In this document: in pieces, positions 1-64,000 of the stretch
Numbering within the stretch: position 1 is the first letter of the stretch
Layout: every line of letters begins with the position of its first letter
DNA from: Flavobacteriaceae bacterium EG-1
Lineage (GTDB): Bacteria > Bacteroidota > Bacteroidia > Flavobacteriales > Flavobacteriaceae
DNA: 64,000 bases
Reading direction: 5' to 3'
Assembly: GCF_009649685.1 (NCBI RefSeq)
Contig: NZ_WJPK01000002.1
Span: 536,202 to 600,201, forward strand
The notes under the pieces: model-generated
What the model was told of the DNA's origin: nothing
The model's input: only the letters and a program-made list of their open reading frames with translations
Database searches by the model: none
Made by a program: the position numbers and the translations under genes

Positions 1-2460
1 CTAGGTATACAAAAAAAAGCCGTTAACGTACTTGACGGATTATCTGCAGAAACTTTTAAAAAAACGGGATCTAGTAATGTTGCCAGTGCAATTAAGGCAG
101 TACCTGGAGTTTCGGTACAAGGAGGCAAATATGTATACGTAAGAGGTTTGGGAGACCGGTATACTAAATCTATTTTAAACGGTGTGGATATCCCTGGCCT
201 AGACCCTGATAGAAATACTATACAATTAGATATTTTCCCTACAAATATTATTGATAATGTTTTGGTTCTTAAATCAGCTTCTGCAGAATTACCGGCAGAT
301 TTCACAGGTGGTATCGTAAATATCATTACTAAAGACTATCCTTCTAAAAAAGAACATACCATTTCTATAAGTGGCACTTACAACCCTAATATGCACTTTA
401 ATAGTGATTTTTTAAACTATGAAGGCAGTAAAACAGATTTTCTAGGTTTTGATAGTGGTCGAAGAGATGTTCCTATCAATGTAAACCAAGACATACCAAG
501 TACATCTGCTTTCGATTCTAGGTTAACGACTATTACAAATAGTTTTAGCCCAACATTAGCTGCAATGAAAAGTAGTAATGGCATGGACTATAGTGTTGGG
601 TTTACCACTGGAAACCAATATATAGTTGGTAAGGAAGAGACAAACCGTCTTGGATTCTTGGCGTCGGTATCTTACAAGAATAGTACAACGTATTATGATG
701 ATGCTCAAAACAATTTTTATAGAAGAAATTCTGACACTTCAATAAATGAGCTTGAAACTTTTAGAACGCAAAGAGGTAATATTGGAACAAACAACGTATT
801 GGTTAGTGGCTTGATAGGTACTTCTTTTAAAACAGAACGTTCTAAATACAAACTAAACCTTTTACATTTACAAAATGGAGAGTCTACAGCAGGTATATTT
901 AGCCAAACGCTAAACTTTACCGATTTTGTAAATTTCTCTAAAGACAACCTAGAGTACACCCAACGTTCCATAACAAACGCATTATTATCTGGTACGCATA
1001 CCAATGAGGATGCTACTTGGACAACAGAGTGGGCACTTTCACCAACACTTTCCAGAATTGAAGACAAAGATATACGTACGACTTCATTTCAGGTAGAAGA
1101 CGGTGTTTCTTCTATCCCTCAAAACAACCAGCCCAAAAGAATTTGGAGAGATTTAGAGGAGGTTAATGGTGTAGCAAAATTAGATTTAACGAAAAGATAT
1201 CAAATCAACGAAAAAGATGCTAAGTTAAAATTTGGCGCTTATGGGTCTTACAAAGCTAGAGATTTTGGTATTATCAATTTTGAAATAGAAAGTAATGCCT
1301 CTACTCTAATATATGATGGAATGGCAGACAATATTTTAAAAGACGAAAACCTATGGACTACTGCTAATCCAGTTGGTTCGTTTATCGATCCAGACATCTC
1401 AATAAGTGAACCGGCCAACTCATATGAAGCGGTTCAGCAGAATATTGCAGGTTATGTTTCCAATGAATTTAAACTAGGAACTAAATTAAGAACGGTACTA
1501 GGACTAAGAATGGAAAAGTTTGAAACTAAATATACAGGAGAAGATAACCGCGATGCTAGTGATCCACAAAAGGTAATTTATGATAATGAATCAATTATAG
1601 ACGAGTTTGATTTCTTTCCTACCGCTAATTTAATTTATGAATTAACGGAACAAGTTAACCTAAGAGGCTCTTTTGCTAGAACTACTGCTAGGCCTTCGTT
1701 TAAAGAGGCCTCTATAGCTAAGATTTTTGACCCCTTATCCAACAATACTTTTATAGGTAATATCGACTTACTACCAACATACATCAATAATTTTGATGTG
1801 CGTGCAGAATGGTTTGGGGAAAATGCGGAAATGATAGCTATTAGTGGTTTTTACAAAAAATTCAAGGATCCAATTGAACTTACTTATTTTGAATCTTCAA
1901 CGGATAATTTCCAGCCGCAAAATCTTGGAGATGCCGATGTACTTGGTGTAGAAATTGAAGTTCGTAAAAATTTAGGGTTTGTAGCTGCTGCTCTTAACAA
2001 TTTTAGTTTTAATGTAAATACTTCAATTATAAAATCTACCCAAATATATAGTGAGCAAGAACGCAACCTAAGAACATTAGGTTTAAGGGATGGTGAAACT
2101 TTAGGTGAAGATCGAGAACTACAAGGGCAATCACCGTTTTTAATTAATGCTGGTTTAAGTTATGAAGGTGAAGAAAACAACCTTCAAATTCGCCTATCCT
2201 ATAATGTACAGGGCAAAACACTGCAGGTTGTAGGAAACGGTTTTGCACCAGATGTATATACCATGCCATATAACAATCTTAATTTTAACCTATCTAAAGC
2301 TTTCGGAGAAAACAATAACCAAAGTATAAATTTCAAGGTTACTAATTTATTAGGTGATGATGTATTAAGTGAGTATGAGTCGTTTGGTGCAACTAACAAA
2401 ATATTTTCTTTAAGAAGCCCGGGAACGGCATTTTCTTTAGGATATAGTATTAAGTTTTAA
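1..2460 (+). CDS. TonB-dependent receptor (5' end outside window)
   Basis: Outer-membrane TonB-dependent receptor that imports a ligand using TonB-ExbBD energy. The frame is open from base 1, so the gene begins upstream. The first visible residues already belong to the plug domain (NVLDGLSAETF, then VPGVSVQGG and YVRGLGDRY). The rest is a beta-barrel rich in alternating aromatic residues, ending in the terminal aromatic strand SLGYSIKF. An ATG-free TTG at base 148 is not the true start. The substrate cannot be read from the sequence. Its neighbours are a phosphate porin and a PitA transporter, and Pho-box-like repeats follow it, so a role in uptake of phosphate or organic phosphate is my inference. 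A strong terminator follows the stop. Confidence 0.92.
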   Translation, partial: LGIQKKAVNVLDGLSAETFKKTGSSNVASAIKAVPGVSVQGGKYVYVRGLGDRYTKSILNGVDIPGLDPDRNTIQLDIFPTNIIDNVLVLKSASAELPADFTGGIVNIITKDYPSKKEHTISISGTYNPNMHFNSDFLNYEGSKTDFLGFDSGRRDVPINVNQDIPSTSAFDSRLTTITNSFSPTLAAMKSSNGMDYSVGFTTGNQYIVGKEETNRLGFLASVSYKNSTTYYDDAQNNFYRRNSDTSINELETFRTQRGNIGTNNVLVSGLIGTSFKTERSKYKLNLLHLQNGESTAGIFSQTLNFTDFVNFSKDNLEYTQRSITNALLSGTHTNEDATWTTEWALSPTLSRIEDKDIRTTSFQVEDGVSSIPQNNQPKRIWRDLEEVNGVAKLDLTKRYQINEKDAKLKFGAYGSYKARDFGIINFEIESNASTLIYDGMADNILKDENLWTTANPVGSFIDPDISISEPANSYEAVQQNIAGYVSNEFKLGTKLRTVLGLRMEKFETKYTGEDNRDASDPQKVIYDNESIIDEFDFFPTANLIYELTEQVNLRGSFARTTARPSFKEASIAKIFDPLSNNTFIGNIDLLPTYINNFDVRAEWFGENAEMIAISGFYKKFKDPIELTYFESSTDNFQPQNLGDADVLGVEIEVRKNLGFVAAALNNFSFNVNTSIIKSTQIYSEQERNLRTLGLRDGETLGEDRELQGQSPFLINAGLSYEGEENNLQIRLSYNVQGKTLQVVGNGFAPDVYTMPYNNLNFNLSKAFGENNNQSINFKVTNLLGDDVLSEYESFGATNKIFSLRSPGTAFSLGYSIKF

Positions 2461-2480
2461 AAAGAGTACTCATGTTATTT

Positions 2481-2513
2481 AAAACACCCTTACACATTAG
2501 TAAGGGTGTTTTT
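2481..2513 (+). terminator. Rho-independent terminator after the TonB receptor
   Basis: A perfect 13-bp inverted repeat (2481-2493 with 2500-2512) encloses a 6-base loop and runs into a T-tract. It lies 20 bases after the receptor stop and separates it from the Pho-box-like array that drives the next gene. Confidence 0.85.
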
Positions 2514-2535
2514 ATTTGTAAGCAAGTACACTCCT

Positions 2536-2601
2536 TAACCTTTTTACAACTTACTAGTAACTTATACCTAACATTAACTTTACATTCAAGAACTTTCTTT
2601 G
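2536..2601 (+). promoter_or_regulatory. Pho-box-like array A (five 11-bp units) plus -7 element
   Basis: Five consecutive 11-bp units start at 2536, 2547, 2558, 2569 and 2580. They begin TAACCTT, CAACTTA, TAACTTA, TAACATT and TTACATT. A 7-bp conserved part plus 4 variable bases is the geometry of OmpR-family PhoB boxes. A near-consensus Bacteroidota -7 element, TTTCTTTG (2594-2601, one mismatch to TAnnTTTG), follows directly, and the ATG lies at 2622. The repeat pattern is seen directly; binding by PhoB is inferred from the phosphate-transport neighbours. Confidence 0.6.
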
Positions 2602-2621
2602 TCTTCCAATATTTTTATCTC

Positions 2622-3005
2622 ATGAAAAGAATTTTAGCATTAGTGGTTTTTCTTGTTTCTTCGAGCGTATTTGCGCAAGAAGGAGCTATTAGGGGTACTA
2701 TTCTAGATCAAGAAATGAATAACGAACCATTTTTGTTTGCTAACATTTCGCTAAAGGGAGACAATCTCAGTAAGCAAACAAATCTTTTTGGAAATTTTGA
2801 AATCAATAATGTTAAACCAGGAGACTATATTGTTCAGATTAGCTTTGCAGGCTATAATACCAAAGAGGTTCCTGTACAGGTTACAGCAGATAATATTACC
2901 GAAATACAAGAAACATTATCAGCTATCACTTTTGAATTTGATGAGACTTTACTCAACTCAAAAGAAAGTAAAAAGATAGCAGTGAATACAATTAGTTCGA
3001 AGTGA
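2622..3005 (+). CDS. Secreted CarboxypepD_reg-like domain protein
   Basis: A 127-residue protein with a signal peptide (MKRILALVVFLVSSSVFAQ) followed by one carboxypeptidase-regulatory-like beta-sandwich (about residues 21-100; GAIRGTILD, FGNFEINNVKPGDY, ISFAGY). This domain normally forms the N-terminal extension of TonB receptors in this phylum; here it stands alone without plug or barrel. The remaining 27 residues are polar. The frame is open back to 2472, but that longer start lies in the previous terminator. The ATG at 2622 fits the signal peptide and sits just after a -7 element. It is probably periplasmic or on the outer membrane. The function is unknown; a link to phosphate stress is inferred from the repeat array upstream. 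Confidence 0.8.
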   Translation: MKRILALVVFLVSSSVFAQEGAIRGTILDQEMNNEPFLFANISLKGDNLSKQTNLFGNFEINNVKPGDYIVQISFAGYNTKEVPVQVTADNITEIQETLSAITFEFDETLLNSKESKKIAVNTISSK

Positions 3006-3023
3006 TAATTAAAATATATAAAT

Positions 3024-3060
3024 AAAAAAATCCGACAGCTAAAAACTGTCGGATTTTTTT
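3024..3060. terminator. Bidirectional terminator between convergent genes
   Basis: The stem tccgacag/ctgtcgga has A-run and T-run flanks on both sides. It lies between the stop of the CarboxypepD_reg-like gene (+) and the stop of the MORN gene (-) and can serve both. Confidence 0.85.
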
Positions 3061-3078
3061 ATCTCGTGCGTTCTAATT

Positions 3079-3435
3079 TCAATTCTTAGTTACACGGACT
3101 GAATTTTCTTTATTAACAACACTAGCAATTGCATTGTTACTAAATTCAACTTCTTTTAAGGTACCGTCGTTCCAAAAATTCCATTTACCAGTTTTCATTC
3201 CATTAACATATGCACCTTCCGAAACTTTTTCACCATTTTCATCATAGCTTATCCAATCACCATGTAATTTTTTATCCAAATTAAAAGTGCCTTGTTGACT
3301 AATTTCACCATTTTCATGATAATATGTTGCTTCTATTAAGTTTGTTTCATTATTCAGTTTCATCTCCTTCTCTTTCTGAGCAAATGCAGTTGTAGAAACC
3401 AAAATTGCGGCAAGAATTATGTATATATTTTTCAT
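3079..3435 (-). CDS. MORN-repeat protein, YwqK-like
   Basis: A 118-residue exported protein. A signal peptide (MKNIYIILAAILVSTTAFAQ) precedes MORN-type repeats with the G-x-W pattern (GDWISYDENGEKVSEGAY, GKWNFWNDG). Such proteins are often auto-annotated as YwqK-family antitoxins, but no toxin partner is seen here and the signal peptide argues for a periplasmic or surface location. An ATG three codons upstream (3444) is possible; I chose 3435 because it gives a canonical signal peptide. It is convergent with the CarboxypepD_reg-like gene and divergent from the porin. No specific function can be assigned. Confidence 0.75.
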   Translation of the reverse strand: MKNIYIILAAILVSTTAFAQKEKEMKLNNETNLIEATYYHENGEISQQGTFNLDKKLHGDWISYDENGEKVSEGAYVNGMKTGKWNFWNDGTLKEVEFSNNAIASVVNKENSVRVTKN

Positions 3436-3482
3436 TTCTATCATCTTAAATTATAAATTATAAAATAAAGTTACGAATTAGA

Positions 3483-3526
3483 TAACCTTTATACAACTTT
3501 TTCGTAACATTAAATTTACATTACAA
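3483..3526 (+). promoter_or_regulatory. Pho-box-like array B (four 11-bp units)
   Basis: Units start at 3483, 3494, 3505 and 3516 and begin TAACCTT, CAACTTT, TAACATT and TTACATT, in perfect 11-bp register. They match units 1, 2, 4 and 5 of array A, as if one 11-bp unit was lost or gained. The array points to the right, away from the MORN gene, yet no gene starts within 280 bases on that side. A weak -7 candidate TAATATTG lies at 3532-3539. Confidence 0.55.
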
Positions 3527-3753
3527 ACGTTTAATATTGATTTTTAGTGTGTTACAAAATAATAATTTAAAAGATATTATGTATTTAATCGGTATTAATA
3601 ACAAATATTATTACACAACTAACTTATCAATATAACACTAAATCAATCATTTAGGCTTTTAATTAGACTAAAACCCAAGCTCCATACATTTCTTTAAGTA
3701 AATCAATTAATATTTTAATTTTCAACTTTCGATGTAGTTACTTAATAATTATC

Positions 3754-3775
3754 TAACATTAAATTAACTTTGAAA
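3754..3775 (+). promoter_or_regulatory. Pho-box-like pair C and porin promoter
   Basis: Two 11-bp units, TAACATTAAAT (3754) and TAACTTTGAAA (3765), lie 36 bases before the porin ATG. The second contains a perfect Bacteroidota -7 element TAACTTTG (3765-3772). A weaker unit beginning TAATAAT lies exactly 11 bases upstream at 3743. Activation under phosphate limitation is inferred. Confidence 0.6.
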
Positions 3776-3810
3776 AAATCTCTATTGATATCATTCGTAC
3801 AATACCTCAA

Positions 3811-5007
3811 ATGAAACTCAAGTATAATATTCTTGGATTACTTCTATTATTCCTTCTTAATTCTCTAGCTCAAGAAACGAAAACTCCAACTTTTGGGAAT
3901 GGGGTATTTAATCTCGTGGGAAAAGATAGCACTTGGACTATGAAGGTAGGTGCCAGAATGCAATTTCTTACTAAAGTCAATTGGGATCAAAATGAAGATA
4001 GTGGTTTCGAAAATCTACAGCAAGATTTTTCAATCCGCAGGGCACGTGTGAAATTTGATGGATTTGCTTATTCACCTAAACTCAAATATAAAATAGAGCT
4101 AGGAGTATCAAACAGGGATATTTCTGGTGCTTCTGAATTTACAAGCAATTCTCCTAGATATATACTAGACGGAGTACTTATGTGGAATTTCTACGGGAAT
4201 TTTGAATTTTGGATGGGACAAACCAAACTCCCCGGGAATATTGAAAGGGTAATTTCATCTGGCAACTTACAACAGGTAAATCGCTCTTTGTTAAACAGCA
4301 ATTTTACCATAGACAGAGACCAAGGCATTCAAATTAGACATCTCTTTAATCTCACAGAAAATTTCATAATTAAAGAGAAATTGGCAATCTCACAAGGAGA
4401 AGGAAGAAACATCACTAGTGGTAATCTTGGAGGTTTACAGCATACCGCCCGCTTAGAGTTTTTTCCATTCGGTGACTTTAGGGCATATATTGCCAGTGAC
4501 CTAAAACGAATTATAAGTCCAAAATTAATGCTAGCCGTTACTTTAGACCATAATAAAGATGCCGTAAAAACGCGAAGCAATCAAGGCACATATATGATAA
4601 ACGATATTGGTTTTTTCGAAACCGATATTAATACCATATTCGTAGATGTTATGTTTAAATATTTAGGCTACGCTTTTATGGCAGAATTTGCCCACCGAGA
4701 TGCTACTGATCCATTAGCTAAAAATTCTGATGGCTCGCTTACGGGAGATATTGTACAAATAGGTAATGGACTAAACCTACAAACTGGATATTTATTACGT
4801 AACAATTGGGAAGTTTCTGGTAGGTTCACAAATATTGATTTCGACAAAACTATTACGGGTTTAAGCACGCAAAACCAGTACACATTAGGACTTTCTAAGT
4901 ATATTGTAGGTCATAAATTAAAAATACAAACGGATTTTAGTTATTTAGCTGAAGAGATTAATAAAGACGAATTAATGTGGAGATTACAAGTTGATATTCA
5001 CTTTTAA
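3811..5007 (+). CDS. Phosphate-selective porin, OprP/OprO-like
   Basis: A 398-residue outer-membrane porin of the OprO/OprP family, allowing passive entry of phosphate or polyphosphate. The signal peptide ends near LNSLAQ. The family hallmark FSIRRARVKFDG, followed by a long stretch of alternating beta strands, is present at about residues 74-85. The protein ends in strand LQVDIHF with a terminal Phe, as expected for barrel assembly. Length is normal for the family. A perfect -7 element overlaps a Pho-box-like repeat upstream, and a PitA-type transporter follows in the same direction after its own repeat pair. Porin family is secure; phosphate specificity is inferred from family and context. 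Confidence 0.9.
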   Translation: MKLKYNILGLLLLFLLNSLAQETKTPTFGNGVFNLVGKDSTWTMKVGARMQFLTKVNWDQNEDSGFENLQQDFSIRRARVKFDGFAYSPKLKYKIELGVSNRDISGASEFTSNSPRYILDGVLMWNFYGNFEFWMGQTKLPGNIERVISSGNLQQVNRSLLNSNFTIDRDQGIQIRHLFNLTENFIIKEKLAISQGEGRNITSGNLGGLQHTARLEFFPFGDFRAYIASDLKRIISPKLMLAVTLDHNKDAVKTRSNQGTYMINDIGFFETDINTIFVDVMFKYLGYAFMAEFAHRDATDPLAKNSDGSLTGDIVQIGNGLNLQTGYLLRNNWEVSGRFTNIDFDKTITGLSTQNQYTLGLSKYIVGHKLKIQTDFSYLAEEINKDELMWRLQVDIHF

Positions 5008-5011
5008 AATA

Positions 5012-5055
5012 TAACCTTTAGATAACATTGTAACAAGAACTGTTATGGATATTTG
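5012..5055 (+). promoter_or_regulatory. Pho-box-like pair D before the phosphate transporter
   Basis: Units TAACCTTTAGA (5012-5022) and TAACATTGTAA (5023-5033) are adjacent and in 11-bp register. A near-consensus -7 element GATATTTG lies at 5048-5055 (one mismatch), 23 bases before the ATG. The transporter therefore probably has its own inducible promoter besides read-through from the porin. Confidence 0.55.
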
Positions 5056-5078
5056 CCAACTATTTCTTGAGTTCACTT

Positions 5079-7379
5079 ATGGATAATTTTTACTTATTAA
5101 TGATTGTTGCTCTTGTGGCTCTTGCAATTGCAGATTTAGTTGTTGGGGTTAGTAACGACGCGGTAAATTTTTTAAACTCTGCAATTGGCTCAAAAGCTAT
5201 TTCCTTTAAAACAATAATGATTGTTGCCAGCTTAGGCATTGGTTTTGGAGCAATTTTTTCAAGTGGCATGATGGAAGTAGCTCGTAAGGGAATTTTTAAC
5301 CCAGGCGAATTCTATTTTGATGAAATCATGTTCATTTTTATGGCAGTAATGATAACCGATATCTTACTGCTCGATTTCTTCAATACCTTAGGAATGCCCA
5401 CCTCTACTACAGTATCTATTGTATTTGAACTTTTGGGCGCTGCAGTGGCCATGGCACTAATTAAAATTGGTGCTGATAGTGGAAATTTTTCAGATGTTGT
5501 AAATTATATAAACACCAACAAAGCCACTGAAATTATAATAGGAATACTACTCTCGGTTGTAGTTGCCTTTTCGATAGGTGCAATTGTACAATGGTTATCG
5601 CGGTTATTATTGACATTTAATTACGGAAAAAAACCCAAATGGGTCGGTGCACTTTTTGGAGGTCTGGCTCTAGCTGCGATTACCTACTTTATTTTAATGA
5701 AGGGCATTAAAGGAACTGCATTTGCTAATGAGAATCTTGCCTCCTTAGATGGACAAACAATAAAAGACTTTTTAGAATCATATTGGTTCGTGATTTCAGG
5801 CACCAGTTTTGTGTTTTGGTCAATACTATCTTATGTTTTAGTTGAATTTTTTAAAACCAATATTTATAAACTAATTATTGGAGTTGGAACTTTTGCACTT
5901 GCACTAGCTTTTGCTGGTAACGACTTGGTCAATTTTATTGGTGTACCTATTGCCGCATGGCAATCATACGAGGCATGGTTAATTTCAGGAGTAGACCCAT
6001 CTGAATTCAGTATGGAAATACTCGCTTCAAAAGTACCTACTCCTACTTTAATGCTTTTATTCGCAGGAATCATAATGATTGCAACACTTTGGTTTTCTAA
6101 CAAAGCAAAAGGTGTTGTAAAAACATCTATAGATTTATCTAGCCAAAGTGAAACTAAAGAGCGTTTTCAACCTAATTTTCTTTCTCGAGGATTGGTTCGT
6201 GCTTCTATTGCAATAGCTCAATATACTGGCACAATAATTCCTAAACCATGGAAGGCTTCTATTGATAAACAATTTGAAAAACCGGTTATTGCTTTATCAA
6301 AAGACAAGGTACATGAATTACCTGCCTTTGATCTTGTTAGAGCAGCAGTTAATTTAATGGTTGCCGGAATCTTAATTTCAATAGCTACATCATACAAACT
6401 TCCACTTTCTACAACCTATGTAACTTTTATGGTTGCTATGGGTTCATCTCTTGCCGATAGAGCATGGGGTGCAGAAAGCGCCGTATACCGTGTTGCTGGT
6501 GTGTTAAATGTAATTGGCGGTTGGTTTATGACTGCAATTATTGCCTTTATTGCTTCAGGAGCAATTCTGTCTTTAATTAGTTTCGGTAAAGGTGCTGCAA
6601 TTGCAATCCTATTATTTGTTGCTATATTATTATTAGCAAGAAATTATATTAATTATAACAAAAAATCAAAAGAAATAAAAGAAGAGGACCAACTGCAACG
6701 AGCTGAAAGCAGCTCAATTCAAGGTGTTATTGAAGAAAGTGCAACGAATATCTCAACAGTTATTAAGCGCACTAATAAAATATATACCAATGCTATTAAT
6801 GGTCTTGCAACACAAGATTTAAATCTTCTTAAAAAGAACAAAAAACAAGGTGCAAAACTCTCAGATGAAATAGACGGTCTTCGTGATCATATTTTCTATT
6901 TTATTAAAAATTTAGATGAAGCCAGTGTTGGTGCAAGTAACTTCTATATTAATGCTTTAGCGCATTTAACAGATATATCTCAATCTTTAGAATACATTGG
7001 TAAGGTTAGTCACAAACATGTGTACAATAACCATAAAAAATTAAAATACAATCAAATTAAAGAGTTAAAGGAAATCGATCATAAACTAGATGAGATTTTT
7101 ACTAAAACTCAGAAGGCATTTGATGCACATTCCTTTGAGCAAATTGGTGAAATCTTAGGAGGTAAACAAGAATTATTTGATCTTGTTTCACAGAAAATAG
7201 CTAAGCAAATTGCTCGAACTAGGACAGAAGAATCTAGCCCAAAAAATACCACGCTATATTTTTCAATTTTGCTAGAAACTAAAGACCTTCTTACCTCAAC
7301 TACAAATCTGTTAGAGCAGTATTATCAAGAACATGATAGTAGCATTCCGCCTGCAAAACTAACAATTCCTGAAGAGTAA
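5079..7379 (+). CDS. PitA-type phosphate permease fused to a PhoU-like domain
   Basis: A 766-residue inner-membrane inorganic phosphate transporter. The two signature GxxNDxxN motifs of the Pit family are present: GVSNDAVN at residues 23-30 and AGNDLVNF in the second half, each followed by hydrophobic helices. After about residue 540 the protein becomes soluble and charged, with a helical PhoU/DUF47-like domain that probably tunes transport. This fused form is common in Bacteroidota. A TTG 12 bases upstream (5067) keeps frame, but the ATG at 5079 is the natural start. It follows the porin, so together they take phosphate across both membranes. Confidence 0.93.
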   Translation: MDNFYLLMIVALVALAIADLVVGVSNDAVNFLNSAIGSKAISFKTIMIVASLGIGFGAIFSSGMMEVARKGIFNPGEFYFDEIMFIFMAVMITDILLLDFFNTLGMPTSTTVSIVFELLGAAVAMALIKIGADSGNFSDVVNYINTNKATEIIIGILLSVVVAFSIGAIVQWLSRLLLTFNYGKKPKWVGALFGGLALAAITYFILMKGIKGTAFANENLASLDGQTIKDFLESYWFVISGTSFVFWSILSYVLVEFFKTNIYKLIIGVGTFALALAFAGNDLVNFIGVPIAAWQSYEAWLISGVDPSEFSMEILASKVPTPTLMLLFAGIIMIATLWFSNKAKGVVKTSIDLSSQSETKERFQPNFLSRGLVRASIAIAQYTGTIIPKPWKASIDKQFEKPVIALSKDKVHELPAFDLVRAAVNLMVAGILISIATSYKLPLSTTYVTFMVAMGSSLADRAWGAESAVYRVAGVLNVIGGWFMTAIIAFIASGAILSLISFGKGAAIAILLFVAILLLARNYINYNKKSKEIKEEDQLQRAESSSIQGVIEESATNISTVIKRTNKIYTNAINGLATQDLNLLKKNKKQGAKLSDEIDGLRDHIFYFIKNLDEASVGASNFYINALAHLTDISQSLEYIGKVSHKHVYNNHKKLKYNQIKELKEIDHKLDEIFTKTQKAFDAHSFEQIGEILGGKQELFDLVSQKIAKQIARTRTEESSPKNTTLYFSILLETKDLLTSTTNLLEQYYQEHDSSIPPAKLTIPEE

Positions 7380-7514
7380 CATTCTTTTAATTTTGTAAAA
7401 TTCTAAATGCCAAAAGGTTGTAAATTCTTATTATTGGATGATTAGCACTTCGTTTCAGCGAAAAAATATCACTTTTTAAAGAATTGTGCGTTAACATAGC
7501 AAACCCAAATCGCT

Positions 7515-8462
7515 ATGCTTTTTTTACTTAAACGTCCAATTTCTATTTCATCTTTGCTATTTTGTATAATACTAACCTCATGTAGTAAGGATAATGAAAC
7601 AGTAATTGCCCCTGAAATTGAAACAGATAATATTGCAAGGGCAACTGCCAAAAAGTTATATGAAGATTATTATTTAGCTTCAAAAACAATTGCCTCGGAC
7701 CAACAATGGAACGGAGATACTGGTAATTGTAATGCTGGCTCATTAGCCGAAGGGACAAAATCAAAAATTTTTCAACGCGTGCATTATTTTAGGTTAGCAG
7801 TTGGATTAAATAACACACTAACTGAAAATACGGATCAAAGTTCTAAAGCACAAGAAGCAGCGTTAATGATGAAAAGTAATCAAGAACTTAATCATTTTCC
7901 ACCCTCTAGCTGGTCTTGCTACACTGAAGACGGGAGCGAAGCAGCTGGAAAATCAAATTTGGCTATGTCTAAAAACGCTGAAGCTGTTGACCTTTATATT
8001 AGCGAACCTGGAAGTGCAAATGGCCCTGTAGGACATAGAAGATGGTTATTATGGCCTAGACTTAAATCAATAGGGGTAGGGAATACAGATAATTCTAACG
8101 TCATATGGGTAGTAGGCAATTCTGGCTCAGCACCTGCAGATGAACCCGGTTTTATTGCATGGCCCCCAGCCGAATATGTTCCGAACAATTTAGTTTACCC
8201 TAGATGGTCATTTTCTATTAAAGGTGCCGACTTTAGTCAGACTACTATTGCTATGGTTGATGAAGTGGGAAATTCTATAGCAATAAGTATGGAAGATTTA
8301 AATACAGTATATGGTGACCCAACAATAGTTTGGGTTCCTCAAGGAATTAACACTAATGCAACTGAAGATCAAGCTTATAAGGTTAATTTAACTAATGTAG
8401 AAATAAACGGAGAACTTGAAGATTTTGAATATAATGTAATTCTTTTTAACCCAAATCTCTAA
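7515..8462 (+). CDS. CAP-domain (SCP-like) lipoprotein
   Basis: A 315-residue secreted lipoprotein. The N-terminal hydrophobic segment ends in lipobox LTSC, followed by Ser-Lys-Asp. The body matches a CAP/SCP-like extracellular domain: an N-terminal helix with RVHYFRLAVGL, then HFPPSSWSCY and VGHRRWLLWPRL, where the His and Arg-rich segments form the CAP cavity. Two cysteines (NCNAG and SWSCY) could form a disulfide. The C-terminal part is beta-rich. CAP proteins have varied roles, so no substrate is proposed. The gene stands alone between the phosphate region and the SpoIIAA-like gene. Confidence 0.78.
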   Translation: MLFLLKRPISISSLLFCIILTSCSKDNETVIAPEIETDNIARATAKKLYEDYYLASKTIASDQQWNGDTGNCNAGSLAEGTKSKIFQRVHYFRLAVGLNNTLTENTDQSSKAQEAALMMKSNQELNHFPPSSWSCYTEDGSEAAGKSNLAMSKNAEAVDLYISEPGSANGPVGHRRWLLWPRLKSIGVGNTDNSNVIWVVGNSGSAPADEPGFIAWPPAEYVPNNLVYPRWSFSIKGADFSQTTIAMVDEVGNSIAISMEDLNTVYGDPTIVWVPQGINTNATEDQAYKVNLTNVEINGELEDFEYNVILFNPNL

Positions 8463-8573
8463 TTCTACAGACAATACACATTGTAATTAATCATGAAGAA
8501 ATCAAATTAAACTGCTGCCATTTAGTTACTGTAAATAGGAATATTGTATATTTCACGAGGCATTTATTACATC

Positions 8574-8984
8574 ATGGAGATTATACCAAGTAAAACTCAA
8601 AAACTTATTGCCGAGCACAAACTAGAAATAGGTAAATTCCTTTTTTACAACAATGTTGTAGTAGCTGAATTTCATGAGGGCGTTCATGTAACTAAAGAAA
8701 ATGCAGTTGAACCAATTTATCTTTCCCAGAAAATTTACGGTGAGTATAAACCGATTATATATATTTCTCACCGCTTGAATTCTTATTCTTCGGACACTAT
8801 GGGATACAAAGATGTAATTGCAATGTTTCCTAATTTTAAAGGCTTCGCAATTGTTTCTAAAAACAAGTATCGACGAATGTTGGTTAACTTAGAAAAGTTA
8901 TTTATAAAAAAGCCAATTGGCGTATTTGACAATATAGAAAATGCATTTTCTTGGGCGGAAAAGGTTTTAGAAAATGGCTCTTAA
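8574..8984 (+). CDS. SpoIIAA-like (STAS-fold) small protein
   Basis: A 136-residue cytoplasmic protein without signal peptide. The alternating strand-helix pattern and the ending KPIGVFDNIENAFSWAEKVL resemble the SpoIIAA-like STAS proteins common in marine Flavobacteriaceae, whose role is not known. An in-frame TTG at 8544 would add ten residues, but the ATG at 8574 is preferred and lies after the likely promoter segment (TATATTTC). Assignment is by pattern only; it could also be called hypothetical. Confidence 0.6.
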   Translation: MEIIPSKTQKLIAEHKLEIGKFLFYNNVVVAEFHEGVHVTKENAVEPIYLSQKIYGEYKPIIYISHRLNSYSSDTMGYKDVIAMFPNFKGFAIVSKNKYRRMLVNLEKLFIKKPIGVFDNIENAFSWAEKVLENGS

Positions 8985-9057
8985 AATTGCATAATTAGCC
9001 AAGCTTTTAATATCTTCATTTGGTTCAAGACAACTTAATATTCAAACCAAGAAGAAT

Positions 9058-10218
9058 ATGAAAAAGCATTGCAAGTTCTTTTTAATTATCTTATTCTCTG
9101 CAAGTACCGCATATTCCTGTTTTTCTCAAACAACAAATACTCTTTTTGATACCGAAGTTTCAAAAGATTCTTCTTTAACTTCTACTCCTTTTTATGCTGG
9201 CATGAATGGATACTATGCATTTAGAATTCCAACAATTATTAAAACAAAAAACACTTTAATTGCTTTTGCCGAAGGACGTAAAAACTCCACCAGTGATTTT
9301 GGGGATATAGACATTGTTTACAGGAGATCTACTAATAAAGGTAAAACCTGGCAAGCAATGCAAGTACTCTATGATTTAGACACGATGGCTGTTCAAAATC
9401 CGGTTCCTATATACGTGAAAAAACAAAACAAAATTGTGTTCTTATTTAACACTACCTCAATGAGTGAACATGATATTTTAAATAAGGATTATGAACTCAA
9501 AGATGAACGAATGGCCTTTATGACTTCTACCTTGGATGAAGGCCTTACATGGGCTCCCATAAAGAATATAACACGCTCAGTAAAAAAAGAATATTGGCGG
9601 TGGCATGCTTTTGGTCCTGTTCATGGAATAGAACTAAACTACGGCAAACACAAAGGTAGACTAGTAGTTCCTATTGCAAATAGCATAGAAAAAGGTAAAA
9701 AAGCATATTGCATGGCATTAATCTATTCCGACAATTCTGGTAAAACATGGCAAATTGGGGCAGAAGACAATAATTTAAGTGATGACATTCAGGCCAATGA
9801 AACAACAATTGCAGAACTACCTGATGGAAGAATTTATGTTAACACACGAGACCAACATGGAGGCTCACCAGAAAAAAACAGAGGAGAAGTTTTCAGTTCA
9901 GATGGTGGTGAGAGTTTTGATACTACTATTACGGAAACCGATAAATTCCCGAGTCCAGTTGTGCAGTCTGCACTATTGAGTTGGCATGGTGAAAAAGAAT
10001 TGTTGTTATTTTCAACACCATCTACGTTTAACAAGCGAGAAAACTTAATTATCATGTCTAGTAAAGACAATTCTAAAACATGGCAAACACTTTTTAAAGT
10101 TCATAAAGGATCTGCTGCATATTCAGATTTAGTGCAATTGGACCAAAACTTACTAGGTGTTATTTATGAAACTGATGATTACAAGAAAATAAGATTTTCA
10201 AGAATACCAATAGAATAA
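9058..10218 (+). CDS. Exo-alpha-sialidase (GH33-like)
   Basis: A 386-residue secreted six-bladed propeller hydrolase that releases terminal sialic acids. After a signal peptide (cleavage near CFSQ), the FRIP motif at about residue 57 carries the first catalytic-triad Arg. It is followed by the AFAEGR segment and the D in FGDIDIV. At least four Asp-box (S-x-D-x-G-x-T-W) repeats are visible: STNKGKTW, STLDEGLTW, SDNSGKTW and SKDNSKTW. Length is typical of a single-domain bacterial sialidase without CBMs. No nan catabolic genes are nearby, so sialic acid use is not shown here. A related sugar such as Kdn is possible. Confidence 0.85.
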   Translation: MKKHCKFFLIILFSASTAYSCFSQTTNTLFDTEVSKDSSLTSTPFYAGMNGYYAFRIPTIIKTKNTLIAFAEGRKNSTSDFGDIDIVYRRSTNKGKTWQAMQVLYDLDTMAVQNPVPIYVKKQNKIVFLFNTTSMSEHDILNKDYELKDERMAFMTSTLDEGLTWAPIKNITRSVKKEYWRWHAFGPVHGIELNYGKHKGRLVVPIANSIEKGKKAYCMALIYSDNSGKTWQIGAEDNNLSDDIQANETTIAELPDGRIYVNTRDQHGGSPEKNRGEVFSSDGGESFDTTITETDKFPSPVVQSALLSWHGEKELLLFSTPSTFNKRENLIIMSSKDNSKTWQTLFKVHKGSAAYSDLVQLDQNLLGVIYETDDYKKIRFSRIPIE

Positions 10219-10244
10219 TTTAAATTTATGACTGAACTTTTTCT

Positions 10245-10832
10245 CTATATCCTATAGAAATTCATTTCATCTAAATAATTCCATACAGGTTCTGGTAATA
10301 AAGGCCTTATATTCTTTCCTGCTTTATGGTTTTTTCGAATAAAGGTTGAAGACACTTCCATTATAGGAGCATCAACTTTAAAGATTTTAGTATTATTTTT
10401 AAATCGATGTGCCACTTGCCCTTCCGAAATTCTAGGATAAACATACAATTCATGGTTATCTAAAATAACTTCATAGTTTTTCCATTTATGCAAACCTTTT
10501 AAATTGTCTTCTCCCATAATAAGGCAAAACTCATAAGAGTTGCCATATTTCTCTGTTAAATGCGCTAAGGTATGTACTGTATAATTCGGCTGGGGCAAAC
10601 CAAATTCAATTTTAGAGGGTTTTAATTTTGGAAAATCCTTCACCGCTTCAAAAACCATTTGATAACGATGATTATCTTCTAAAAGCGATTGCTTTACCTT
10701 AAAAGGGCTTTGAGGTGTTATTACAAACCAAACTTCATCCAAATTAGAAAATTCAACCATATGATTTGCTATTACCATATGACCAATATGTATTGGATTA
10801 AAGGTTCCAAAATAAAGCCCAACCTTTCTCAC
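10245..10832 (-). CDS. nadD: Nicotinate-nucleotide adenylyltransferase
   Basis: A 195-residue NadD, converting nicotinate mononucleotide plus ATP to deamido-NAD. The nucleotidyltransferase motif GTFNPIHIGH is at residues 9-18 and the C-terminal SSTFIRK loop is present. The start is GTG at 10832: no ATG fits before the motif, and a good Shine-Dalgarno (AAGGAG, rare in this phylum) overlaps the end of gmk upstream. The gmk stop and this GTG are separated by two bases, so translation is probably coupled. It is the last gene of the yicC-gmk-nadD operon. Confidence 0.95.
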   Translation of the reverse strand: MRKVGLYFGTFNPIHIGHMVIANHMVEFSNLDEVWFVITPQSPFKVKQSLLEDNHRYQMVFEAVKDFPKLKPSKIEFGLPQPNYTVHTLAHLTEKYGNSYEFCLIMGEDNLKGLHKWKNYEVILDNHELYVYPRISEGQVAHRFKNNTKIFKVDAPIMEVSSTFIRKNHKAGKNIRPLLPEPVWNYLDEMNFYRI

Positions 10833-10834
10833 CT

Positions 10835-11428
10835 TTACTCCTTTTTATCTAAAGTGGGTTCTTGAATAAAATCTAAAACCAACTGCTTTGCCTCTTCTAA
10901 AGCTATATCAAGATCATAATTTTTTATAATCTTATCAAATTGAGGTGCAGTGGCTAATTCTACTGAGGCTTTTGCAATGCGCATATTAATTTTATCCTCA
11001 CTTTCGGTACTACGTTTTTTTAAACGAATTTTTAATTCATCAACGCTAGGAGGTTTTACAAAAACCGCCAATGTTTGTTCTGGAAATTTCTTTTTAATTC
11101 GTAACCCACCTACAACATCAATATCAAAAATAACGTTTTTACCTTCAGCCCAAAGTCGTTCGACTTCTGTTTTTAAGGTGCCATAAAAATTATCTCGATA
11201 CACCTCTTCCCATTCTAAAAAATCATCATTCTTTATATGATTCTTAAATTCTGAAATAGAAATAAAATAATAATGCTCACCGTGCTTTTCTTTTACTCTT
11301 CGAGGCCTAGAAGTTGCAGAAACTGAAAATGCTAAATTAAGTTCCGGTTGACTTAATAAGTGCCTTACTATGGTAGTTTTACCACTACCTGAAGGAGCCG
11401 AAAATACTAAAAGCTTACCCCCTTTCAT
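10835..11428 (-). CDS. gmk: Guanylate kinase
   Basis: A 197-residue guanylate kinase, GMP + ATP to GDP + ADP. The P-loop SAPSGSGKTT lies at residues 10-19 and the GMP-binding segments SRPRR and YYFIS follow. The ATG at 11428 overlaps the stop of yicC as TGATG, indicating coupling. A TTG three bases upstream is not needed. Length is normal. Confidence 0.97.
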   Translation of the reverse strand: MKGGKLLVFSAPSGSGKTTIVRHLLSQPELNLAFSVSATSRPRRVKEKHGEHYYFISISEFKNHIKNDDFLEWEEVYRDNFYGTLKTEVERLWAEGKNVIFDIDVVGGLRIKKKFPEQTLAVFVKPPSVDELKIRLKKRSTESEDKINMRIAKASVELATAPQFDKIIKNYDLDIALEEAKQLVLDFIQEPTLDKKE

Positions 11429-12285
11429 CAAAGTACGTTTAGCATTTGTTCTTTAATTTTTTCAAGCTCATCTTTCATTTGCACTACTATTTGTTGCAAG
11501 GGAGCATAATTAGCTTTTGATCCAATTGTATTTATTTCTCTGCCTATTTCTTGACTAATAAATCCGAGTTTTTTACCATTGGAATCCGCAGAGTTTAAAG
11601 TTGTAGAAAAGTACTCCAAATGATTGGCAAGACGCACCTTTTCTTCTGTTATATCATACTTTTCGAGGTAATAAATTAGCTCTTGCTCAAATCTATTTGC
11701 GTCAACTTCAACCGTTAAATCGGATATCGCCTTTTCTAAACGCTCACGAATTGTATCAATACGATCAACATCAATTTTAATTACGTCTTGCAAAAGACTT
11801 TCAATATTATTTATTCGATTTATAAAATCTAACTCTAAAACTTTGCCTTCTTCCGATCTAAATTTATTAATCTCTAAAAGTGCTTCTTTTAAAACATCTT
11901 GAATAACCACAAACTCCTCTTCATCAAGATCCTCTCGTTCCGTCTTCATAGCATCTGGTAAGCGTAATGCCATCTCTAACAGGTTAATATCATCGCCATC
12001 TGCTATTGATTTTAATTGCCGCATATATTGCTTTACCACTTCTTCATTTACAATTGCAGAAGTTTCGGCACCTGTCAATTCTACATATAAACTAAAATCT
12101 ATTTTACCACGTATTAAAGAACTAGCAATTACCTTACGCAACTCTAATTCCTTCGCACGGTATGCCTGAGGCATCCGCGCATTTAAATCAAGATTTTTAC
12201 TGTTTAATGATTTAAGTTCAACAGTAATTTTTTTTGAAGGCAGTTGGGTAACATGTTTCCCAAAACCGGTCATTGATTGAATCAT
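11428..12285 (-). CDS. yicC: YicC-family endoribonuclease
   Basis: A 285-residue YicC family protein (N-terminal YicC domain plus DUF1732), recently recognised as an RNase family. The typical start MIQSMTGFGK and the C-terminal EIGREINTIGSKA, with helices ending in EQMLNVL, are present. Length matches the family. It heads the yicC-gmk-nadD operon, a standard order in Flavobacteriia. Confidence 0.93.
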   Translation of the reverse strand: MIQSMTGFGKHVTQLPSKKITVELKSLNSKNLDLNARMPQAYRAKELELRKVIASSLIRGKIDFSLYVELTGAETSAIVNEEVVKQYMRQLKSIADGDDINLLEMALRLPDAMKTEREDLDEEEFVVIQDVLKEALLEINKFRSEEGKVLELDFINRINNIESLLQDVIKIDVDRIDTIRERLEKAISDLTVEVDANRFEQELIYYLEKYDITEEKVRLANHLEYFSTTLNSADSNGKKLGFISQEIGREINTIGSKANYAPLQQIVVQMKDELEKIKEQMLNVL

Positions 12286-12381
12286 AAACAGTTATTAATT
12301 TTCAACAAAGATAGCCAAAATAAGCCTCTTGTACTTGACATCTGTTATCAGTTGAAACTATCTAACTTTGGTAAACGAATG

Positions 12382-13143
12382 TTAGAGTTCCTTTATTTTA
12401 ATATTTTTAAAAGACACTAAATCTCCATGATCTTGCAAACCAATTTTGCCAGTTTTTGCTTTTGCAAAACCTTCCCAACCATCAAATTTAGACCCCTTTA
12501 ATAATGCATCTAATTCTTCGCCATGTACAGGAAAAGTTGCAACAACTACTCCGTTTAACATCGAAGTTCCGGTATTTGTATTATGATCTATTGTTATAAC
12601 AGCTGTATTCCACTCGCCCACTGGTTTTGTTGCCTCTTCTGAAGGTGAAACTAAATCGTATAAAGCACCAGCTTGGTGCGAAGTCCCATTTTTACCATCT
12701 GGGTGCTTATCATTATCCAAAATTTGCACCTCTAAAGCGGAATGATAAGGCTGACTAAATTTAGCATCTTCAACAATTCCCCAAAATATACCTCCGTTAC
12801 CAGCTTCAGAAATTTTCCAATCTAAAGACAATTCAAAACTTGTAAATGCTTGTTTCGTAACTAAATTAAAACTTTGTTTTTTACCATTCTCATCTTTGCG
12901 TTCTTCATCAGTTGGTGGAATAAAAACCATTGCTCCATCTTCAATTTTCCAACTAGAAGGCACGTCACCTCCCATATAAGCTTGCCAAGCATCAAGCGAA
13001 GTACCATCAAAAAGAGTAATCCATTCAGATTCAGACTTCTCTATTTTTACTTCATCAATTGCCTTTTCAGCCGTTTTTTCTGCTTTATCTTTACAAGAAA
13101 TACTTGCGAAGATTAAAAAGGCCATTATCATTATATTTTTCAT
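12382..13143 (-). CDS. DUF1080 lipoprotein, probable 3-keto-glycoside hydrolase
   Basis: A 253-residue lipoprotein (lipobox ASISC) with one DUF1080 domain, a concanavalin-like beta-sandwich. Motifs typical of the family are visible: FDGTSLDAW, GNGGIFWGI, and the HQAGALYDL and GLQDHGDLVSFKNIKI endings. DUF1080 enzymes characterised in Bacteroidota and elsewhere hydrolyse glycosides that have been oxidised to the 3-keto form. It lies 13 bases after a TIM-barrel gene, in the same operon, and the GMC dehydrogenases next door could supply the 3-keto substrate. Family is firm; substrate is inferred. Confidence 0.88.
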   Translation of the reverse strand: MKNIMIMAFLIFASISCKDKAEKTAEKAIDEVKIEKSESEWITLFDGTSLDAWQAYMGGDVPSSWKIEDGAMVFIPPTDEERKDENGKKQSFNLVTKQAFTSFELSLDWKISEAGNGGIFWGIVEDAKFSQPYHSALEVQILDNDKHPDGKNGTSHQAGALYDLVSPSEEATKPVGEWNTAVITIDHNTNTGTSMLNGVVVATFPVHGEELDALLKGSKFDGWEGFAKAKTGKIGLQDHGDLVSFKNIKIKEL

Positions 13144-13156
13144 GTATTCTATTAAT

Positions 13157-14209
13157 TTATGTTCCTAATATTTTCTTTAACATCTCTTTATCTATTGCAG
13201 CTCCAGCAAAATCGTCAAAAGTCTTTTCGGTAGCTTCAATAATATGATCCTGAATAAAAATTGCACCCTCACGCGCTCCTTGCTCAGGGCTTTTAATACA
13301 ACACTCCCATTCCATAACGGCCCAAACATCACAACCATATTGGGTTAATTTTGAAAATATGGTTTTAAAATCAATCTGGCCATCTCCTAATGAACGGTAT
13401 CTACCTGCACGATCACCCCAATCATTGTATCCACCAAAAGCTCCCTTTTTACCTGTTGGGTTAAACTCAGAATCTTTAACATGAAATGACTTAATAAACT
13501 CATGATAATGATCTATATATTCAATATAATCCAGTTGTTGTAACACAAAATGACTAGGATCATACAAAATATTAACACGCTTATGATTTCCTGTAGCTTC
13601 TAAAAATCGCTCAAATGTATCACCATCATGCAAGTCTTCTCCGGGGTGAATCTCATAACATACATCTACACCTTCTTGATCAAAATGATTTAAAATAGGC
13701 ATCCACCTTTTTGCTAACTCTTCAAAACCCATCTCTACTAAACCAGCAGGTCTTTGTGGCCAAGGGTGCCACGTATGCCACAGTAAAGCTCCAGAAAAAG
13801 TAGCGTGTGCTTTAAGACCAAGCCTACGACTTGCCGTGGCTGCTTTTTTTACTACATCTACTGCCCATTCAGTTCTCGCCTTTGGATTATTTTTTACGCT
13901 ATCTGGTGCAAAATTGTCAAACATTAAATCGTATGCTGGATGAACAGCTACTAATTGACCTTGTAAATGTGTTGATAGCTCTGTAATTTCTAAGCCATAA
14001 GAATTCACTTTACCTTTTAATTCATCACAGTAATCCTGACTCTCTGCAGCCTTGTCTAAATCTATTAAAAAGTCGACCCAGGTTGGTATTTGAATGCCTT
14101 TATATCCTAACCCCGATGCCCATTTACACATTCCATCCAACGAATTGAATGGTGCTTTATCATCTACAAATTGTGCCAAAAACACAGCAGGACCTTTAAT
14201 TGTCTTCAT
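13157..14209 (-). CDS. Sugar phosphate isomerase/epimerase-like TIM barrel
   Basis: A 350-residue AP-endonuclease-2-like TIM barrel without signal peptide. Metal-ligand positions typical of the family are visible: E in CYEIHPGED, D/H in LYDPSHF, H in SFHVKDSEF, and E in AVMEWECC near the C-terminus. Relatives act as sugar isomerases, epimerases, or lyases on keto-sugars. It is first in an operon with the DUF1080 hydrolase and divergent from a GMC oxidoreductase, so a keto-sugar substrate is likely. Confidence 0.88.
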   Translation of the reverse strand: MKTIKGPAVFLAQFVDDKAPFNSLDGMCKWASGLGYKGIQIPTWVDFLIDLDKAAESQDYCDELKGKVNSYGLEITELSTHLQGQLVAVHPAYDLMFDNFAPDSVKNNPKARTEWAVDVVKKAATASRRLGLKAHATFSGALLWHTWHPWPQRPAGLVEMGFEELAKRWMPILNHFDQEGVDVCYEIHPGEDLHDGDTFERFLEATGNHKRVNILYDPSHFVLQQLDYIEYIDHYHEFIKSFHVKDSEFNPTGKKGAFGGYNDWGDRAGRYRSLGDGQIDFKTIFSKLTQYGCDVWAVMEWECCIKSPEQGAREGAIFIQDHIIEATEKTFDDFAGAAIDKEMLKKILGT

Positions 14210-14253
14210 ATTCTATTAGTTCTATTAGATTAGTTGAAAATGGTTTTATTGTG

Positions 14254-14287
14254 TTGTTTTTAGGAATAAACCCTATATTTAGATTTG
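14254..14287 (+). promoter_or_regulatory. Promoter of the first GMC oxidoreductase gene
   Basis: A perfect Bacteroidota -7 element TAGATTTG (14280-14287) is preceded by a TTG at 14254-14256, a 23-base spacing at the long end of the usual range. It would give a leader of roughly 65 bases. Confidence 0.45.
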
Positions 14288-14361
14288 AAAAATATCCGAA
14301 CTTCTTTTTCTTTGAGAAGATATAAATATAGGAAAACCATCAGAATTAATACAATAAATTT

Positions 14362-16065
14362 ATGAATGTAAAAGAGCAGTATGATGCTATTGTGGTAGGA
14401 ACTGGGATAAGCGGCGGATGGGCAGCCAAGGAACTTTGCGAAAAAGGGCTTAAAACATTAGTATTAGAAAGGGGTAGAATGGTAGAGCACATTAAAGATT
14501 ACCCTACTATGAATGATGACCCTTGGGATGACCCACTTAAAACACGACTTTCTAAAGAAGATGAGAAAAACTATCACATTCAACATCGCTTAAATTGGGC
14601 ACCAGATAATACGGATAAGCACTTTTTTGTAAACGACCTAGAACACCCTTATGTTCAGACTAAACGTTTTGATTGGATACGTGGTTATCATGTAGGTGGG
14701 CGATCAATTACTTGGGGAAGACAAAGTTATAGATGGAGTGATATTGATTTTGAGGCAAATAAAAAAGAAGGAGTTAGTATCGATTGGCCAGTTCGTTATA
14801 AAGACATTTCACCTTGGTATGATAAGGTGGAGGAATATATAGGTGTAAGTGGCCAAAATTTAGGATTGAAACAATTACCAGATGGTAAATTTCAACCTCC
14901 AATGAAACTCAATTGCGTAGAAGAAGATTTTAAAAAATCTGTTTCAGAAAAATTTGAAGATGGACGCTTGGTAACAATTGGCAGAACAGCTCATATTACT
15001 GATCCAAACGCAAAAATTGAAGGTAGAACACAGTGTCAAAACAGAGACCGCTGTAGAAGAGGTTGTCCATTTGGCGGTTACTTTAGTAGTAATTCTTCAA
15101 CTTTACCCGCAGCGGAAAGAACAGGAAATATGACATTGAGGCCAAATTCAATTGTTCATGAAGTTATTTATGATGACAACACTAAATTGGCGACCGGAGT
15201 TCGAGTAATTGATACAGAAACTAATGAAAAGCTTGAATTTAAAGCTAAAATTATTTTTTTATGTGCGTCCGCAATGGCTTCTGTTGGTATTTTATTGCAA
15301 TCGAAATCTGAACGTTTTCCTAACGGATTAGGTAACGACTCTGATGCTTTAGGACGTGGTCTAATGGATCATCATTACAAATTAGGAGCATATGCCAAAG
15401 TAGACGGTTACTTAGACAAATATTATAAAGGTAGAAGAGCGAATGGATTTTACATTCCACGGTTTGTAAACTTAGATGAGAAAACAAAAAGAAAAGGTTA
15501 TTTACGTGGCTTTGGTTATCAAGGATCCGCTAGTAGAAATTCATGGTCTGAATCTGTAGCTGAATTGGGATATGGTAAAGATTTGAAAGAAGAAATATTA
15601 AAACCAGGTAAATGGACTATAGGTGTTACAGGATTTGGTGAGTTTTTACCTCATGATGACAATAGGGTAACCTTAAGTAAGACTGAAAAAGACAAATGGG
15701 GCTTACCTCAACTAGATTTTGATGTCGAATTTAAAGAGAATGAGCATAACATGCGAAAAGATATGGTAACCGATATTGTTGATATGTTTAAAGCTGCAGG
15801 TTTTAAAGATGTACAACCTTACGAAGAATCTTCTTATCCTGGATTGGGTATTCATGAAATGGGCGGTGCTAGAATGGGTCATAGCGCAAAAACTTCTATT
15901 GTAAATAAACACAATCAAGTTCACTTAGTACCTAATGTTTATGTTACCGATGGTGCTTTTATGACCTCCTCTAGTTGTGTAAATCCATCCTTAACTTATA
16001 TGGCCTTTACAGCCAGAGCTGCAGAACATGCTGCCCAACAATTAAAAGCCGGTAAATTCGCTTAA
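14362..16065 (+). CDS. GMC oxidoreductase, probable glucoside 3-dehydrogenase catalytic subunit (copy 1)
   Basis: A 567-residue FAD enzyme of the GMC family. The dinucleotide-binding GTGISG is at residues 13-18. A C-x5-C-x3-C motif at C225, C231 and C235 followed by PFGGYF resembles the Fe-S region of membrane FAD glucose dehydrogenases. The C-terminal catalytic His/Asn region reads LGIHEMGGARMG and SCVNPSLTYMAF. Enzymes of this type oxidise free sugars or glycosides, often at C3, passing electrons to the respiratory chain through partner subunits. No subunit 3 gene follows this copy, so it may share the one at 22559. No export signal is visible. It is paralogous to the protein at 20847. Confidence 0.9.
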   Translation: MNVKEQYDAIVVGTGISGGWAAKELCEKGLKTLVLERGRMVEHIKDYPTMNDDPWDDPLKTRLSKEDEKNYHIQHRLNWAPDNTDKHFFVNDLEHPYVQTKRFDWIRGYHVGGRSITWGRQSYRWSDIDFEANKKEGVSIDWPVRYKDISPWYDKVEEYIGVSGQNLGLKQLPDGKFQPPMKLNCVEEDFKKSVSEKFEDGRLVTIGRTAHITDPNAKIEGRTQCQNRDRCRRGCPFGGYFSSNSSTLPAAERTGNMTLRPNSIVHEVIYDDNTKLATGVRVIDTETNEKLEFKAKIIFLCASAMASVGILLQSKSERFPNGLGNDSDALGRGLMDHHYKLGAYAKVDGYLDKYYKGRRANGFYIPRFVNLDEKTKRKGYLRGFGYQGSASRNSWSESVAELGYGKDLKEEILKPGKWTIGVTGFGEFLPHDDNRVTLSKTEKDKWGLPQLDFDVEFKENEHNMRKDMVTDIVDMFKAAGFKDVQPYEESSYPGLGIHEMGGARMGHSAKTSIVNKHNQVHLVPNVYVTDGAFMTSSSCVNPSLTYMAFTARAAEHAAQQLKAGKFA

Positions 16066-16134
16066 TTTCATAGAAAATAAAGTCATGAGAAGCATCACTA
16101 ACAATATAAAACAAAAACAACACGTTTAGATTTC

Positions 16135-16605
16135 ATGGAAAACACATCAGCTAATAACATGTGGGGAGATTATTTAAAAAATCACCTTGAGGATGTCTTT
16201 CACGAAGCACCTAAAACAATACACTTTTGTGATAATGAACACGACGCTAATCAATGTGCTCAATTGGTGAAAGATGGAATAAAAAAGGCTACAACTGACT
16301 CTTTGTTAGGTTTACAATATAGAAATGAAAGTTTACCCAAAATAGGCGATTTCACAGTTGTTACAAATTGGGCTGGCGAGGCACAATGTATTATTGAAAC
16401 CACTAAAGTTGTGCTTAAACCATTCTTTAGTATAGACGAAGAATATGCTGAAATTGAAGGCGAAGGAGATAAATCTCTAGCTTATTGGAAAAAAACCCAT
16501 TGGGATTATTACACAAGAGAATTGGCAAAATTTGAACGTGTACCTAGAGAAAGCATGATTGTGGTTTGTCAATATTTCACTAAGGTTTTTGAACGTAAAA
16601 AATAA
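16135..16605 (+). CDS. ASCH-domain protein
   Basis: A 156-residue soluble protein. The ASCH (PUA-like beta barrel) pattern is visible: KATTDSLLG with LPKIGDFTVVTNW, then a charged EIEGEGDKSLAYWKKTHWDYY helix and a closing VVCQYFTKVF strand. ASCH proteins bind RNA or modified nucleosides; some are amidohydrolases on acylated cytidine. It follows the GMC gene by 69 bases, but its job in the sugar locus is unclear and it may be a bystander. Confidence 0.82.
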   Translation: MENTSANNMWGDYLKNHLEDVFHEAPKTIHFCDNEHDANQCAQLVKDGIKKATTDSLLGLQYRNESLPKIGDFTVVTNWAGEAQCIIETTKVVLKPFFSIDEEYAEIEGEGDKSLAYWKKTHWDYYTRELAKFERVPRESMIVVCQYFTKVFERKK

Positions 16606-16625
16606 CTTGGAAATAAGTAACAATT

Positions 16626-16664
16626 AAAAGGCCTGTTAATCATCAGATTAGCAGGCCTTTTTTT
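16626..16664. terminator. Bidirectional terminator
   Basis: A 15-bp stem with one G-T pair (16626-16640 with 16647-16661) and a CATCAG loop runs into T on the + side and is flanked by A-runs that become T on the - side. It closes both the ASCH gene (+) and the Gfo/Idh gene (-). Confidence 0.88.
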
Positions 16665-16681
16665 ACGAATAAATGATGGAA

Positions 16682-17821
16682 TTATTTTATCAATTTCACC
16701 CACGTATTATTATTCTTATTAGATTCAACTGTAGCTTCAATAAAACTCATTCCTCGAACACCATCTTCCATAGTTGGAAATTCACCATCGTTAAACTTTT
16801 TACCTCGTATAGCTTTCGCTGCCCCTAAATAAATATTCGCCATAGAATCGAAAATACCCTCAGGGTGACCAGCTGGTAATTTCGTACCTTCTAATGAAAG
16901 CTTGGAATTGTAGGCATGTCCTGGTTTATATACTTGCATTGGCTGTGTATCACTCTTAACATATAAGAAATTTGGATCTTCTTGCTCCCAATGTAATGAC
17001 GCTTTTTCACCATAGATTGAAATGGCTAATCCATTTTCATCTCCTGTTGCAACTTGACTACTTCTAATCACACCTTTTACATGGTCGTCCATACGAATTA
17101 AAACCGTACCATCTATATCCATTTTATTATCCTTATACAAATAGTTAAAATCGCAAAGTATAGACTTTACTTTTAATCCTGTAGTATATTCAACAAGGTT
17201 AAATGCATGAACGCCTATATCACCCATACAAGAACTAATACCTGCCTTTTTAGGATCTAGCCTCCATACAGAAGAACGTTTTTTCTTATCATGTATAATC
17301 GTATTAATCCAACCTTGATAGTACTTAGCATCAACTTTATGAATTTTACCTAAAGCCCCAGACTTAATCATTTCACGCATTTGACGAACCATAGGATATC
17401 CGGTATAGGTATGTGTTAAAGCAAAAACTTTACCCGACTTTGCATGTGCTTTTTGTAAAATTTTCGCTTCCGCTAATGAAGTAGTCATTGGCTTTTCACA
17501 AATAACGCTAAAACCATTTTCAAGTAATTTCTTTGCCATTGGAAAGTGCAAGAAATTAGGTGTAAGTACAGAACAAACTTGTATACGCTCGTCCTCAGGC
17601 AGTTTTAACTCCTCTTCTACTAACGTATCAAAATCTTCATAAATTCTGTTTAACGGAACGTCTATTTCACGAGCAAATGCCTTATTAGCTTTAAAATCTG
17701 GATTGAAGCAAGCCCCTACTATTTCATAATTATCATTTATCTGAGAAGCTACTCTATGTAAAACTCCTATTAGAGAATCTCCGCCTCCTCCTAATACTCC
17801 TAATCTTATTTTCTTTGGCAT
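16682..17821 (-). CDS. Gfo/Idh/MocA family oxidoreductase
   Basis: A 379-residue NAD(P)-dependent sugar oxidoreductase. The N-terminal Rossmann motif GVLGGGGDSLIG and the EKP motif (VICEKPMTTS, about residue 110) place it in the family. The C-terminal half contains the substrate-binding beta sheet with the conserved GDIGVHAFNLVEY helix. In the 3-keto-glycoside scheme such enzymes interconvert hydroxyl and keto sugars. It is the last gene of an operon with the MFS permease and DinB gene. The exact sugar is not known. Confidence 0.9.
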   Translation of the reverse strand: MPKKIRLGVLGGGGDSLIGVLHRVASQINDNYEIVGACFNPDFKANKAFAREIDVPLNRIYEDFDTLVEEELKLPEDERIQVCSVLTPNFLHFPMAKKLLENGFSVICEKPMTTSLAEAKILQKAHAKSGKVFALTHTYTGYPMVRQMREMIKSGALGKIHKVDAKYYQGWINTIIHDKKKRSSVWRLDPKKAGISSCMGDIGVHAFNLVEYTTGLKVKSILCDFNYLYKDNKMDIDGTVLIRMDDHVKGVIRSSQVATGDENGLAISIYGEKASLHWEQEDPNFLYVKSDTQPMQVYKPGHAYNSKLSLEGTKLPAGHPEGIFDSMANIYLGAAKAIRGKKFNDGEFPTMEDGVRGMSFIEATVESNKNNNTWVKLIK

Positions 17822-17871
17822 AATACTAAAATATTAATGTTATAAATAATGTCTTCTTAAATTAAAATTTA

Positions 17872-19098
17872 TCAATTGTATTCTATCTCTTCATTTTTAA
17901 AGAAAAACAAAAATATTGCAAAAACTACTCCTGCAAAAATCGCAGGAAAAATCCATATTTCTTTCCAGCTATGTACATTTTCCGAAATTAAAAATTCATC
18001 AGATATGATACCAGCAACCCAATATCCAATTAACATACCAACACCATAGGTTGCCAAGGTTATTAAACCTTGTGCTGCACTTTTTACTTTTTCACCAGCT
18101 TTAGAATCTGTATAAATCTGACCTGATACAAAGAAAAAATCATAGCAAATACCATGTAAACCAATACCCAATATTAACATAAAAAACAAATCTCCTGCAT
18201 TACCAAAGGCAAACAAAACGTATCGCACACCCCAGGCGAACATTCCAAAAAGTATCGTTTTCTTAAATCCATATTGTTTGAAGAAAAAAGGTAATAACAA
18301 CATAAACATCACTTCCGATATTTGCCCTAAAGTTGCCCATGTTGTAGAATTTTCAACCTTATATTCTGTTAGAAACAAACTTAGATTTTGATAATAAAAG
18401 GCCAAAGGAATACATATTAGCACTGATGAAAGAAAAAATATTAGAAAATTTCGATCTCGCAGCAACTTTAATGCATCTAGCCCTAAAATATCAGAAATAC
18501 TCACATTTCCATATTGCTTTGCAGTAGGAGGCGTTTTTGGCAAACTAAAACTAAACAAACCAAGAACTGCTGATGCTACTGCTACCATTAAAAAAGTATT
18601 CGACAATGCTCCTTGACTAATTTTCTCTATTGCATCCCAATGAAAACCAAAACTAATAACCCATCCAGCAATAATCCATCCGGCTGTACCAAAAACTCGA
18701 ACAAATGGAAATTCCTTACTCGGATTCTTTAGTTGCCTAAATGAAATTGAATTTACTAGTGCTAACGTCGGCATATACAAAATCATATAACACAAAACAT
18801 AAGGATAAAAATAGCTAAACTCAATTGCTTGCGACATTTGATACATTAAAATAGCCCCAACAATATGCAGAATTCCCAGAATTTTCTCAGCGTTAAAATA
18901 ACGATCTGCAATTAACCCCACAATAAAGGGCGCAATAATTGCACCCCAAGATTGCGTTGAAAACGCCATCCCAGTTTCAACTCCTGTTGCATTTAAATTA
19001 TTACTTAAATAAGACCCAAGAGTTACAAACCAACCTCCCCAAATAAAAAATTCAAGGAACATCATTATAGAAAGTTGCACCCTAATTTTTGGGTTCAT
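17872..19098 (-). CDS. MFS sugar or nucleoside permease (NupG-like)
   Basis: A 408-residue transporter with about twelve hydrophobic helices. The start MNPKIRVQLSIMMFLEFFIWGGW and the glycine-rich helices fit the nucleoside:H+ symporter branch of the major facilitator superfamily. A longer frame begins at 19128, but that start overlaps the upstream DinB gene; ATG 19098 gives the usual family N-terminus. Members of this branch often sit beside Gfo/Idh and DUF1080 genes in Bacteroidota, so transport of a glycoside or keto-sugar is more likely than a nucleoside. It lies 50 bases before the Gfo/Idh gene. Confidence 0.86.
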   Translation of the reverse strand: MNPKIRVQLSIMMFLEFFIWGGWFVTLGSYLSNNLNATGVETGMAFSTQSWGAIIAPFIVGLIADRYFNAEKILGILHIVGAILMYQMSQAIEFSYFYPYVLCYMILYMPTLALVNSISFRQLKNPSKEFPFVRVFGTAGWIIAGWVISFGFHWDAIEKISQGALSNTFLMVAVASAVLGLFSFSLPKTPPTAKQYGNVSISDILGLDALKLLRDRNFLIFFLSSVLICIPLAFYYQNLSLFLTEYKVENSTTWATLGQISEVMFMLLLPFFFKQYGFKKTILFGMFAWGVRYVLFAFGNAGDLFFMLILGIGLHGICYDFFFVSGQIYTDSKAGEKVKSAAQGLITLATYGVGMLIGYWVAGIISDEFLISENVHSWKEIWIFPAIFAGVVFAIFLFFFKNEEIEYN

Positions 19099-19108
19099 AT
19101 TTGCTTGT

Positions 19109-19552
19109 TTATCGTTTGTAAAAAACATAATCTAAGGACATGGGCTCAATATTGTTTTGCCTTAAATTCATCGTAATTTGCCCTCTATGATGCGTAGAAT
19201 GATTAAGAATATGAAATAATATGTCTTTTATATTATTCGAATATAAACGGCCCTGAGAATTTTCATAATCTATTCTTTTTTCGAAATTATCTGCATTTGA
19301 TGTAATTTCAAAAGAAGACCTCTGATTTTCATAATGAACATCATTCCAAGTTGGTATAGCATGAATTTGCCATACATCAAAATCGGGCTTCCTACCTATT
19401 ATTCTCGAATTCCAAATATTATGTGCATTCAAAATATGCGAAAACAACTCAACCGTTTTTTCGGACACTTCTGATTCATCCACACACAATTCAATTATTT
19501 TTTTATTACAATAAAAATTATAATCAAAAAGTTGATTAAAAAAGACTTTCAT
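19109..19552 (-). CDS. DinB-family metalloprotein
   Basis: A 147-residue four-helix bundle of the DinB/YfiT superfamily. The metal-binding His triad is visible: one His in LNAHNIW (about residue 43) and two in STHHRGQ (about residues 124-125). Such proteins are putative thiol-dependent transferases. It starts the operon that continues to the MFS permease, with only ten bases between the genes. Confidence 0.85.
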   Translation of the reverse strand: MKVFFNQLFDYNFYCNKKIIELCVDESEVSEKTVELFSHILNAHNIWNSRIIGRKPDFDVWQIHAIPTWNDVHYENQRSSFEITSNADNFEKRIDYENSQGRLYSNNIKDILFHILNHSTHHRGQITMNLRQNNIEPMSLDYVFYKR

Positions 19553-19679
19553 CTACCGATTACATTTTAACTTCAGTAGTTCCTTATCAGGGGGAAATAA
19601 GTGATATATACCTATATGATTTCGCTACCTCAGTAAATTTAATAAAGATAAACCTTCATTACATTATACAATTGTTCAT

Positions 19680-20672
19680 TTATTTTAATTCTTTAGCTAC
19701 TTTCAACATCAAATCTTTAGTTGCAATAATACCTTCTGCTTCACTCAATTCTTTACCCTCATACTCAACACCAATAAAACCGGTATAGCCTGCATCTTTA
19801 ACAATTTGTAGCATCTTTTTATAATCAATATTGACTTCATTTCCATTTTCATCAAAATCATTAGACTTTGCACTAACGGCCATCGCATGAGGCATTAACT
19901 CCGTTACACCTTTGTAGATATCATACATCTCTGCACATTCCCAACTATCTTTTTTTCTTGTAATACAAAAATTACCAAAATCTGGTAAGCTTCCACAATT
20001 ATCCATATTTACTTCTTCCATTACTGCAGCGTGCATTGCTCCATTCGAAGAAAGACCTCCATGATTTTCAACAAGAATTTCAATATTCTTGGTTTTGGCG
20101 TATGTTGCAAGTTTAGTTAATCCATCAACAGAATTAGCATGCCATTTAACAGGATCCGATTCACCATTTAAATTAACACGAATTGCATGACATCCCATAG
20201 CTGCGGCAGCATCAACCCATTTATAATGCCGTTCTACAGCAGCATCACGTTCAGCTTTATCACTTACCGCCAGATTACCCTGTCCATCAATCATAATTAA
20301 TACATTCTGCATGCCATGCTTTTTGGCTTCAGCGTTTGATTTTTCAACAAAAGCAGCCATTGCCTCAGGTGAATATTCATTGTTTTCTAAATCAGCAGGA
20401 TATAATTGACTTACATATTCTAGACCAGTAAAACCCCATTCCTTTGCTTTTTCCGCAAATGTATAAGGGTCCACTTTATCCTTTTTAATCATATTATGAA
20501 TGGACCATTGCGCCAATGAAAGCTGAAAAAAAGGTACTGCTACTTCTTTACTTTCTACTTCTAAAGCCTGAGTTTCTACATTTTTCTTTTTCTCTTTACA
20601 TGAAAATGTAATTGTAGACAATAAAAAAATAGCGACAATTGAATTTATTCTTAAAACGTTTTTTACTTTCAT
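19680..20672 (-). CDS. Exported TIM-barrel sugar isomerase/epimerase-like lipoprotein
   Basis: A 330-residue lipoprotein: a hydrophobic N-terminus ends in lipobox TITFSC, followed by a Lys-rich linker and an AP-endonuclease-2-like TIM barrel (LAQWSIH, GFTGLEYVSQLY, ILVENHGGLSS, SLPDFGNFC, FIGVEYEG). Glu and Asp at the ends of strands supply metal ligands. Export suggests it works in the periplasm, alongside the DUF1080 lipoprotein, on oxidised glycosides. It is divergent from the second GMC gene, mirroring the arrangement at 14.2 kb. Confidence 0.87.
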   Translation of the reverse strand: MKVKNVLRINSIVAIFLLSTITFSCKEKKKNVETQALEVESKEVAVPFFQLSLAQWSIHNMIKKDKVDPYTFAEKAKEWGFTGLEYVSQLYPADLENNEYSPEAMAAFVEKSNAEAKKHGMQNVLIMIDGQGNLAVSDKAERDAAVERHYKWVDAAAAMGCHAIRVNLNGESDPVKWHANSVDGLTKLATYAKTKNIEILVENHGGLSSNGAMHAAVMEEVNMDNCGSLPDFGNFCITRKKDSWECAEMYDIYKGVTELMPHAMAVSAKSNDFDENGNEVNIDYKKMLQIVKDAGYTGFIGVEYEGKELSEAEGIIATKDLMLKVAKELK

Positions 20673-20846
20673 AATTATTTACAATGTGAATTAAATTTAT
20701 ACTTAGGGATACTATTTAATTTATTAATTCTCCTCGAATTATTTAACAAAACTATCTGCCAATTGCTATATATTCAAAAGAGTTAAGGTTTAAATGTAGA
20801 AATTTAATTTAATATTTAATAAATTTAGACGATAAACAATTTATAC

Positions 20847-22559
20847 ATGAATAATTTCTATAATAATGAGGTACAGGAGTCGTATGATGCAATTGTAGTT
20901 GGCTCAGGCATTAGTGGTGGATGGGCAGCCAAGGAACTGTGTGAAAACGGCTTAAAAACACTTGTTCTTGAGCGTGGAAGAATGGTTAAACATATTGAAG
21001 ATTATGTTACCGCTAATATGGATCCATGGGATTTTCCAAATGCTGGCAAACCAACACAAGAAGACATTGCAAAACAAGAAAAACAAAACAGAACTGGTTA
21101 CACAACCAATGCGGCTAGTAAAATGTGGTTTGTAAATGACCTTGAACATCCCTACAATGAAATTAGACGATTTGACTGGATGCGTGGATACCACGTTGGT
21201 GGAAGATCATTACAATGGGGCAGACAAAGTTACCGCTGGAGTGATATTGATTTTAGCGCAAATAAAAATGAAGGTATTGCGGTTGATTGGCCAGTACGAT
21301 ATAAAGATATTGCACCTTGGTATGCAAAAGTAGAAGATTACATTGGTGTTAGTGGAGAGGCGCTAAATCTTCCACAATTACCGGACAGCAACTTTTTACC
21401 TCAAATGGAATTAAATTGTGTAGAAGAACATTTTAAAGAAAAAGTAAAAGCAGGATTTGAGAATAGACCTGTAACAATAGGACGTGTTGCTCATATTACA
21501 GGAACTAAGAATTTTGATGGCCGAACTAAATGTCAATTCAGAAATCGTTGTATTCGCGGGTGTCCTTTTGGAGGTTATTTTAGTAGTCTATCATCTACCT
21601 TGCCCGCTGCAGAGGCGACAGGTAATTTAACGCTTCGACCAAATTCTATAGTTCATGAAATTATATATGATGCAGATACTAAAAAAGCGGTCGGAGTTAA
21701 AGTGATAGATAGAGTATCCAAAGAAACTTATGAATTTAAAGCAAAGGTTATATTCCTTTGTGCTTCTGCCATTGCTTCCGCATCAATATTAATGCAATCT
21801 AAATCGGATCGTTTCCCTAATGGTATGGGTAACGACTCAGATCAATTAGGGCGCAATATTATGGACCATCATTTGGGTGTAGGGGCTTCTGGAAAATTTG
21901 ACGGATTCGAAGATAAATATTATAAAGGAAGAAGACCAAATGGCGTTTATATTCCACGTTTTAGAAACTTAGGTGGTAAATCTAACAGAACCGATTACAA
22001 AAGAGGTTTTGGTTATCAAGGTGGTGCAAGTAGAGGCAACTGGGAAGATTTAGTTGCGGAATTAGCTTATGGTAAAGATTTAAAAAATGCTGTTGAAAAG
22101 CCAGGCGGATGGAGAATGGGAATTGGAGGTTTCGGTGAAGTACTACCTTATGAAGATAACAGAATGACATTAGATTATGAAAAAAAGGATGCTTGGGGGT
22201 TACCAACTGTTACATTTGATGCCGACCTACAAGAAAATGAATTTAACATGCGTAAAGACATGCAAGAATCTGCCGTTGAAATGTTAGAAAAAGCGGGTTT
22301 TAAAGACGTAAAAGGTCATGACGGACCAACAGGCTTAGGGCTAGGAATTCATGAAATGGGTACAGCGCGTATGGGTAGAAATAGAAAAACTTCAGTATTA
22401 AATGGAAACAATCAATTACATGATGTTCCTAATGTTTACGTAACAGATGGTGCCTTTATGACCTCTGCTGCTTGTGTAAACCCCTCGTTAACTTATATGG
22501 CATTTACAGCCAGAGCTGCTAATCATGCAGTTTCACAACTTAAAAAAGGAAATATATAA
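20847..22559 (+). CDS. GMC oxidoreductase, probable glucoside 3-dehydrogenase catalytic subunit (copy 2)
   Basis: A 570-residue paralog of the protein at 14362, with the same FAD motif (GSGISGGWAAKELC), the same C-x5-C-x3-C pattern at C229, C235 and C239, and the same C-terminal GIHEMGTARMG and ACVNPSLTYMAF. The stop overlaps the next ATG as TAATG, so it is translationally coupled to the subunit-3-like gene, as in bacterial FAD sugar dehydrogenases. It probably oxidises a glycoside and feeds electrons to membrane carriers. The sugar is unknown. Confidence 0.92.
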   Translation: MNNFYNNEVQESYDAIVVGSGISGGWAAKELCENGLKTLVLERGRMVKHIEDYVTANMDPWDFPNAGKPTQEDIAKQEKQNRTGYTTNAASKMWFVNDLEHPYNEIRRFDWMRGYHVGGRSLQWGRQSYRWSDIDFSANKNEGIAVDWPVRYKDIAPWYAKVEDYIGVSGEALNLPQLPDSNFLPQMELNCVEEHFKEKVKAGFENRPVTIGRVAHITGTKNFDGRTKCQFRNRCIRGCPFGGYFSSLSSTLPAAEATGNLTLRPNSIVHEIIYDADTKKAVGVKVIDRVSKETYEFKAKVIFLCASAIASASILMQSKSDRFPNGMGNDSDQLGRNIMDHHLGVGASGKFDGFEDKYYKGRRPNGVYIPRFRNLGGKSNRTDYKRGFGYQGGASRGNWEDLVAELAYGKDLKNAVEKPGGWRMGIGGFGEVLPYEDNRMTLDYEKKDAWGLPTVTFDADLQENEFNMRKDMQESAVEMLEKAGFKDVKGHDGPTGLGLGIHEMGTARMGRNRKTSVLNGNNQLHDVPNVYVTDGAFMTSAACVNPSLTYMAFTARAANHAVSQLKKGNI

Positions 22560-23206
22560 TGGATAGAAGAAAAGCACTCAAAAATATGGGAGTGGCACTA
22601 GGTTACACCATTGCTACCCCAACATTATTAAGCATTGTTCAGAGCTGTAAAAGTGAAAACGCAGTAACGTGGGTTCCAGACTTTTTAACAGCCGAACAAG
22701 GTGCAGCTATTACCAAATTAGTAGATATTATATTACCAGCGACAGACACACCTTCAGCATCAGAACTTCAAGTTCATTTATTTATAGATAAGTTTGCTAA
22801 TGAAGTTATGGACAAAGAAAAGCAAGACTTCTTTAAAATGTCGATGGATAAATTTTTAAGCAATGCGCTAAAAACAGCTGGTAAAGAAAAAACGCTTGAC
22901 TTAAGTGCTGAAGATTTAGAAAAAACTTTAGCAAGTACCTTAAAAATCTCAAAAGAGCAACAAATAAAAAATTCTGAAGCCATAGCGGATTACAACAAAG
23001 CACTTAAAGCAAATGAAAGCGCTAGCCTAGATGACGATGCAGCTGCATATGCTTTTGCGAGTGAATTACGAGGCACAACAATATGGGGATACAAAACGTC
23101 TGAATACGTAGGCGAGAAAGTTCTTGCCTATTTACCAATACCAGGCGAGTACGTAGGTTGCGGTGATCTCACAGAATTAACTGATGGCAAGGCCTGGTCA
23201 TTGTAA
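22559..23206 (+). CDS. Gluconate 2-dehydrogenase subunit 3-like protein
   Basis: A 215-residue partner subunit. The N-terminus (MDRRKALKNMG, hydrophobic, then QSC) looks like a Tat/lipoprotein export signal, with Arg-Arg at residues 3-4. The body contains the family segment FLTAEQGAAITKLVDIILPATDTPSA and ends in GYKTSEYVGEKVLAYLPIPGEYVGC. In sugar dehydrogenases this small subunit carries the catalytic subunit to the membrane through Tat. It overlaps the GMC gene by one base. It is the only such subunit in the window, although there are two GMC enzymes. Confidence 0.9.
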   Translation: MDRRKALKNMGVALGYTIATPTLLSIVQSCKSENAVTWVPDFLTAEQGAAITKLVDIILPATDTPSASELQVHLFIDKFANEVMDKEKQDFFKMSMDKFLSNALKTAGKEKTLDLSAEDLEKTLASTLKISKEQQIKNSEAIADYNKALKANESASLDDDAAAYAFASELRGTTIWGYKTSEYVGEKVLAYLPIPGEYVGCGDLTELTDGKAWSL

Positions 23207-23218
23207 ACTATAATTAAC

Positions 23219-24133
23219 ATGAAAAGAAGAAGTTTTATTCAAAAAACTGCACTAACAACCGGAGCACTTTCTATGACAGGTGTATTATCACATGCTAATT
23301 CGGCAGAGCTATCTGTAGCACATAATTTCAACTTAAAATATGCGCCACATTTAGGGATGTTTAAAAATTTAGCTGGTGATGATCCAATTGATCAAATAAA
23401 TTTTATGGCGGATCAAGGGTTTACTGCTTTTGAAGATAATGGCATGATGAAACGTGACATTGCCCTACAAACTAAAATGGGTGAGACCTTAGCAAAACGT
23501 GGTATGACCATGGGGGTTTTTGTAATTGACAAAGGCGGCAATATGGCTAACACACTTGCTGCTGGCAAACAAGAATATATTGATATCTTTTTAGATGGAT
23601 GTAAAAAAGCTGTTGAAGTTGCAAAGCGTGTTAATGCCAAATGGATGACTGTTGTGCCTGGCGGATTTGAAAGAAAACTACCTATTGGTGTACAAGACGG
23701 CAACGTAATTGAAGCTTTAAAAAGAGGTGCAGAAATATTAGAACCGCACGGTTTAGTAATGGTTCTTGAACCATTATCAGATTCACCTGATTTGTATTTG
23801 CAAAATTCTGATCAAACCTATATGATTTGTAAAGGAGTAGACAGCCCTGCGTGTAAAATTCTTTTTGATATTTATCATATGCAAAAAACCGAGGGGCATT
23901 TAATTCATAATATGGGTTTAACTTGGGATGAAGTTGCATACATACAAATTGGCGATAACCCTGGTAGAAAAGAACCTACTACTGGTGAAATAAATTATAA
24001 GAACGTTTTTAAATGGATTCATGAAAAAGGTTTCGATGGTGTTTTAGGAATGGAACATGGAAATTCTAAAGACGGAAAAGCTGGTGAACAAGCGGTAATT
24101 GATGCGTACAAGCATGAAGATGCTTTTATGTAG
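23219..24133 (+). CDS. Hydroxypyruvate isomerase-like TIM barrel with twin-Arg signal
   Basis: A 304-residue protein. The N-terminus MKRRSFIQKTALTTGAL is a clear Tat signal (RRSFIQK). The rest is an AP-endonuclease-2/hydroxypyruvate isomerase-like barrel with metal-ligand segments VLEPLSD, LFDIYHMQ, YIQIGDNPGR and GMEHGNS. It is third in the operon with the GMC enzyme and subunit 3, and being folded before export is likely to act in the periplasm on the product of the dehydrogenase. Real hydroxypyruvate isomerase activity is not implied. Confidence 0.88.
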   Translation: MKRRSFIQKTALTTGALSMTGVLSHANSAELSVAHNFNLKYAPHLGMFKNLAGDDPIDQINFMADQGFTAFEDNGMMKRDIALQTKMGETLAKRGMTMGVFVIDKGGNMANTLAAGKQEYIDIFLDGCKKAVEVAKRVNAKWMTVVPGGFERKLPIGVQDGNVIEALKRGAEILEPHGLVMVLEPLSDSPDLYLQNSDQTYMICKGVDSPACKILFDIYHMQKTEGHLIHNMGLTWDEVAYIQIGDNPGRKEPTTGEINYKNVFKWIHEKGFDGVLGMEHGNSKDGKAGEQAVIDAYKHEDAFM

Positions 24134-24150
24134 AATGAATAAATTTAATT

Positions 24151-24184
24151 AAAAAAGGGTTTCCAAATTGGAAACCCTTTTTTA
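24151..24184. terminator. Bidirectional terminator
   Basis: A hairpin aaagggtttcc/ggaaaccctt with a short AAATT loop has A-run and T-run flanks. It lies between convergent genes and closes the GMC operon and the TrpB2 gene. Confidence 0.88.
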
Positions 24185-24204
24185 ATAATTATTTTTGCTA
24201 AATG

Positions 24205-25572
24205 CTAATTCGGAATTTCTGGCGTATTTAATCGCGAAATAGATGCGTTTATTTCTTCTTGTGACAATTCGTGTTTCACAATTTTACCATCAAAATAATC
24301 GTCATATGCTTTCATATCAAAATTACCATGACCGCATAAATTGAAAAGTATTGTTTTAGAAACACCTTCTTCTTTACACTTTTTAGCTTCTGCAATAACT
24401 GTAGCAATACCGTGAGTTGCTTCTGGTGCTGGAATTATTCCTTCTGTTTTCGCAAAAAGAACACCAGCCTCAAAAACTTCTACATTATCATGCGCTACGG
24501 CTTCAATTAGTTTGTCTTTTAAAAGCTGACTAACAATAACTCCGGCTCCATGATAACGCAATCCGCCTGCATGTATTGGTGCAGGAACAAAATCATGGCC
24601 TAAAGTATACATCGGCAGTAAAGGAGTCATTCCGCCCGTATCACCAAAGTCATATCGAAATACACCTCTTGTTAACTTAGGGCATGAGGTGGGCTCACTT
24701 GCGATGCAGCGAATGTTTTTACCTTCTTCTAAATTTAATCTTAAAAAAGGAAAAGCCAATCCAGCAAAATTTGAACCACCACCAAAAGGAGCCACTACTA
24801 TATCGGGCATATCTCCAGCCTTTTCCATTTGTTTAATGGCCTCTTGACCAATAATAGTCTGATGCAATTTTACATGATTTAATACACTCCCTAAGGCGTA
24901 CTTGGTGTCCTCACGTTGAGCTGCCATTTCAACTGCTTCTGAAATTGCAATACCTAAAGAACCAGGGCTGTCTGGATTCTCAGCTAATATCTTTCTACCG
25001 GCCTCAGTTAAATTTGTTGGTGATGCATAAACATTGGCACCCCAAGCATTCATCATAGATTTTCTATAAGGTTTATGATGATATGATAGTTTCACCATAT
25101 AAACATCACATTCTATTCCGAAATGTTGACAAGCAAAACTTAAAGCACTACCCCACTGACCTGCTCCTGTTTCGGTTGTAATTCTTTTAACACCTTCTTG
25201 TTTACTATAATAAGCCTGAGGCACAGCTGTATTTGGCTTGTGAGAACCAGAAGGACTAACTCCTTCATACTTATAATATATTTTTGCAGGAGTATCTAAA
25301 GCTTTTTCTAAGCCATAAGCCCTATACAGTGGCGTAGGTCTCCAAAGTGAATAAAGATTACGAACTTCATCAGGAATTGGAATCCACTTTTCTGCACTCA
25401 CCTCTTGTTCAATAAGTGCCATTGGAAATAGAGGCGCCAATGCTTCCGGACCTATGGGCTCTAAAGTCCCGGGGTTTAAAGGAGGTAATGGCTTATTAGG
25501 CATGTCCGCAACAATGTTATACCAATTCTCTGGAATCTCATTTTCATCAAGGATAATCTTTCTTTTTTTCAT
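24205..25572 (-). CDS. TrpB-like (TrpB2) PLP enzyme
   Basis: A 455-residue fold-type II PLP enzyme of the TrpB2 group, which differs from canonical TrpB by a longer N-terminus. The Schiff-base Lys lies in SGSHKPNTA, and the phosphate loop GGGSNFAG is present. The product is tryptophan from indole and serine, usually without TrpA. No other trp gene is here, and solitary TrpB2 may act in indole salvage. The start ATG gives the family N-terminus with NWYN at about residue 16. Confidence 0.93.
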   Translation of the reverse strand: MKKRKIILDENEIPENWYNIVADMPNKPLPPLNPGTLEPIGPEALAPLFPMALIEQEVSAEKWIPIPDEVRNLYSLWRPTPLYRAYGLEKALDTPAKIYYKYEGVSPSGSHKPNTAVPQAYYSKQEGVKRITTETGAGQWGSALSFACQHFGIECDVYMVKLSYHHKPYRKSMMNAWGANVYASPTNLTEAGRKILAENPDSPGSLGIAISEAVEMAAQREDTKYALGSVLNHVKLHQTIIGQEAIKQMEKAGDMPDIVVAPFGGGSNFAGLAFPFLRLNLEEGKNIRCIASEPTSCPKLTRGVFRYDFGDTGGMTPLLPMYTLGHDFVPAPIHAGGLRYHGAGVIVSQLLKDKLIEAVAHDNVEVFEAGVLFAKTEGIIPAPEATHGIATVIAEAKKCKEEGVSKTILFNLCGHGNFDMKAYDDYFDGKIVKHELSQEEINASISRLNTPEIPN

Positions 25573-25781
25573 TATTCAATTATTAATATAAAATTTAAAC
25601 AAGGCTTATTACTGCGTTTTAGGCTGTTTACGGATATAATTGTGCATTTTATCGATTACTATTTGCATGAAAATACCTTTCAACGAATTTTTTAACCGTT
25701 TTCGACATACAACATACTATAAAAATAAGATAAATCTCAAAACGCCCGTTGTACTATTATAACCTATTTAAAACTTATGCT

Positions 25782-25898
25782 ATGGTCCCTTATCTTTTAA
25801 TTGCTGCTTACGTTTTATTACTTTTTGTTGGAAGAATATACTACCGCAAATTTTCAAATTCTAATTTGAAGAATAATGGTAATTTCAGCGAAGCATAA
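25782..25898 (+). CDS. Micro-ORF: 38-aa single-helix membrane peptide
   Basis: An ATG-TAA frame of 38 residues: a hydrophobic helix (VPYLLIAAYVLLLFVG) followed by a positive patch (RIYYRK) and a short polar Asn-rich tail, which predicts N-out/C-in topology. It shares the pattern YLxI...IAAY with the peptide at 26004, 105 bases downstream. It lies in a gap too long for two unrelated promoters. Coding is inferred from composition only. Confidence 0.4.
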   Translation: MVPYLLIAAYVLLLFVGRIYYRKFSNSNLKNNGNFSEA

Positions 25899-26003
25899 TC
25901 CTACTAAAATTCGTTAAAAAGCATCTTTTTTCCGATTTAGTGTAATTTTGGTAAACTATTTGCGTTACTTATGCGTATATAGTTTATCAAAATTTACCTA
26001 AAC

Positions 26004-26087
26004 ATGGACAATTACCTTATTATTTTAATGATTTACATCGCTGCTTACATGTTTTCAGTAGCGTTGCGTCCGTATATTAAAAAATAA
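26004..26087 (+). CDS. Micro-ORF: 27-aa single-helix membrane peptide
   Basis: A 27-residue frame (MDNYLIILMIYIAAYMFSVA, then LRPYIKK): one hydrophobic helix and a positively charged end. It resembles the 38-residue peptide upstream, including the shared IAAY. No homologue is recalled. It may be a regulator or subunit of a membrane complex, but this is speculation. Confidence 0.4.
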   Translation: MDNYLIILMIYIAAYMFSVALRPYIKK

Positions 26088-26255
26088 TATACACTCTGTA
26101 TAATCATTTTTCTTTTCTCTACTAGTGCACAATTTTTCGTGCAATTTTTTCGTTGTCCTTTTTTTAAAAAAAACTTTTAGTATTTAAATAAAATGAACTT
26201 TAAATTAATTTAAAGTATATAAATCAATCATTCTAAAACTAATACATTTTTACAA

Positions 26256-26284
26256 GAAAAAACCCCTGTAAAAACAAGGGTTTT
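26256..26284 (-). terminator. Terminator of the nrdB-nrdA operon
   Basis: A hairpin (aaaaccc with gggtttt, 26259-26265 and 26278-26284, one internal mismatch) is followed on the minus strand by a T-tract. It lies 50 bases past the nrdA stop. Confidence 0.75.
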
Positions 26285-26334
26285 GTTAAATATGTGAAAT
26301 TTTTATTTGTTTTTATTCACTATTAATTCTCCAA

Positions 26335-28818
26335 TTAAGACCCACACATTAAACAGTCATCGTCTGCTTGGCCTGCTTTGGATTGCTCAATTAAGGCTTT
26401 CATCTCCTCTGCACTCATTGGCTCAACATTTAATTCTTCGGCTGAAACGGGAGTTGTTTTAACAGCGAGATCTTTAGCATCTTCAACAACCGGTTTTGCA
26501 GCTTCAACCTCTGCTTCTGCCGCTACACTTACGGGTACTTCTTTTTTCTTAGTATTATCTAATGTAAACTTAATAGCATCTACAGCTGCTTTAGTTCTCA
26601 AATAGTACATTCCTGTTTTAAGTCCACTTTTCCATGCATAAAAATGCATTGAGGTTAGCTTACCATAATTCGCGTTTTCCATAAACAAATTAAGTGACTG
26701 ACTTTGATCAATAAAGTATCCACGCTGGCGACTCATATCGATAATGTCTTTCATACTTAGCTCCCAAACGGTTTTGTATAAATCTTTTATTTCTTTCGGA
26801 ATTACATCTATATGCTGTACAGATCCATTTGCACGCATTAATTCTTGTTTTAAACTCTCGTTCCAAAGGCCTAGATTTACTAAGTCTTCTAACAAATGTT
26901 TATTTACTACAATAAACTCTCCGGATAATACTCTACGTGTATAGATATTTGAAGTATATGGTTCAAAACATTCATTATTACCTAATATCTGAGAAGTAGA
27001 GGCGGTAGGCATTGGAGCCACCAAGAGTGAATTTCGAACGCCATGCTTTTCTACTTGCGTACGCAATTTACCCCAATCCCATCTACCTGATAAATCTTCA
27101 TCATTTATATTCCATAAGTTGTGTTGAAACAGACCTTGAGATATTGGCGATCCTTCATATGTTGAATATGGACCCTCTACTTTTGAAGCCTCCATAGAAG
27201 CGGTAACTGCAGCATAATAAAGGGTTTCAAATATTTCTTGATTTAACTTCTTAGCCTCATCACTTGTAAAAGGTAAGCGAAGCATTATAAAAACATCTGC
27301 CAATCCTTGCACTCCTAAGCCAACAGGCCTGTGACGCATATTAGAATTTTCAGCTTCTTTTACAGGGTAGTAATTTCTATCAATTACTCTATTTAAATTT
27401 TTGGTTACTCGCTTAGTAACTCTATATAATTCTTTATGGTCAAATTCACCATTTTTAACAAACATCGGCAAGGCTATTGATGCCAAATTACATACTGCTA
27501 CTTCATCTGGTGATGTATATTCTAATATCTCCGTACATAAATTTGATGAACGTATAGTACCTAAATTTTTCTGATTACTTTTGCGGTTGGCTGCATCTTT
27601 ATAAAGCATATAAGGGGTACCTGTCTCAATTTGAGACTCTAATATTTTTTCCCATAACTCTCTTGCTTTAATTGTTTTTCTACCTTTATTTTCAGCCTCA
27701 TATTTAAGGTATAATTCTTCAAACGCTTCACTATGGTTATTGAAAAGTCCGGGGCATTCATTAGGACACATCAACGTCCATTCAGCATCGGCCTCAACCC
27801 TTTTCATAAAAAGATCCGGAATCCACATGGCATAAAATAAATCACGCGCACGCATTTCTTCTTTACCATGATTCTTTTTTAAATCAAGAAAATCAAAAAT
27901 ATCAGCATGCCATGGCTCTACATAGATTGCAAAGCTACCTTTACGCTTACCTCCTCCTTGATCAACATAACGCGCTGTATCGTTAAATACACGTAACATT
28001 GGCACAACTCCGTTAGAGGTTCCGTTTGTTCCTGCAATATATGACCCTGTAGCTCTTACATTATGAATAGAAAGACCAATACCACCTGCACTTTGCGAAA
28101 TTTTGGCTGTCTGCTTTAATGTATCATAAATGCCATCTATACTATCGTCTTGCATTGCCAAAAGAAAACAAGAAGACATTTGAGGTTTTGGGGTACCCGA
28201 ATTAAATAAGGTTGGTGTGGCATGTGTAAAATACTTTTTTGACATCAACTCGTAAGTCTCTATAGCTGCATCCAGATCATTTAAATGTATTCCCACAGAA
28301 ACCCGCATAAGCATGTGTTGTGGTCGTTCTGCAATTTTACCATTCAGTTTTAAAAGATAGGAGCGTTCTAATGTTTTAAAACCAAAATAATCATAGCCAA
28401 AATCACGATTATAAATGATGGTAGAGTCAAGTCGTTCTGCATTTTCAGAAATAACTTTAAAAACCTCATCAGATAGTAATGGTGCTTTTTTACCTGTTCT
28501 TGGGTTTACATATTTATACAAATCTTCCATAGTTTCAGAGAAGGACTTCTTTGTATTTTTATGTAGATTAGATACCGAAATACGTGCAGCTAATTTTGCA
28601 AAATCTGGATGTGTTGTCGTCATTGTTGCTGCAATTTCAGCAGCCAGATTATCTAACTCTGAAGTGGTTACACCATCATACAAACCTTCTATTACACGCA
28701 TAGATACCTTTATTGGATCTACACGCTCATTAAGACCATAGCACAGCTTTCGTACCCGCGCAGTAATCTTATCAAACATCATCGGCTCTCTTTTACCGTC
28801 TCTTTTTAGTACGAACAT
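26335..28818 (-). CDS. nrdA: Ribonucleoside-diphosphate reductase, alpha subunit
   Basis: An 827-residue class Ia large subunit that reduces NDPs to dNDPs. An N-terminal ATP-cone (about residues 1-90) gives allosteric control. The active-site cysteines are in [15 protein letters not shown] and VCNLAS, and the C-terminal redox tail ends DDCLMCGS. A low-complexity Ala/Glu/Val linker separates body and tail. It follows nrdB by 40 bases in the same operon. Confidence 0.97.
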
Positions 28819-28858
28819 AACGACTCAATTTTATATTATTAATAGGTTTTAAACTCGA

Positions 28859-29845
28859 TTAAAAATCAGCATCGAAACTAATTTTTTGAGAATCAACATC
28901 TTTATCTTTATTTAATACTCCCGCCTTTTGATATTCCGATACGCGCTTCTCAAAGAAATTGGTCTTTCCTTGTAAGGAAATCATATCCATAAAATCAAAA
29001 GGGTTTGTAGCATTATACACTTTCTCACATTCTAATTCAACCAACAATCTATCTGTTACAAATTCAAGATATTGTGTCATCAACTTAGAATTCATACCAA
29101 TTAAACTAGCTGGCAAAGATTCTGTAATAAACTCTCTTTCAATATCTAATGCATTAGTTAAAATCTGAGTTATGCGTTCTTTTGGTACTTTATTTATTAA
29201 GTGCTTATTATGCAAATGCACCGCATAATCGCAATGCATACCCTCATCTCTAGAGATTAACTCATTTGAAAACGTAAGCCCAGGCATAAGACCTCTTTTT
29301 TTCAGCCAAAATATTGAGCAAAATGCACCTGAAAAGAAAATTCCCTCAACCGCAGCGAATGCAATAAGTCTTTCTGCAAAACTTGGAGAATCTATCCAAC
29401 GTAGAGCCCAATCTGCTTTTTTCTTAATTGCTGGAAAGTTTTCAATTGCTTTAAATAGAATATTTTTTTCCTTTTCATCTTTTACATACGTATCAATTAA
29501 AAGTGAATAGGTTTCCGAGTGAATATTTTCCATCATAATTTGAAAACCATAGAAAAATTTAGCTTCAGAATACTGAACTTCACTTACAAAATTCTCAGCA
29601 AGATTCTCGTTTACAATACCATCGGATGCAGCAAAAAATGCTAATATGTGCTTGATAAAATATCTTTCGTCATCACTTAATTTGTTATTCCAGTCGTGTA
29701 CATCTTCACTTAAATCTATTTCTTCAGCGGTCCAGAAACATGCCTCACATTTTTTGTACCATTCCCATAAATCATGATGTTGAATTGGGAAAATAACAAA
29801 TCGGTCTTCATTTTTATCTAAAATTGGTTCTACTACTGTTGACAT
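28859..29845 (-). CDS. nrdB: Ribonucleoside-diphosphate reductase, beta subunit (Tyr-radical type)
   Basis: A 328-residue small subunit that holds the diiron centre and radical. First-half ligands are D75 ([10 protein letters not shown]), E106 and H109 (MENIHSETY), with the radical Tyr at Y113. The second Glu/His set lies in AVEGIFFSG and DEGMHCDYA. The sequence is closer to the eukaryote-like R2 pattern ([13 protein letters not shown]) than to E. coli NrdB. It is first in the nrdB-nrdA operon. Confidence 0.97.
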
Positions 29846-29939
29846 AATTCTCTATTATTATTAACTACTAAATTTTTCACCTCAACCAATTATTAAGCAC
29901 TTTAAAATACTCGCACATTTTACTAATTAGCCTTGTAAC

Positions 29940-29963
29940 TTTTTCTCAAAATAATGAGAAAAA
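29940..29963. repeat. 9-bp inverted repeat upstream of nrdB
   Basis: tttttctca (29940-29948) and tgagaaaaa (29955-29963) are perfect complements around a 6-base loop, 95 bases before the nrdB start. There is no T-run downstream on either strand, so it is not a terminator. It overlaps a weak -7 candidate on the minus strand (TTATTTTG) and could be an operator or an mRNA hairpin. Confidence 0.35.
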
Positions 29964-30180
29964 AGGCCGATGAACGTAAAATCAAATTCAAACTTTAGTT
30001 AAGAAAGGGTGCTTGGCTGAGCCGTTGTATACACAAATATGGAGAATAAAGTAGCTGAATGAAAGACAGATAGCACAAAACAGTTACAAAGTTTTTAACA
30101 CTACTTGTTGAAATGTATGCTGGCTTCTGATATTTACTGGCTTGAAGAATAGTTAAGTTTTGAATGAAAATTAAGCTAAC

Positions 30181-30224
30181 AAAAACAAACCAAAAAGTAT
30201 ATTTAAAACATACTTTTTGGTTTG
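30181..30224 (-). terminator. Terminator of the surface-protein operon
   Basis: A perfect 15-bp stem (30186-30200 with 30210-30224) with a 9-base loop is followed on the minus strand by TTTTT. It lies 40 bases past the stop of the gene at 30265. Confidence 0.85.
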
Positions 30225-30264
30225 AAAATTTGATGACTATTTATTACATTTTTAATGAGGCCCA

Positions 30265-32340
30265 CTAGTTTTTATAAACGACAAACATAAACATGGCGTC
30301 AGTATTAACTCCTGTTATATCTTTTGTATTAACAAGTAAATCTGTTCCGAGAGCATTTATTCCTATAAATCCCACCGTACTCGTATTACGTGTTGCTATT
30401 GTAGTATAGCCTATATTATAATTGTATATTTCTCCTGCAATTTTAATTCGATATCTTCCTGCTCCATTTTTAATTACTGTGAAATTTCCAGTACCTGAAT
30501 AAATACTTCCATCATCATCTATATTGCCATAGGCGATGGGTACCATATTGGCATTGCCAGTAGCGGCAGTATGAAGTTCACCTGAAGTTTTTATATTCCC
30601 CGCTACTTCTAATTTTTCTGAGGGATTTACATCCCCAATACCTACGTTGCCTGACCCACTAATAGTCATTCGATTAGCAGCACCTTGATCATTCTGAATA
30701 TAAAAATTTAACCTACTATTCGCTGCTCCACTCACACCATCCATCGCAATACCAGCAATTTGCCAAAAACCTGTGTTCTCTGTATTTCTAAATTCAAGTC
30801 TTGAAAAATCATCTCCTTCCTCTTCCAATTTAAGTAAAGGTCTTTCAATTGCTGAATTATTCTTTATATGCAAATGGGAATTTGGGTTTGAAGTTCCTAT
30901 TCCTACATTACCACTATCAAAATAAATATCACTTCCGTTAGTTTCCCACTGCGAACTACCTCCTCCTCCAATTTCATCGGTACCAGCAACCCATTTATTT
31001 GTTCCCCCATCCCATTTGACTACTTGACCATCTACCGTACCTTCAAGTCCGCTTATATTCGTGCCATCACCTAAAAGCAATCCGCTTTCCCCTGTAACAT
31101 CCACATAATCACTTAAATCAACCGAACCCGTACCATCTTCAATGCTTAACACATCTCCGGTCATTATAAGTCCTTGATCATCCGTATCTACCAACCCACC
31201 AGCTGCCAATTCTTCTATTGCCGCTTGGGTATCAGCAGCTGCAAGCCCCGTTCCCGTATTATCAAAAGGAACTTCGGAGGCGTTCTGGTCATCCGTTCCT
31301 CCTGGTGGGATAATCGTAGAAAGATCAACACCCGTTCCATCTTCTATCTGTAGCATGGTTCCTGAAAGTGATAAATCTTGATCATCTGTATCTACCAATC
31401 CACCCGCAGCTAATTCCTCAATTGCCGCTTGGGTATCGGCAGCTGCAAGTCCCGTTCCCGCATTATCAAAAGGAACTTCGGAGGCGTTTTGGTCATCTGT
31501 TCCTCCCGGTGGAACTATAGGAGCTAAATCAATTGTCGACCCATTACTTATAGTTAATTCTGTTCCTGAAAGTGAAATATCTTGAATCTCATTATTTGGG
31601 TCTGCATCTGCATCCGCACCTCCATTAGGTATTGTTACCGTTCCACCATCCGAAAGACTTAAAACATTTGTAACAGCATCAAAACTTAAGGTTTGAATTT
31701 CATTAGTTGGATCCGCATCAGCATCTATTGCTCCCCCAGTAAGTTTGCCATCGATATATGTTTTTATTGCTTTCTGAGTGGGCACCTTTTCATCACTGTT
31801 ACCAGCCAATGTACCATCTGTTGAAAATTCACTAATTGCAGCTCCTTCTGCTAAAGAAAGATCTTTTGATGCATAAAGCGAACCTGTTACAAAAACATTA
31901 CCCCCATTTTTATTTTCGATATCATCTCCTATGGTATGCCATTTATTATCTGCTGAACTTAAAGCATATGGAACGGCCATCATTTCCGTTGTTCCAACCT
32001 CATTGCCGTTCATTGTAATTGTAGCTAATGCCGCTCCGGCACCCCAAGGCAAACTATTAAAATCACCACTCACCAAATTACCATTACCAATTTTAAGACT
32101 AAAAACACCATTTGCATCTGTGGTTATATCATGATTTTCTTCATACAGAACGATGGCATCTGCAGGACCAACTTTTAGCGTAACACCTATTGTCATAGTT
32201 TCACTTATCAATAATTGCTGATCTGCATTTCGTGCTACACCTTGGTAATTTATAAAATTCTTTTGCCCATCTTGAGCAAGCGCCATCGCACTTAAAAACA
32301 GCGTGATTACTAAAATGATTGGAGTGTAAATTTCTTTCAT
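30265..32340 (-). CDS. Repeat-bearing surface protein with tail-fibre-like modules
   Basis: A 691-residue secreted protein. After a signal peptide (ending near AMALAQ) comes the NYQGVARNADQQLL domain often found in Bacteroidota surface proteins. A Gly/Asp-rich region follows with two 68-residue tandem copies beginning PPGGTDDQNASEVPFDN, and then NVGIGTSNP and NVGIGDVNPSEKLEVAGNI segments like those of phage tail-fibre proteins. No peptidase S74 chaperone domain is seen at the end; the C-terminal 90 residues are a compact beta domain. ATG 32340 fits the signal peptide better than the frame start at 32361. It follows a T9SS-sorted protein by 56 bases and probably acts at the cell surface. Confidence 0.75.
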   Translation of the reverse strand: MKEIYTPIILVITLFLSAMALAQDGQKNFINYQGVARNADQQLLISETMTIGVTLKVGPADAIVLYEENHDITTDANGVFSLKIGNGNLVSGDFNSLPWGAGAALATITMNGNEVGTTEMMAVPYALSSADNKWHTIGDDIENKNGGNVFVTGSLYASKDLSLAEGAAISEFSTDGTLAGNSDEKVPTQKAIKTYIDGKLTGGAIDADADPTNEIQTLSFDAVTNVLSLSDGGTVTIPNGGADADADPNNEIQDISLSGTELTISNGSTIDLAPIVPPGGTDDQNASEVPFDNAGTGLAAADTQAAIEELAAGGLVDTDDQDLSLSGTMLQIEDGTGVDLSTIIPPGGTDDQNASEVPFDNTGTGLAAADTQAAIEELAAGGLVDTDDQGLIMTGDVLSIEDGTGSVDLSDYVDVTGESGLLLGDGTNISGLEGTVDGQVVKWDGGTNKWVAGTDEIGGGGSSQWETNGSDIYFDSGNVGIGTSNPNSHLHIKNNSAIERPLLKLEEEGDDFSRLEFRNTENTGFWQIAGIAMDGVSGAANSRLNFYIQNDQGAANRMTISGSGNVGIGDVNPSEKLEVAGNIKTSGELHTAATGNANMVPIAYGNIDDDGSIYSGTGNFTVIKNGAGRYRIKIAGEIYNYNIGYTTIATRNTSTVGFIGINALGTDLLVNTKDITGVNTDAMFMFVVYKN
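31172..31515. repeat. Two near-identical tandem repeats, 204-bp period
   Basis: About 140 bases from 31172 recur from 31376 with few changes, mostly third-position. They encode the 46-residue core of the 68-residue repeat. Silent differences with near-constant protein point to selection on the protein after duplication or gene conversion. Confidence 0.8.
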
Positions 32341-32396
32341 AATTTCTAAGTTTTGCCCCATAAAAAACCACAGTAATGCAGCTTTTACATGTGATG

Positions 32397-32876
32397 TTAT
32401 CTTTTAATGACTTTAAATAGTTTTTCTTCTTTTTCATTTTCTATTGCCAAACGAAGCACATATACACCGCTCGCCAAATGACTAACATCTATTTGATGCT
32501 CTAGATTCTCTGCCTCAACTTTTTCTTTGAGAGCCATAATTCCATTTACAGTAAATAGTGTTACACCATAAATAGGATTGTTGTTTGTTTGGATATTTAA
32601 TTGACTATCCATAGGACTCGGATAAACCACAATACCTCCTAACTCTTTGTCTGCAGTAATAGCTTCTACAAAAAGTGATCCTGCCCAAAAACCTTGATCA
32701 ATTGATTCTTCTGTGGATATTAATCCTACAATGGGTTCGCCAATTGTAAAACTGATGCTGTTAGAATTGTTTGAAATTATAATTCCAGCCGAGCTAATAG
32801 TATTCTTAGCCATAGTTTGACCAACTGTAGAGAGTGTGATAGCTAAGAAAATTAAAGTGAGTAAAGTTTTCATCAT
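32397..32876 (-). CDS. T9SS type A sorting-domain protein
   Basis: A 159-residue protein with a signal peptide (ending STVGQ), an N-terminal stretch common to small Flavobacteriia surface proteins (SISFTIGEPIVG, IDQGFWAG) and a C-terminal type IX secretion domain (VYPSPMDSQLNI, LASGVYVLRL, EKLFKVIKR). It is nearly all targeting signal, so it may serve as an anchor or partner for the repeat protein encoded just downstream. A second ATG lies one codon in. Confidence 0.87.
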   Translation of the reverse strand: MMKTLLTLIFLAITLSTVGQTMAKNTISSAGIIISNNSNSISFTIGEPIVGLISTEESIDQGFWAGSLFVEAITADKELGGIVVYPSPMDSQLNIQTNNNPIYGVTLFTVNGIMALKEKVEAENLEHQIDVSHLASGVYVLRLAIENEKEEKLFKVIKR

Positions 32877-32964
32877 ATTGCTCTTTAGTTTTTAATTGAT
32901 GATTTAAAAAACTAAAGGTTAACATTCTTCGATGAAAAGTATTTTAATATCATAATAGCCTATA

Positions 32965-33002
32965 CAAAAAAACCGAAACGAAGCAGGCGGCCGCGTTTCG
33001 GT
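32965..33002 (-). terminator. Terminator of the methyltransferase gene
   Basis: Stem accgaaacg/cgtttcggt (32972-32980 with 32994-33002) has a GC-rich loop and, on the minus strand, a T-run. The loop contains the 8-base palindrome gcggccgc, unusual in this AT-rich DNA. Confidence 0.75.
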
Positions 33003-33037
33003 AATACTATTTTGATAGATGAAGTCTAATACGGTTA

Positions 33038-33958
33038 TTAAACTTTAATATGTAAAAACAAACAAACATTTAATGCTTCGCGGTCAATTCTAATTTGATT
33101 ATTTAAAAAACCTGCTTTTTTAGCTAAATACAAAAGTTGTTTACCAGTTCTATGTATTAAATGCCAATCGCCCATTATTTCAAGATAATTTCTACTAGGA
33201 TTATTCTCTTTATTAAAATTTCCTAAAATAATTTCCCCTCCAGGCGCTAATTTGCTTTTAAAGTATTGCAACAACAAAATTAAGGCATTATCATTCAAAT
33301 AATTACATAAACCAGCCGACCATATAACATCATGCTTTTTAAAAGAACTATAGTTAAATATATTACTATGTACATATTCTATTTGCGGGTTAAATTCAGT
33401 ATTCAAACCCTTTGAATATGCGATAGCATAATCGTCTAATTCTACACATGTTGTTGTTATGTTGCACCCAATTGAATTATTTGAATACATTTCAAATAAT
33501 TCTCTGCCCGAACCACTGACTACATTTAATATTTTTAAGTCATTAGTTACTTTGCTTTTGTTCGCTATTAATTTCTTAAAATACTCTTTGCGATTTCGAA
33601 TAGCTCTTGGCACTGTTTGCTGATGAAAATATTCGTCCCATATCCTAAATGCTGTATTCAAAGTTTTAAATTCTGTGTAAATTTTATCAATTAATAAAAA
33701 ATCACCTGGATAACCATAGGGCTTCCTTAATACATGACCCTGAAGAGTTTCGGCCAAAAATTCTTTTTTAAAACATGTGCTAATTTCTAAAAGATCTGAC
33801 TTTAATAATGTAGCATTTTCCATCTCACACCTAACTTCAAATAACAATTCGTTTAATTTCTCAAAACGTTCGTTACTCCAGTTTTCTTTTTTTACAAAAC
33901 ATTTTAGTTTATCTAAAAGAGTAGTGCGACTATCTTTTTTATGAAGAATTGCGAACAT
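33038..33958 (-). CDS. SAM methyltransferase, PhcB-like
   Basis: A 306-residue soluble protein. The second half has a class I SAM fold: motif I LNVVSGSGRELFE, an acidic strand end at CVELDDYAI, and SAGLCNYLNDN with LAPGGEIILGNF. The first half carries KPYGYPGDFLLIDKIY and RAIRNRKEYF, segments I associate with the family of 3-hydroxy fatty-acid methyl ester synthases (PhcB). Such enzymes make diffusible signals in Ralstonia. The resemblance is from memory of motifs, so a different substrate is possible. It stands alone with its own terminator; no PhcS/PhcR-like partner is adjacent. Confidence 0.65.
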   Translation of the reverse strand: MFAILHKKDSRTTLLDKLKCFVKKENWSNERFEKLNELLFEVRCEMENATLLKSDLLEISTCFKKEFLAETLQGHVLRKPYGYPGDFLLIDKIYTEFKTLNTAFRIWDEYFHQQTVPRAIRNRKEYFKKLIANKSKVTNDLKILNVVSGSGRELFEMYSNNSIGCNITTTCVELDDYAIAYSKGLNTEFNPQIEYVHSNIFNYSSFKKHDVIWSAGLCNYLNDNALILLLQYFKSKLAPGGEIILGNFNKENNPSRNYLEIMGDWHLIHRTGKQLLYLAKKAGFLNNQIRIDREALNVCLFLHIKV

Positions 33959-34220
33959 AGCTTAGTATTTTGTTATTATTAAAAACTTAAAAACCGCAAA
34001 TTATTTTGTATCGAAAGCTTTCTTTAAACCACAGAACCTTAAATTTAGCAACGTAACTTTTAAGTATAATTAGTATAAAAAAATGCCATGTATTACATGT
34101 TTATTCTTTAGGTAAATTCAGCGAAAGGCTATAAAAAACAACATCAAATTAATAATGATGATTATTCTTAATTGAAGTCTTCACAACTAAATTTTGCTCG
34201 TTAATTTTTGAAATTATACT

Positions 34221-34310
34221 CTAATAAATAATTAACATTAAGCAGGTTAAAAAACTTAATAATGCTACAGTTGATAATGTGGCATAAACAAAAAACGCTT
34301 TCATAGTCAT
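34221..34310 (-). CDS. Micro-ORF: 29-aa single-helix membrane peptide
   Basis: ATG to TAG, 29 residues: MTMKAFF followed by a continuous hydrophobic helix (VYATLSTVALLSFLTCLMLIIY). There is one Lys at the N-end and no soluble part. A palindrome and a -7-like TAAACTTG lie upstream on the minus strand. It could be a bacteriocin-like, toxin-like or regulatory peptide; none of this is shown. Confidence 0.35.
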   Translation of the reverse strand: MTMKAFFVYATLSTVALLSFLTCLMLIIY

Positions 34311-34350
34311 ATCGATTTATTAATTAATGTTCTTAATCTTAAAAGGTTAA

Positions 34351-34365
34351 CAAGTTTATAACTTG
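34351..34365. promoter_or_regulatory. Palindrome upstream of the 29-aa micro-ORF
   Basis: The perfect inverted repeat caagtt-tat-aacttg overlaps a near-consensus -7 element on the minus strand, about 40 bases before the micro-ORF. It is a candidate operator only. Confidence 0.25.
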
Positions 34366-34661
34366 ATAATTAAAAGCCAATAAAATTCGGGGAAGAAACT
34401 ACTTGTATTAACTGAGTACAATATAAAAACAAGATTGCGCAAAAACATTAAAATTGTATAAATGGTATAGAACTATGTAAGATTGGTTATGCTCTATAAA
34501 TTCTAATACGATTGCACAAATTACAAAAGTGTTAAACTACTACACCCTTAAGTGTATATTACAGCTTCTAGTTCAATTAAAATTTTGATTTATTTCTTTT
34601 CGATTAGGGAATTTTAAAATAACATCAGTGAAATACTCACTTAAAAACAATGCTTTAAAGT

Positions 34662-34699
34662 AAAAAAAAGTCTATTGTATATGTTTAAACAATAGACTT
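34662..34699 (-). terminator. Terminator of the lipocalin-like lipoprotein gene
   Basis: An 11-bp perfect stem (34669-34679 with 34689-34699) is followed on the minus strand by a T-run. It lies about 50 bases past the stop at 34748. Confidence 0.8.
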
Positions 34700-34747
34700 A
34701 AACATTTAATATATTTTTAATTTAACGCTTGCAACTAAGATGTTCGA

Positions 34748-35227
34748 TTAATTAAAAGTGTATCTGCCCGAATAGATTATTTGTTCACCTGAGGAAATAC
34801 TAGGAGAACCCGCAATTATATTGAAACTAAAGTTATCAGTACTTAATACAATATTAGTAAACCTATTTGTTTCACAAATACCATCGAAACATATTTCATC
34901 ATTACCATCAAAAAACCATGTCCAGGTATGCGGTTCGTCATTAGAATCTTGCATTACAGTTTGCCCTGTTCCGTCAGAATTGAATGAAAACATTAATCCT
35001 TTATAACTTTCAATAACATCTAATTCTATTTCTTCATCGGTAATGGTGTCTTTTTCAGTTTTTTTGGACCAATCCAATTTAAAGTTGCTAAATCTCCAAG
35101 GTGAGTTTTCCGTTAGAATATCTGAATTATTTGATTGAGATTCCTCCTTCAAAGTGTCTTCTGCCGAGCAAGCTATTAAAAACAATAGTACTAGTGATAG
35201 TATAGAAATTTTTGATATAATTTTCAT
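34748..35227 (-). CDS. Lipocalin-like lipoprotein
   Basis: A 159-residue lipoprotein (lipobox LIAC, residues 17-20). A polar linker precedes a beta-rich domain with W-x-F-S-x-F near its start (SPWRFSNFKLDW), FSFNSDGTGQTV, and HTWTWFFDGNDEI, the pattern of small lipocalin-like domains common in Flavobacteriia. Two Cys (ICFDGIC) may pair. Outer-membrane attachment is expected. No function is known. It lies 17 bases after the DUF4870 gene, so co-transcription is likely. Confidence 0.75.
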   Translation of the reverse strand: MKIISKISILSLVLLFLIACSAEDTLKEESQSNNSDILTENSPWRFSNFKLDWSKKTEKDTITDEEIELDVIESYKGLMFSFNSDGTGQTVMQDSNDEPHTWTWFFDGNDEICFDGICETNRFTNIVLSTDNFSFNIIAGSPSISSGEQIIYSGRYTFN

Positions 35228-35244
35228 TATTTCATTTTTAACTA

Positions 35245-35607
35245 TTAGACATTCTTAAACCACTCTTCATATTTCACACCTAAAATAGGAGCAGGCTTCT
35301 CTTTCTCATTAACTGCATTCATTAGCGCCATAACCCACATGTATAGCAAAACAAAAATGCCAACTATATTAATTAACCAACCTATTATTGGAATTATACC
35401 TATTACTCCTAATACCAAGCCTGTAATACATAGCCCTAACGACTGTCTTACATGATAAGTGGCGAAATCAAGTTTTTTTTCATTATTCATTACAAATGCT
35501 ATAACCAATCCAACAATGGTGATATAACTTATTATCGCTATGTTTTTTGATTCCTGGTTAATTGCGACTGCTTTTACTGTATTCAATTCTGTCTTTGTTG
35601 TTTCCAT
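35245..35607 (-). CDS. DUF4870-like membrane protein
   Basis: A 120-residue inner-membrane protein. A soluble N-terminus is followed by three or four hydrophobic helices with the segment FATYHVRQSLGLCITGLVLG, characteristic of DUF4870 (sometimes labelled import component protein). The function is unknown. The lipocalin-like lipoprotein gene follows directly. Confidence 0.82.
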   Translation of the reverse strand: METTKTELNTVKAVAINQESKNIAIISYITIVGLVIAFVMNNEKKLDFATYHVRQSLGLCITGLVLGVIGIIPIIGWLINIVGIFVLLYMWVMALMNAVNEKEKPAPILGVKYEEWFKNV

Positions 35608-35751
35608 TTTTAACTATTTTTATATGTTCATTTACAACTTTGTCCAAAGTTGTAAAGCTCGAGACATCATAACATGCCAAGTCTCATTTGCGATCATATT
35701 TACATTATTCATTTGTTTTTCAACTTTGAAGTATTTAAAAATTCTAATTGA

Positions 35752-36093
35752 TTATTCGCAATTTTCGCTATCTATTTCAGCCTTGGCTTCTTTTATCGCT
35801 TGGTCAATTTCGGCCTTACTAGCTGTTGGTACGCATTCATAAATTTTATTAATAGCATCATAGTAAGCCTTTGCAGCTGTTTTATAGTTTGCACAATTCT
35901 CTGCAGTCGGATTTTCGGAATACGCAGTTGCAGCATTGGACCATTCTTGAAGTTCATTCGCATAACCTTGCGCCCAATTTCCTCCGAAGCAGTTTCCGAC
36001 CGGATTTAATGGATTGTCTTTACTACAACTGTAAGTTATCATAATTGCCAAAAACCAAACAGTTAAAAGAATGTGTTTTTTGAAATTTTTCAT
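35752..36093 (-). CDS. Small Ala/Glu-rich lipoprotein
   Basis: A 113-residue lipoprotein (lipobox ITYSC). After a CFGGNW segment the protein is helical, with two repeats of the type A-x-Y-x-x-A (AATAYSENPTAENCANYKTAAKAYYDAI), and an ending rich in Lys and Glu. Four Cys in the mature part could form two disulfides. ATG 36093 is preferred over 36099 for a normal signal. No family is recognised. Confidence 0.7.
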   Translation of the reverse strand: MKNFKKHILLTVWFLAIMITYSCSKDNPLNPVGNCFGGNWAQGYANELQEWSNAATAYSENPTAENCANYKTAAKAYYDAINKIYECVPTASKAEIDQAIKEAKAEIDSENCE

Positions 36094-36430
36094 CGTCATA
36101 ATTTTTATTGATTACTAAATATTTTTGGTAGAGTCTTTATCGTAAAAACATTCTACAATCATTCATGTTTTTATAAAGACAAGGTTAACATCTGATAAAA
36201 AATATTCTAGAGGATTACGTTAAAACAAAAATGAATGTCAAGTATATCTTTTTATAAGGAAGAAATTTAATCCTGTTTTCAGGTCAATATGACAAACTCA
36301 ACAATTACTATGATTGAATGAACTTTTGTTCTATGTTAATAAAATACCAAAATAAGGTTGGAAATATTTAATCAAAAAAAACTAAATAAGTGCGAAGCAA
36401 TTTGAAAAACTTATTCATTGGAAGTTAACG

Positions 36431-36692
36431 ATGATACCGCCAAGCCGTACGGTCGAACTGATGAATCTTATTCGATTAACCACAAATGATGCTGATTTAG
36501 GTAGTTCCCCCGAAACCTATAATCGAGCAAACACCAAACCAACGAATTGGTTTAGCGCTCATACTGCGGCTTTCATCAGTGAGTCAAATTAATGTTCTTA
36601 TTCATAACACAATTCTAGACCGTACCTTAGTTGGATTGGCAGTTCCATAATATTGTAGCACAATTCCCCAGAATGTTATAAATGGGGAACTA
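36431..36692. other. GC-richer island with inverted repeats and a 53-codon frame
   Basis: Base composition rises clearly against the flanks. A + strand frame (36431-36592, 53 residues) holds no recognisable domain. TAGTTCCCC (36502-36510) and GGGGAACTA (36684-36692) are perfect 9-base complements about 170 bases apart, and a local hairpin ttcccca/tggggaa lies at 36664-36689. It could be a gene or element remnant, but I cannot name it. Confidence 0.3.
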
Positions 36693-36837
36693 GGCATAAT
36701 TTATTAAAATCTACGGGGGAAATATCAAAAATACACAAAAAACGATGCAAAACACTAGTATTAAATAAACTTAATAAATGAATGTACGTATTTTAATTCT
36801 CTACAAATCGAAGTCAAAAACCTACGATAATGTCCGA

Positions 36838-36978
36838 CTATTCATTACCATTCAACCTTTCGTTAGTATCATTTACTACTATAACATCTTCAGCAACTAA
36901 AATTATCTTTTTCTCCGAAAAAATAGAAATAATTAATACCAACAAAAACACGAACAACATAAAAACACATTTTTTCAT
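36838..36978 (-). CDS. Small secreted or membrane peptide (46 aa)
   Basis: Minus-strand ATG-TAG frame: MKKCVFMLFVFLLVLIISIF, a signal-peptide or anchor-like start with two Lys, then a short acidic tail (LVAEDVIVVNDTNERL). It covers most of an opposing 62-codon + frame that has no such feature, so the minus frame is the better candidate. No family is recognised. Confidence 0.4.
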   Translation of the reverse strand: MKKCVFMLFVFLLVLIISIFSEKKIILVAEDVIVVNDTNERLNGNE

Positions 36979-37287
36979 AACATCATTATTTAGCGCCTTA
37001 AACTTCGTAATCAAGTAAATTAAAAGGGACTAAAATCAATATATAATAAGAACTAAGTTAAAAGAACCTTTTTCAAGTGTCAATTAATATGTATATATGG
37101 AGATTTTTACTGTATAATTGGTAGAAACTAAATTCATTGTATCCAAAGCAATATTAATGAATAATGAAAATCACAATATTTTGTAGGCTTTTTACTACAC
37201 TTTACCTGATTAATAGTATTTTACTACCAACTATACTTGTATTTCTTCAATTTGTACATCTTTTAAAAAAATGACAAATCTTAGATT

Positions 37288-37295
37288 TATTTTTG
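37288..37295 (+). promoter_or_regulatory. Promoter -7 element before the LytTR regulator
   Basis: A perfect TAnnTTTG match (TATTTTTG) lies 26 bases before the ATG. A TTTG at 37251 is too far upstream to be its -33 partner, so the -33 box is unclear. Confidence 0.4.
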
Positions 37296-37321
37296 TTTAT
37301 CTTTCTATAAAGTTATTGTAA

Positions 37322-38056
37322 ATGATAAACGCTGTTATCGTAGATGATGAAATAAAGGCACTACAAAGCCTCTCATGGGAACTTACTAACTTTAGTGATG
37401 AGATTAATGTGAATGCTTCTTTTACAGACCCTTACGAAGCAATTCATTATTTAGAGAATAATCCACCTGACTGTCTTTTCCTAGATATTGAAATGCCAAA
37501 AATGGATGGCTTTCAATTTATACAAAAGCTCAAGAACAAAAATTTTCCTGTTGTAATAACTACCGCATATAACCAATATGCTATTAAAGCATTAAAAAAC
37601 GAAGCTATAGACTATCTTTTAAAACCTATAGATACTGATGATTTAAAAGATACTATTGTAAAAATTAAAAAATTTAATAAAAGAAATTATACTGCAGAAA
37701 AATTAGAAGACATTTTGGTGAATTTTAATGCGAACACAAGTCCTAAAAAAATCACTTTTAATACTGATGGCAAATTATTATTTCTAGATAGTGAAGAGAT
37801 TCTTTATGCGGAATCTGATGGAAATTACAGTACAATTTATTTATCAGATGGACAAAAACTCGTTCTAACTAAAAAACTAAAAGAAGTAAATGATTTGCTA
37901 CCCAAAGATTCCTTTTTTAGAATCCACAATTCTTATATTATTAACTTACAAAAAATTAAAGAGTTTCTTAAAACCGACGGATATGTCGTTTTAACTTCGA
38001 ATCATAAAATTCCCGTTTCAAGACAAAAGAAATCTGATTTTCTTGATATGATTTAA
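37322..38056 (+). CDS. LytTR-family response regulator
   Basis: A 244-residue two-component regulator. The receiver domain (residues 1-120) has the acidic pair D8-D9, phospho-acceptor D55 (LFLDIEMPKMDG) and the conserved Lys in LLKPID. A LytTR DNA-binding domain follows (about 140-244; YAESDGNYS, FFRIHNSYIINL, PVSRQKK). The partner kinase follows 29 bases later. LytTR regulators usually bind paired direct repeats; the target is not visible here. Confidence 0.95.
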   Translation: MINAVIVDDEIKALQSLSWELTNFSDEINVNASFTDPYEAIHYLENNPPDCLFLDIEMPKMDGFQFIQKLKNKNFPVVITTAYNQYAIKALKNEAIDYLLKPIDTDDLKDTIVKIKKFNKRNYTAEKLEDILVNFNANTSPKKITFNTDGKLLFLDSEEILYAESDGNYSTIYLSDGQKLVLTKKLKEVNDLLPKDSFFRIHNSYIINLQKIKEFLKTDGYVVLTSNHKIPVSRQKKSDFLDMI

Positions 38057-38085
38057 ACGCTATTGGCTTTTATATTAAACACCTT

Positions 38086-40038
38086 ATGGCCGTTAAAACA
38101 AAATTGTATCGAATGCCAATACTAAGAAAAATACCCCTGCTCCTATTCATATTTATATTATTCTCCGGGAATGCGCAGGATATTACAAAAGAATTTCAAA
38201 AAGCCTTAGATAGTGTATTAGCAACCCAGCCAACTACTTATTTAAGTTTAGAAGACATTATTGGTGCTTATCAAAAAGACACCGTACTTATGCGTTATTT
38301 GGCTGAAAAAGCTGCCGATGAAAATTACTTAATTGGTGAAGCATATGCATTAAACCATATTGGAAGAAGATATCGCAATTTATCAGAATACTCCAAAGCT
38401 TTAACATTACATCAAAAAGCATTAGAAATCGCAACCGAGGCTAATAGTTTAGAATTTAAAGTGTTTAGCCTAAATATGCAAAGCGTTGTATTTCGTAGAA
38501 CAGATGCAATTAAATCTGCCCTAGACTATAGTCAAGAAGCACTTGAGTTGGCCGAATCTGTAAAAAACCCTTCAATTGGTATTAAACGGAGCATTAATGT
38601 CTCACTAAATAATATAGGAAACATATACAGGAAACTAGATCAATATGATATTGCTATAAAAAATTTCCAAAGATCTCTGATTTTGGATAAAGAATTGAAC
38701 AATAAACTGGGCTTAGCCATAAATCACCAAAACATTGGAGAATGCTATGAGGCTCAAGGTAATTTAGAAAAAGCACTTGAAAATCATCTCATATCACTAG
38801 CCTATAATGAAGAAATAGATTCGGATAGAGGTAGAATTATTTGCAAATATAGTATCGCCCATGTCTACGTGCATCAAGGTTACACTCAAAAAGGATTAGA
38901 CCTTTTAAATTCACTTGTAAGTGCTGCTGAAAAATTAGGTGACATTGAAATTTTAACCGCACTGCAAATTAATATCGGCTGGACATTAATTGAGTTAAAG
39001 CGATTTGATGAAGCAAATAAAATTTTATTAAAAAGTTTGGAATTAGCGCAAAAACACAATATACCAGCAGCTATGTCTCAAGCATATGTTTATCTATCTA
39101 ATTTGTGGATGCATAAGGGCGATTTTGAAAAAGCATTGGAATACTTTAGGAATCATAAAAAATATGATGAAGAGATTTCCAGTGATCGAAATTTGCGATA
39201 TGTTACCGACGTAATTACAAGATATGATTCTGAGAAAAAGAATACACAAATACAACTACTAGCACAAGAAAACGAACTTGTTAAGCTCGAACTTAAAAAA
39301 AATAAAACCGTACTTCTTATTAGTGGAATTGCTTTAGCACTCCTTGCTGGAATTTTTTATATACTTTATAGACAGTACCAACTTAACAACGAAAAAAAGG
39401 TTCTTACTTTGGAACAAAGCATGTTACGAAGTCAAATGAATCCACACTTTTTGTTCAATTCTTTAAACTCTATTAAATTATACATTATTAACAACGAACA
39501 GAAAAATGCTGTATACTACCTTAACAAGTTTTCCAAATTAGTTCGCAAAATTTTAGAGTCATCATCGGTAAAAGAAATTCCATTAGCAGAAGAATTAGAA
39601 ACCGTAGAATTATATATGAATATTGAAAATATTAGATTCTCTAATGAAATAAATTTTGTAGTTACCATAGATGATGATGTTGACCCACATCTGGTTAAAA
39701 TACCTTCATTAATTTTACAACCCTTTTTAGAAAATGCACTTTGGCACGGATTATCACCAAAAGAAGGTGAAAAGAATATTTCACTAGATATCAGTAGAGA
39801 AGAATCATATATTAATATTGCTATTACCGATAATGGTATTGGTCGTGAAGCAGCAGAAAAAATAAAGCAAAACAAAGTATTAAAACGAAAATCTGTTGGA
39901 ATTGATATTACAAAAGAAAGACTTGCTAATTTTTCAAGAGATTACCAAAATACATTTAATGTGGAAATCATTGATTTATTTGATGATAATGGAATACCAT
40001 CTGGCACAAAAGTTATTTTGCACATTCCTACAGTATAG
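38086..40038 (+). CDS. TPR-linked LytS-type sensor histidine kinase
   Basis: A 650-residue kinase. An N-terminal signal (FILFSGNAQ) leads into a periplasmic stack of about six TPR repeats (residues 60-400), then a transmembrane helix (VLLISGIALALLAGIFYIL) and a short coiled segment. The His_kinase domain follows, with phospho-His H454 in QMNPHFLFNSLNSIKLYI, and then the ATPase with N box FLENALWHGL and G box DNGIGREAAEK. It pairs with the LytTR regulator upstream. The TPR sensor type is common in Bacteroidota; the ligand is unknown. Start at ATG 38086 or 38113. Confidence 0.93.
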   Translation: MAVKTKLYRMPILRKIPLLLFIFILFSGNAQDITKEFQKALDSVLATQPTTYLSLEDIIGAYQKDTVLMRYLAEKAADENYLIGEAYALNHIGRRYRNLSEYSKALTLHQKALEIATEANSLEFKVFSLNMQSVVFRRTDAIKSALDYSQEALELAESVKNPSIGIKRSINVSLNNIGNIYRKLDQYDIAIKNFQRSLILDKELNNKLGLAINHQNIGECYEAQGNLEKALENHLISLAYNEEIDSDRGRIICKYSIAHVYVHQGYTQKGLDLLNSLVSAAEKLGDIEILTALQINIGWTLIELKRFDEANKILLKSLELAQKHNIPAAMSQAYVYLSNLWMHKGDFEKALEYFRNHKKYDEEISSDRNLRYVTDVITRYDSEKKNTQIQLLAQENELVKLELKKNKTVLLISGIALALLAGIFYILYRQYQLNNEKKVLTLEQSMLRSQMNPHFLFNSLNSIKLYIINNEQKNAVYYLNKFSKLVRKILESSSVKEIPLAEELETVELYMNIENIRFSNEINFVVTIDDDVDPHLVKIPSLILQPFLENALWHGLSPKEGEKNISLDISREESYINIAITDNGIGREAAEKIKQNKVLKRKSVGIDITKERLANFSRDYQNTFNVEIIDLFDDNGIPSGTKVILHIPTV

Positions 40039-40059
40039 TTAGATCTTAATTACTTTTAA

Positions 40060-40629
40060 TTATGCATTTAATTCTTCAGCAACTTTTTCAAGTTCCTCGT
40101 ACCAAACTGTTCCAAACTTCCTGATTAAAGCCTCTTTAACAAACTTATAAATAGGCACTTTCAATTCTGCACCTAATGCACATGCCGGGTCACAAATTTC
40201 CCATTTGTGATAGTTTACTGCGGTAAGTTCTGTATACTCACGAACACGAACAGGATACATATGACATGATACTGGTTTTTTCCAAGGTACCGCTCCTTTA
40301 TTATAAGCTTCTTCTATACCGCATTTGGTAATATTAGATTCATCAAATATCACATACGCACATTCGCTTTCATTTACTAAAGGAGTTTCCCATTCACCAT
40401 CTTCTCCCTTTATAAAGGCACCTTGCTCATCTATTGCCGCAATTCCTTCGGGTCTTAAAAAAGGTTTTACCTTGGCATAGATATCTACAAGTATTTCAGT
40501 TTCATTATCATCTAAAGGTGCTCCTGCATTACCATCAACACAACAAGCTCCTTTACATGCGCTTAAATTACATACAAAATCTTGTTCTATTATTTCTTCA
40601 GAGACTATGGTTTTCCCAATTTGAAACAT
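40060..40629 (-). CDS. DUF3109 cysteine-rich protein
   Basis: A 189-residue soluble protein. The cysteine-rich segments CNLSACKGACCVDG and SCHMYPVR, plus CDPACALG, fit DUF3109, related to the YkgJ-like zinc/iron-sulfur-binding group. Its biochemical role is not established. Convergent to the kinase gene. Confidence 0.88.
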   Translation of the reverse strand: MFQIGKTIVSEEIIEQDFVCNLSACKGACCVDGNAGAPLDDNETEILVDIYAKVKPFLRPEGIAAIDEQGAFIKGEDGEWETPLVNESECAYVIFDESNITKCGIEEAYNKGAVPWKKPVSCHMYPVRVREYTELTAVNYHKWEICDPACALGAELKVPIYKFVKEALIRKFGTVWYEELEKVAEELNA

Positions 40630-40722
40630 ACAATAAATTTATAACAGCAAAGATACTTTTTAATGTGAATTTGAGATGCAAATAAATTATATATGTATAC
40701 TTTCTGTAGGGTTAATAAAATG

Positions 40723-40730
40723 TACTTTTG
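40723..40730 (+). promoter_or_regulatory. Promoter -7 element of the MarC gene
   Basis: A perfect TACTTTTG (TAnnTTTG) lies 14 bases before the ATG at 40745, implying a leader of only a few bases. This fixes the start at 40745 rather than the in-frame upstream ATG at 40676. Confidence 0.5.
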
Positions 40731-40744
40731 CAAAAATTTTAGAC

Positions 40745-41323
40745 ATGAATATTCAATTCAATTTTCGAGAAATAGCGACAGCTACAATGGTCCTTTTTGC
40801 TGTAATTGATATTTTAGGAAGTATTCCGATTATTATTGGTTTACGTAAAAAAGTTGGCCATATACAATCTGAAAAAGCCTCAATAGTTTCATTAATTATT
40901 ATGATTGCTTTTCTTTTTGTTGGAGAGAAAATATTGAGACTAATAGGCATTGATGTTTATTCTTTTGCCGTTGCAGGGGCTTTCATTATATTTTTTCTTG
41001 CATTAGAAATGATTTTAGGCATAACTCTTTATAAAGAAGATGAACCAGAAAGTGCTTCTATTGTGCCCATCGCTTTTCCATTAATTGCAGGAGCGGGCAC
41101 ACTTACTGCATTACTTTCATTACGTGCAGAATATAGAGTTGAGAATATTATTGTAGCAATTACTGTAAATACTATTTTTGTATATATTGTTTTGAAATCT
41201 TCAAAAAAAATAGAACGCGTATTAGGCAAGAATGGTTTAAATATTATTAGAAAAGTATTTGGTGTTATATTATTAGCCATTGCTGTAAAGCTATTTGCCG
41301 CAAATATTAACGAGTTATTTTAA
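40745..41323 (+). CDS. MarC-family membrane protein
   Basis: A 192-residue inner-membrane protein with six hydrophobic helices. The family segments FAVIDILGSIPIIIGL and PIAFPLIAGAGTLTALLSL are present. MarC/NAAT relatives were once called antibiotic-resistance proteins or amino-acid transporters, but the role is unproven. A perfect promoter box fixes the start. A small two-helix protein follows. Confidence 0.9.
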   Translation: MNIQFNFREIATATMVLFAVIDILGSIPIIIGLRKKVGHIQSEKASIVSLIIMIAFLFVGEKILRLIGIDVYSFAVAGAFIIFFLALEMILGITLYKEDEPESASIVPIAFPLIAGAGTLTALLSLRAEYRVENIIVAITVNTIFVYIVLKSSKKIERVLGKNGLNIIRKVFGVILLAIAVKLFAANINELF

Positions 41324-41340
41324 ACTCAAAACCCTTTGAA

Positions 41341-41544
41341 ATGAATAAATTTTTATCAATTATTTTAATTGTTTCAGCACTTGCATTAATTATTTATAAT
41401 GTAACATTAGTCAATTTTGAAAACCCATTAGAAGGCAATAGTATTATAGCTATTATTGGTATTGTTGCATCGCTTTGTGCTATAATATTAATATTGATTT
41501 ACAACACTTCAAAAAAAATTGAAAAGAAAATTCACGAAGACTAA
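41341..41544 (+). CDS. Small two-helix membrane protein
   Basis: A 67-residue protein: one N-terminal helix (FLSIILIVSALALIIYNVTLV), a short loop with FENPLEGNS, a second helix (IIAIIGIVASLCAIILILIY) and a Lys-rich end. It is found after marC in related genomes as far as I recall, but it has no named function. It overlaps the convergent ctpA gene by four bases. Confidence 0.75.
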   Translation: MNKFLSIILIVSALALIIYNVTLVNFENPLEGNSIIAIIGIVASLCAIILILIYNTSKKIEKKIHED

Positions 41545-43166
41545 TTAATTGCCTCAATAGCCTCGGCCTCACTTTGTTTTATAGCCGGATTATCGAGTTC
41601 TATTACTTTTCTCAACATGGGGTCTTCTACACTTTTTATCTTTGCATGAAGATTTTCATCAAACAACTGTTCAGCAAGCCCTGCTTTTAAATATAGCTTT
41701 ATACTCTCTTCATTATCGTAGAAATTCATATTTAAATTCTTTGAAATCGAATACTGTACAAATTCGCTAAACAACGTATCATCTACCTTAAAATCTCTAA
41801 CAAATTCTAATTTAGAATATGCACTATAATCTAAACGATGACTGTCTAGATGTTCAAAAATAAATAAGGACAAATAACCTAAACTATCCATACTTTCAAC
41901 AGCTTCTTCTTCATTTGTGCCAATTGATACAAATACATCAGGTATTATACCTCCTCCTCCATAAACTGTTTTGCCCTTTGGAGTTTTAAACTTTAATGAG
42001 TCAGCCACTTTAATACTATCAGCAGATACCATTTCACCATTATGATAGCGCTCATTAAATGATTGATAATAATCTCTATTTCCTTTTGTATAATCTCTTT
42101 GAATACTTCTACCTGTTGGAGTATAATATCTTGATACTGTAAGTCTTACCGCAGAACCGTCACCTAAATCCATTTCTCTTTGTACTAAGCCTTTACCAAA
42201 AGAACGTCTTCCTACAATAGTTCCAATATCATTATCTTGAAGTGCACCTGCAATTATTTCACTTGCTGAGGCGGACCGCTCATTAATTAAAACATAAACC
42301 GGTTTATCTTCAAAACTACCTTTATCTGTGGCGTAAATATTATTTATATTACCTTTTTTATTTTTAGTAAAAAGTATTAATTTTCCATCATCCAGAAATT
42401 CATCTGCCATTTGTTCTGCAATCCCTAAATAACCACCAGGATTATCTCTTAAATCTAATGTTAATTTCTTAGCCCCTAATTTTTTCAACTTGTTAAGTGC
42501 AAATTTAAACTCTTTATAAGTAGATTCGGCAAATCGATTTATTTTCATATAGCCCATATCATCTGTGAGCATAAAATAAGAATCTACACTTTTTATTGGA
42601 ACAATGTCTCTTTCAACATTAACATTAAAATACCTATCTTCATCTTTTCGATACACTTTTAAACGCACTTTAGTACCTCGTTTACCTTTTAAGCGTTGTA
42701 TAATTATTTCATTAGGTAACCGCTTACCATATAAAGTATCTGCATCGGCCATTAATATTCTATCTCCAGCTTTTATTCCTTTATTAAAACTAGGACCATT
42801 AGGAATTGTTCTTATTACAGAAATGGTGTCTTTATAGGTATAAAAATTAACTCCAATACCAACAAAATCACCCTTCATATTCTCTGATACTTTCGTCATA
42901 TCCTTTTCCGAAATATAAACTGAATGAGGATCTAGCTTTTCAAGAATTTGGTTAACTGCAACATCAACAATACTATCTGTATTAATATTATCGACATATT
43001 CGTAATCGATATAATCAATTAACCTATTTAATTTATCTTTCTTTGAATTTGTAGTAAATAGTTTCTCCGGCGTGTCTGTAAAATGCAATTTTCCTCCAAC
43101 AAAAATACCAACAGCGAGTGCTGCAGCAATAATTGTTGGCCATATAAAATTGTTCTTACTATTCAT
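41541..43166 (-). CDS. C-terminal processing peptidase (S41)
   Basis: A 541-residue membrane-anchored or periplasmic protease. An N-terminal helix (FIWPTIIAAALAVGIFVGG), a PDZ domain (about 90-160; FVGIGVNF, IKAGDRILMADA) and the S41 peptidase core follow. The catalytic Ser is in ERSASASEI and the general-base Lys in RRSFGKGLVQ. The C-terminal 150 residues are a helical extension common in Bacteroidota. ATG 43166 overlaps the upstream deaminase by eight bases, so coupled translation is likely. Confidence 0.94.
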   Translation of the reverse strand: MNSKNNFIWPTIIAAALAVGIFVGGKLHFTDTPEKLFTTNSKKDKLNRLIDYIDYEYVDNINTDSIVDVAVNQILEKLDPHSVYISEKDMTKVSENMKGDFVGIGVNFYTYKDTISVIRTIPNGPSFNKGIKAGDRILMADADTLYGKRLPNEIIIQRLKGKRGTKVRLKVYRKDEDRYFNVNVERDIVPIKSVDSYFMLTDDMGYMKINRFAESTYKEFKFALNKLKKLGAKKLTLDLRDNPGGYLGIAEQMADEFLDDGKLILFTKNKKGNINNIYATDKGSFEDKPVYVLINERSASASEIIAGALQDNDIGTIVGRRSFGKGLVQREMDLGDGSAVRLTVSRYYTPTGRSIQRDYTKGNRDYYQSFNERYHNGEMVSADSIKVADSLKFKTPKGKTVYGGGGIIPDVFVSIGTNEEEAVESMDSLGYLSLFIFEHLDSHRLDYSAYSKLEFVRDFKVDDTLFSEFVQYSISKNLNMNFYDNEESIKLYLKAGLAEQLFDENLHAKIKSVEDPMLRKVIELDNPAIKQSEAEAIEAIN

Positions 43167-43605
43167 TTTTTTCAACACTATCTATTATCGGAATAAAATC
43201 TAATTGGACACCGGCCTTTTCTAAAAATTTTAACCCTGAATCATCTTTATAGGCTTTTTGATATACTACACGTTTAATGCCAGATTGATGTATTAATTTA
43301 CTGCATTCTCTACATGGTGACAATGTAATATATAATGTAGCACCTTCACAACTTTGTGTAGAGGCTGCTACTTTACTAATTGCATTAGCCTCGGCATGCA
43401 ATACATACCACTTGGTATATCCTTCTTCATCTTCGCAATGATTTTCAAAACCTGTTGGTGTACCATTATAACCATCAGAGATAATCATACGATCCCGAAC
43501 TATTATAGCACCTACTTGTTTTCTTTTACAAAAGGATAGCTTTCCCCACTCATTTGCCATTCGCAAATAGGCCCTATCATATTTAACTTGCTTGTCAATT
43601 CTCAT
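43159..43605 (-). CDS. Deoxycytidylate deaminase
   Basis: A 148-residue zinc deaminase, dCMP to dUMP, supplying dTMP synthesis. The motif HAEANAISK (Zn His and catalytic Glu) and PCRECSKLI (two Zn Cys) are complete. It overlaps ctpA and forms an operon with it. Confidence 0.94.
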   Translation of the reverse strand: MRIDKQVKYDRAYLRMANEWGKLSFCKRKQVGAIIVRDRMIISDGYNGTPTGFENHCEDEEGYTKWYVLHAEANAISKVAASTQSCEGATLYITLSPCRECSKLIHQSGIKRVVYQKAYKDDSGLKFLEKAGVQLDFIPIIDSVEKNE

Positions 43606-43687
43606 GGGTAATCGCTAAAATGTATACGACTAAGATACCGGCTTTGAATTAGCCTTACAACCAAATAAGGTTATTATTCAACTATTG

Positions 43688-44272
43688 CTACCATGGAAAC
43701 GTTTCAAACAGCATTGGTATTGTGACTAGAAACAATAAAACAGAAGTTCCAATGATATAAAAATTTCGTTCTACATGGAAAATATTCTGAACTAGGTGAG
43801 CGACCCATAAAACAGCTAGTATAATAACAATTTGAGAAAACTCTATTCCTGTGGCAAAACCCAACAACGAAGTTAGCTTATCCGTCTCTTCGGCCATTAG
43901 CATTCTAAAATAATTCGAAAATCCAAAACCATGTATTAATCCGAAGAAACCCGCAGCCAAATAATGAAGTAAAAATGAGCCTTCACCATCTTTTAGCTTT
44001 GAATAGATGATATTAAATATAGTTGTTAAACAAATTGTCACAGGTATTAAAAACTCTATTAATGTAGTATCCATAGCAACTACGCCATATACCGAAAGCG
44101 CTAACGATGTACAATGCGCTATTGTGAAAAGAGTAGCCATTAGCAAAACAGATTTCCAACTTTTAAATAAAAATGGCACTGTTAAAGCGGCTAAAAATAA
44201 AATATGGTCATATGCCGAAAAATCGAGCACATGCCAAAACCCTAATTTTATATAAAACCAAAAATTTTCCAT
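43688..44272 (-). CDS. HupE/UreJ-like membrane protein
   Basis: A 194-residue protein with about six hydrophobic helices. Conserved His residues of the HupE/UreJ group are present (SAYDHILF, IAHCTSL, GLIHGFGFS). The family is linked to nickel or cobalt uptake, but no urease or hydrogenase genes are here. A single gene. Confidence 0.87.
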   Translation of the reverse strand: MENFWFYIKLGFWHVLDFSAYDHILFLAALTVPFLFKSWKSVLLMATLFTIAHCTSLALSVYGVVAMDTTLIEFLIPVTICLTTIFNIIYSKLKDGEGSFLLHYLAAGFFGLIHGFGFSNYFRMLMAEETDKLTSLLGFATGIEFSQIVIILAVLWVAHLVQNIFHVERNFYIIGTSVLLFLVTIPMLFETFPW

Positions 44273-44369
44273 CTTTCATTTCTTTAGCGAGCAAAACAAC
44301 TAAAATAATAATGTTTAATTAAGCACAAAAATTATTACTGCGTAATACACTTTCACTACCATAAACTAC

Positions 44370-45104
44370 CTACAATCCACGTTCAGCTTGTATAGTTTCA
44401 TAGGCCTTTTGAACTTCTTTGAACTTTTCTTCCGCCCCTTTTTTTATTGCCTCATCTTGCGTATTTACTCTGTCTGGATGATACTTTTTTGCCATTGTAC
44501 GATATGCCTTTTTTACATCAGCATCTGAAGCCGATTTTTGTATATCTAAAATTTTATAAGCATTGTTAGCCGATTTTATAAACATGGCTTTTATACTTTC
44601 AAAATCGCGTAGTGTTACACGTAAATAACCTGCAATTTCGCGTATTTTGTTCACTTCAGAATTGCTGACACTTCCATCAGCTTGCGCTATACCAAATAAA
44701 AAATGCAATAATTGTAAACGCACCTCATAACGAGTTCGTTGTGTCATGAAAGCACAGATTCGTTGCGCAGATATTTCTCGTTTTTTATTTACTTCATTAA
44801 AAGTTCTAAAAATTGCATTAGCCTTTTCTTTGCCATAAGTACTAACAAAATATTGTCGTACATAATCCATTTCGCTCTGACTTACTTTACCATCTGCCTT
44901 AATTACAATTGAACACAACGAAAGTAAATTCAACTCAAAATCGGCTGGTGAAACACTTTGGCGTGTCATATCTTTAAAAACAGATTGAGCTCCACCACCA
45001 CTAGAAGTCATATTATCTAGAAAACTGCCTAATAAAAATCCAATTATTGCTCCAGGAAAACGAAATAATGAATACCCTATTAGTGCTGCAAAATACTTTA
45101 TCAT
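44370..45104 (-). CDS. TerB/DnaJ-domain co-chaperone (DjlA-like)
   Basis: A 244-residue protein: a short N-terminal hydrophobic stretch ([14 protein letters not shown]), a TerB-like helical domain (about 50-170; [17 protein letters not shown]) and a C-terminal J domain (about 180-244; [16 protein letters not shown] with the HPD tripeptide). This resembles DjlA, a membrane DnaK partner. It has no operon partner here. Confidence 0.9.
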
Positions 45105-45214
45105 CTACTACATAAATTTAACCAAAGATAAGCCCCCATTCGCTGCCTCACAAGGTTCAAATATATTATAACAATCATTTGTTAAGGTTCACTATTGAAA
45201 TACGACAAATTAAG

Positions 45215-45222
45215 TATCTTTG
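45215..45222 (+). promoter_or_regulatory. Promoter -7 element of the bacilliredoxin gene
   Basis: A perfect TATCTTTG lies 27 bases before the ATG at 45249, and places the start there rather than at the in-frame TTG 45195. Confidence 0.55.
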
Positions 45223-45248
45223 AAATTGCTTATATAAAATATAAAAAT

Positions 45249-45659
45249 ATGTATCCTGCAGAATTAGTAAAACCAATGAGAGAAGATCTAGCTTCAGCTG
45301 GATTTGAAGAATTATATACGGCCGATGCGGTCAAAAGTGCAATTAATAATGACGGTACTGTTTTGGTCGTTGTAAACTCTGTTTGTGGATGTGCAGCTGC
45401 CAACGCAAGACCAGGAGCTAAAATAAGTCTACAAAACAACAAGAAACCTGACAACTTGGTTACCGTATTCGCCGGAGTAGATACCGAAGCCGTTGATATG
45501 GCAAGAAGCATGATGCTACCATTTCCTCCTTCTTCACCAAGCATGGCATTGTTTAAAAATGGAGAATTAGTTCATATGATTGAACGCCATCATATTGAAG
45601 GTAGACCGGCGGAGATGATTGCTGAAAACTTAATGGAAGCTTATAATGAATTCTGTTAA
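45249..45659 (+). CDS. Bacilliredoxin, BrxA/BrxB family
   Basis: A 136-residue thioredoxin-like protein with the active-site C46-G-C48 (NSVCGCAA), which in Bacillus removes bacillithiol from protein thiols. The length matches the family, and the ending HIEGRPAEMIAENL is typical. The promoter box supports the start. It stands alone with a terminator following. Confidence 0.93.
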   Translation: MYPAELVKPMREDLASAGFEELYTADAVKSAINNDGTVLVVVNSVCGCAAANARPGAKISLQNNKKPDNLVTVFAGVDTEAVDMARSMMLPFPPSSPSMALFKNGELVHMIERHHIEGRPAEMIAENLMEAYNEFC

Positions 45660-45698
45660 ATTTAGCTTTCACTTAAAAAGAGTATAGAAAGATTACTT

Positions 45699-45727
45699 AA
45701 AAACCGTTTCTCTCGAAGCGGTTTTTT
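45699..45727 (+). terminator. Terminator after the bacilliredoxin gene
   Basis: A stem of about 12 bp with one T-G pair (45699-45710 with 45715-45726) and a TCTC loop runs into T. Confidence 0.8.
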
Positions 45728-45737
45728 ATTTTTGGGC

Positions 45738-46466
45738 ATGCAAAAAGTATTGGCTTACATCTTAACGCCTATTTTCTTCTTTTTCTTTGGGTTAACCTTG
45801 TTGGTCTTTCACCCGATACAGGTTTTTTGTTATAGATTATTGGGATATACTGCCCATGGGTTTTCAGTGGCTGTAATGAACCGTACACTAATGCTTTGTA
45901 CCAACCTTTTAGGAACTCGCTATACATTTATTAATAAAAATAATATAGCTAATAATCGTCCAAAAATTTTCGTTGCTAATCACCAAAGCATGTTCGACAT
46001 ACCTCCTATAATATGGTACATGCGTAAATTTCATCCAAAATTTGTCAGCAAGAAAGAACTAGGTAAAGGAATTCCAAGTGTTTCGTACAATTTACGTCAT
46101 GCAGGCTCTGTCCTTATTGACAGAAATAACAATAAACAAGCGTTAACAGAAATTGCAAAACTTGGTCGCTATATAGAAGAACATAAACGTAGTGCCGTAA
46201 TATTTCCGGAAGGCACTAGAAGTCGTGATGGCCAACCTAAACATTTTAGAACCACAGGACTTAAAATATTAATGAAAACAGCTCCATCTGCTATTATTAT
46301 TCCTATAAGCATTAACAATTCTTGGAAATTACTGCGATATGGCAAATTTCCTATGGGTGTTGGCAGTCACTTAAAATTCTACGTGCATCCACCAATGGAA
46401 AGAACTGAAAACCTCGATGATTTTATATCACTTATTGAGGACAAAGTAAAATCTCTTATTCAATAA
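45738..46466 (+). CDS. plsC: 1-acyl-sn-glycerol-3-phosphate acyltransferase
   Basis: A 242-residue membrane acyltransferase that makes phosphatidic acid. The motif NHQSMFD and the FPEGTRSR block are present, with an N-terminal hydrophobic anchor. ATG 45738 is used; a TTG two codons upstream is weaker. The HD-domain gene follows 12 bases later. Confidence 0.92.
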   Translation: MQKVLAYILTPIFFFFFGLTLLVFHPIQVFCYRLLGYTAHGFSVAVMNRTLMLCTNLLGTRYTFINKNNIANNRPKIFVANHQSMFDIPPIIWYMRKFHPKFVSKKELGKGIPSVSYNLRHAGSVLIDRNNNKQALTEIAKLGRYIEEHKRSAVIFPEGTRSRDGQPKHFRTTGLKILMKTAPSAIIIPISINNSWKLLRYGKFPMGVGSHLKFYVHPPMERTENLDDFISLIEDKVKSLIQ

Positions 46467-46478
46467 AAGCATGCATTA

Positions 46479-47144
46479 ATGAGTGATTCTGAAATTATAG
46501 AACAAACTATTCTATTTGTAAAAAAAACACTAAAAAACGCCGAGGGAGGTCATGATTGGTTTCATATTCAACGCGTTTACAATAATTCACTTCTTATTGC
46601 TAAAGATGAAAACGCAGATATTTTAGTTGTCGGTTTAGGAGCACTTTTGCATGACATTGCTGATGCTAAATTCAATAATGGAGATGAAACAATTGCACCA
46701 AAATTAGCAAAAGAATTTTTGAATTCTATAAATGTACCACGTAAAACAATTAAACATGTAGTACAAATAATTGCAAATTGTTCATATAAAAACAGTTTAG
46801 ATAAAACCGACAAACCATTTAACTCTATAGAACTTTCAATAATTAAAGATGCTGATCGTCTTGATGCGATAGGAGCAATTGGCATCGCCAGAGCCTTTAA
46901 TTATGGAGGATTCAAAAACAGAAAACTATATGACCCCGAAATTGCTCCTAATCTTAATATGACCAAAGATGAGTACAAAAAATCTACTGCCCCTACCATA
47001 AATCATTTCTACGAAAAATTGCTATTACTTAAAAACACTTTAGAAACAAAAACTGGCAAAAAACTCGCCGAAAAACGACATCAATTTATGATGGATTATT
47101 TGGAACAGTTTTATGGCGAATGGAATGGCAAACCAGGCTTTTAG
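46479..47144 (+). CDS. HD-domain phosphohydrolase
   Basis: A 221-residue soluble protein. The metal motif H...HD...D is seen: GGHDWFHIQRV (residues 22 on), LLHDIADAKF and DADRLDAIGAIG. It is of the YedJ-like group of HD hydrolases with unknown substrate. Downstream of plsC, probably the same transcript. Confidence 0.88.
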   Translation: MSDSEIIEQTILFVKKTLKNAEGGHDWFHIQRVYNNSLLIAKDENADILVVGLGALLHDIADAKFNNGDETIAPKLAKEFLNSINVPRKTIKHVVQIIANCSYKNSLDKTDKPFNSIELSIIKDADRLDAIGAIGIARAFNYGGFKNRKLYDPEIAPNLNMTKDEYKKSTAPTINHFYEKLLLLKNTLETKTGKKLAEKRHQFMMDYLEQFYGEWNGKPGF

Positions 47145-47149
47145 ATTAC

Positions 47150-47716
47150 CTAAAAAGCATATCCTGCAAAAATTTGAAAAACATTATTTTGACTATTTCC
47201 ATTAATGTTTGCATCATTGTTAATATTCATTATACCTTTATTATAACGTAAACCGGCAAATAGATTATCGCTTATTTTATAGGATGCCCCAATGCCAAAC
47301 GCTAAATCTATGCTTTTAAAATCTTCTTTATCTGCATTGGTAGATAATAAAAATCCTGCTAAAGGCCCTGCTTCAGCGCTTAAACCTTTAATTATATAAT
47401 ACTTTACCATTACAGGTAAATTAACATAGTCTAACTTTAAGTTATCGCTAGCGCCATAAAACGCCCAACTACTACCTTGTGAAGAATATAATAATTCTGG
47501 TTGTACCGCTATTTTTTCTGAAATTGGTATTTCAACAACTCCACCTACATGGAAACTTACCTTTGATGATAATCCCCCTAATCCGGTTCCGGTATAAGCA
47601 TTCCCTCCAATAGAGGCTAAATTTAAACCTCCTTTTACTCCAAATGCAAAGTCTTGAGCGTTAGTAATCGTAAAAGTCATGAAAATAAGTACTGCTAAAA
47701 TCGATTGTTTTCTCAT
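47150..47716 (-). CDS. Outer-membrane beta-barrel (porin-family) protein
   Basis: A 188-residue small barrel of the OMP_b-brl type: a signal peptide (ITNAQ), then FGVKGGLNLASIGG, repeated short strands, and a terminal aromatic strand (FQIFAGYAF). Such proteins are membrane stabilisers or adhesins; no more can be said. Convergent with the HD gene. Confidence 0.87.
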   Translation of the reverse strand: MRKQSILAVLIFMTFTITNAQDFAFGVKGGLNLASIGGNAYTGTGLGGLSSKVSFHVGGVVEIPISEKIAVQPELLYSSQGSSWAFYGASDNLKLDYVNLPVMVKYYIIKGLSAEAGPLAGFLLSTNADKEDFKSIDLAFGIGASYKISDNLFAGLRYNKGIMNINNDANINGNSQNNVFQIFAGYAF

Positions 47717-47823
47717 AATTCTAAATATATTTTAATATTTAGTGTTAAAACCTATAAAAGGTTAACATCCACTAAAATCAAATTTTTAGAATTATTTAAG
47801 TCTCTTCAAATTATAATTGAAAA

Positions 47824-49404
47824 CTATTTAGAATCTGCAGATACTGAATTTTTAAATTCTACTTTAACCAGTTGTTTTTTTGTGCCCCGTTTTGCGTAAA
47901 AAAGCATTTCATCTTTTTCTTTGTTAATTAAAGGAATATTAACCATTAAAGGCAATCGTGCTTCTTTATCATCAATAAACTTTTCAAAACTAATTTTTCC
48001 ATTGGCATCTAATTGAATACTAAATACATTTCTATTCCTACTCAACCCTTGTTTAAACAATAAGCGATCACCAGACAATAATTGTGGGTTTTCAGCTGAT
48101 GTAGCTATAAAAAAATATGTCTTTCCATCTTTAACATACGTGCTATACGATGCATATGCACCATCGCCTTGGGTAACTTCTGCTTTATTGATATTGCGTA
48201 CCCAAACCATTTCACCTGCACGATTTAATTTGGCCGATACAATGTCGTTATAATGATAACGCTCTACTTTTACACGACCACCACTTGTATTAGACTGTAC
48301 ACTATTGGTAACGAAATATTCTTCTGCATTAAATAGAATGGCCCCATCGGGCTCTATATGTAAACTTTTAAATACCAAATTCTTGATTTCAGCATCTACA
48401 TCACGACCAAACTTATCTATCATAAATTGATCAGAAAACGGATTGTATTTTTTACCTGTTAACTCTAAGGTTAATGGATTGACTTCGAAATAAGAAAGTC
48501 CATTATACCTATTGTCTTTTCTATCTGCATAAAAACCAACACAAAACAATTTACCATTATGCATAATTGGTTTAAGCCCCTCCGAAAACTTACTAAAATC
48601 GTCAAATGATTGTGTTTTAGCTCCCAGTCTTGATATTTGTATCATCTCATATTGAAACTTTCGTTCTTTTGCACTAAAACGTCTCTTTTTAAAATACGCT
48701 TTACCAACAATGTAAACACTTTCTAAATCTTCAGAAAAAACCACATTTTCAAAAGAGTAATTCTTTTCTTCAACAGTTTCCGAAAAATCATAAGTCATTA
48801 ACTTTTTTAAACCAGCACTGTATAGATGTATTAAATGTTGATCTATTTTACCTTTTTTATAATGGGTACTTATTACAAAGGCCGACTTTTCATCATCAAA
48901 CAATACTGTAGAGGTAAAGCCAGAAGAAAACTTACGATTGTAGTAATTTTTACCAAGTGGTTGCCGAACAGGGTCAGATTTTATTGATAGAATGGTTTCT
49001 TCGGTAAAATTAAATTCATCCATAGGACTCCTATGAACCACATAATCATAAGATTCAGTGTCGTAATTATAATTTAAAAAGAGCAAATAAATCTGGCCAT
49101 TTCGAACATAGCCATCAACGAAATTGGCGTTCTTCAGCTTATAATTATATTCAGAAATTAGGTTTAGATCTTTATCGTAGTTTTCTATAAAATAACCCTT
49201 AGGACGTAAAACCATCCCTGTATAATAGGCGCGCACTAAAAGTGAGCCTCCCTGCTCATCATTACCTATGGTTAATAGATTTGAGTATTTATACCTGTCG
49301 TTATATTTTTCTCCAAACGAATAATTTAATGGAATTTCTTGCGCATTTGATGTAACATAAAGGGCAAGGAAAAGTATTAAAGCAATGCCTTTTCGTAGTC
49401 TCAT
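47824..49404 (-). CDS. Secreted beta-rich protein of unknown function
   Basis: A 526-residue exported protein (signal ending TSNAQ). The body contains about six to seven repeating blocks with aromatic-rich strands (NGQIYLLFLNYN, LESVYIVGKAYF, NGKLFCVGFYAD, DGKTYFFIATSA), which suggest a beta-propeller. There is no catalytic motif. I do not recognise the family. It has no close operon partner: crotonase is 21 bases upstream on the same strand and could be co-transcribed. Confidence 0.75.
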   Translation of the reverse strand: MRLRKGIALILFLALYVTSNAQEIPLNYSFGEKYNDRYKYSNLLTIGNDEQGGSLLVRAYYTGMVLRPKGYFIENYDKDLNLISEYNYKLKNANFVDGYVRNGQIYLLFLNYNYDTESYDYVVHRSPMDEFNFTEETILSIKSDPVRQPLGKNYYNRKFSSGFTSTVLFDDEKSAFVISTHYKKGKIDQHLIHLYSAGLKKLMTYDFSETVEEKNYSFENVVFSEDLESVYIVGKAYFKKRRFSAKERKFQYEMIQISRLGAKTQSFDDFSKFSEGLKPIMHNGKLFCVGFYADRKDNRYNGLSYFEVNPLTLELTGKKYNPFSDQFMIDKFGRDVDAEIKNLVFKSLHIEPDGAILFNAEEYFVTNSVQSNTSGGRVKVERYHYNDIVSAKLNRAGEMVWVRNINKAEVTQGDGAYASYSTYVKDGKTYFFIATSAENPQLLSGDRLLFKQGLSRNRNVFSIQLDANGKISFEKFIDDKEARLPLMVNIPLINKEKDEMLFYAKRGTKKQLVKVEFKNSVSADSK

Positions 49405-49425
49405 AAGTAGGTAATTTGGTTGAAG

Positions 49426-50208
49426 CTATTCTCCTGGGAATTCGGCCTTACGCTTTTCTAAAAATGCTGTTGTACCTTCTTCAAAATCTGCAGTACCAAA
49501 ACATTCTCCAAAAGCCTCTATCTCAGAATTATAACCATTTACATTAGTTTTAAAACCAGCATTTACCACTTTTATTGCATGAGCAATAGCAACAGGAGAG
49601 TTATTTGCTATTTTTTTAGCAATTTCTAAACTAAAATCAAGTAATTCTTCTTGAGAAACTACATGATTTATCAAGCCATAGTCTAACGCTTTTTCCGCAT
49701 TTATCATACTTGCAGTCATAATCATTTCCATAGCGCGACCCTTACCAATCAATTGTGGCAATCGTTGCGTGCCACCATAACCTGGAATTAGCCCAAGAGA
49801 CACTTCAGGTAGCCCCATTTTTGCATTATCACTAGCAACTCTAAAATGACAAGCCATTGCCAACTCAAGTCCTCCTCCTAATGCAAAACCATTTATTGCA
49901 GCTATTACAGGCGTAGATAGGTTTTCGATAAAATCAAATAATATCTTATGCCCTTTTACAGCTAATTGTACTCCTTCATCCACAGTATAATCTGAGAATT
50001 CAGAAATATCTGCTCCTGCTACAAAAGCTTTTTCACCACTACCAGTTAATACAATAACTAAAGTTTCTTTTTCACTATCTAATTCTTCAAAAGCTTCATG
50101 CAACTCTTGAATAGTTTCACTGTTTAATGCATTTAATTTCTTAGGACGATTGATGGTGATAATTGCAAAGCTATCATCATAATCAATTCTTAAGTTTTTA
50201 TAACTCAT
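49426..50208 (-). CDS. Enoyl-CoA hydratase (crotonase)
   Basis: A 260-residue crotonase-fold enzyme, hydrating 2-enoyl-CoA in fatty-acid breakdown. The oxyanion-hole sequences AFVAGADISEF and ALGGGLELAMAC, and the two catalytic Glu positions (GGLELA and GLPEVSLGLIPG), are complete. It follows the histidine kinase by seven bases. Confidence 0.93.
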   Translation of the reverse strand: MSYKNLRIDYDDSFAIITINRPKKLNALNSETIQELHEAFEELDSEKETLVIVLTGSGEKAFVAGADISEFSDYTVDEGVQLAVKGHKILFDFIENLSTPVIAAINGFALGGGLELAMACHFRVASDNAKMGLPEVSLGLIPGYGGTQRLPQLIGKGRAMEMIMTASMINAEKALDYGLINHVVSQEELLDFSLEIAKKIANNSPVAIAHAIKVVNAGFKTNVNGYNSEIEAFGECFGTADFEEGTTAFLEKRKAEFPGE

Positions 50209-50215
50209 ATGACAT

Positions 50216-51670
50216 TTATTTTATAGTTTTTGGAAAACGAACTGTAAAAACAGTTTCAATTCCTTCTTTTGAACTCACGGTTATATCACCTTTATAGGTC
50301 TCAACTATATTTTTAACCATACCTAATCCGAGACCCATTCCACTTGACTTTGTTGTAAATTTAGGTTCGAATATTTTATCTTTAAATTCTTCAGCAATTC
50401 CTATTCCATTATCTGCGACCGTAATTTTTACCATTTCATTTTCTGAAGAAACGGTTACTGTTATGTTTGGATTTTCAACTTCTGGCATAGCCTGAATAGC
50501 ATTTTTCACCAAATTAGTGACCACTCTAATTAACTGTGTACGGTCTAATTTGGCAATAATTTGTTCTTCATTAGAGTGAAAGTTAATATAATTCTCATTA
50601 AAAATATCCAATGCAAGTCTCACTATTTCAACAACATTTAAAGTCTCGTTTTGCTGTGCAGGCATCTCAGCAAAATTTGAAAACGCAGAGGCTATGTTAC
50701 TCATAGTATCTATTTGCTGAATAAGCGTTTTAGAATATTCTGCTACTTTAGTTTCAACATCTGGATCATCGGCATTAAACTTACGTTCAAAACTCTGAAC
50801 ACTTAAACGCATTGGTGTTAAAGGATTTTTTATTTCATGAGCCACCTGTTTAGCCATTTCTCTCCAAGCTTGTTCTCGTTCGCTTCGCGCTAATTTTGCT
50901 GCACTATTTTCTAACTCATCAATCATAGCATTATATGAGGTAATTAAATTACCTATTTCTTCACTGGGCTCTTCAACAAATATTCTCTGATTTTTACCCG
51001 ATAACTCTGTTTTTGACAACATGTCTGAAACCGTTTGTAAAGACCTCGTAATATATTTTGATATAAAATAAGCTAACCCTATGGCAATTATCATCATTAA
51101 AAGATATACCCAAGCTAGACGAACTAAAAACTCTTTAAGCTCATTATCATTAAAAGAATTATCCTCATAATAAGGCAGATTTAAAATACCAATTGGTTTA
51201 AATTTTAAATCGTTGATATACATATATGAAGCCTGATAACGATCACCTGCTGCTGAATTATGTTCCACATATCTTTTTGTAACACTCGCGGAAAGATTGT
51301 TTAAAACATTGGGTGATAAACAAGAGGAAATAGAATCATTTTCAAATTGTGTTTTTGAACTTTTTAAAAGCTGACCTTCTAAATCGTAAATATTAAAATT
51401 TACATTTTGTACATCGGCTATTCTATATATTTCATCCCTAAAAATATGAACAAGATTTTCAGTAGTAACCGGATAAGTAGTTTGTTGTAATGTGTTTTTT
51501 ACACTCTGATTAATTTGCTCTTCTTTCTTCGCTAAACGAACTTTATGATAATCTATATTAATCTCTCGAAACTGATAAATGGTTATCCCTAAGATTAATA
51601 CCGAAGCAATAACCACCAATAAAATCATGGTAACGAAAATGCGCGATCTAAGAGAAAGTTCTTTAAACAA
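50216..51670 (-). CDS. HAMP sensor histidine kinase
   Basis: A 484-residue membrane kinase. Two transmembrane helices (about 10-30 and 185-205) flank a periplasmic sensor. A HAMP domain follows, then HisKA with H in AHEIKNPLTP, and the ATPase with N box VTNLVKNAIQAM and G box DNGIGIAEEFKD plus GMGLGLGMVK. No response regulator is adjacent. It is cotranscribed with the crotonase. Confidence 0.93.
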   Translation of the reverse strand: MFKELSLRSRIFVTMILLVVIASVLILGITIYQFREINIDYHKVRLAKKEEQINQSVKNTLQQTTYPVTTENLVHIFRDEIYRIADVQNVNFNIYDLEGQLLKSSKTQFENDSISSCLSPNVLNNLSASVTKRYVEHNSAAGDRYQASYMYINDLKFKPIGILNLPYYEDNSFNDNELKEFLVRLAWVYLLMMIIAIGLAYFISKYITRSLQTVSDMLSKTELSGKNQRIFVEEPSEEIGNLITSYNAMIDELENSAAKLARSEREQAWREMAKQVAHEIKNPLTPMRLSVQSFERKFNADDPDVETKVAEYSKTLIQQIDTMSNIASAFSNFAEMPAQQNETLNVVEIVRLALDIFNENYINFHSNEEQIIAKLDRTQLIRVVTNLVKNAIQAMPEVENPNITVTVSSENEMVKITVADNGIGIAEEFKDKIFEPKFTTKSSGMGLGLGMVKNIVETYKGDITVSSKEGIETVFTVRFPKTIK

Positions 51671-51765
51671 GCTTAAATATATTTGTACTCAAAGGTAGCA
51701 AATATCAAACCGTTTATTAATTATTATCGCCTAGTTGAAATCTAAAATAATACAGTACTCAGCTT

Positions 51766-52314
51766 TTACACTTCTGGGTTTTTCTCTCTAATGCGTTTAT
51801 AAAGCTTTATACCTAGCATTAAAAGTATTCCAAAAACAATAATACCAATAACACCATAAATCCAATTCAATGCATTTCGTAGCATTACTAAAAATATAAT
51901 TGCAAAAAGTAGTAACGTTGCACCTTCATTCCAAATACGCATATAATTCGACGTATACTTTATAATATTATTTTGCAATTGAATAAAAATTTGATGTGTT
52001 TTTAAATGGTACACGATTAAGAGCACAACAAATGCTAGTTTTACATGCATCCATGGTTGCTGCAAAAGTGAAGGCATTAAAATCAATAATATTATAGCAA
52101 ATAACACTGCTAAAATTGCAGAAGGCCAAGTAATAATATACCACAACCTTTTTGTCATTAATTGTAATTGATTGGAGAGTATTTCTTTTTCGGGTGAAGA
52201 TTTTTCAGAAGCTTCAATATGATATATAAACAATCTAGGAATATAAAATAAACCCGCAAACCATGTAATTACAAATATAAGATGCAGAGCTTTTATGTAG
52301 TTGTAGTATTCCAT
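51766..52314 (-). CDS. hemJ: HemJ-like protoporphyrinogen oxidase (CopD-type)
   Basis: A 182-residue membrane protein with four or five helices. The N-terminus YIKALHLIFVITWFAGLFYIPRLFIYH is typical of HemJ, with the conserved His in helix 1. It oxidises protoporphyrinogen IX in heme synthesis. ATG 52314 is preferred over the frame start at 52356. Ferrochelatase is encoded about 7 kb away at 59161. Confidence 0.88.
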   Translation of the reverse strand: MEYYNYIKALHLIFVITWFAGLFYIPRLFIYHIEASEKSSPEKEILSNQLQLMTKRLWYIITWPSAILAVLFAIILLILMPSLLQQPWMHVKLAFVVLLIVYHLKTHQIFIQLQNNIIKYTSNYMRIWNEGATLLLFAIIFLVMLRNALNWIYGVIGIIVFGILLMLGIKLYKRIREKNPEV

Positions 52315-52482
52315 CGATGCACTTGGTTTTAACAGTTTATTAAAACTGAAAGACAAAGGTAATAAATGATTTGGGGTAGAATCTACACTTTTCAGGCACT
52401 AAATATTTCGTTAGACACACCATTAATCTTCTAATGTTGTAATAATTAGTAATTTGAAGCATCAATTAAAAATGAAAAAAAA

Positions 52483-52983
52483 ATGGCGAAACAAGAAGTT
52501 TGGCTTAGTGGGCCGATACCTGACATACCAGCATTATTACAGCCAACCGCACATGCCTTATTACAATCAGTTCGTGAAATTAAAAAATATCTTATTGGCT
52601 TTCCAGAAGAAAAACTTTGGATTAAACCATTTGAAAGAGCTTCAGTTGGTTTTCATCTACAACATTTAACTGGAGTTTTAGACCGCATGTTAACCTATGC
52701 TCAAGAAAAACCTTTAACCACAATTCAATTTGAGTTTCTAAAAAATGAGGGAAACTCGATTACAGAAAAATCTTCTGAAGAAATGATTGCAAATTTTGAA
52801 TCAAAAGTAAATGAAGCTTTAGACTTCTTTAAAACTTTGTCGCATTCTACACTATCAGAAATAAGAACAGTTGGGCGTAAAAGACTACCATCAACTGTAA
52901 TTGGATTACTTTTTCATGCAGCAGAACATAGCCAAAGACATGTTGGGCAATTGCTAGTTACCATTAGTGCCTTAAAAGCATAA
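52483..52983 (+). CDS. DinB-family protein
   Basis: A 166-residue four-helix DinB protein. The His positions are in GFHLQHLTG (residues 61-66) and AAEHSQRHVGQ (near the C-terminus). It resembles metal-dependent thiol transferases. Its stop touches the stop of the convergent TlpA gene. Not close in sequence to the DinB protein at 19109. Confidence 0.86.
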   Translation: MAKQEVWLSGPIPDIPALLQPTAHALLQSVREIKKYLIGFPEEKLWIKPFERASVGFHLQHLTGVLDRMLTYAQEKPLTTIQFEFLKNEGNSITEKSSEEMIANFESKVNEALDFFKTLSHSTLSEIRTVGRKRLPSTVIGLLFHAAEHSQRHVGQLLVTISALKA

Positions 52984-53544
52984 CTATTGTAAGTTCTCAT
53001 CTAAAATCTGTCGTATTTTATTGCTGTTCCAATTTGCAGCCCCTATTTCTTTAATTATTATTTTGCCCGTTTTATCAATTATATAATTTGTAGGAATACT
53101 TCTTAATTGCAATTCCTTTGGACTATTCATCGCTGGTCTGTAAATAGGCAAAGAGTAACCCTTTTTACTTAAAAACGATTTTACCTTTTCTGGTTTTTCA
53201 TTGGTTAACAATAGAAAATTCACCCTTGTTCCATAATCTTCGTGTAGTTGAACAATACTAGGCATCTCTGCAATACATGGCGGACACCAAGTGGCCCAAT
53301 AACTAATAAAAGTAACCTTATCATCTCCTACATTAATGTTTATTGCAGTACCATCTAAAGTAGTTAATTGATATTGAAAAGGTTGTAATTGCAATTGGTC
53401 TTCTTCACTTAATTCAGATGGCGACATCACAAATACCTTTACCTTGTTTAGTGCAACTTGTAATGCAATTCTCGTTTGTGGAATTATTAAAGCAACAATA
53501 AAAACAGCAAAAATAATATTACTTAAAGTCAGATGTTTCTTCAT
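52984..53544 (-). CDS. TlpA-like thioredoxin
   Basis: A 186-residue membrane-anchored periplasmic thiol oxidoreductase. An N-terminal helix (NIIFAVFIVALIIPQ) precedes the thioredoxin fold with active site WCPPC (SYWATWCPPCIAEM) and cis-Pro segment LRSIPTNYI. Its role in disulfide or cytochrome maturation is inferred. Confidence 0.9.
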   Translation of the reverse strand: MKKHLTLSNIIFAVFIVALIIPQTRIALQVALNKVKVFVMSPSELSEEDQLQLQPFQYQLTTLDGTAININVGDDKVTFISYWATWCPPCIAEMPSIVQLHEDYGTRVNFLLLTNEKPEKVKSFLSKKGYSLPIYRPAMNSPKELQLRSIPTNYIIDKTGKIIIKEIGAANWNSNKIRQILDENLQ

Positions 53545-53681
53545 TATTCTAATAAGTTGAATTTTCTATTTGGGCGTTATTTCATATCACATAAAACACC
53601 CTTAAACCAACCCTTAATCTTGTTTCGATTTACAAAACTACTCCTTAAACTACATATAAATAATAATGTTAACACAAGATT

Positions 53682-53969
53682 ATGGCAGGAGGAAATGGTT
53701 TTGCATTAGATAATCTAAAAATTATTAGTGCACTCCAATCTTTTAGATAAAGACTAAAATTTAAAGATATTAAAGAATTAGTATTAGAAATTTTGGGTAA
53801 AACCAAGTTAGAATTCAAAAAAATATCTCCCCATGAAATGACCAAAATCAAAGTAAAAATTCATTAACAGCATCACGAAATTGTCTATCACGGAATTCTC
53901 ATCTATGTCATCTCAGCCATATTAACATTAAGTATTTTCTATGCATTATATAAATGGATGAGTGATTAA
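53682..53969 (+). pseudogene. Broken gene: 95-codon frame with two in-frame TAA
   Basis: From ATG 53682 the reading frame stays coherent for 96 codons to TAA 53967-53969, but it is cut by TAA at 53748-53750 and 53865-53867. The three pieces are: an N-terminus of 22 residues starting MAGGNGFALDNLK; a middle of 38 residues with KFKDIKELVLEILGKTKLEFKKIS; and a tail with a transmembrane helix (LIYVISAILTLSIFYALYKW). The pattern matches small helical proteins with one C-terminal helix that are common in Flavobacteriia. Coherence across both stops suggests recent inactivation by two point mutations. An opposing frame at 53669-53851 is a shadow. Confidence 0.6.
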
Positions 53970-54013
53970 TTAAAAAAGACTAATTTAAAGTCGTTCAATA
54001 GAAACTCGTAAAA

Positions 54014-54937
54014 ATGCATTATTCTAGAAGAGAAATCTTAGAACTTTATGGCCTTTCAGGGTTAGGTTTAGCAATAACACCTGCATTGTTATCCTTTAAC
54101 CAAAATGAGAAAATGGGGCAGCGTCCCATTCATAGTTCTGGAGACTATCTACCTATGGTTGGCATTGGCACCTGGCTCACATTCGATATCGGTAATTCAC
54201 AATCTGAACTTGAAATTCGAAAACAGGTTTTGTCAAAAATGTTTGAATTAGGTGGCAAAACAATAGATTCTTCCCCAATGTATGGTAGTTCAGAGTCAGT
54301 AGTAGGTAAAGCCTCCTCTCAGCTCGATAATCAGGAAAAATTTTTTTATGCTACTAAAGTTTGGATTTCTGGTAAACAAGCTGGCATAGACCAGATGAAC
54401 TCTTCCTTTAAAAAAATGAAGCGCAAAACCATGGATCTTATGCAGATTCATAATTTGGTTGATTGGGAAACACATGTTAAAACCTTAAAATCATATAAAG
54501 AATCTGGAAAAATAAAATATTGGGGACTAACTCATTACGTTGATTCTGCGCACCCAACTTTAGAAAAAATTATAAAAACTGAAAAACCAGATTTCGTACA
54601 ATTTAATTATTCCATTAATTCAATAAACGCTGAAAAATCACTATTCGAAACCTGTCAAAAAAATGGTACTTCTGTAATCATAAACCAACCTTTTGATAGT
54701 GGTCATCTTTTTCAAAAAATTAAAGGAAAAAAATTACCCGATTGGATTTCTGATTATGATATTAATAGTTGGGGTCAATATTTTTTGAAATTCATTCTTT
54801 CAAACAAAAATGTAACCTGTGTAATTCCAGGCACTTCAAAACTTAAGCATGTTATTGATAATATGGGTGCTGGCTACGGTAAACTCCCAGATGAATATGG
54901 ACGAGATAAAATGTTGCGTTTCTTAAAATCATTATAA
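54014..54937 (+). CDS. Aldo/keto reductase with Tat-like signal
   Basis: A 307-residue NADPH-dependent reductase. The N-terminus (SRREILELYGLSGLGLAITPALL) looks like a twin-Arg signal. The AKR tetrad appears as D in IDSSPMYG, Tyr in the same motif, Lys in ATKVWISG and His in MQIHNLVDW. An exported AKR is unusual, so location deserves checking. The substrate is unknown. Confidence 0.85.
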   Translation: MHYSRREILELYGLSGLGLAITPALLSFNQNEKMGQRPIHSSGDYLPMVGIGTWLTFDIGNSQSELEIRKQVLSKMFELGGKTIDSSPMYGSSESVVGKASSQLDNQEKFFYATKVWISGKQAGIDQMNSSFKKMKRKTMDLMQIHNLVDWETHVKTLKSYKESGKIKYWGLTHYVDSAHPTLEKIIKTEKPDFVQFNYSINSINAEKSLFETCQKNGTSVIINQPFDSGHLFQKIKGKKLPDWISDYDINSWGQYFLKFILSNKNVTCVIPGTSKLKHVIDNMGAGYGKLPDEYGRDKMLRFLKSL

Positions 54938-55003
54938 TTTAATGAACATCTAAACTCCTTTTATATTTCCGTATCTTAAGTGACTAACTCAAAAAACACT
55001 ACA

Positions 55004-56302
55004 ATGAAACGCTCACTATTTAATACCTCTATACTCGTATTTATTTTTTCCGTAGTATTCATAAACACCCCCCTTTATACGCAAGAATTCTTATACGGAG
55101 ATCAATTACCCGATGCACCAGAACTCTCTAAACGAGGTGATTATACCATTGGTGTACGTACGATGCATCTAACAAATAAAAATCAAATTGATATTATAAA
55201 TTCTAAAGAAGGTAAAGACCCTATATATGATAGACCTTTAACGGTGGAAATATGGTACCCCGCAAACAGCTCCGACAAGAACGAGATTGTAACCTATAAC
55301 GAAGTAATGGGTACCCGAGGCGACACACTTCGCCCAATAATTCCATTTACCTTTAAAGGACGAGCAATAAGAGATGCAAAGCCTAATTCCTCTGCAGGTA
55401 AATACCCATTAATTGTAGTAGCTCACGGATATGTTGGATCGCGATACTTAATGACCTATTTAACTGAAAACCTTGCTTCTAAAGGATATGTTGTGGTATC
55501 AATAGATCACACCGATTCAACTTTTAAAGATGCAAATGTATTTCAGAGCACCCTATTAAATAGAGCAAAAGATATTCGATTTGTGGTAGATCAAATCGCA
55601 AATTTAGGTTTAGCAGATAGCAAAGATTCATTATCTGGACTTATTGACTCTGAAAATATAGGAATTATTGGTTATTCAATGGGTGGTTATGGTGTGCTAA
55701 ATGTTGGTGGTGCTGGTTATAGTGATGGACTTGGTCAATTTTTTGGAGGTATGACAGGTGGTAGTTCTGCAATTTCAACATTACTAGCAAGCAATGAAGA
55801 ATACCAAAAACAAAATGACCCGCGCATAAAAGCCGTTGTAGCTTTTGCTCCATGGGGTATGGAACGAGGGGTTTGGGATGCCCAAGGGTTAAAAGGATTA
55901 ACCAAACCAACCCTGTTTATTGCAGGAAGCCAAGATGACATTTCAGGTTATGAAAAAGGCATAAAAGCCATTTATGATGGTGCAACAAACGCAGATAGAT
56001 ATTTACTTACCTACAAAAACGCAAGACATAATGTTGCAGCCAACCCACCACCAACAGAATCTCTTGCTCCCGGATTGCATATTGATGAATATTATCGTTA
56101 TGCTGACAGTTCTTGGGATCAACGTAAAATTAATAATGTAAATCAACATTTTGTTACCGCTTTTTTAGGGTCGCTTTTGAAAAATGAAGACCATTCCAAA
56201 TTTTTAAATATCCCTGAAAATTCAAATGACAAAGACTGGCCCGGTTTTAAACCAAGATCCTCAACAGGGATGGAATTGCTACATCAAAAAACAACTAATT
56301 AA
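55004..56302 (+). CDS. Secreted alpha/beta hydrolase (dienelactone hydrolase-like)
   Basis: A 432-residue exported protein. A signal peptide (NTPLYTQ) leads into an alpha/beta hydrolase: the oxyanion segment VVAHGYVGS, the nucleophile elbow GYSMGGYG, the acid in FIAGSQDDISG and the His in ARHNVAANP. The length and ending suggest a platelet-activating-factor acetylhydrolase-like or dienelactone-hydrolase-like esterase. ATG 55004 fits the signal better than 54980. Confidence 0.87.
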   Translation: MKRSLFNTSILVFIFSVVFINTPLYTQEFLYGDQLPDAPELSKRGDYTIGVRTMHLTNKNQIDIINSKEGKDPIYDRPLTVEIWYPANSSDKNEIVTYNEVMGTRGDTLRPIIPFTFKGRAIRDAKPNSSAGKYPLIVVAHGYVGSRYLMTYLTENLASKGYVVVSIDHTDSTFKDANVFQSTLLNRAKDIRFVVDQIANLGLADSKDSLSGLIDSENIGIIGYSMGGYGVLNVGGAGYSDGLGQFFGGMTGGSSAISTLLASNEEYQKQNDPRIKAVVAFAPWGMERGVWDAQGLKGLTKPTLFIAGSQDDISGYEKGIKAIYDGATNADRYLLTYKNARHNVAANPPPTESLAPGLHIDEYYRYADSSWDQRKINNVNQHFVTAFLGSLLKNEDHSKFLNIPENSNDKDWPGFKPRSSTGMELLHQKTTN

Positions 56303-56334
56303 ATAAAGTTGAAAAAGATTATGCTATAAATTAA

Positions 56335-56369
56335 TTGCGCTTAAACATCTGTTATAAAGGGTAAATTTG
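56335..56369 (+). promoter_or_regulatory. Promoter of the AraC-family gene
   Basis: A perfect -7 element TAAATTTG (56362-56369) follows a TTG at 56335-56337 with a 24-base spacing, 18 bases before the ATG. Confidence 0.5.
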
Positions 56370-56387
56370 TTTATTTAACCCCTTAGA

Positions 56388-57398
56388 ATGAAGCTAGATT
56401 CAATAATTCTTGTTTTAAGCTGTCTTGGACTTGTTCAAGCTGTTTTCTTGTGCACCTACCTTTTCACTTTTAAAAACGGCAACAAAAAAACTAATTTATT
56501 TTTAGCTTTTTTCCTTCTAGGGTTAACCATTAGAATTGGCAAATCGGTTTTAAACGTTTACCTCTCTCTTGAACCTTGGCAAAGAAACCTTGGAATTTCT
56601 GGCCTATTATTGTCTGGCCCAATGTTGTGGTTTTATGGTCGACTGCTTTTAAAAAAAGAGGGCGTTATTAGCACTAAAGATTATGCACATCTACTCCCCT
56701 TTTTCGGATTCTTTACCTTTTGTTACTTTATTCCAAATGACGGCACTAAATTCTCATATATTATTTATATATCTGTCTTTATTCATCTTCTAGTATATCT
56801 TATATTATCCACATTAATTTATATCAGTCACAAAACTAAAACGGATGCAACAATTACTGTTATTTATCGAAATCTGCTTGTAGGAACTGGTTTAATATGG
56901 ACCTTTTATATGGGTAATTTAGCAGGCTTATTTCCATTTTACATAGGCGGTGCTATTTTTTTCTCTCTTTTAGTTTATATTTTTTCATTCCTTCTTTTAA
57001 AGAAACCGCTTTTTGTAGTCGAAAAATATGCGAACTCTTCAATGGATAAAGAGACGTCAAAAAAACATTTAAATCAATTAAAATCACTTTTTAAGAACGA
57101 ACAACTGTATTTGGACAACATGATTAATTTGGATCAAATTGCTGAAAAGATGAAGATTTCACCTCGAAATCTCTCACAAGTGATTAATGAAAATGAACAA
57201 AAAAATTTCTCTGAATTTGTAAACGAATATCGAATTGAAAAAGCTAAATTATTATTAATTGATTCAAAATACTTACAAGAAAAGATTGCCACAATAGCCT
57301 ATGAATGTGGTTTTGGAAATGTAACCTCTTTTAACATTGCGTTTAAATCGGCAACAAAACTCACACCATCCCAATACCGCAAGCAAAATAAAAACTAA
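56388..57398 (+). CDS. Membrane-bound AraC-family regulator
   Basis: A 336-residue regulator. Seven hydrophobic helices (about residues 5-210) are followed by a C-terminal AraC HTH pair (about 235-333; NLSQVINENEQKNFSEFVNEYRIEKA, IAYECGFGNVTSFNIAFKSATKLTPSQYRK). This membrane AraC type is frequent in Flavobacteriia. Its likely targets are the adjacent dehydrogenase and hydrolase genes. Confidence 0.92.
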   Translation: MKLDSIILVLSCLGLVQAVFLCTYLFTFKNGNKKTNLFLAFFLLGLTIRIGKSVLNVYLSLEPWQRNLGISGLLLSGPMLWFYGRLLLKKEGVISTKDYAHLLPFFGFFTFCYFIPNDGTKFSYIIYISVFIHLLVYLILSTLIYISHKTKTDATITVIYRNLLVGTGLIWTFYMGNLAGLFPFYIGGAIFFSLLVYIFSFLLLKKPLFVVEKYANSSMDKETSKKHLNQLKSLFKNEQLYLDNMINLDQIAEKMKISPRNLSQVINENEQKNFSEFVNEYRIEKAKLLLIDSKYLQEKIATIAYECGFGNVTSFNIAFKSATKLTPSQYRKQNKN

Positions 57399-57423
57399 AT
57401 AATTTTTAATTTTTCGTTTTAAG

Positions 57424-57433
57424 AATCATGATT
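57424..57433. promoter_or_regulatory. 10-base palindrome between the AraC and dehydrogenase genes
   Basis: A perfect palindrome aatcatgatt lies about 55 bases before the dehydrogenase ATG; a partial copy of half of it (gaatcat) lies at about 57468. A candidate binding site for the upstream AraC-family protein; chance is not excluded. Confidence 0.2.
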
Positions 57434-57487
57434 TTTAAAGGATTCTGTTCTAATTGTTCTGATTTTTGAATCATCCAATTATCAAAA

Positions 57488-58702
57488 ATGAAAACGATTT
57501 CCTTATTCATTATACTTATCTTTTTTTCTTGCACTCAGTCAAAAAAAGAACAACATACTCCAATTGAAATTATTCCTAAAAAAGAAATGATTATTGATGG
57601 CCTATCTCGCCCGTGGAGTATGGCATTTTTATCTGAAGATGAAGTGTTGCTTTCTGAAAAAGATGGAGACTTATTGCGGATTAACTTAACCACAAAAAAA
57701 AGAAAACGAATCAAAGGGTTTCCCGAAGATCGAATAGATAGTTTATTGTACCAAAAAAGTGATTTTGAACCAGGAGTATTTCCGAGTCGGATGCCCAATG
57801 GAACTAAAGAAACTTTTAATGCCGGGATTTTAGATGTTCAACTTGACCCTAATTATACTAAGAATAATAATATATACATCTCTTACGTCAGCAAAGGTTT
57901 GGGTGGCTCAACAACCAAAGTAATTAGAGCTCAACTAGAGAATGATTCTTTAAAAAATATAAAATCTATATTCTTGGCTTTACCTTATTCTCATGGAATG
58001 TACCATTATGGAGGCGGAATGACTTTTGGTAAGGACAACAAGTTATATGTTACTATTGGTGAGCGTTTATTCAATGAAGATAATCAACCCGAAATACCAA
58101 TCGCTCAAAACATTGAAGATCGTAGAGGTAAAATTTATCGCCTTAATTCTGATGGATCTATTCCGGCTGATAATCCCGATTTTGGTGAGAATGCAATACC
58201 TGGATTGTTTGCCATAGGAATTAGGGCAGCTCAAGGTATAACAGTTGAGCCCAAAACAGGAAATATTTGGTTTAGCGAGCATGGTACAACTCAAGGTGAC
58301 GAAATAAACATGTTGTCTAAAGGTGCAAACTACGGCTGGCCAGTTATTACTACTGGAAAATATAGAGGAAACAATTTCATTCCAAAAAAAATAAAAGGAG
58401 TAGTATACACAAACCCTAAATGGTTTTGGCTACAGACTGTCGCTCCAACCGGACTTACATTTTACACAGGAGATGAATTTCCGCTTTGGAAAAATAATTT
58501 AATAATTCCCGGTTTATCTAGAGGTAGTCTTTGGAGGGTTCGTATTGAAGGAGAAACGGTAAAAAGCATGGAAGAGCTATTTATTGATGACCGCGAACGC
58601 TCGAGAAAGGCAATTCAAAGTCCTAATGGCAAACTATACATTTTAACTGAAGACCTCTCCAATCGGACAAACGGAAAGATAATTCGAATTAAACCCGAAT
58701 AA
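57488..58702 (+). CDS. PQQ-dependent sugar dehydrogenase-like lipoprotein
   Basis: A 404-residue lipoprotein (lipobox FFSC) with the glucose/sorbosone dehydrogenase propeller. Family marks are LSRPWSMAFL, GGGMTFGKDNKLYVTIGERL, IYRLNSDGSIP, WFSEHGTTQGDEINML and GANYGWP. Family members oxidise aldoses or act on cofactor-free substrates; PQQ synthesis genes are not here. Probably in one unit with the next gene. Confidence 0.9.
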   Translation: MKTISLFIILIFFSCTQSKKEQHTPIEIIPKKEMIIDGLSRPWSMAFLSEDEVLLSEKDGDLLRINLTTKKRKRIKGFPEDRIDSLLYQKSDFEPGVFPSRMPNGTKETFNAGILDVQLDPNYTKNNNIYISYVSKGLGGSTTKVIRAQLENDSLKNIKSIFLALPYSHGMYHYGGGMTFGKDNKLYVTIGERLFNEDNQPEIPIAQNIEDRRGKIYRLNSDGSIPADNPDFGENAIPGLFAIGIRAAQGITVEPKTGNIWFSEHGTTQGDEINMLSKGANYGWPVITTGKYRGNNFIPKKIKGVVYTNPKWFWLQTVAPTGLTFYTGDEFPLWKNNLIIPGLSRGSLWRVRIEGETVKSMEELFIDDRERSRKAIQSPNGKLYILTEDLSNRTNGKIIRIKPE

Positions 58703-58720
58703 TAATTAAAAAAATAAATT

Positions 58721-59149
58721 ATGCAAAAGCTTATAATTTTTATCGCTTTATTGATGGTTGGAACACTAAAAGCGCAATCAGACGAAACCGAAATTCGCCA
58801 AGCACTTCAGTTATATATAGATGGAAGTTCTTATAATGATCCTAAAAAAATAACTGAACCATTTTATGAAGATGTTCAAATGTTTTTATCTAAAAAAGAC
58901 CAACCTATCTTCATTCTTTCTATTTCGGAATATGCAGCCTTGTTTGAAAATAGAGAAAAAGGGAAATTCAATGGAAGAGTTGGAAAAATACTAACAATTG
59001 ACCAACAAAATGATATAGCTCTAGCAAAGGCCGAAATTCTTATTCCAAAAGAGAATCTACGTTTTATTGATATGTTTATCCTTAAAAAACTCGAAAGCGG
59101 ATGGAAGATAATTAGCAAAGCAGCAACACTAATGCCAGAAGAAGAATAA
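58721..59149 (+). CDS. NTF2-like (lumazine-binding-type) secreted protein
   Basis: A 142-residue exported protein: signal peptide (LMVGTLKAQ) and a cone-shaped NTF2-like domain (DETEIRQALQLYIDGSSYND, then FYEDVQMFL, KPFIDMFIL-like strands and GWKIISKAA). It follows the dehydrogenase by 18 bases. Enzyme or ligand-binding role unknown. Confidence 0.83.
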   Translation: MQKLIIFIALLMVGTLKAQSDETEIRQALQLYIDGSSYNDPKKITEPFYEDVQMFLSKKDQPIFILSISEYAALFENREKGKFNGRVGKILTIDQQNDIALAKAEILIPKENLRFIDMFILKKLESGWKIISKAATLMPEEE

Positions 59150-59160
59150 CGTTATCTTAT

Positions 59161-60192
59161 TTACTCCGGCAAAACGCCTTCTTTTTCCCAATTATTAACC
59201 CAATCAGACATAACTGATACCCAAGCATCACCATCATTTAAACAAGCAATATGGCGATAATCTCCACCACCAGCTTCCTGAAATTGGTGCTTACCTTCCA
59301 TCGCAATTTCCTCTAGCGTTTCAAGGCAATCTGAAACAAAAGCAGGGGTAATAACTGCTAAGTTCTTTTTCCCTTCTTCGGCAAGTCGCACAAACTCAAA
59401 ATCTGTATATGGTTTTAACCATGGGTCATTTGGTAATCTAGACTGAAAAGAATTACTGATTTTATCATCTGGTAAATTCAAGTACGCTTTAACCTTTTTA
59501 GTAGTTTCAAAGCATTGATGACGATAACATGTATTGTGAGCAACTGAATTTGTATTACAGCAATTTCCATCTATTTTACAATGAAATCGTGTTGGGTCAC
59601 TTTTTCGAATATGCCTTTCTGGAATGCCATGATAAGAAAATAATACATGGTCGTAATCAAAACCATCTAAACCTTCTTTAATACGCTCAGATAATACCCT
59701 AATAAAATCTTCATTCTTATAAAATGCAGGTAGCGTGGTTATTTTAACATTAGCAAAAAATTCTTCTTGAACTTCCATGGTTTTCACCACTACGGTTTCA
59801 AAACTAGACATGGCATAATGCGGATATAAAGGAACTAACAAAACCTCATCTACACCCTTATTTACAAGTTCTTGTAATGCATTTTTAATAGTCATTTTGC
59901 CATATCGCATCCCTAGAGCAACGGGCATTTTAGTTTGATTTTGAACTTTTTCTGTAAAACGTTCCGAAATTACTACTAAAGGCGAACCTTCGTCCCACCA
60001 AATTTTTGCGTACGCCTCTGCAGATTTTTTAGGACGTGTTCTTAATATAATACCTCGTACAATTATATTCCTTAGCCAATTAGGCACATCAATTACCCTT
60101 TCATCCATTAGAAACTCATCTAAATAGGGTTTTACATCTTTCGCTGTTGGACTTTCGGGTGATCCTAAATTAACAAGTAGTACTCCTTTCAT
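59161..60192 (-). CDS. hemH: Ferrochelatase
   Basis: A 343-residue ferrochelatase, inserting Fe2+ into protoporphyrin IX. The conserved metal His lies in FSYHGIPERH, and the C-terminal Glu in DCLETLEEIAMEG. A Cys-rich loop (FHCKIDGNCC, NTCYRHQC) is notable and could bind Fe-S as in some bacterial ferrochelatases. Single gene, convergent with the accessory block. Confidence 0.96.
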   Translation of the reverse strand: MKGVLLVNLGSPESPTAKDVKPYLDEFLMDERVIDVPNWLRNIIVRGIILRTRPKKSAEAYAKIWWDEGSPLVVISERFTEKVQNQTKMPVALGMRYGKMTIKNALQELVNKGVDEVLLVPLYPHYAMSSFETVVVKTMEVQEEFFANVKITTLPAFYKNEDFIRVLSERIKEGLDGFDYDHVLFSYHGIPERHIRKSDPTRFHCKIDGNCCNTNSVAHNTCYRHQCFETTKKVKAYLNLPDDKISNSFQSRLPNDPWLKPYTDFEFVRLAEEGKKNLAVITPAFVSDCLETLEEIAMEGKHQFQEAGGGDYRHIACLNDGDAWVSVMSDWVNNWEKEGVLPE

Positions 60193-60473
60193 CTGTAATT
60201 TCTAATGTTTTTCAAAAGTCAGAAGTAAATCACAAATATACCTCCTAAATGAGATTCTCATGATAGCGGGTCATTTCACGATTATAACTTCTTTTTAAAG
60301 CGCAAAAATACTACATGTAACCAAATTCCGTTAAAATAATTCGTGGCATTATTGATAGCACAATAAGAATTGGTTATAATAGACCGTTCTTAGTTTGGTT
60401 TTATTGTTTTAAACGATTAATATATTCGTGTTTTAGGCATCTAATTTATCTCAAAATTCCCGGAAGAATATAT

Positions 60474-63400
60474 ATGCAAAAGAAGTTTACTTTAGTTTTG
60501 TTATTAATTGTTGCTGGTCTCTCTGCTCAGTCAAGTGACGACACGCTAAATAAAAACACGAATAGTTTGCTTTGGGAAATTTCCGGAAATGGATTATCTC
60601 AATCATCATATCTCTACGGCACAATGCATGTGAGCAAGAGAATTGCATTTCGTTTGGACGATGTCTTTTATGAAGCCTTAGATAAAAGCGAAGTTGTTGC
60701 TCTTGAATCTGACCCCGATACATGGCTCGAGAATTCTGATAATTTTGGAGGTATGGGTACTGGTTTGAACCCTAGCGGATTCTACTCAACTCCTTTCGTT
60801 CTAAAAAATCCAAAAAAAGAAGAAATTGGCGCTTACCTTTCTTTTGAAGACCGACGTGTCAACAATATCCTTTATCGCACAAACGAATACTCCCAAAACT
60901 TTGAAGAAGAGACTTACCTAGATATGTTTATCTATCAAGCTGGTAAAAAATTCGAAAAACCAGTTATTGCTTTGGAAGACCTTGAAGAATCGGCAGCGCT
61001 TGTAGGACGAGCAAGTCTTAATGCAATGAAGCAAAAACCAGATGAATGGTTGCAAAAAAAAATGCAAGAACAAGATCCTATGAGCATTTTACAAGATGCT
61101 TATAGAAATAGAAATATCAATTTGCTAGACTCTATAGATAATGCAATGTATACAAAGCATTATTTAAAAAATATGTTGTATACACGTAATCAAAACATGG
61201 CCGACCGACTCGATTCGGTTATGCAAACTTCCAAAGTTTTTACCGGAATAGGTGCTGCGCATCTTCCAGGAAAAAATGGTGTGATTGCCATGCTCAAAAA
61301 GAAAGGTTATATTGTAAAACCTTTAACTTCTAAAGCAACCCATAAAGGAAAGCGTTTAAAGGAAATGTTTGAAACTAAAATCAGACAGAATGGTTACAAA
61401 ACTGCTCAACCCGATGATAGTTTCTTTTCAATTAATTTACCCAATAAATTATACCCGGTTGCCGAATATTTAAACACCACATACATTTCTCCAGATCTTG
61501 CTAATGGTAGTTATGTTATGGTCAATAGAATTCCAACTTTTAAATACCTCAAACAAGATGATGTTTTTTCGCTTGATGATATTGACAAACTATTATTCGA
61601 AAACATCCCAGGCAAAATTGAAGAAAAAACAAGAATCAAGCGAAATGGTTTCGAAGGTCTAGACATAAAAAATAAACTTAAAAATGGAGACCATCAACGT
61701 TATCATATTTATTTAACTCCACTTGAAATTGTCATTTTTAAAATGGGTGGTGAAAGTGATTTTGTATTAAAACACTCCGACACTATTTTCAATAGCATAC
61801 AATTTAGAAAACCTATTAAAAAACAGGTTTCCATAGCTTCTGCTTTTAAAGATTTTGAAGTTACAATGCCATCTTTGTACAATTTTAAAAACCAATTGCG
61901 TAATGGAGATCGCTTTGTAGAGGCATATGATTCTATCTCAGATTCGTATTACTTTCTACGAAAAACTACCTTAAATGATTTTAACTTTATAGAAGTAGAT
62001 TCTTTTGAACTAAACCAAATTCAGAAAAGATTTTATCAAGATTTAAAGCTAAAACCTACATATGATAAAGTTCAATTGAATAGCCTTACCTCTAAAGCAA
62101 CTATTGATGCAGGGCAGCAAAAAAACATCTATCTAAAAACTGCTTTTAAACGAGGCGACTATTACCTTTTAGGAATAGTTACTAGTAATAAAGAAAGGGT
62201 TGCTCCTTTTTTTAATTCTTTCAAAATAAAAGAAGCTACTTACAAAAATAAATTTGTAAAAATACGAGATACTGCAATGCTTTTTAGCACTGTTTCAAAT
62301 GTAAAGCCCCCAAAATTTGTTGAAAATTCTAACAACTATTATACGGGCGCCGAAAAACCAAAAGCATATAATTCTTTCAATAAAAAGTCTATTTATAAAA
62401 ACAAGAACAATGAAGCTATTACAGTAGAATTAAATAAGGCACACGATTTTATGATGCTGCCTTCAATAGATTCATTATGGTCTATTCGCAAAAAAAATCA
62501 TGCCTATAAAGAATTCATCATTTACAAAGAAAAAGATACCACCTATGGCGACGGCACACATGAACTACAATTAACATTAACCGATACGGCTAGCACTAGA
62601 GGCATCCTAATAAAAAATGTAATTAAAAACGGACTTGCATATGAGTTAAAGGCACAGGTAGACACCCTTGAAAAACCAAGTAAATTCGTTGGTGAGTTTT
62701 TCGATAATTTTAAACCTATTGATACCGTAATTGGCAAATCTATTTTTGAAGATAAAACTTCGGCCTTCTTTAAAGCACTAAGAGAAAATGATAGTATTCT
62801 TATAGATGGTTACAACTTAATATCATTTAAGAATACAGCAGTAGATTCGTTAAAGTATTATATTGAAAAGTTCGATTTTAAGGACGACCAAAAATATATT
62901 CAGTCTTTCCTTATTCAAAAACTAGGCAAACTAAATGACCCTAAAGGCATTGATTTCTTTAAAAGGTTCTATGCCAAATCTTATAATAATTCAGATGCAC
63001 AGACTAAAATTTTAAAGTCAGTAACTAAAAATGCTGATGCAAAATCGGTAAAATTATTGTTGGAATTATTGGCTCAAGACTTGCCTCTGACGTCTAACAG
63101 ACACGAGATAACTCAAATCTTTAGGCCCTACATGGATAGTTTACCAATGGCTAAAAAATTATACCCAGAATTATTAGACTATAGTGGCATTGAAGAATAT
63201 AAATCGCCTATTTTCTCTTTACTAGCGCGTTTGGTAGAAAAAGAAATTGTTAAACCCAAGAGTTATAAGAAATATCGAAAGCAAATATTAAATGACGCCA
63301 AAATCCAACTAAAACGGCAATTGAGCAGGTCTAGCAGTTACGGAAGTCCTACAGCAGCGTTTATTGAACCTAACAATACAAATAATGGCATATTAGAAGC

Positions 63401-64000
63401 TTATGCTGTTTTACTCTACCCGTTTATCAATGAAAAAGATATTACACAGTTTTACAACCGATTACTTTTAGTTAAGAATAATCGCATTAAAACAACTTAT
63501 TTATCGCTCTTAGCTAAAGATGAAGCACTATTTCCTGCTGGTATGTTGCAAGAAATTGCCGAAGATATCAACGGACGTTTATTCTTGTTCAATAAATTGA
63601 AAAAAATAAACAAATTGAAGCTTTTTCCATCGACCTTCAAAACAGAACAGGCTCTAGCAGAAGCTAGTGTTTATGAGTTTTCTCATTACAATAAAAAACA
63701 AGATTCTATAGTATTTGTTGACAAAAAACCATTGAGTTATAACGGCAAATCGTATACAGGTTATTTCTTTAAAACAAGAGATAACCAAGAATATGATAAA
63801 AACTTTACTATGAATCTGGTCGTCTTTGAAAATGGAAAACCGCTATCTACTAATCCATATTACAAGAATGCTGGAATGCGGATAGAAGACACTGAAACTG
63901 ACCAGGATGTAATTGATTTTGTTATTGAAGAATTTCAATTAAAAGACCGAAATAGAGCAGAAGTTTACAAGCCAAACGGATATGGTATTTACGGCCATTA
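60474..64000 (+). CDS. TraB/GumN-domain protein (3' end outside window)
   Basis: The frame opens with an ATG at 60474 and stays open to the window end, at least 1175 residues. After a signal peptide (IVAGLSAQ) an N-terminal TraB/GumN domain is visible: LLWEISGNG, SSYLYGTMHVSK, EVVALESDPDTW, and GIGAAHLPGKNGVIAMLKKKGY. The following 850 residues are a large helical and beta-rich extension without recognised catalytic motifs. Long TraB proteins of this kind occur in Flavobacteriaceae; their role is unknown. Shorter minus-strand frames inside it are shadows. Confidence 0.85.
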   Translation, partial: MQKKFTLVLLLIVAGLSAQSSDDTLNKNTNSLLWEISGNGLSQSSYLYGTMHVSKRIAFRLDDVFYEALDKSEVVALESDPDTWLENSDNFGGMGTGLNPSGFYSTPFVLKNPKKEEIGAYLSFEDRRVNNILYRTNEYSQNFEEETYLDMFIYQAGKKFEKPVIALEDLEESAALVGRASLNAMKQKPDEWLQKKMQEQDPMSILQDAYRNRNINLLDSIDNAMYTKHYLKNMLYTRNQNMADRLDSVMQTSKVFTGIGAAHLPGKNGVIAMLKKKGYIVKPLTSKATHKGKRLKEMFETKIRQNGYKTAQPDDSFFSINLPNKLYPVAEYLNTTYISPDLANGSYVMVNRIPTFKYLKQDDVFSLDDIDKLLFENIPGKIEEKTRIKRNGFEGLDIKNKLKNGDHQRYHIYLTPLEIVIFKMGGESDFVLKHSDTIFNSIQFRKPIKKQVSIASAFKDFEVTMPSLYNFKNQLRNGDRFVEAYDSISDSYYFLRKTTLNDFNFIEVDSFELNQIQKRFYQDLKLKPTYDKVQLNSLTSKATIDAGQQKNIYLKTAFKRGDYYLLGIVTSNKERVAPFFNSFKIKEATYKNKFVKIRDTAMLFSTVSNVKPPKFVENSNNYYTGAEKPKAYNSFNKKSIYKNKNNEAITVELNKAHDFMMLPSIDSLWSIRKKNHAYKEFIIYKEKDTTYGDGTHELQLTLTDTASTRGILIKNVIKNGLAYELKAQVDTLEKPSKFVGEFFDNFKPIDTVIGKSIFEDKTSAFFKALRENDSILIDGYNLISFKNTAVDSLKYYIEKFDFKDDQKYIQSFLIQKLGKLNDPKGIDFFKRFYAKSYNNSDAQTKILKSVTKNADAKSVKLLLELLAQDLPLTSNRHEITQIFRPYMDSLPMAKKLYPELLDYSGIEEYKSPIFSLLARLVEKEIVKPKSYKKYRKQILNDAKIQLKRQLSRSSSYGSPTAAFIEPNNTNNGILEAYAVLLYPFINEKDITQFYNRLLLVKNNRIKTTYLSLLAKDEALFPAGMLQEIAEDINGRLFLFNKLKKINKLKLFPSTFKTEQALAEASVYEFSHYNKKQDSIVFVDKKPLSYNGKSYTGYFFKTRDNQEYDKNFTMNLVVFENGKPLSTNPYYKNAGMRIEDTETDQDVIDFVIEEFQLKDRNRAEVYKPNGYGIYGH

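Follow-up and report, generated by a model that had tools for sequence, protein, structure and literature searches.

Four arrays of 11-bp direct repeats (A–D) lie in the window, the whole 64,000-nucleotide stretch of Flavobacteriaceae bacterium EG-1 DNA that was analysed. From comparative sequence evidence, they are very probably PhoB operators for a CarbopepD gene, a porin gene, pitA and likely a MORN gene, and, as part of the same reading, a candidate RNA of the relatives would pair with the porin leader. With the arrays, a phosphate-control element can be defined in testable form for a large family of bacteria; the literature searched spelled out no such element for it. The features of the locus are as follows.

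2535..2589, + strand: array A, five 11-bp units 5' of the CarbopepD_reg protein
2594..2601, + strand: putative -7 element of A, TTTCTTTG (read from the sequence; phase rule from relatives)
2622..3005, + strand: 127-aa protein with a signal-like N-terminus and a CarboxypepD_reg-like domain (PF13715)
3079..3444, - strand: MORN-repeat-variant protein (PF07661); the most likely target of array B
3482..3525, + strand: array B, four units, inverted relative to the MORN gene
3530..3740, + strand: B–C space, which houses the candidate small RNA in relatives (no match in the window)
3742..3774, + strand: array C, three units (3742, weak; 3753; 3764); putative porin promoter
3811..5007, + strand: Porin_O_P family porin (PF07396), 398 aa
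5011..5032, + strand: array D, two units; putative pitA promoter
5048..5055, + strand: putative -7 element of D, GATATTTG
5079..7379, + strand: phosphate transporter of the PHO4/PitA type, carrying a long extension at its C-terminus (start codon ATG at 5079; frame from 5067)

Repeat arrays and their phase to the promoter

A preliminary description of this DNA had listed 13 TAACnTT units in 11-bp register, and all 13 starts are in place, in steps of exactly 11 within each array. Eight units match exactly, but those at 2558, 2580, 3494 and 3516 carry one mismatch and that at 2547 carries two. The arrays it assigned to three intergenic spaces are real, but its own list contained four, A–D. Array C has an additional, weaker unit, the 11-mer at 3742 (TTAATAATTAT). 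The TAnnTTTG-like box said to follow A, C and D was borne out for A and D, where TTTG begins exactly 19 and exactly 30 bases, respectively, past the start of the last unit, but in the window array C is followed by a poor -7 (CTCTATTG, 3780–3787), and TTAACTTTG at 3764 aligned with the repeat unit of the orthologues rather than with their -7 box. The neighbours named earlier, an OprP-like porin and a PitA-type transporter, were recovered as Porin_O_P (PF07396) and PHO4/PitA domains.

Judged from the window alone, the repeats are suggestive. Counting runs with at most one mismatch per unit, we found three run-ends of at least three units at spacing 11 on the plus strand, with a best run of four, while the mean over 200 first-order shuffled versions was 0.115 run-ends, with a run of at least three in 21 of 200 and a run of four in 1 of 200. 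The minus strand of the real window also gives a run of four at spacing 9, and a run of three at spacing 17, and the window by itself is therefore suggestive only. The run of four at spacing 9 is the point in favour of taking the units for chance or ordinary AT-rich promoter sequence, a reading that we consider extremely improbable, as the upstream regions of the orthologues peak at 11, 22 and 33 only and on one strand only, and the phase to TTTG is constant.

It is conservation upstream of the porin orthologues that settles the reality of the repeats. Across 28 porin loci (one of which, L166, was entered on the wrong strand for this count, though not in the matrix, phase and pairing analyses), AAC.TT pairs fall at spacings of 11 (41 pairs), 22 (12) and 33 (6), with at most three pairs at every other spacing from 7 to 35; at spacing 11, none were found on the opposite strand or inside the gene. 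Leaving the window's own locus aside, 27 of 29 loci lay above the 95th percentile of their 100 shuffles, 22 of them above every shuffle. In 43 of the 46 scored C and D sites, the start of the last unit precedes the -7 TTTG by 19 or 30 bases, two distances that differ by one 11-bp unit. For C sites the distances were 19 (16 sites), 30 (10) and 16 (1), and for D sites 30 (17), 29 (1) and 27 (1). The earlier comparison with the 7+4 geometry of OmpR-family PhoB sites is supported: in their head-to-tail order, 11-bp period and fixed phase to the -7 box, the units act like OmpR/PhoB-type operators.

Arrays are kept in relatives before the porin and before pitA, and conservation is strongest for B, C and D. 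At the place of A, the same-genus genome G004 has a weaker matching array (score 11.5; L246 near 7963, minus strand). The most likely target of array B is the divergent MORN gene, relative to which it is inverted: in relatives, the minus-strand -7 box CAAAnnTA is present in 15 of 18 loci and precedes the best B units by 16 or 27 bases in 13 of 16 placements; at array B of the window there is none. A MORN relative (43% identity) also adjoins an array in Flavobacterium L157. A role for B as promoter of the porin or the small RNA on the plus strand is disfavoured because B accompanies the MORN gene, in L157 as well.

The regulator and the phosphate genes

To separate the units from background DNA had been proposed as a task for a position matrix, and the one that we built from the relatives' units did so, with 0 matches above 12 in 359,172 control positions and arrays at all scanned phoBR loci; as these units were chosen by likeness to those of the window, its consensus is biased. 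The best match scored 13.5–16.9 at each of the 12 Flavobacterium phoBR loci scanned, and 20.6 at the phoB of the window's own genome. All 12 Flavobacterium loci also have an array with TTTG at 19 (the only distance tried) between phoB and the neighbouring TonB receptor gene.

The window's genome encodes a PhoB-type response regulator (contig C4:450086-450769) adjoining a PhoR-like kinase. It scores 221 bits against NCBIfam TIGR02154 (PhoB), which is below the 296.2 cut-off and still the best of the families listed. The OmpR-type DNA-binding domain has three matches in this genome, and an 11-bp period is often common to OmpR-family sites, both of which would allow the arrays to belong to one of the other two regulators, which score best as MtrA and RprY. 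These best matches themselves speak against that assignment, as do the arrays at phoB in the window's own genome and in the 12 of 12 Flavobacterium, and those at porins neighbouring PitA or PstS; we consider it quite unlikely, and PhoB is likely to be the protein that reads the arrays.

If PhoB is the reader, each 11-bp unit (about TTAACATTNNN) would be a half-site for one winged-helix domain. Successive units would share a face of the helix, which would let PhoB dimers form a row on the array. The last unit, which starts a turn or two before the -7 element, would occupy the place where the -33 box is normally located, and bound PhoB would therefore recruit polymerase and activate transcription. 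The CarbopepD gene would be driven by array A, the porin gene by C and pitA by D, with the MORN gene as the most likely target of the inverted array B, and the array-bearing genes would be expected to respond to phosphate. The 19/30 rule is a simple finder for more regulon members.

The Bacteroidota Pho box and local phosphate regulon envisaged beforehand held up in part: arrays are present at porin, pitA and phoB, but a phylum-wide box was unsupported. Arrays had been expected at other phosphate genes too; they stand at 1 of 9 PhoX loci and 0 of 5 Flavobacterium pstS loci; in Flavobacterium L297, no array above 9 lies within 12 kb around pstS. At the thresholds used, the window's genome has no match to the PhoU domain or the PstS family. 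Of the 33 non-Flavobacterium genomes searched, five have PstS; its gene lies directly behind the porin in four of them and, in the fifth, behind another barrel gene in a similar locus. Matrix matches with no tie to phosphate genes occur at window position 15645 (16.6) and in L027 (17.6) and L028 (15.4), the latter two being stretches selected for matching the pattern. When genomes were scanned for a three-unit pattern, it was no commoner than its reversed control in the window's own genome (21 vs 25) or in two Flavobacterium genomes (26 vs 43 and 22 vs 44), and the regulon is therefore not definable from such loose scans; an exact two-unit pattern scan gave 10 vs 6.

The published F. johnsoniae data on phosphate depletion, a comparison of the kind suggested at the outset, agree in part (PMC8115612, available portion). 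There phoB (Fjoh_0544; 3.06 in the FC column of Table 1) and its neighbour, the TonB receptor gene Fjoh_0545 (FC 8.02, Table 1), the two genes between which the 12 Flavobacterium genomes have an array, are induced, but oprP (Fjoh_0542) is not (-1.3, FDR 0.25). In Flavobacterium L296, an array lies upstream of oprP, the counterpart of the non-induced Fjoh_0542, and no array above 11 was found at the counterpart of Fjoh_0541, a gene listed as induced in that part of PMC8115612.

A candidate small RNA before the porin

Among 33 porin loci of relatives, 27 hold in the B–C space before the porin a conserved candidate RNA of ~100 nt with a terminator; the window's genome lacks it. Over about 12–13 nt its seed could pair with the porin leader (upstream ATTAGTTTTTGTCG, leader CGACAAAAACTAAT), and the two vary together. 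This covariation, in which compensatory changes keep the match and which is counted with no correction for kinship, supports pairing between the candidate RNA and the leader. If transcribed, the candidate would probably lower porin translation.

The complementary pair might instead be two inverted sites in the DNA that bind the same protein, as in looping: GTCGAC is a palindrome, two sites of one protein would likewise change together, and the RNA is a candidate predicted from genome sequence. Several features argue for an RNA–RNA pair and make the DNA-site explanation unlikely. An intrinsic terminator follows the upstream copy, with double changes in 7 of the 8 stem pairs of helix 2; the leader copy is placed between the porin's -7 box and start codon; and where the copies differ, between leader offsets -1 and 11, G-U wobbles account for 13 cells and unpaired positions for 7.

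Taking the RNA–RNA pair as the preferred reading, we lean towards a phosphate-controlled feed-forward scheme in which arrays bound by PhoB would activate the porin, pitA or pst and also a small RNA of a new family encoded between B and C, with Hfq-free pairing at the 5' end of the adjacent porin message, over its A-rich ribosome-entry region; the window's genome and that of its sister G004 would have lost both the RNA and the leader that matches it. Were it true, an RNA with an adjacent, co-varying porin would provide a clean system for RNA-paired translation control in the phylum.

Rfam returned 0 matches at the gathering score for the window and nine porin loci. The window's B–C space, which has no match to the candidate RNA, paired with the porin leader no better than shuffles (fraction 0.45 of 200) and was rejected as a substitute. 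An array elsewhere in the window's genome (C4:24.8 kb) with a possible short transcript was likewise rejected as a partner of the porin, pitA, MORN or CarbopepD leaders, as it ranked 148–298 of 301 (the pitA leader being cut about ten bases off its start). The three inspected CGACAAAAACTAA sites, of four outside the locus, look like chance, one of them, L295, less clearly so. Rfp18, a Flavobacterium small RNA, was set aside, its predicted targets being others in the accessible part of PMC9723704.

Relation to known control systems

The Pho boxes of E. coli PhoB and the Bacillus PhoP boxes are tandem units of ~7 bp + 4 bp beside phosphate genes. As in A–D, the array replaces the upstream core-promoter element. 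A–D-type arrays differ in having a unit like TTAACATT, repeated two to about six times, in being phased 19 or 30 to the TTTG of a Bacteroidota-type -7, and in that some are inverted relative to the gene probably served. The Riemerella anatipestifer PhoP motif from DAP-seq, bound in vitro, has TTTAACA as its most conserved letters, and a gel shift bound a site upstream of phoPR (PMC9603813, available portion). That motif was likened to ArcA, with no 11-bp register or phase described there, and its 583 peaks are not a phosphate-gene set; 'direct repeat' and 'Pho box' have 0 occurrences in the text of PMC9603813. The F. johnsoniae Pho regulon likewise includes phoBR, oprP and a TonB-receptor cluster, partly phosphate-induced, and 'Pho box', 'motif' and 'promoter' have 0 occurrences in the text of PMC8115612 (both as far as the accessible source goes). 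For marine bacterial plcP clusters, Pho boxes were predicted bioinformatically and Bacteroidetes are mentioned, with neither box sequence nor host phyla given in the available part of PMC4796936.

In MicF/OmpF-type control, a small RNA is complementary to a porin leader. The candidate RNA differs in that it and the porin are neighbours on one strand. To our knowledge, Hfq has not been described for this phylum. Bacteroides is reported to have no obvious Hfq or ProQ homologue, and the phylum to be without Shine-Dalgarno sites (PMC7366714, accessible portion). From the same portion, GibS, a small RNA of Bacteroides thetaiotaomicron, pairs around the start codons of its targets; it shares its phylum with the candidate RNA, which adjoins its one recurrent partner.

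Tandem repeats in 11-bp register and their conservation

The preliminary description placed four arrays of tandem repeats in 11-bp register (A to D) across the phosphate region, and all four were located at the claimed positions, beside the following genes:

2622-3005, +, small CarbopepD_reg protein (behind array A)
3079-3444, -, MORN-variant protein (array B most likely serves this divergent gene)
3811-5007, +, Porin_O_P porin (behind array C)
5079-7379, +, PHO4/PitA transporter (behind array D)

Support for the arrays from the window alone is moderate. The longest 11-bp run was matched by one of 200 shuffles of the window, and a four-unit run likewise occurs at spacing 9 on the other strand.

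Porin matches came from 48 of the 99 genomes (the window's own genome counted), of which the best 30 provided the loci analysed. For 28 orthologues, excluding the window's own locus and one fragment, we counted AAC.TT pairs in the 600 upstream bases (one of the 28 loci was taken on the wrong strand). Spacings of 11, 22 and 33 occurred 41, 12 and 6 times, and any other spacing from 7 to 35 at most three times; no spacing-11 pairs were found on the reverse strand or inside these porin genes. In relatives, the C-type array recurs with its start 65-97 bases before the porin match, the B-type array about 295-381 bases before it, and D recurs before pitA in most pitA-bearing loci, consisting of two units together with GATATTTGC or a variant of it. 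The consensus of 105 units from relatives (window genus left out; units chosen with a matrix built from A, B and D) is A T A A C A T T A A A, in which the strong part consists of TAAC and TT.

Phase between array and promoter box

A TAnnTTTG-type promoter box (the -7 element) had been claimed for A, C and D. In the window it stands 19 bases from the last unit start to TTTG at A and 30 at D, and that of C is imperfect. Across the 30 loci, we measured this phase on the best-scoring array-TTTG combination per site and dropped scores of 12 or less, leaving 27 C and 19 D sites. The distance at C was 19 (16 sites), 30 (10) or 16 (1), and at D 30 (17), 29 (1) or 27 (1), where 19 and 30 lie one unit apart. 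The Flavobacterium TonB-receptor promoter has distance 19 in 12 of 12 cases, 19 being the sole distance tried.

Array B is inverted relative to the MORN gene. Of 18 porin loci that also matched MORN, 15 carry CAAAnnTA, the reverse of TAnnTTTG (absent from the window, L162 and L163); in 13 of its 16 placements, the distance to the best units is 16 or 27 bases, values that are equal modulo 11. The own-genome array upstream of phoB (locus L025, 9860-9890) faces a small gene at 10101, away from phoB, the same inverted layout as in B-MORN and Flavobacterium phoB-receptor.

Tandem 11-bp operators are of a known kind. For the unit form and phase rule, no published description was found in titles and abstracts, or in the portions of PMC8115612, PMC9603813, PMC4796936 and PMC3547664 covered more closely. 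As far as the portions consulted go, the in vitro motif of Riemerella PhoP, TTTAACA, overlaps the unit described here (PMC9603813), Pho boxes are predicted in plcP clusters with neither sequence nor phylum given (PMC4796936), and for B. fragilis PhoB, binding is reported to a 512-bp fragment of the pstC promoter, the exact site not being given.

A candidate small RNA before the porin

Aligning the space between B and C in relatives revealed a conserved block with a -7-like TATTTG, a GTCTTAAGAC palindrome and ATTAGTTTTTGTCGAC, ending in a GC-rich hairpin and a T run; from palindrome to T run, the candidate RNA is an estimated 100 nt or so. At its presumed promoter, the array units are degenerate; 14 of 21 loci have a distance of 30, three have 19, and 16, 17, 29 and 31 occur in one each (no score cut). 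In the terminator helix 97.4% of cells are paired, with double changes in seven of eight pairs; the 5' helix is weak (75.8%). Of five measures, four placed the two helices together above all 500 shuffles; for the remaining one, further pair types, 63 of the 500 equalled or exceeded them. No Rfam family matched in the window and nine loci.

A covariance model of 24 sequences, run on the 99 genomes under stricter filtering, at which weak matches may drop out, matched 29 at an E of 2.3e-6 or better, five of them outside model building (G006, G018, G034, G047 and G051). An E of 0.01 was reached in 34, the weak matches up to this value being probably chance. The window's genus (G000, the own genome, G003 and G004) had no match. 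The RNA lies directly before the porin in 27 of the 29 genomes; in G051 the gene behind it is another barrel gene, after which come pst genes, and in G018, where the porin is absent, it precedes pitA (L235, about 4487-4593).

The complement of the seed stands in the porin leader (CGACAAAAACTAAT), just past the -7 box and close before the start codon. Seeds were found by GTTTT[TA]GTC and leaders by GAC[AT]AA[AG]A, so pairing in 28 of 28 at most of the first eight positions is fixed by construction. The free offsets 8 to 11 are paired in 28, 27, 27 and 27 of 28, and offset -1 in 24; pairing ends at -2 (1 of 28). In L234 (G051), which is counted among the 28, the other barrel gene is the partner. 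Duplex energy averaged -19.9 kcal/mol for own partners vs -17.1 (sd 0.37) for permuted ones, with none of 100,000 permutations as good (kinship ignored); an earlier 26-genome set gave -19.7 vs -17.3, again with none as good. L178, L182 and L188 show compensatory double changes, as does L237, there inside the otherwise invariant core; L237 is from G047, found by the covariance model outside model building, and the search words were widened after L237 was seen.

Among 33 porin loci (the best 30 of 48 plus L236-L238), 27 have the RNA, all with a matching leader. The matching leader, too, is missing from five of the six RNA-free loci; the other one is in G003, whose assembly is fragmented. There are 38 occurrences of the exact 13-mer CGACAAAAACTAA across 33 genomes, 34 of them at the RNA or leader; its reversed control occurs 41 times. 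Among exact matches, then, the adjacent gene is the one partner that recurs. In G018, a 13-mer match lies elsewhere in the genome (L295), about 90 bases before an ATG.

The part of PMC7366714 consulted reports a preference for A at -3, -6 and -11 to -15 in Bacteroidetes messages, and an absence of Shine-Dalgarno sites. We infer that an RNA covering the A-rich leader probably represses. Judged by title and abstract, none of the papers found on flavobacterial small RNAs and phosphate or PhoB describes an RNA of this type; the targets reported for Rfp18 of F. psychrophilum are different ones (PMC9723704, seen in part).

Probable regulator and extent of the proposed regulon

The own genome (4.45 Mb, ten contigs) has three OmpR-type DNA-binding domain matches. 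The regulator on contig C4 (L025 9084-9770) scores best against PhoB in NCBIfam, and the adjoining kinase against PnpS and PhoR, both under the cut-offs. Each of 12 Flavobacterium genomes has one match to the regulator, at 74-75% identity. The gene order at L296, seen in full in one of these, is glycosyltransferase, OprP, PhoR, PhoB, TonB receptor, as in the F. johnsoniae cluster (PMC8115612 Table 1, the part consulted).

At phoB, the matrix found an array in the own genome and likewise in all 12 Flavobacterium genomes, the latter being close relatives that amount to few independent cases. It gave no match above 12 in 359,172 control positions (nine 20-kb stretches of the own genome, both strands). 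Several results run counter to the Pho reading. An array was found at one of nine PhoX loci and at none of five Flavobacterium pstS loci. Flavobacterium oprP bears an array, and F. johnsoniae oprP was not induced in the data consulted (PMC8115612); the L296 counterpart of the induced F. johnsoniae glycosyltransferase had no array above 11 in the matrix scan. The matrix also matches at L027, L028 and window 15645-15680 (three units, 16.6, outside the phosphate region), with no link to phosphate genes.

PstS was found in five of 33 non-Flavobacterium genomes searched (own genome among them). In four of the five it follows this porin directly; in G051 it follows another barrel gene in a similar locus. 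In L182 (G035) and L184 (G011), pstS replaces pitA after the porin, and the C-type array and small RNA are kept. Searches of the own genome gave no PhoU and no PstS match. In its PitA-type transporter, a long C-terminal extension follows the PHO4 match and may substitute for PhoU.

A strong array (score 23.7) lies on the minus strand of the own genome at C4:24780-24819 (L024, about 9781-9821), with TTTG exactly 30 bases past its last unit. Downstream are about 95 nt free of genes on that strand, then a hairpin; to judge from this layout, the array perhaps drives a phosphate-controlled non-coding transcript.
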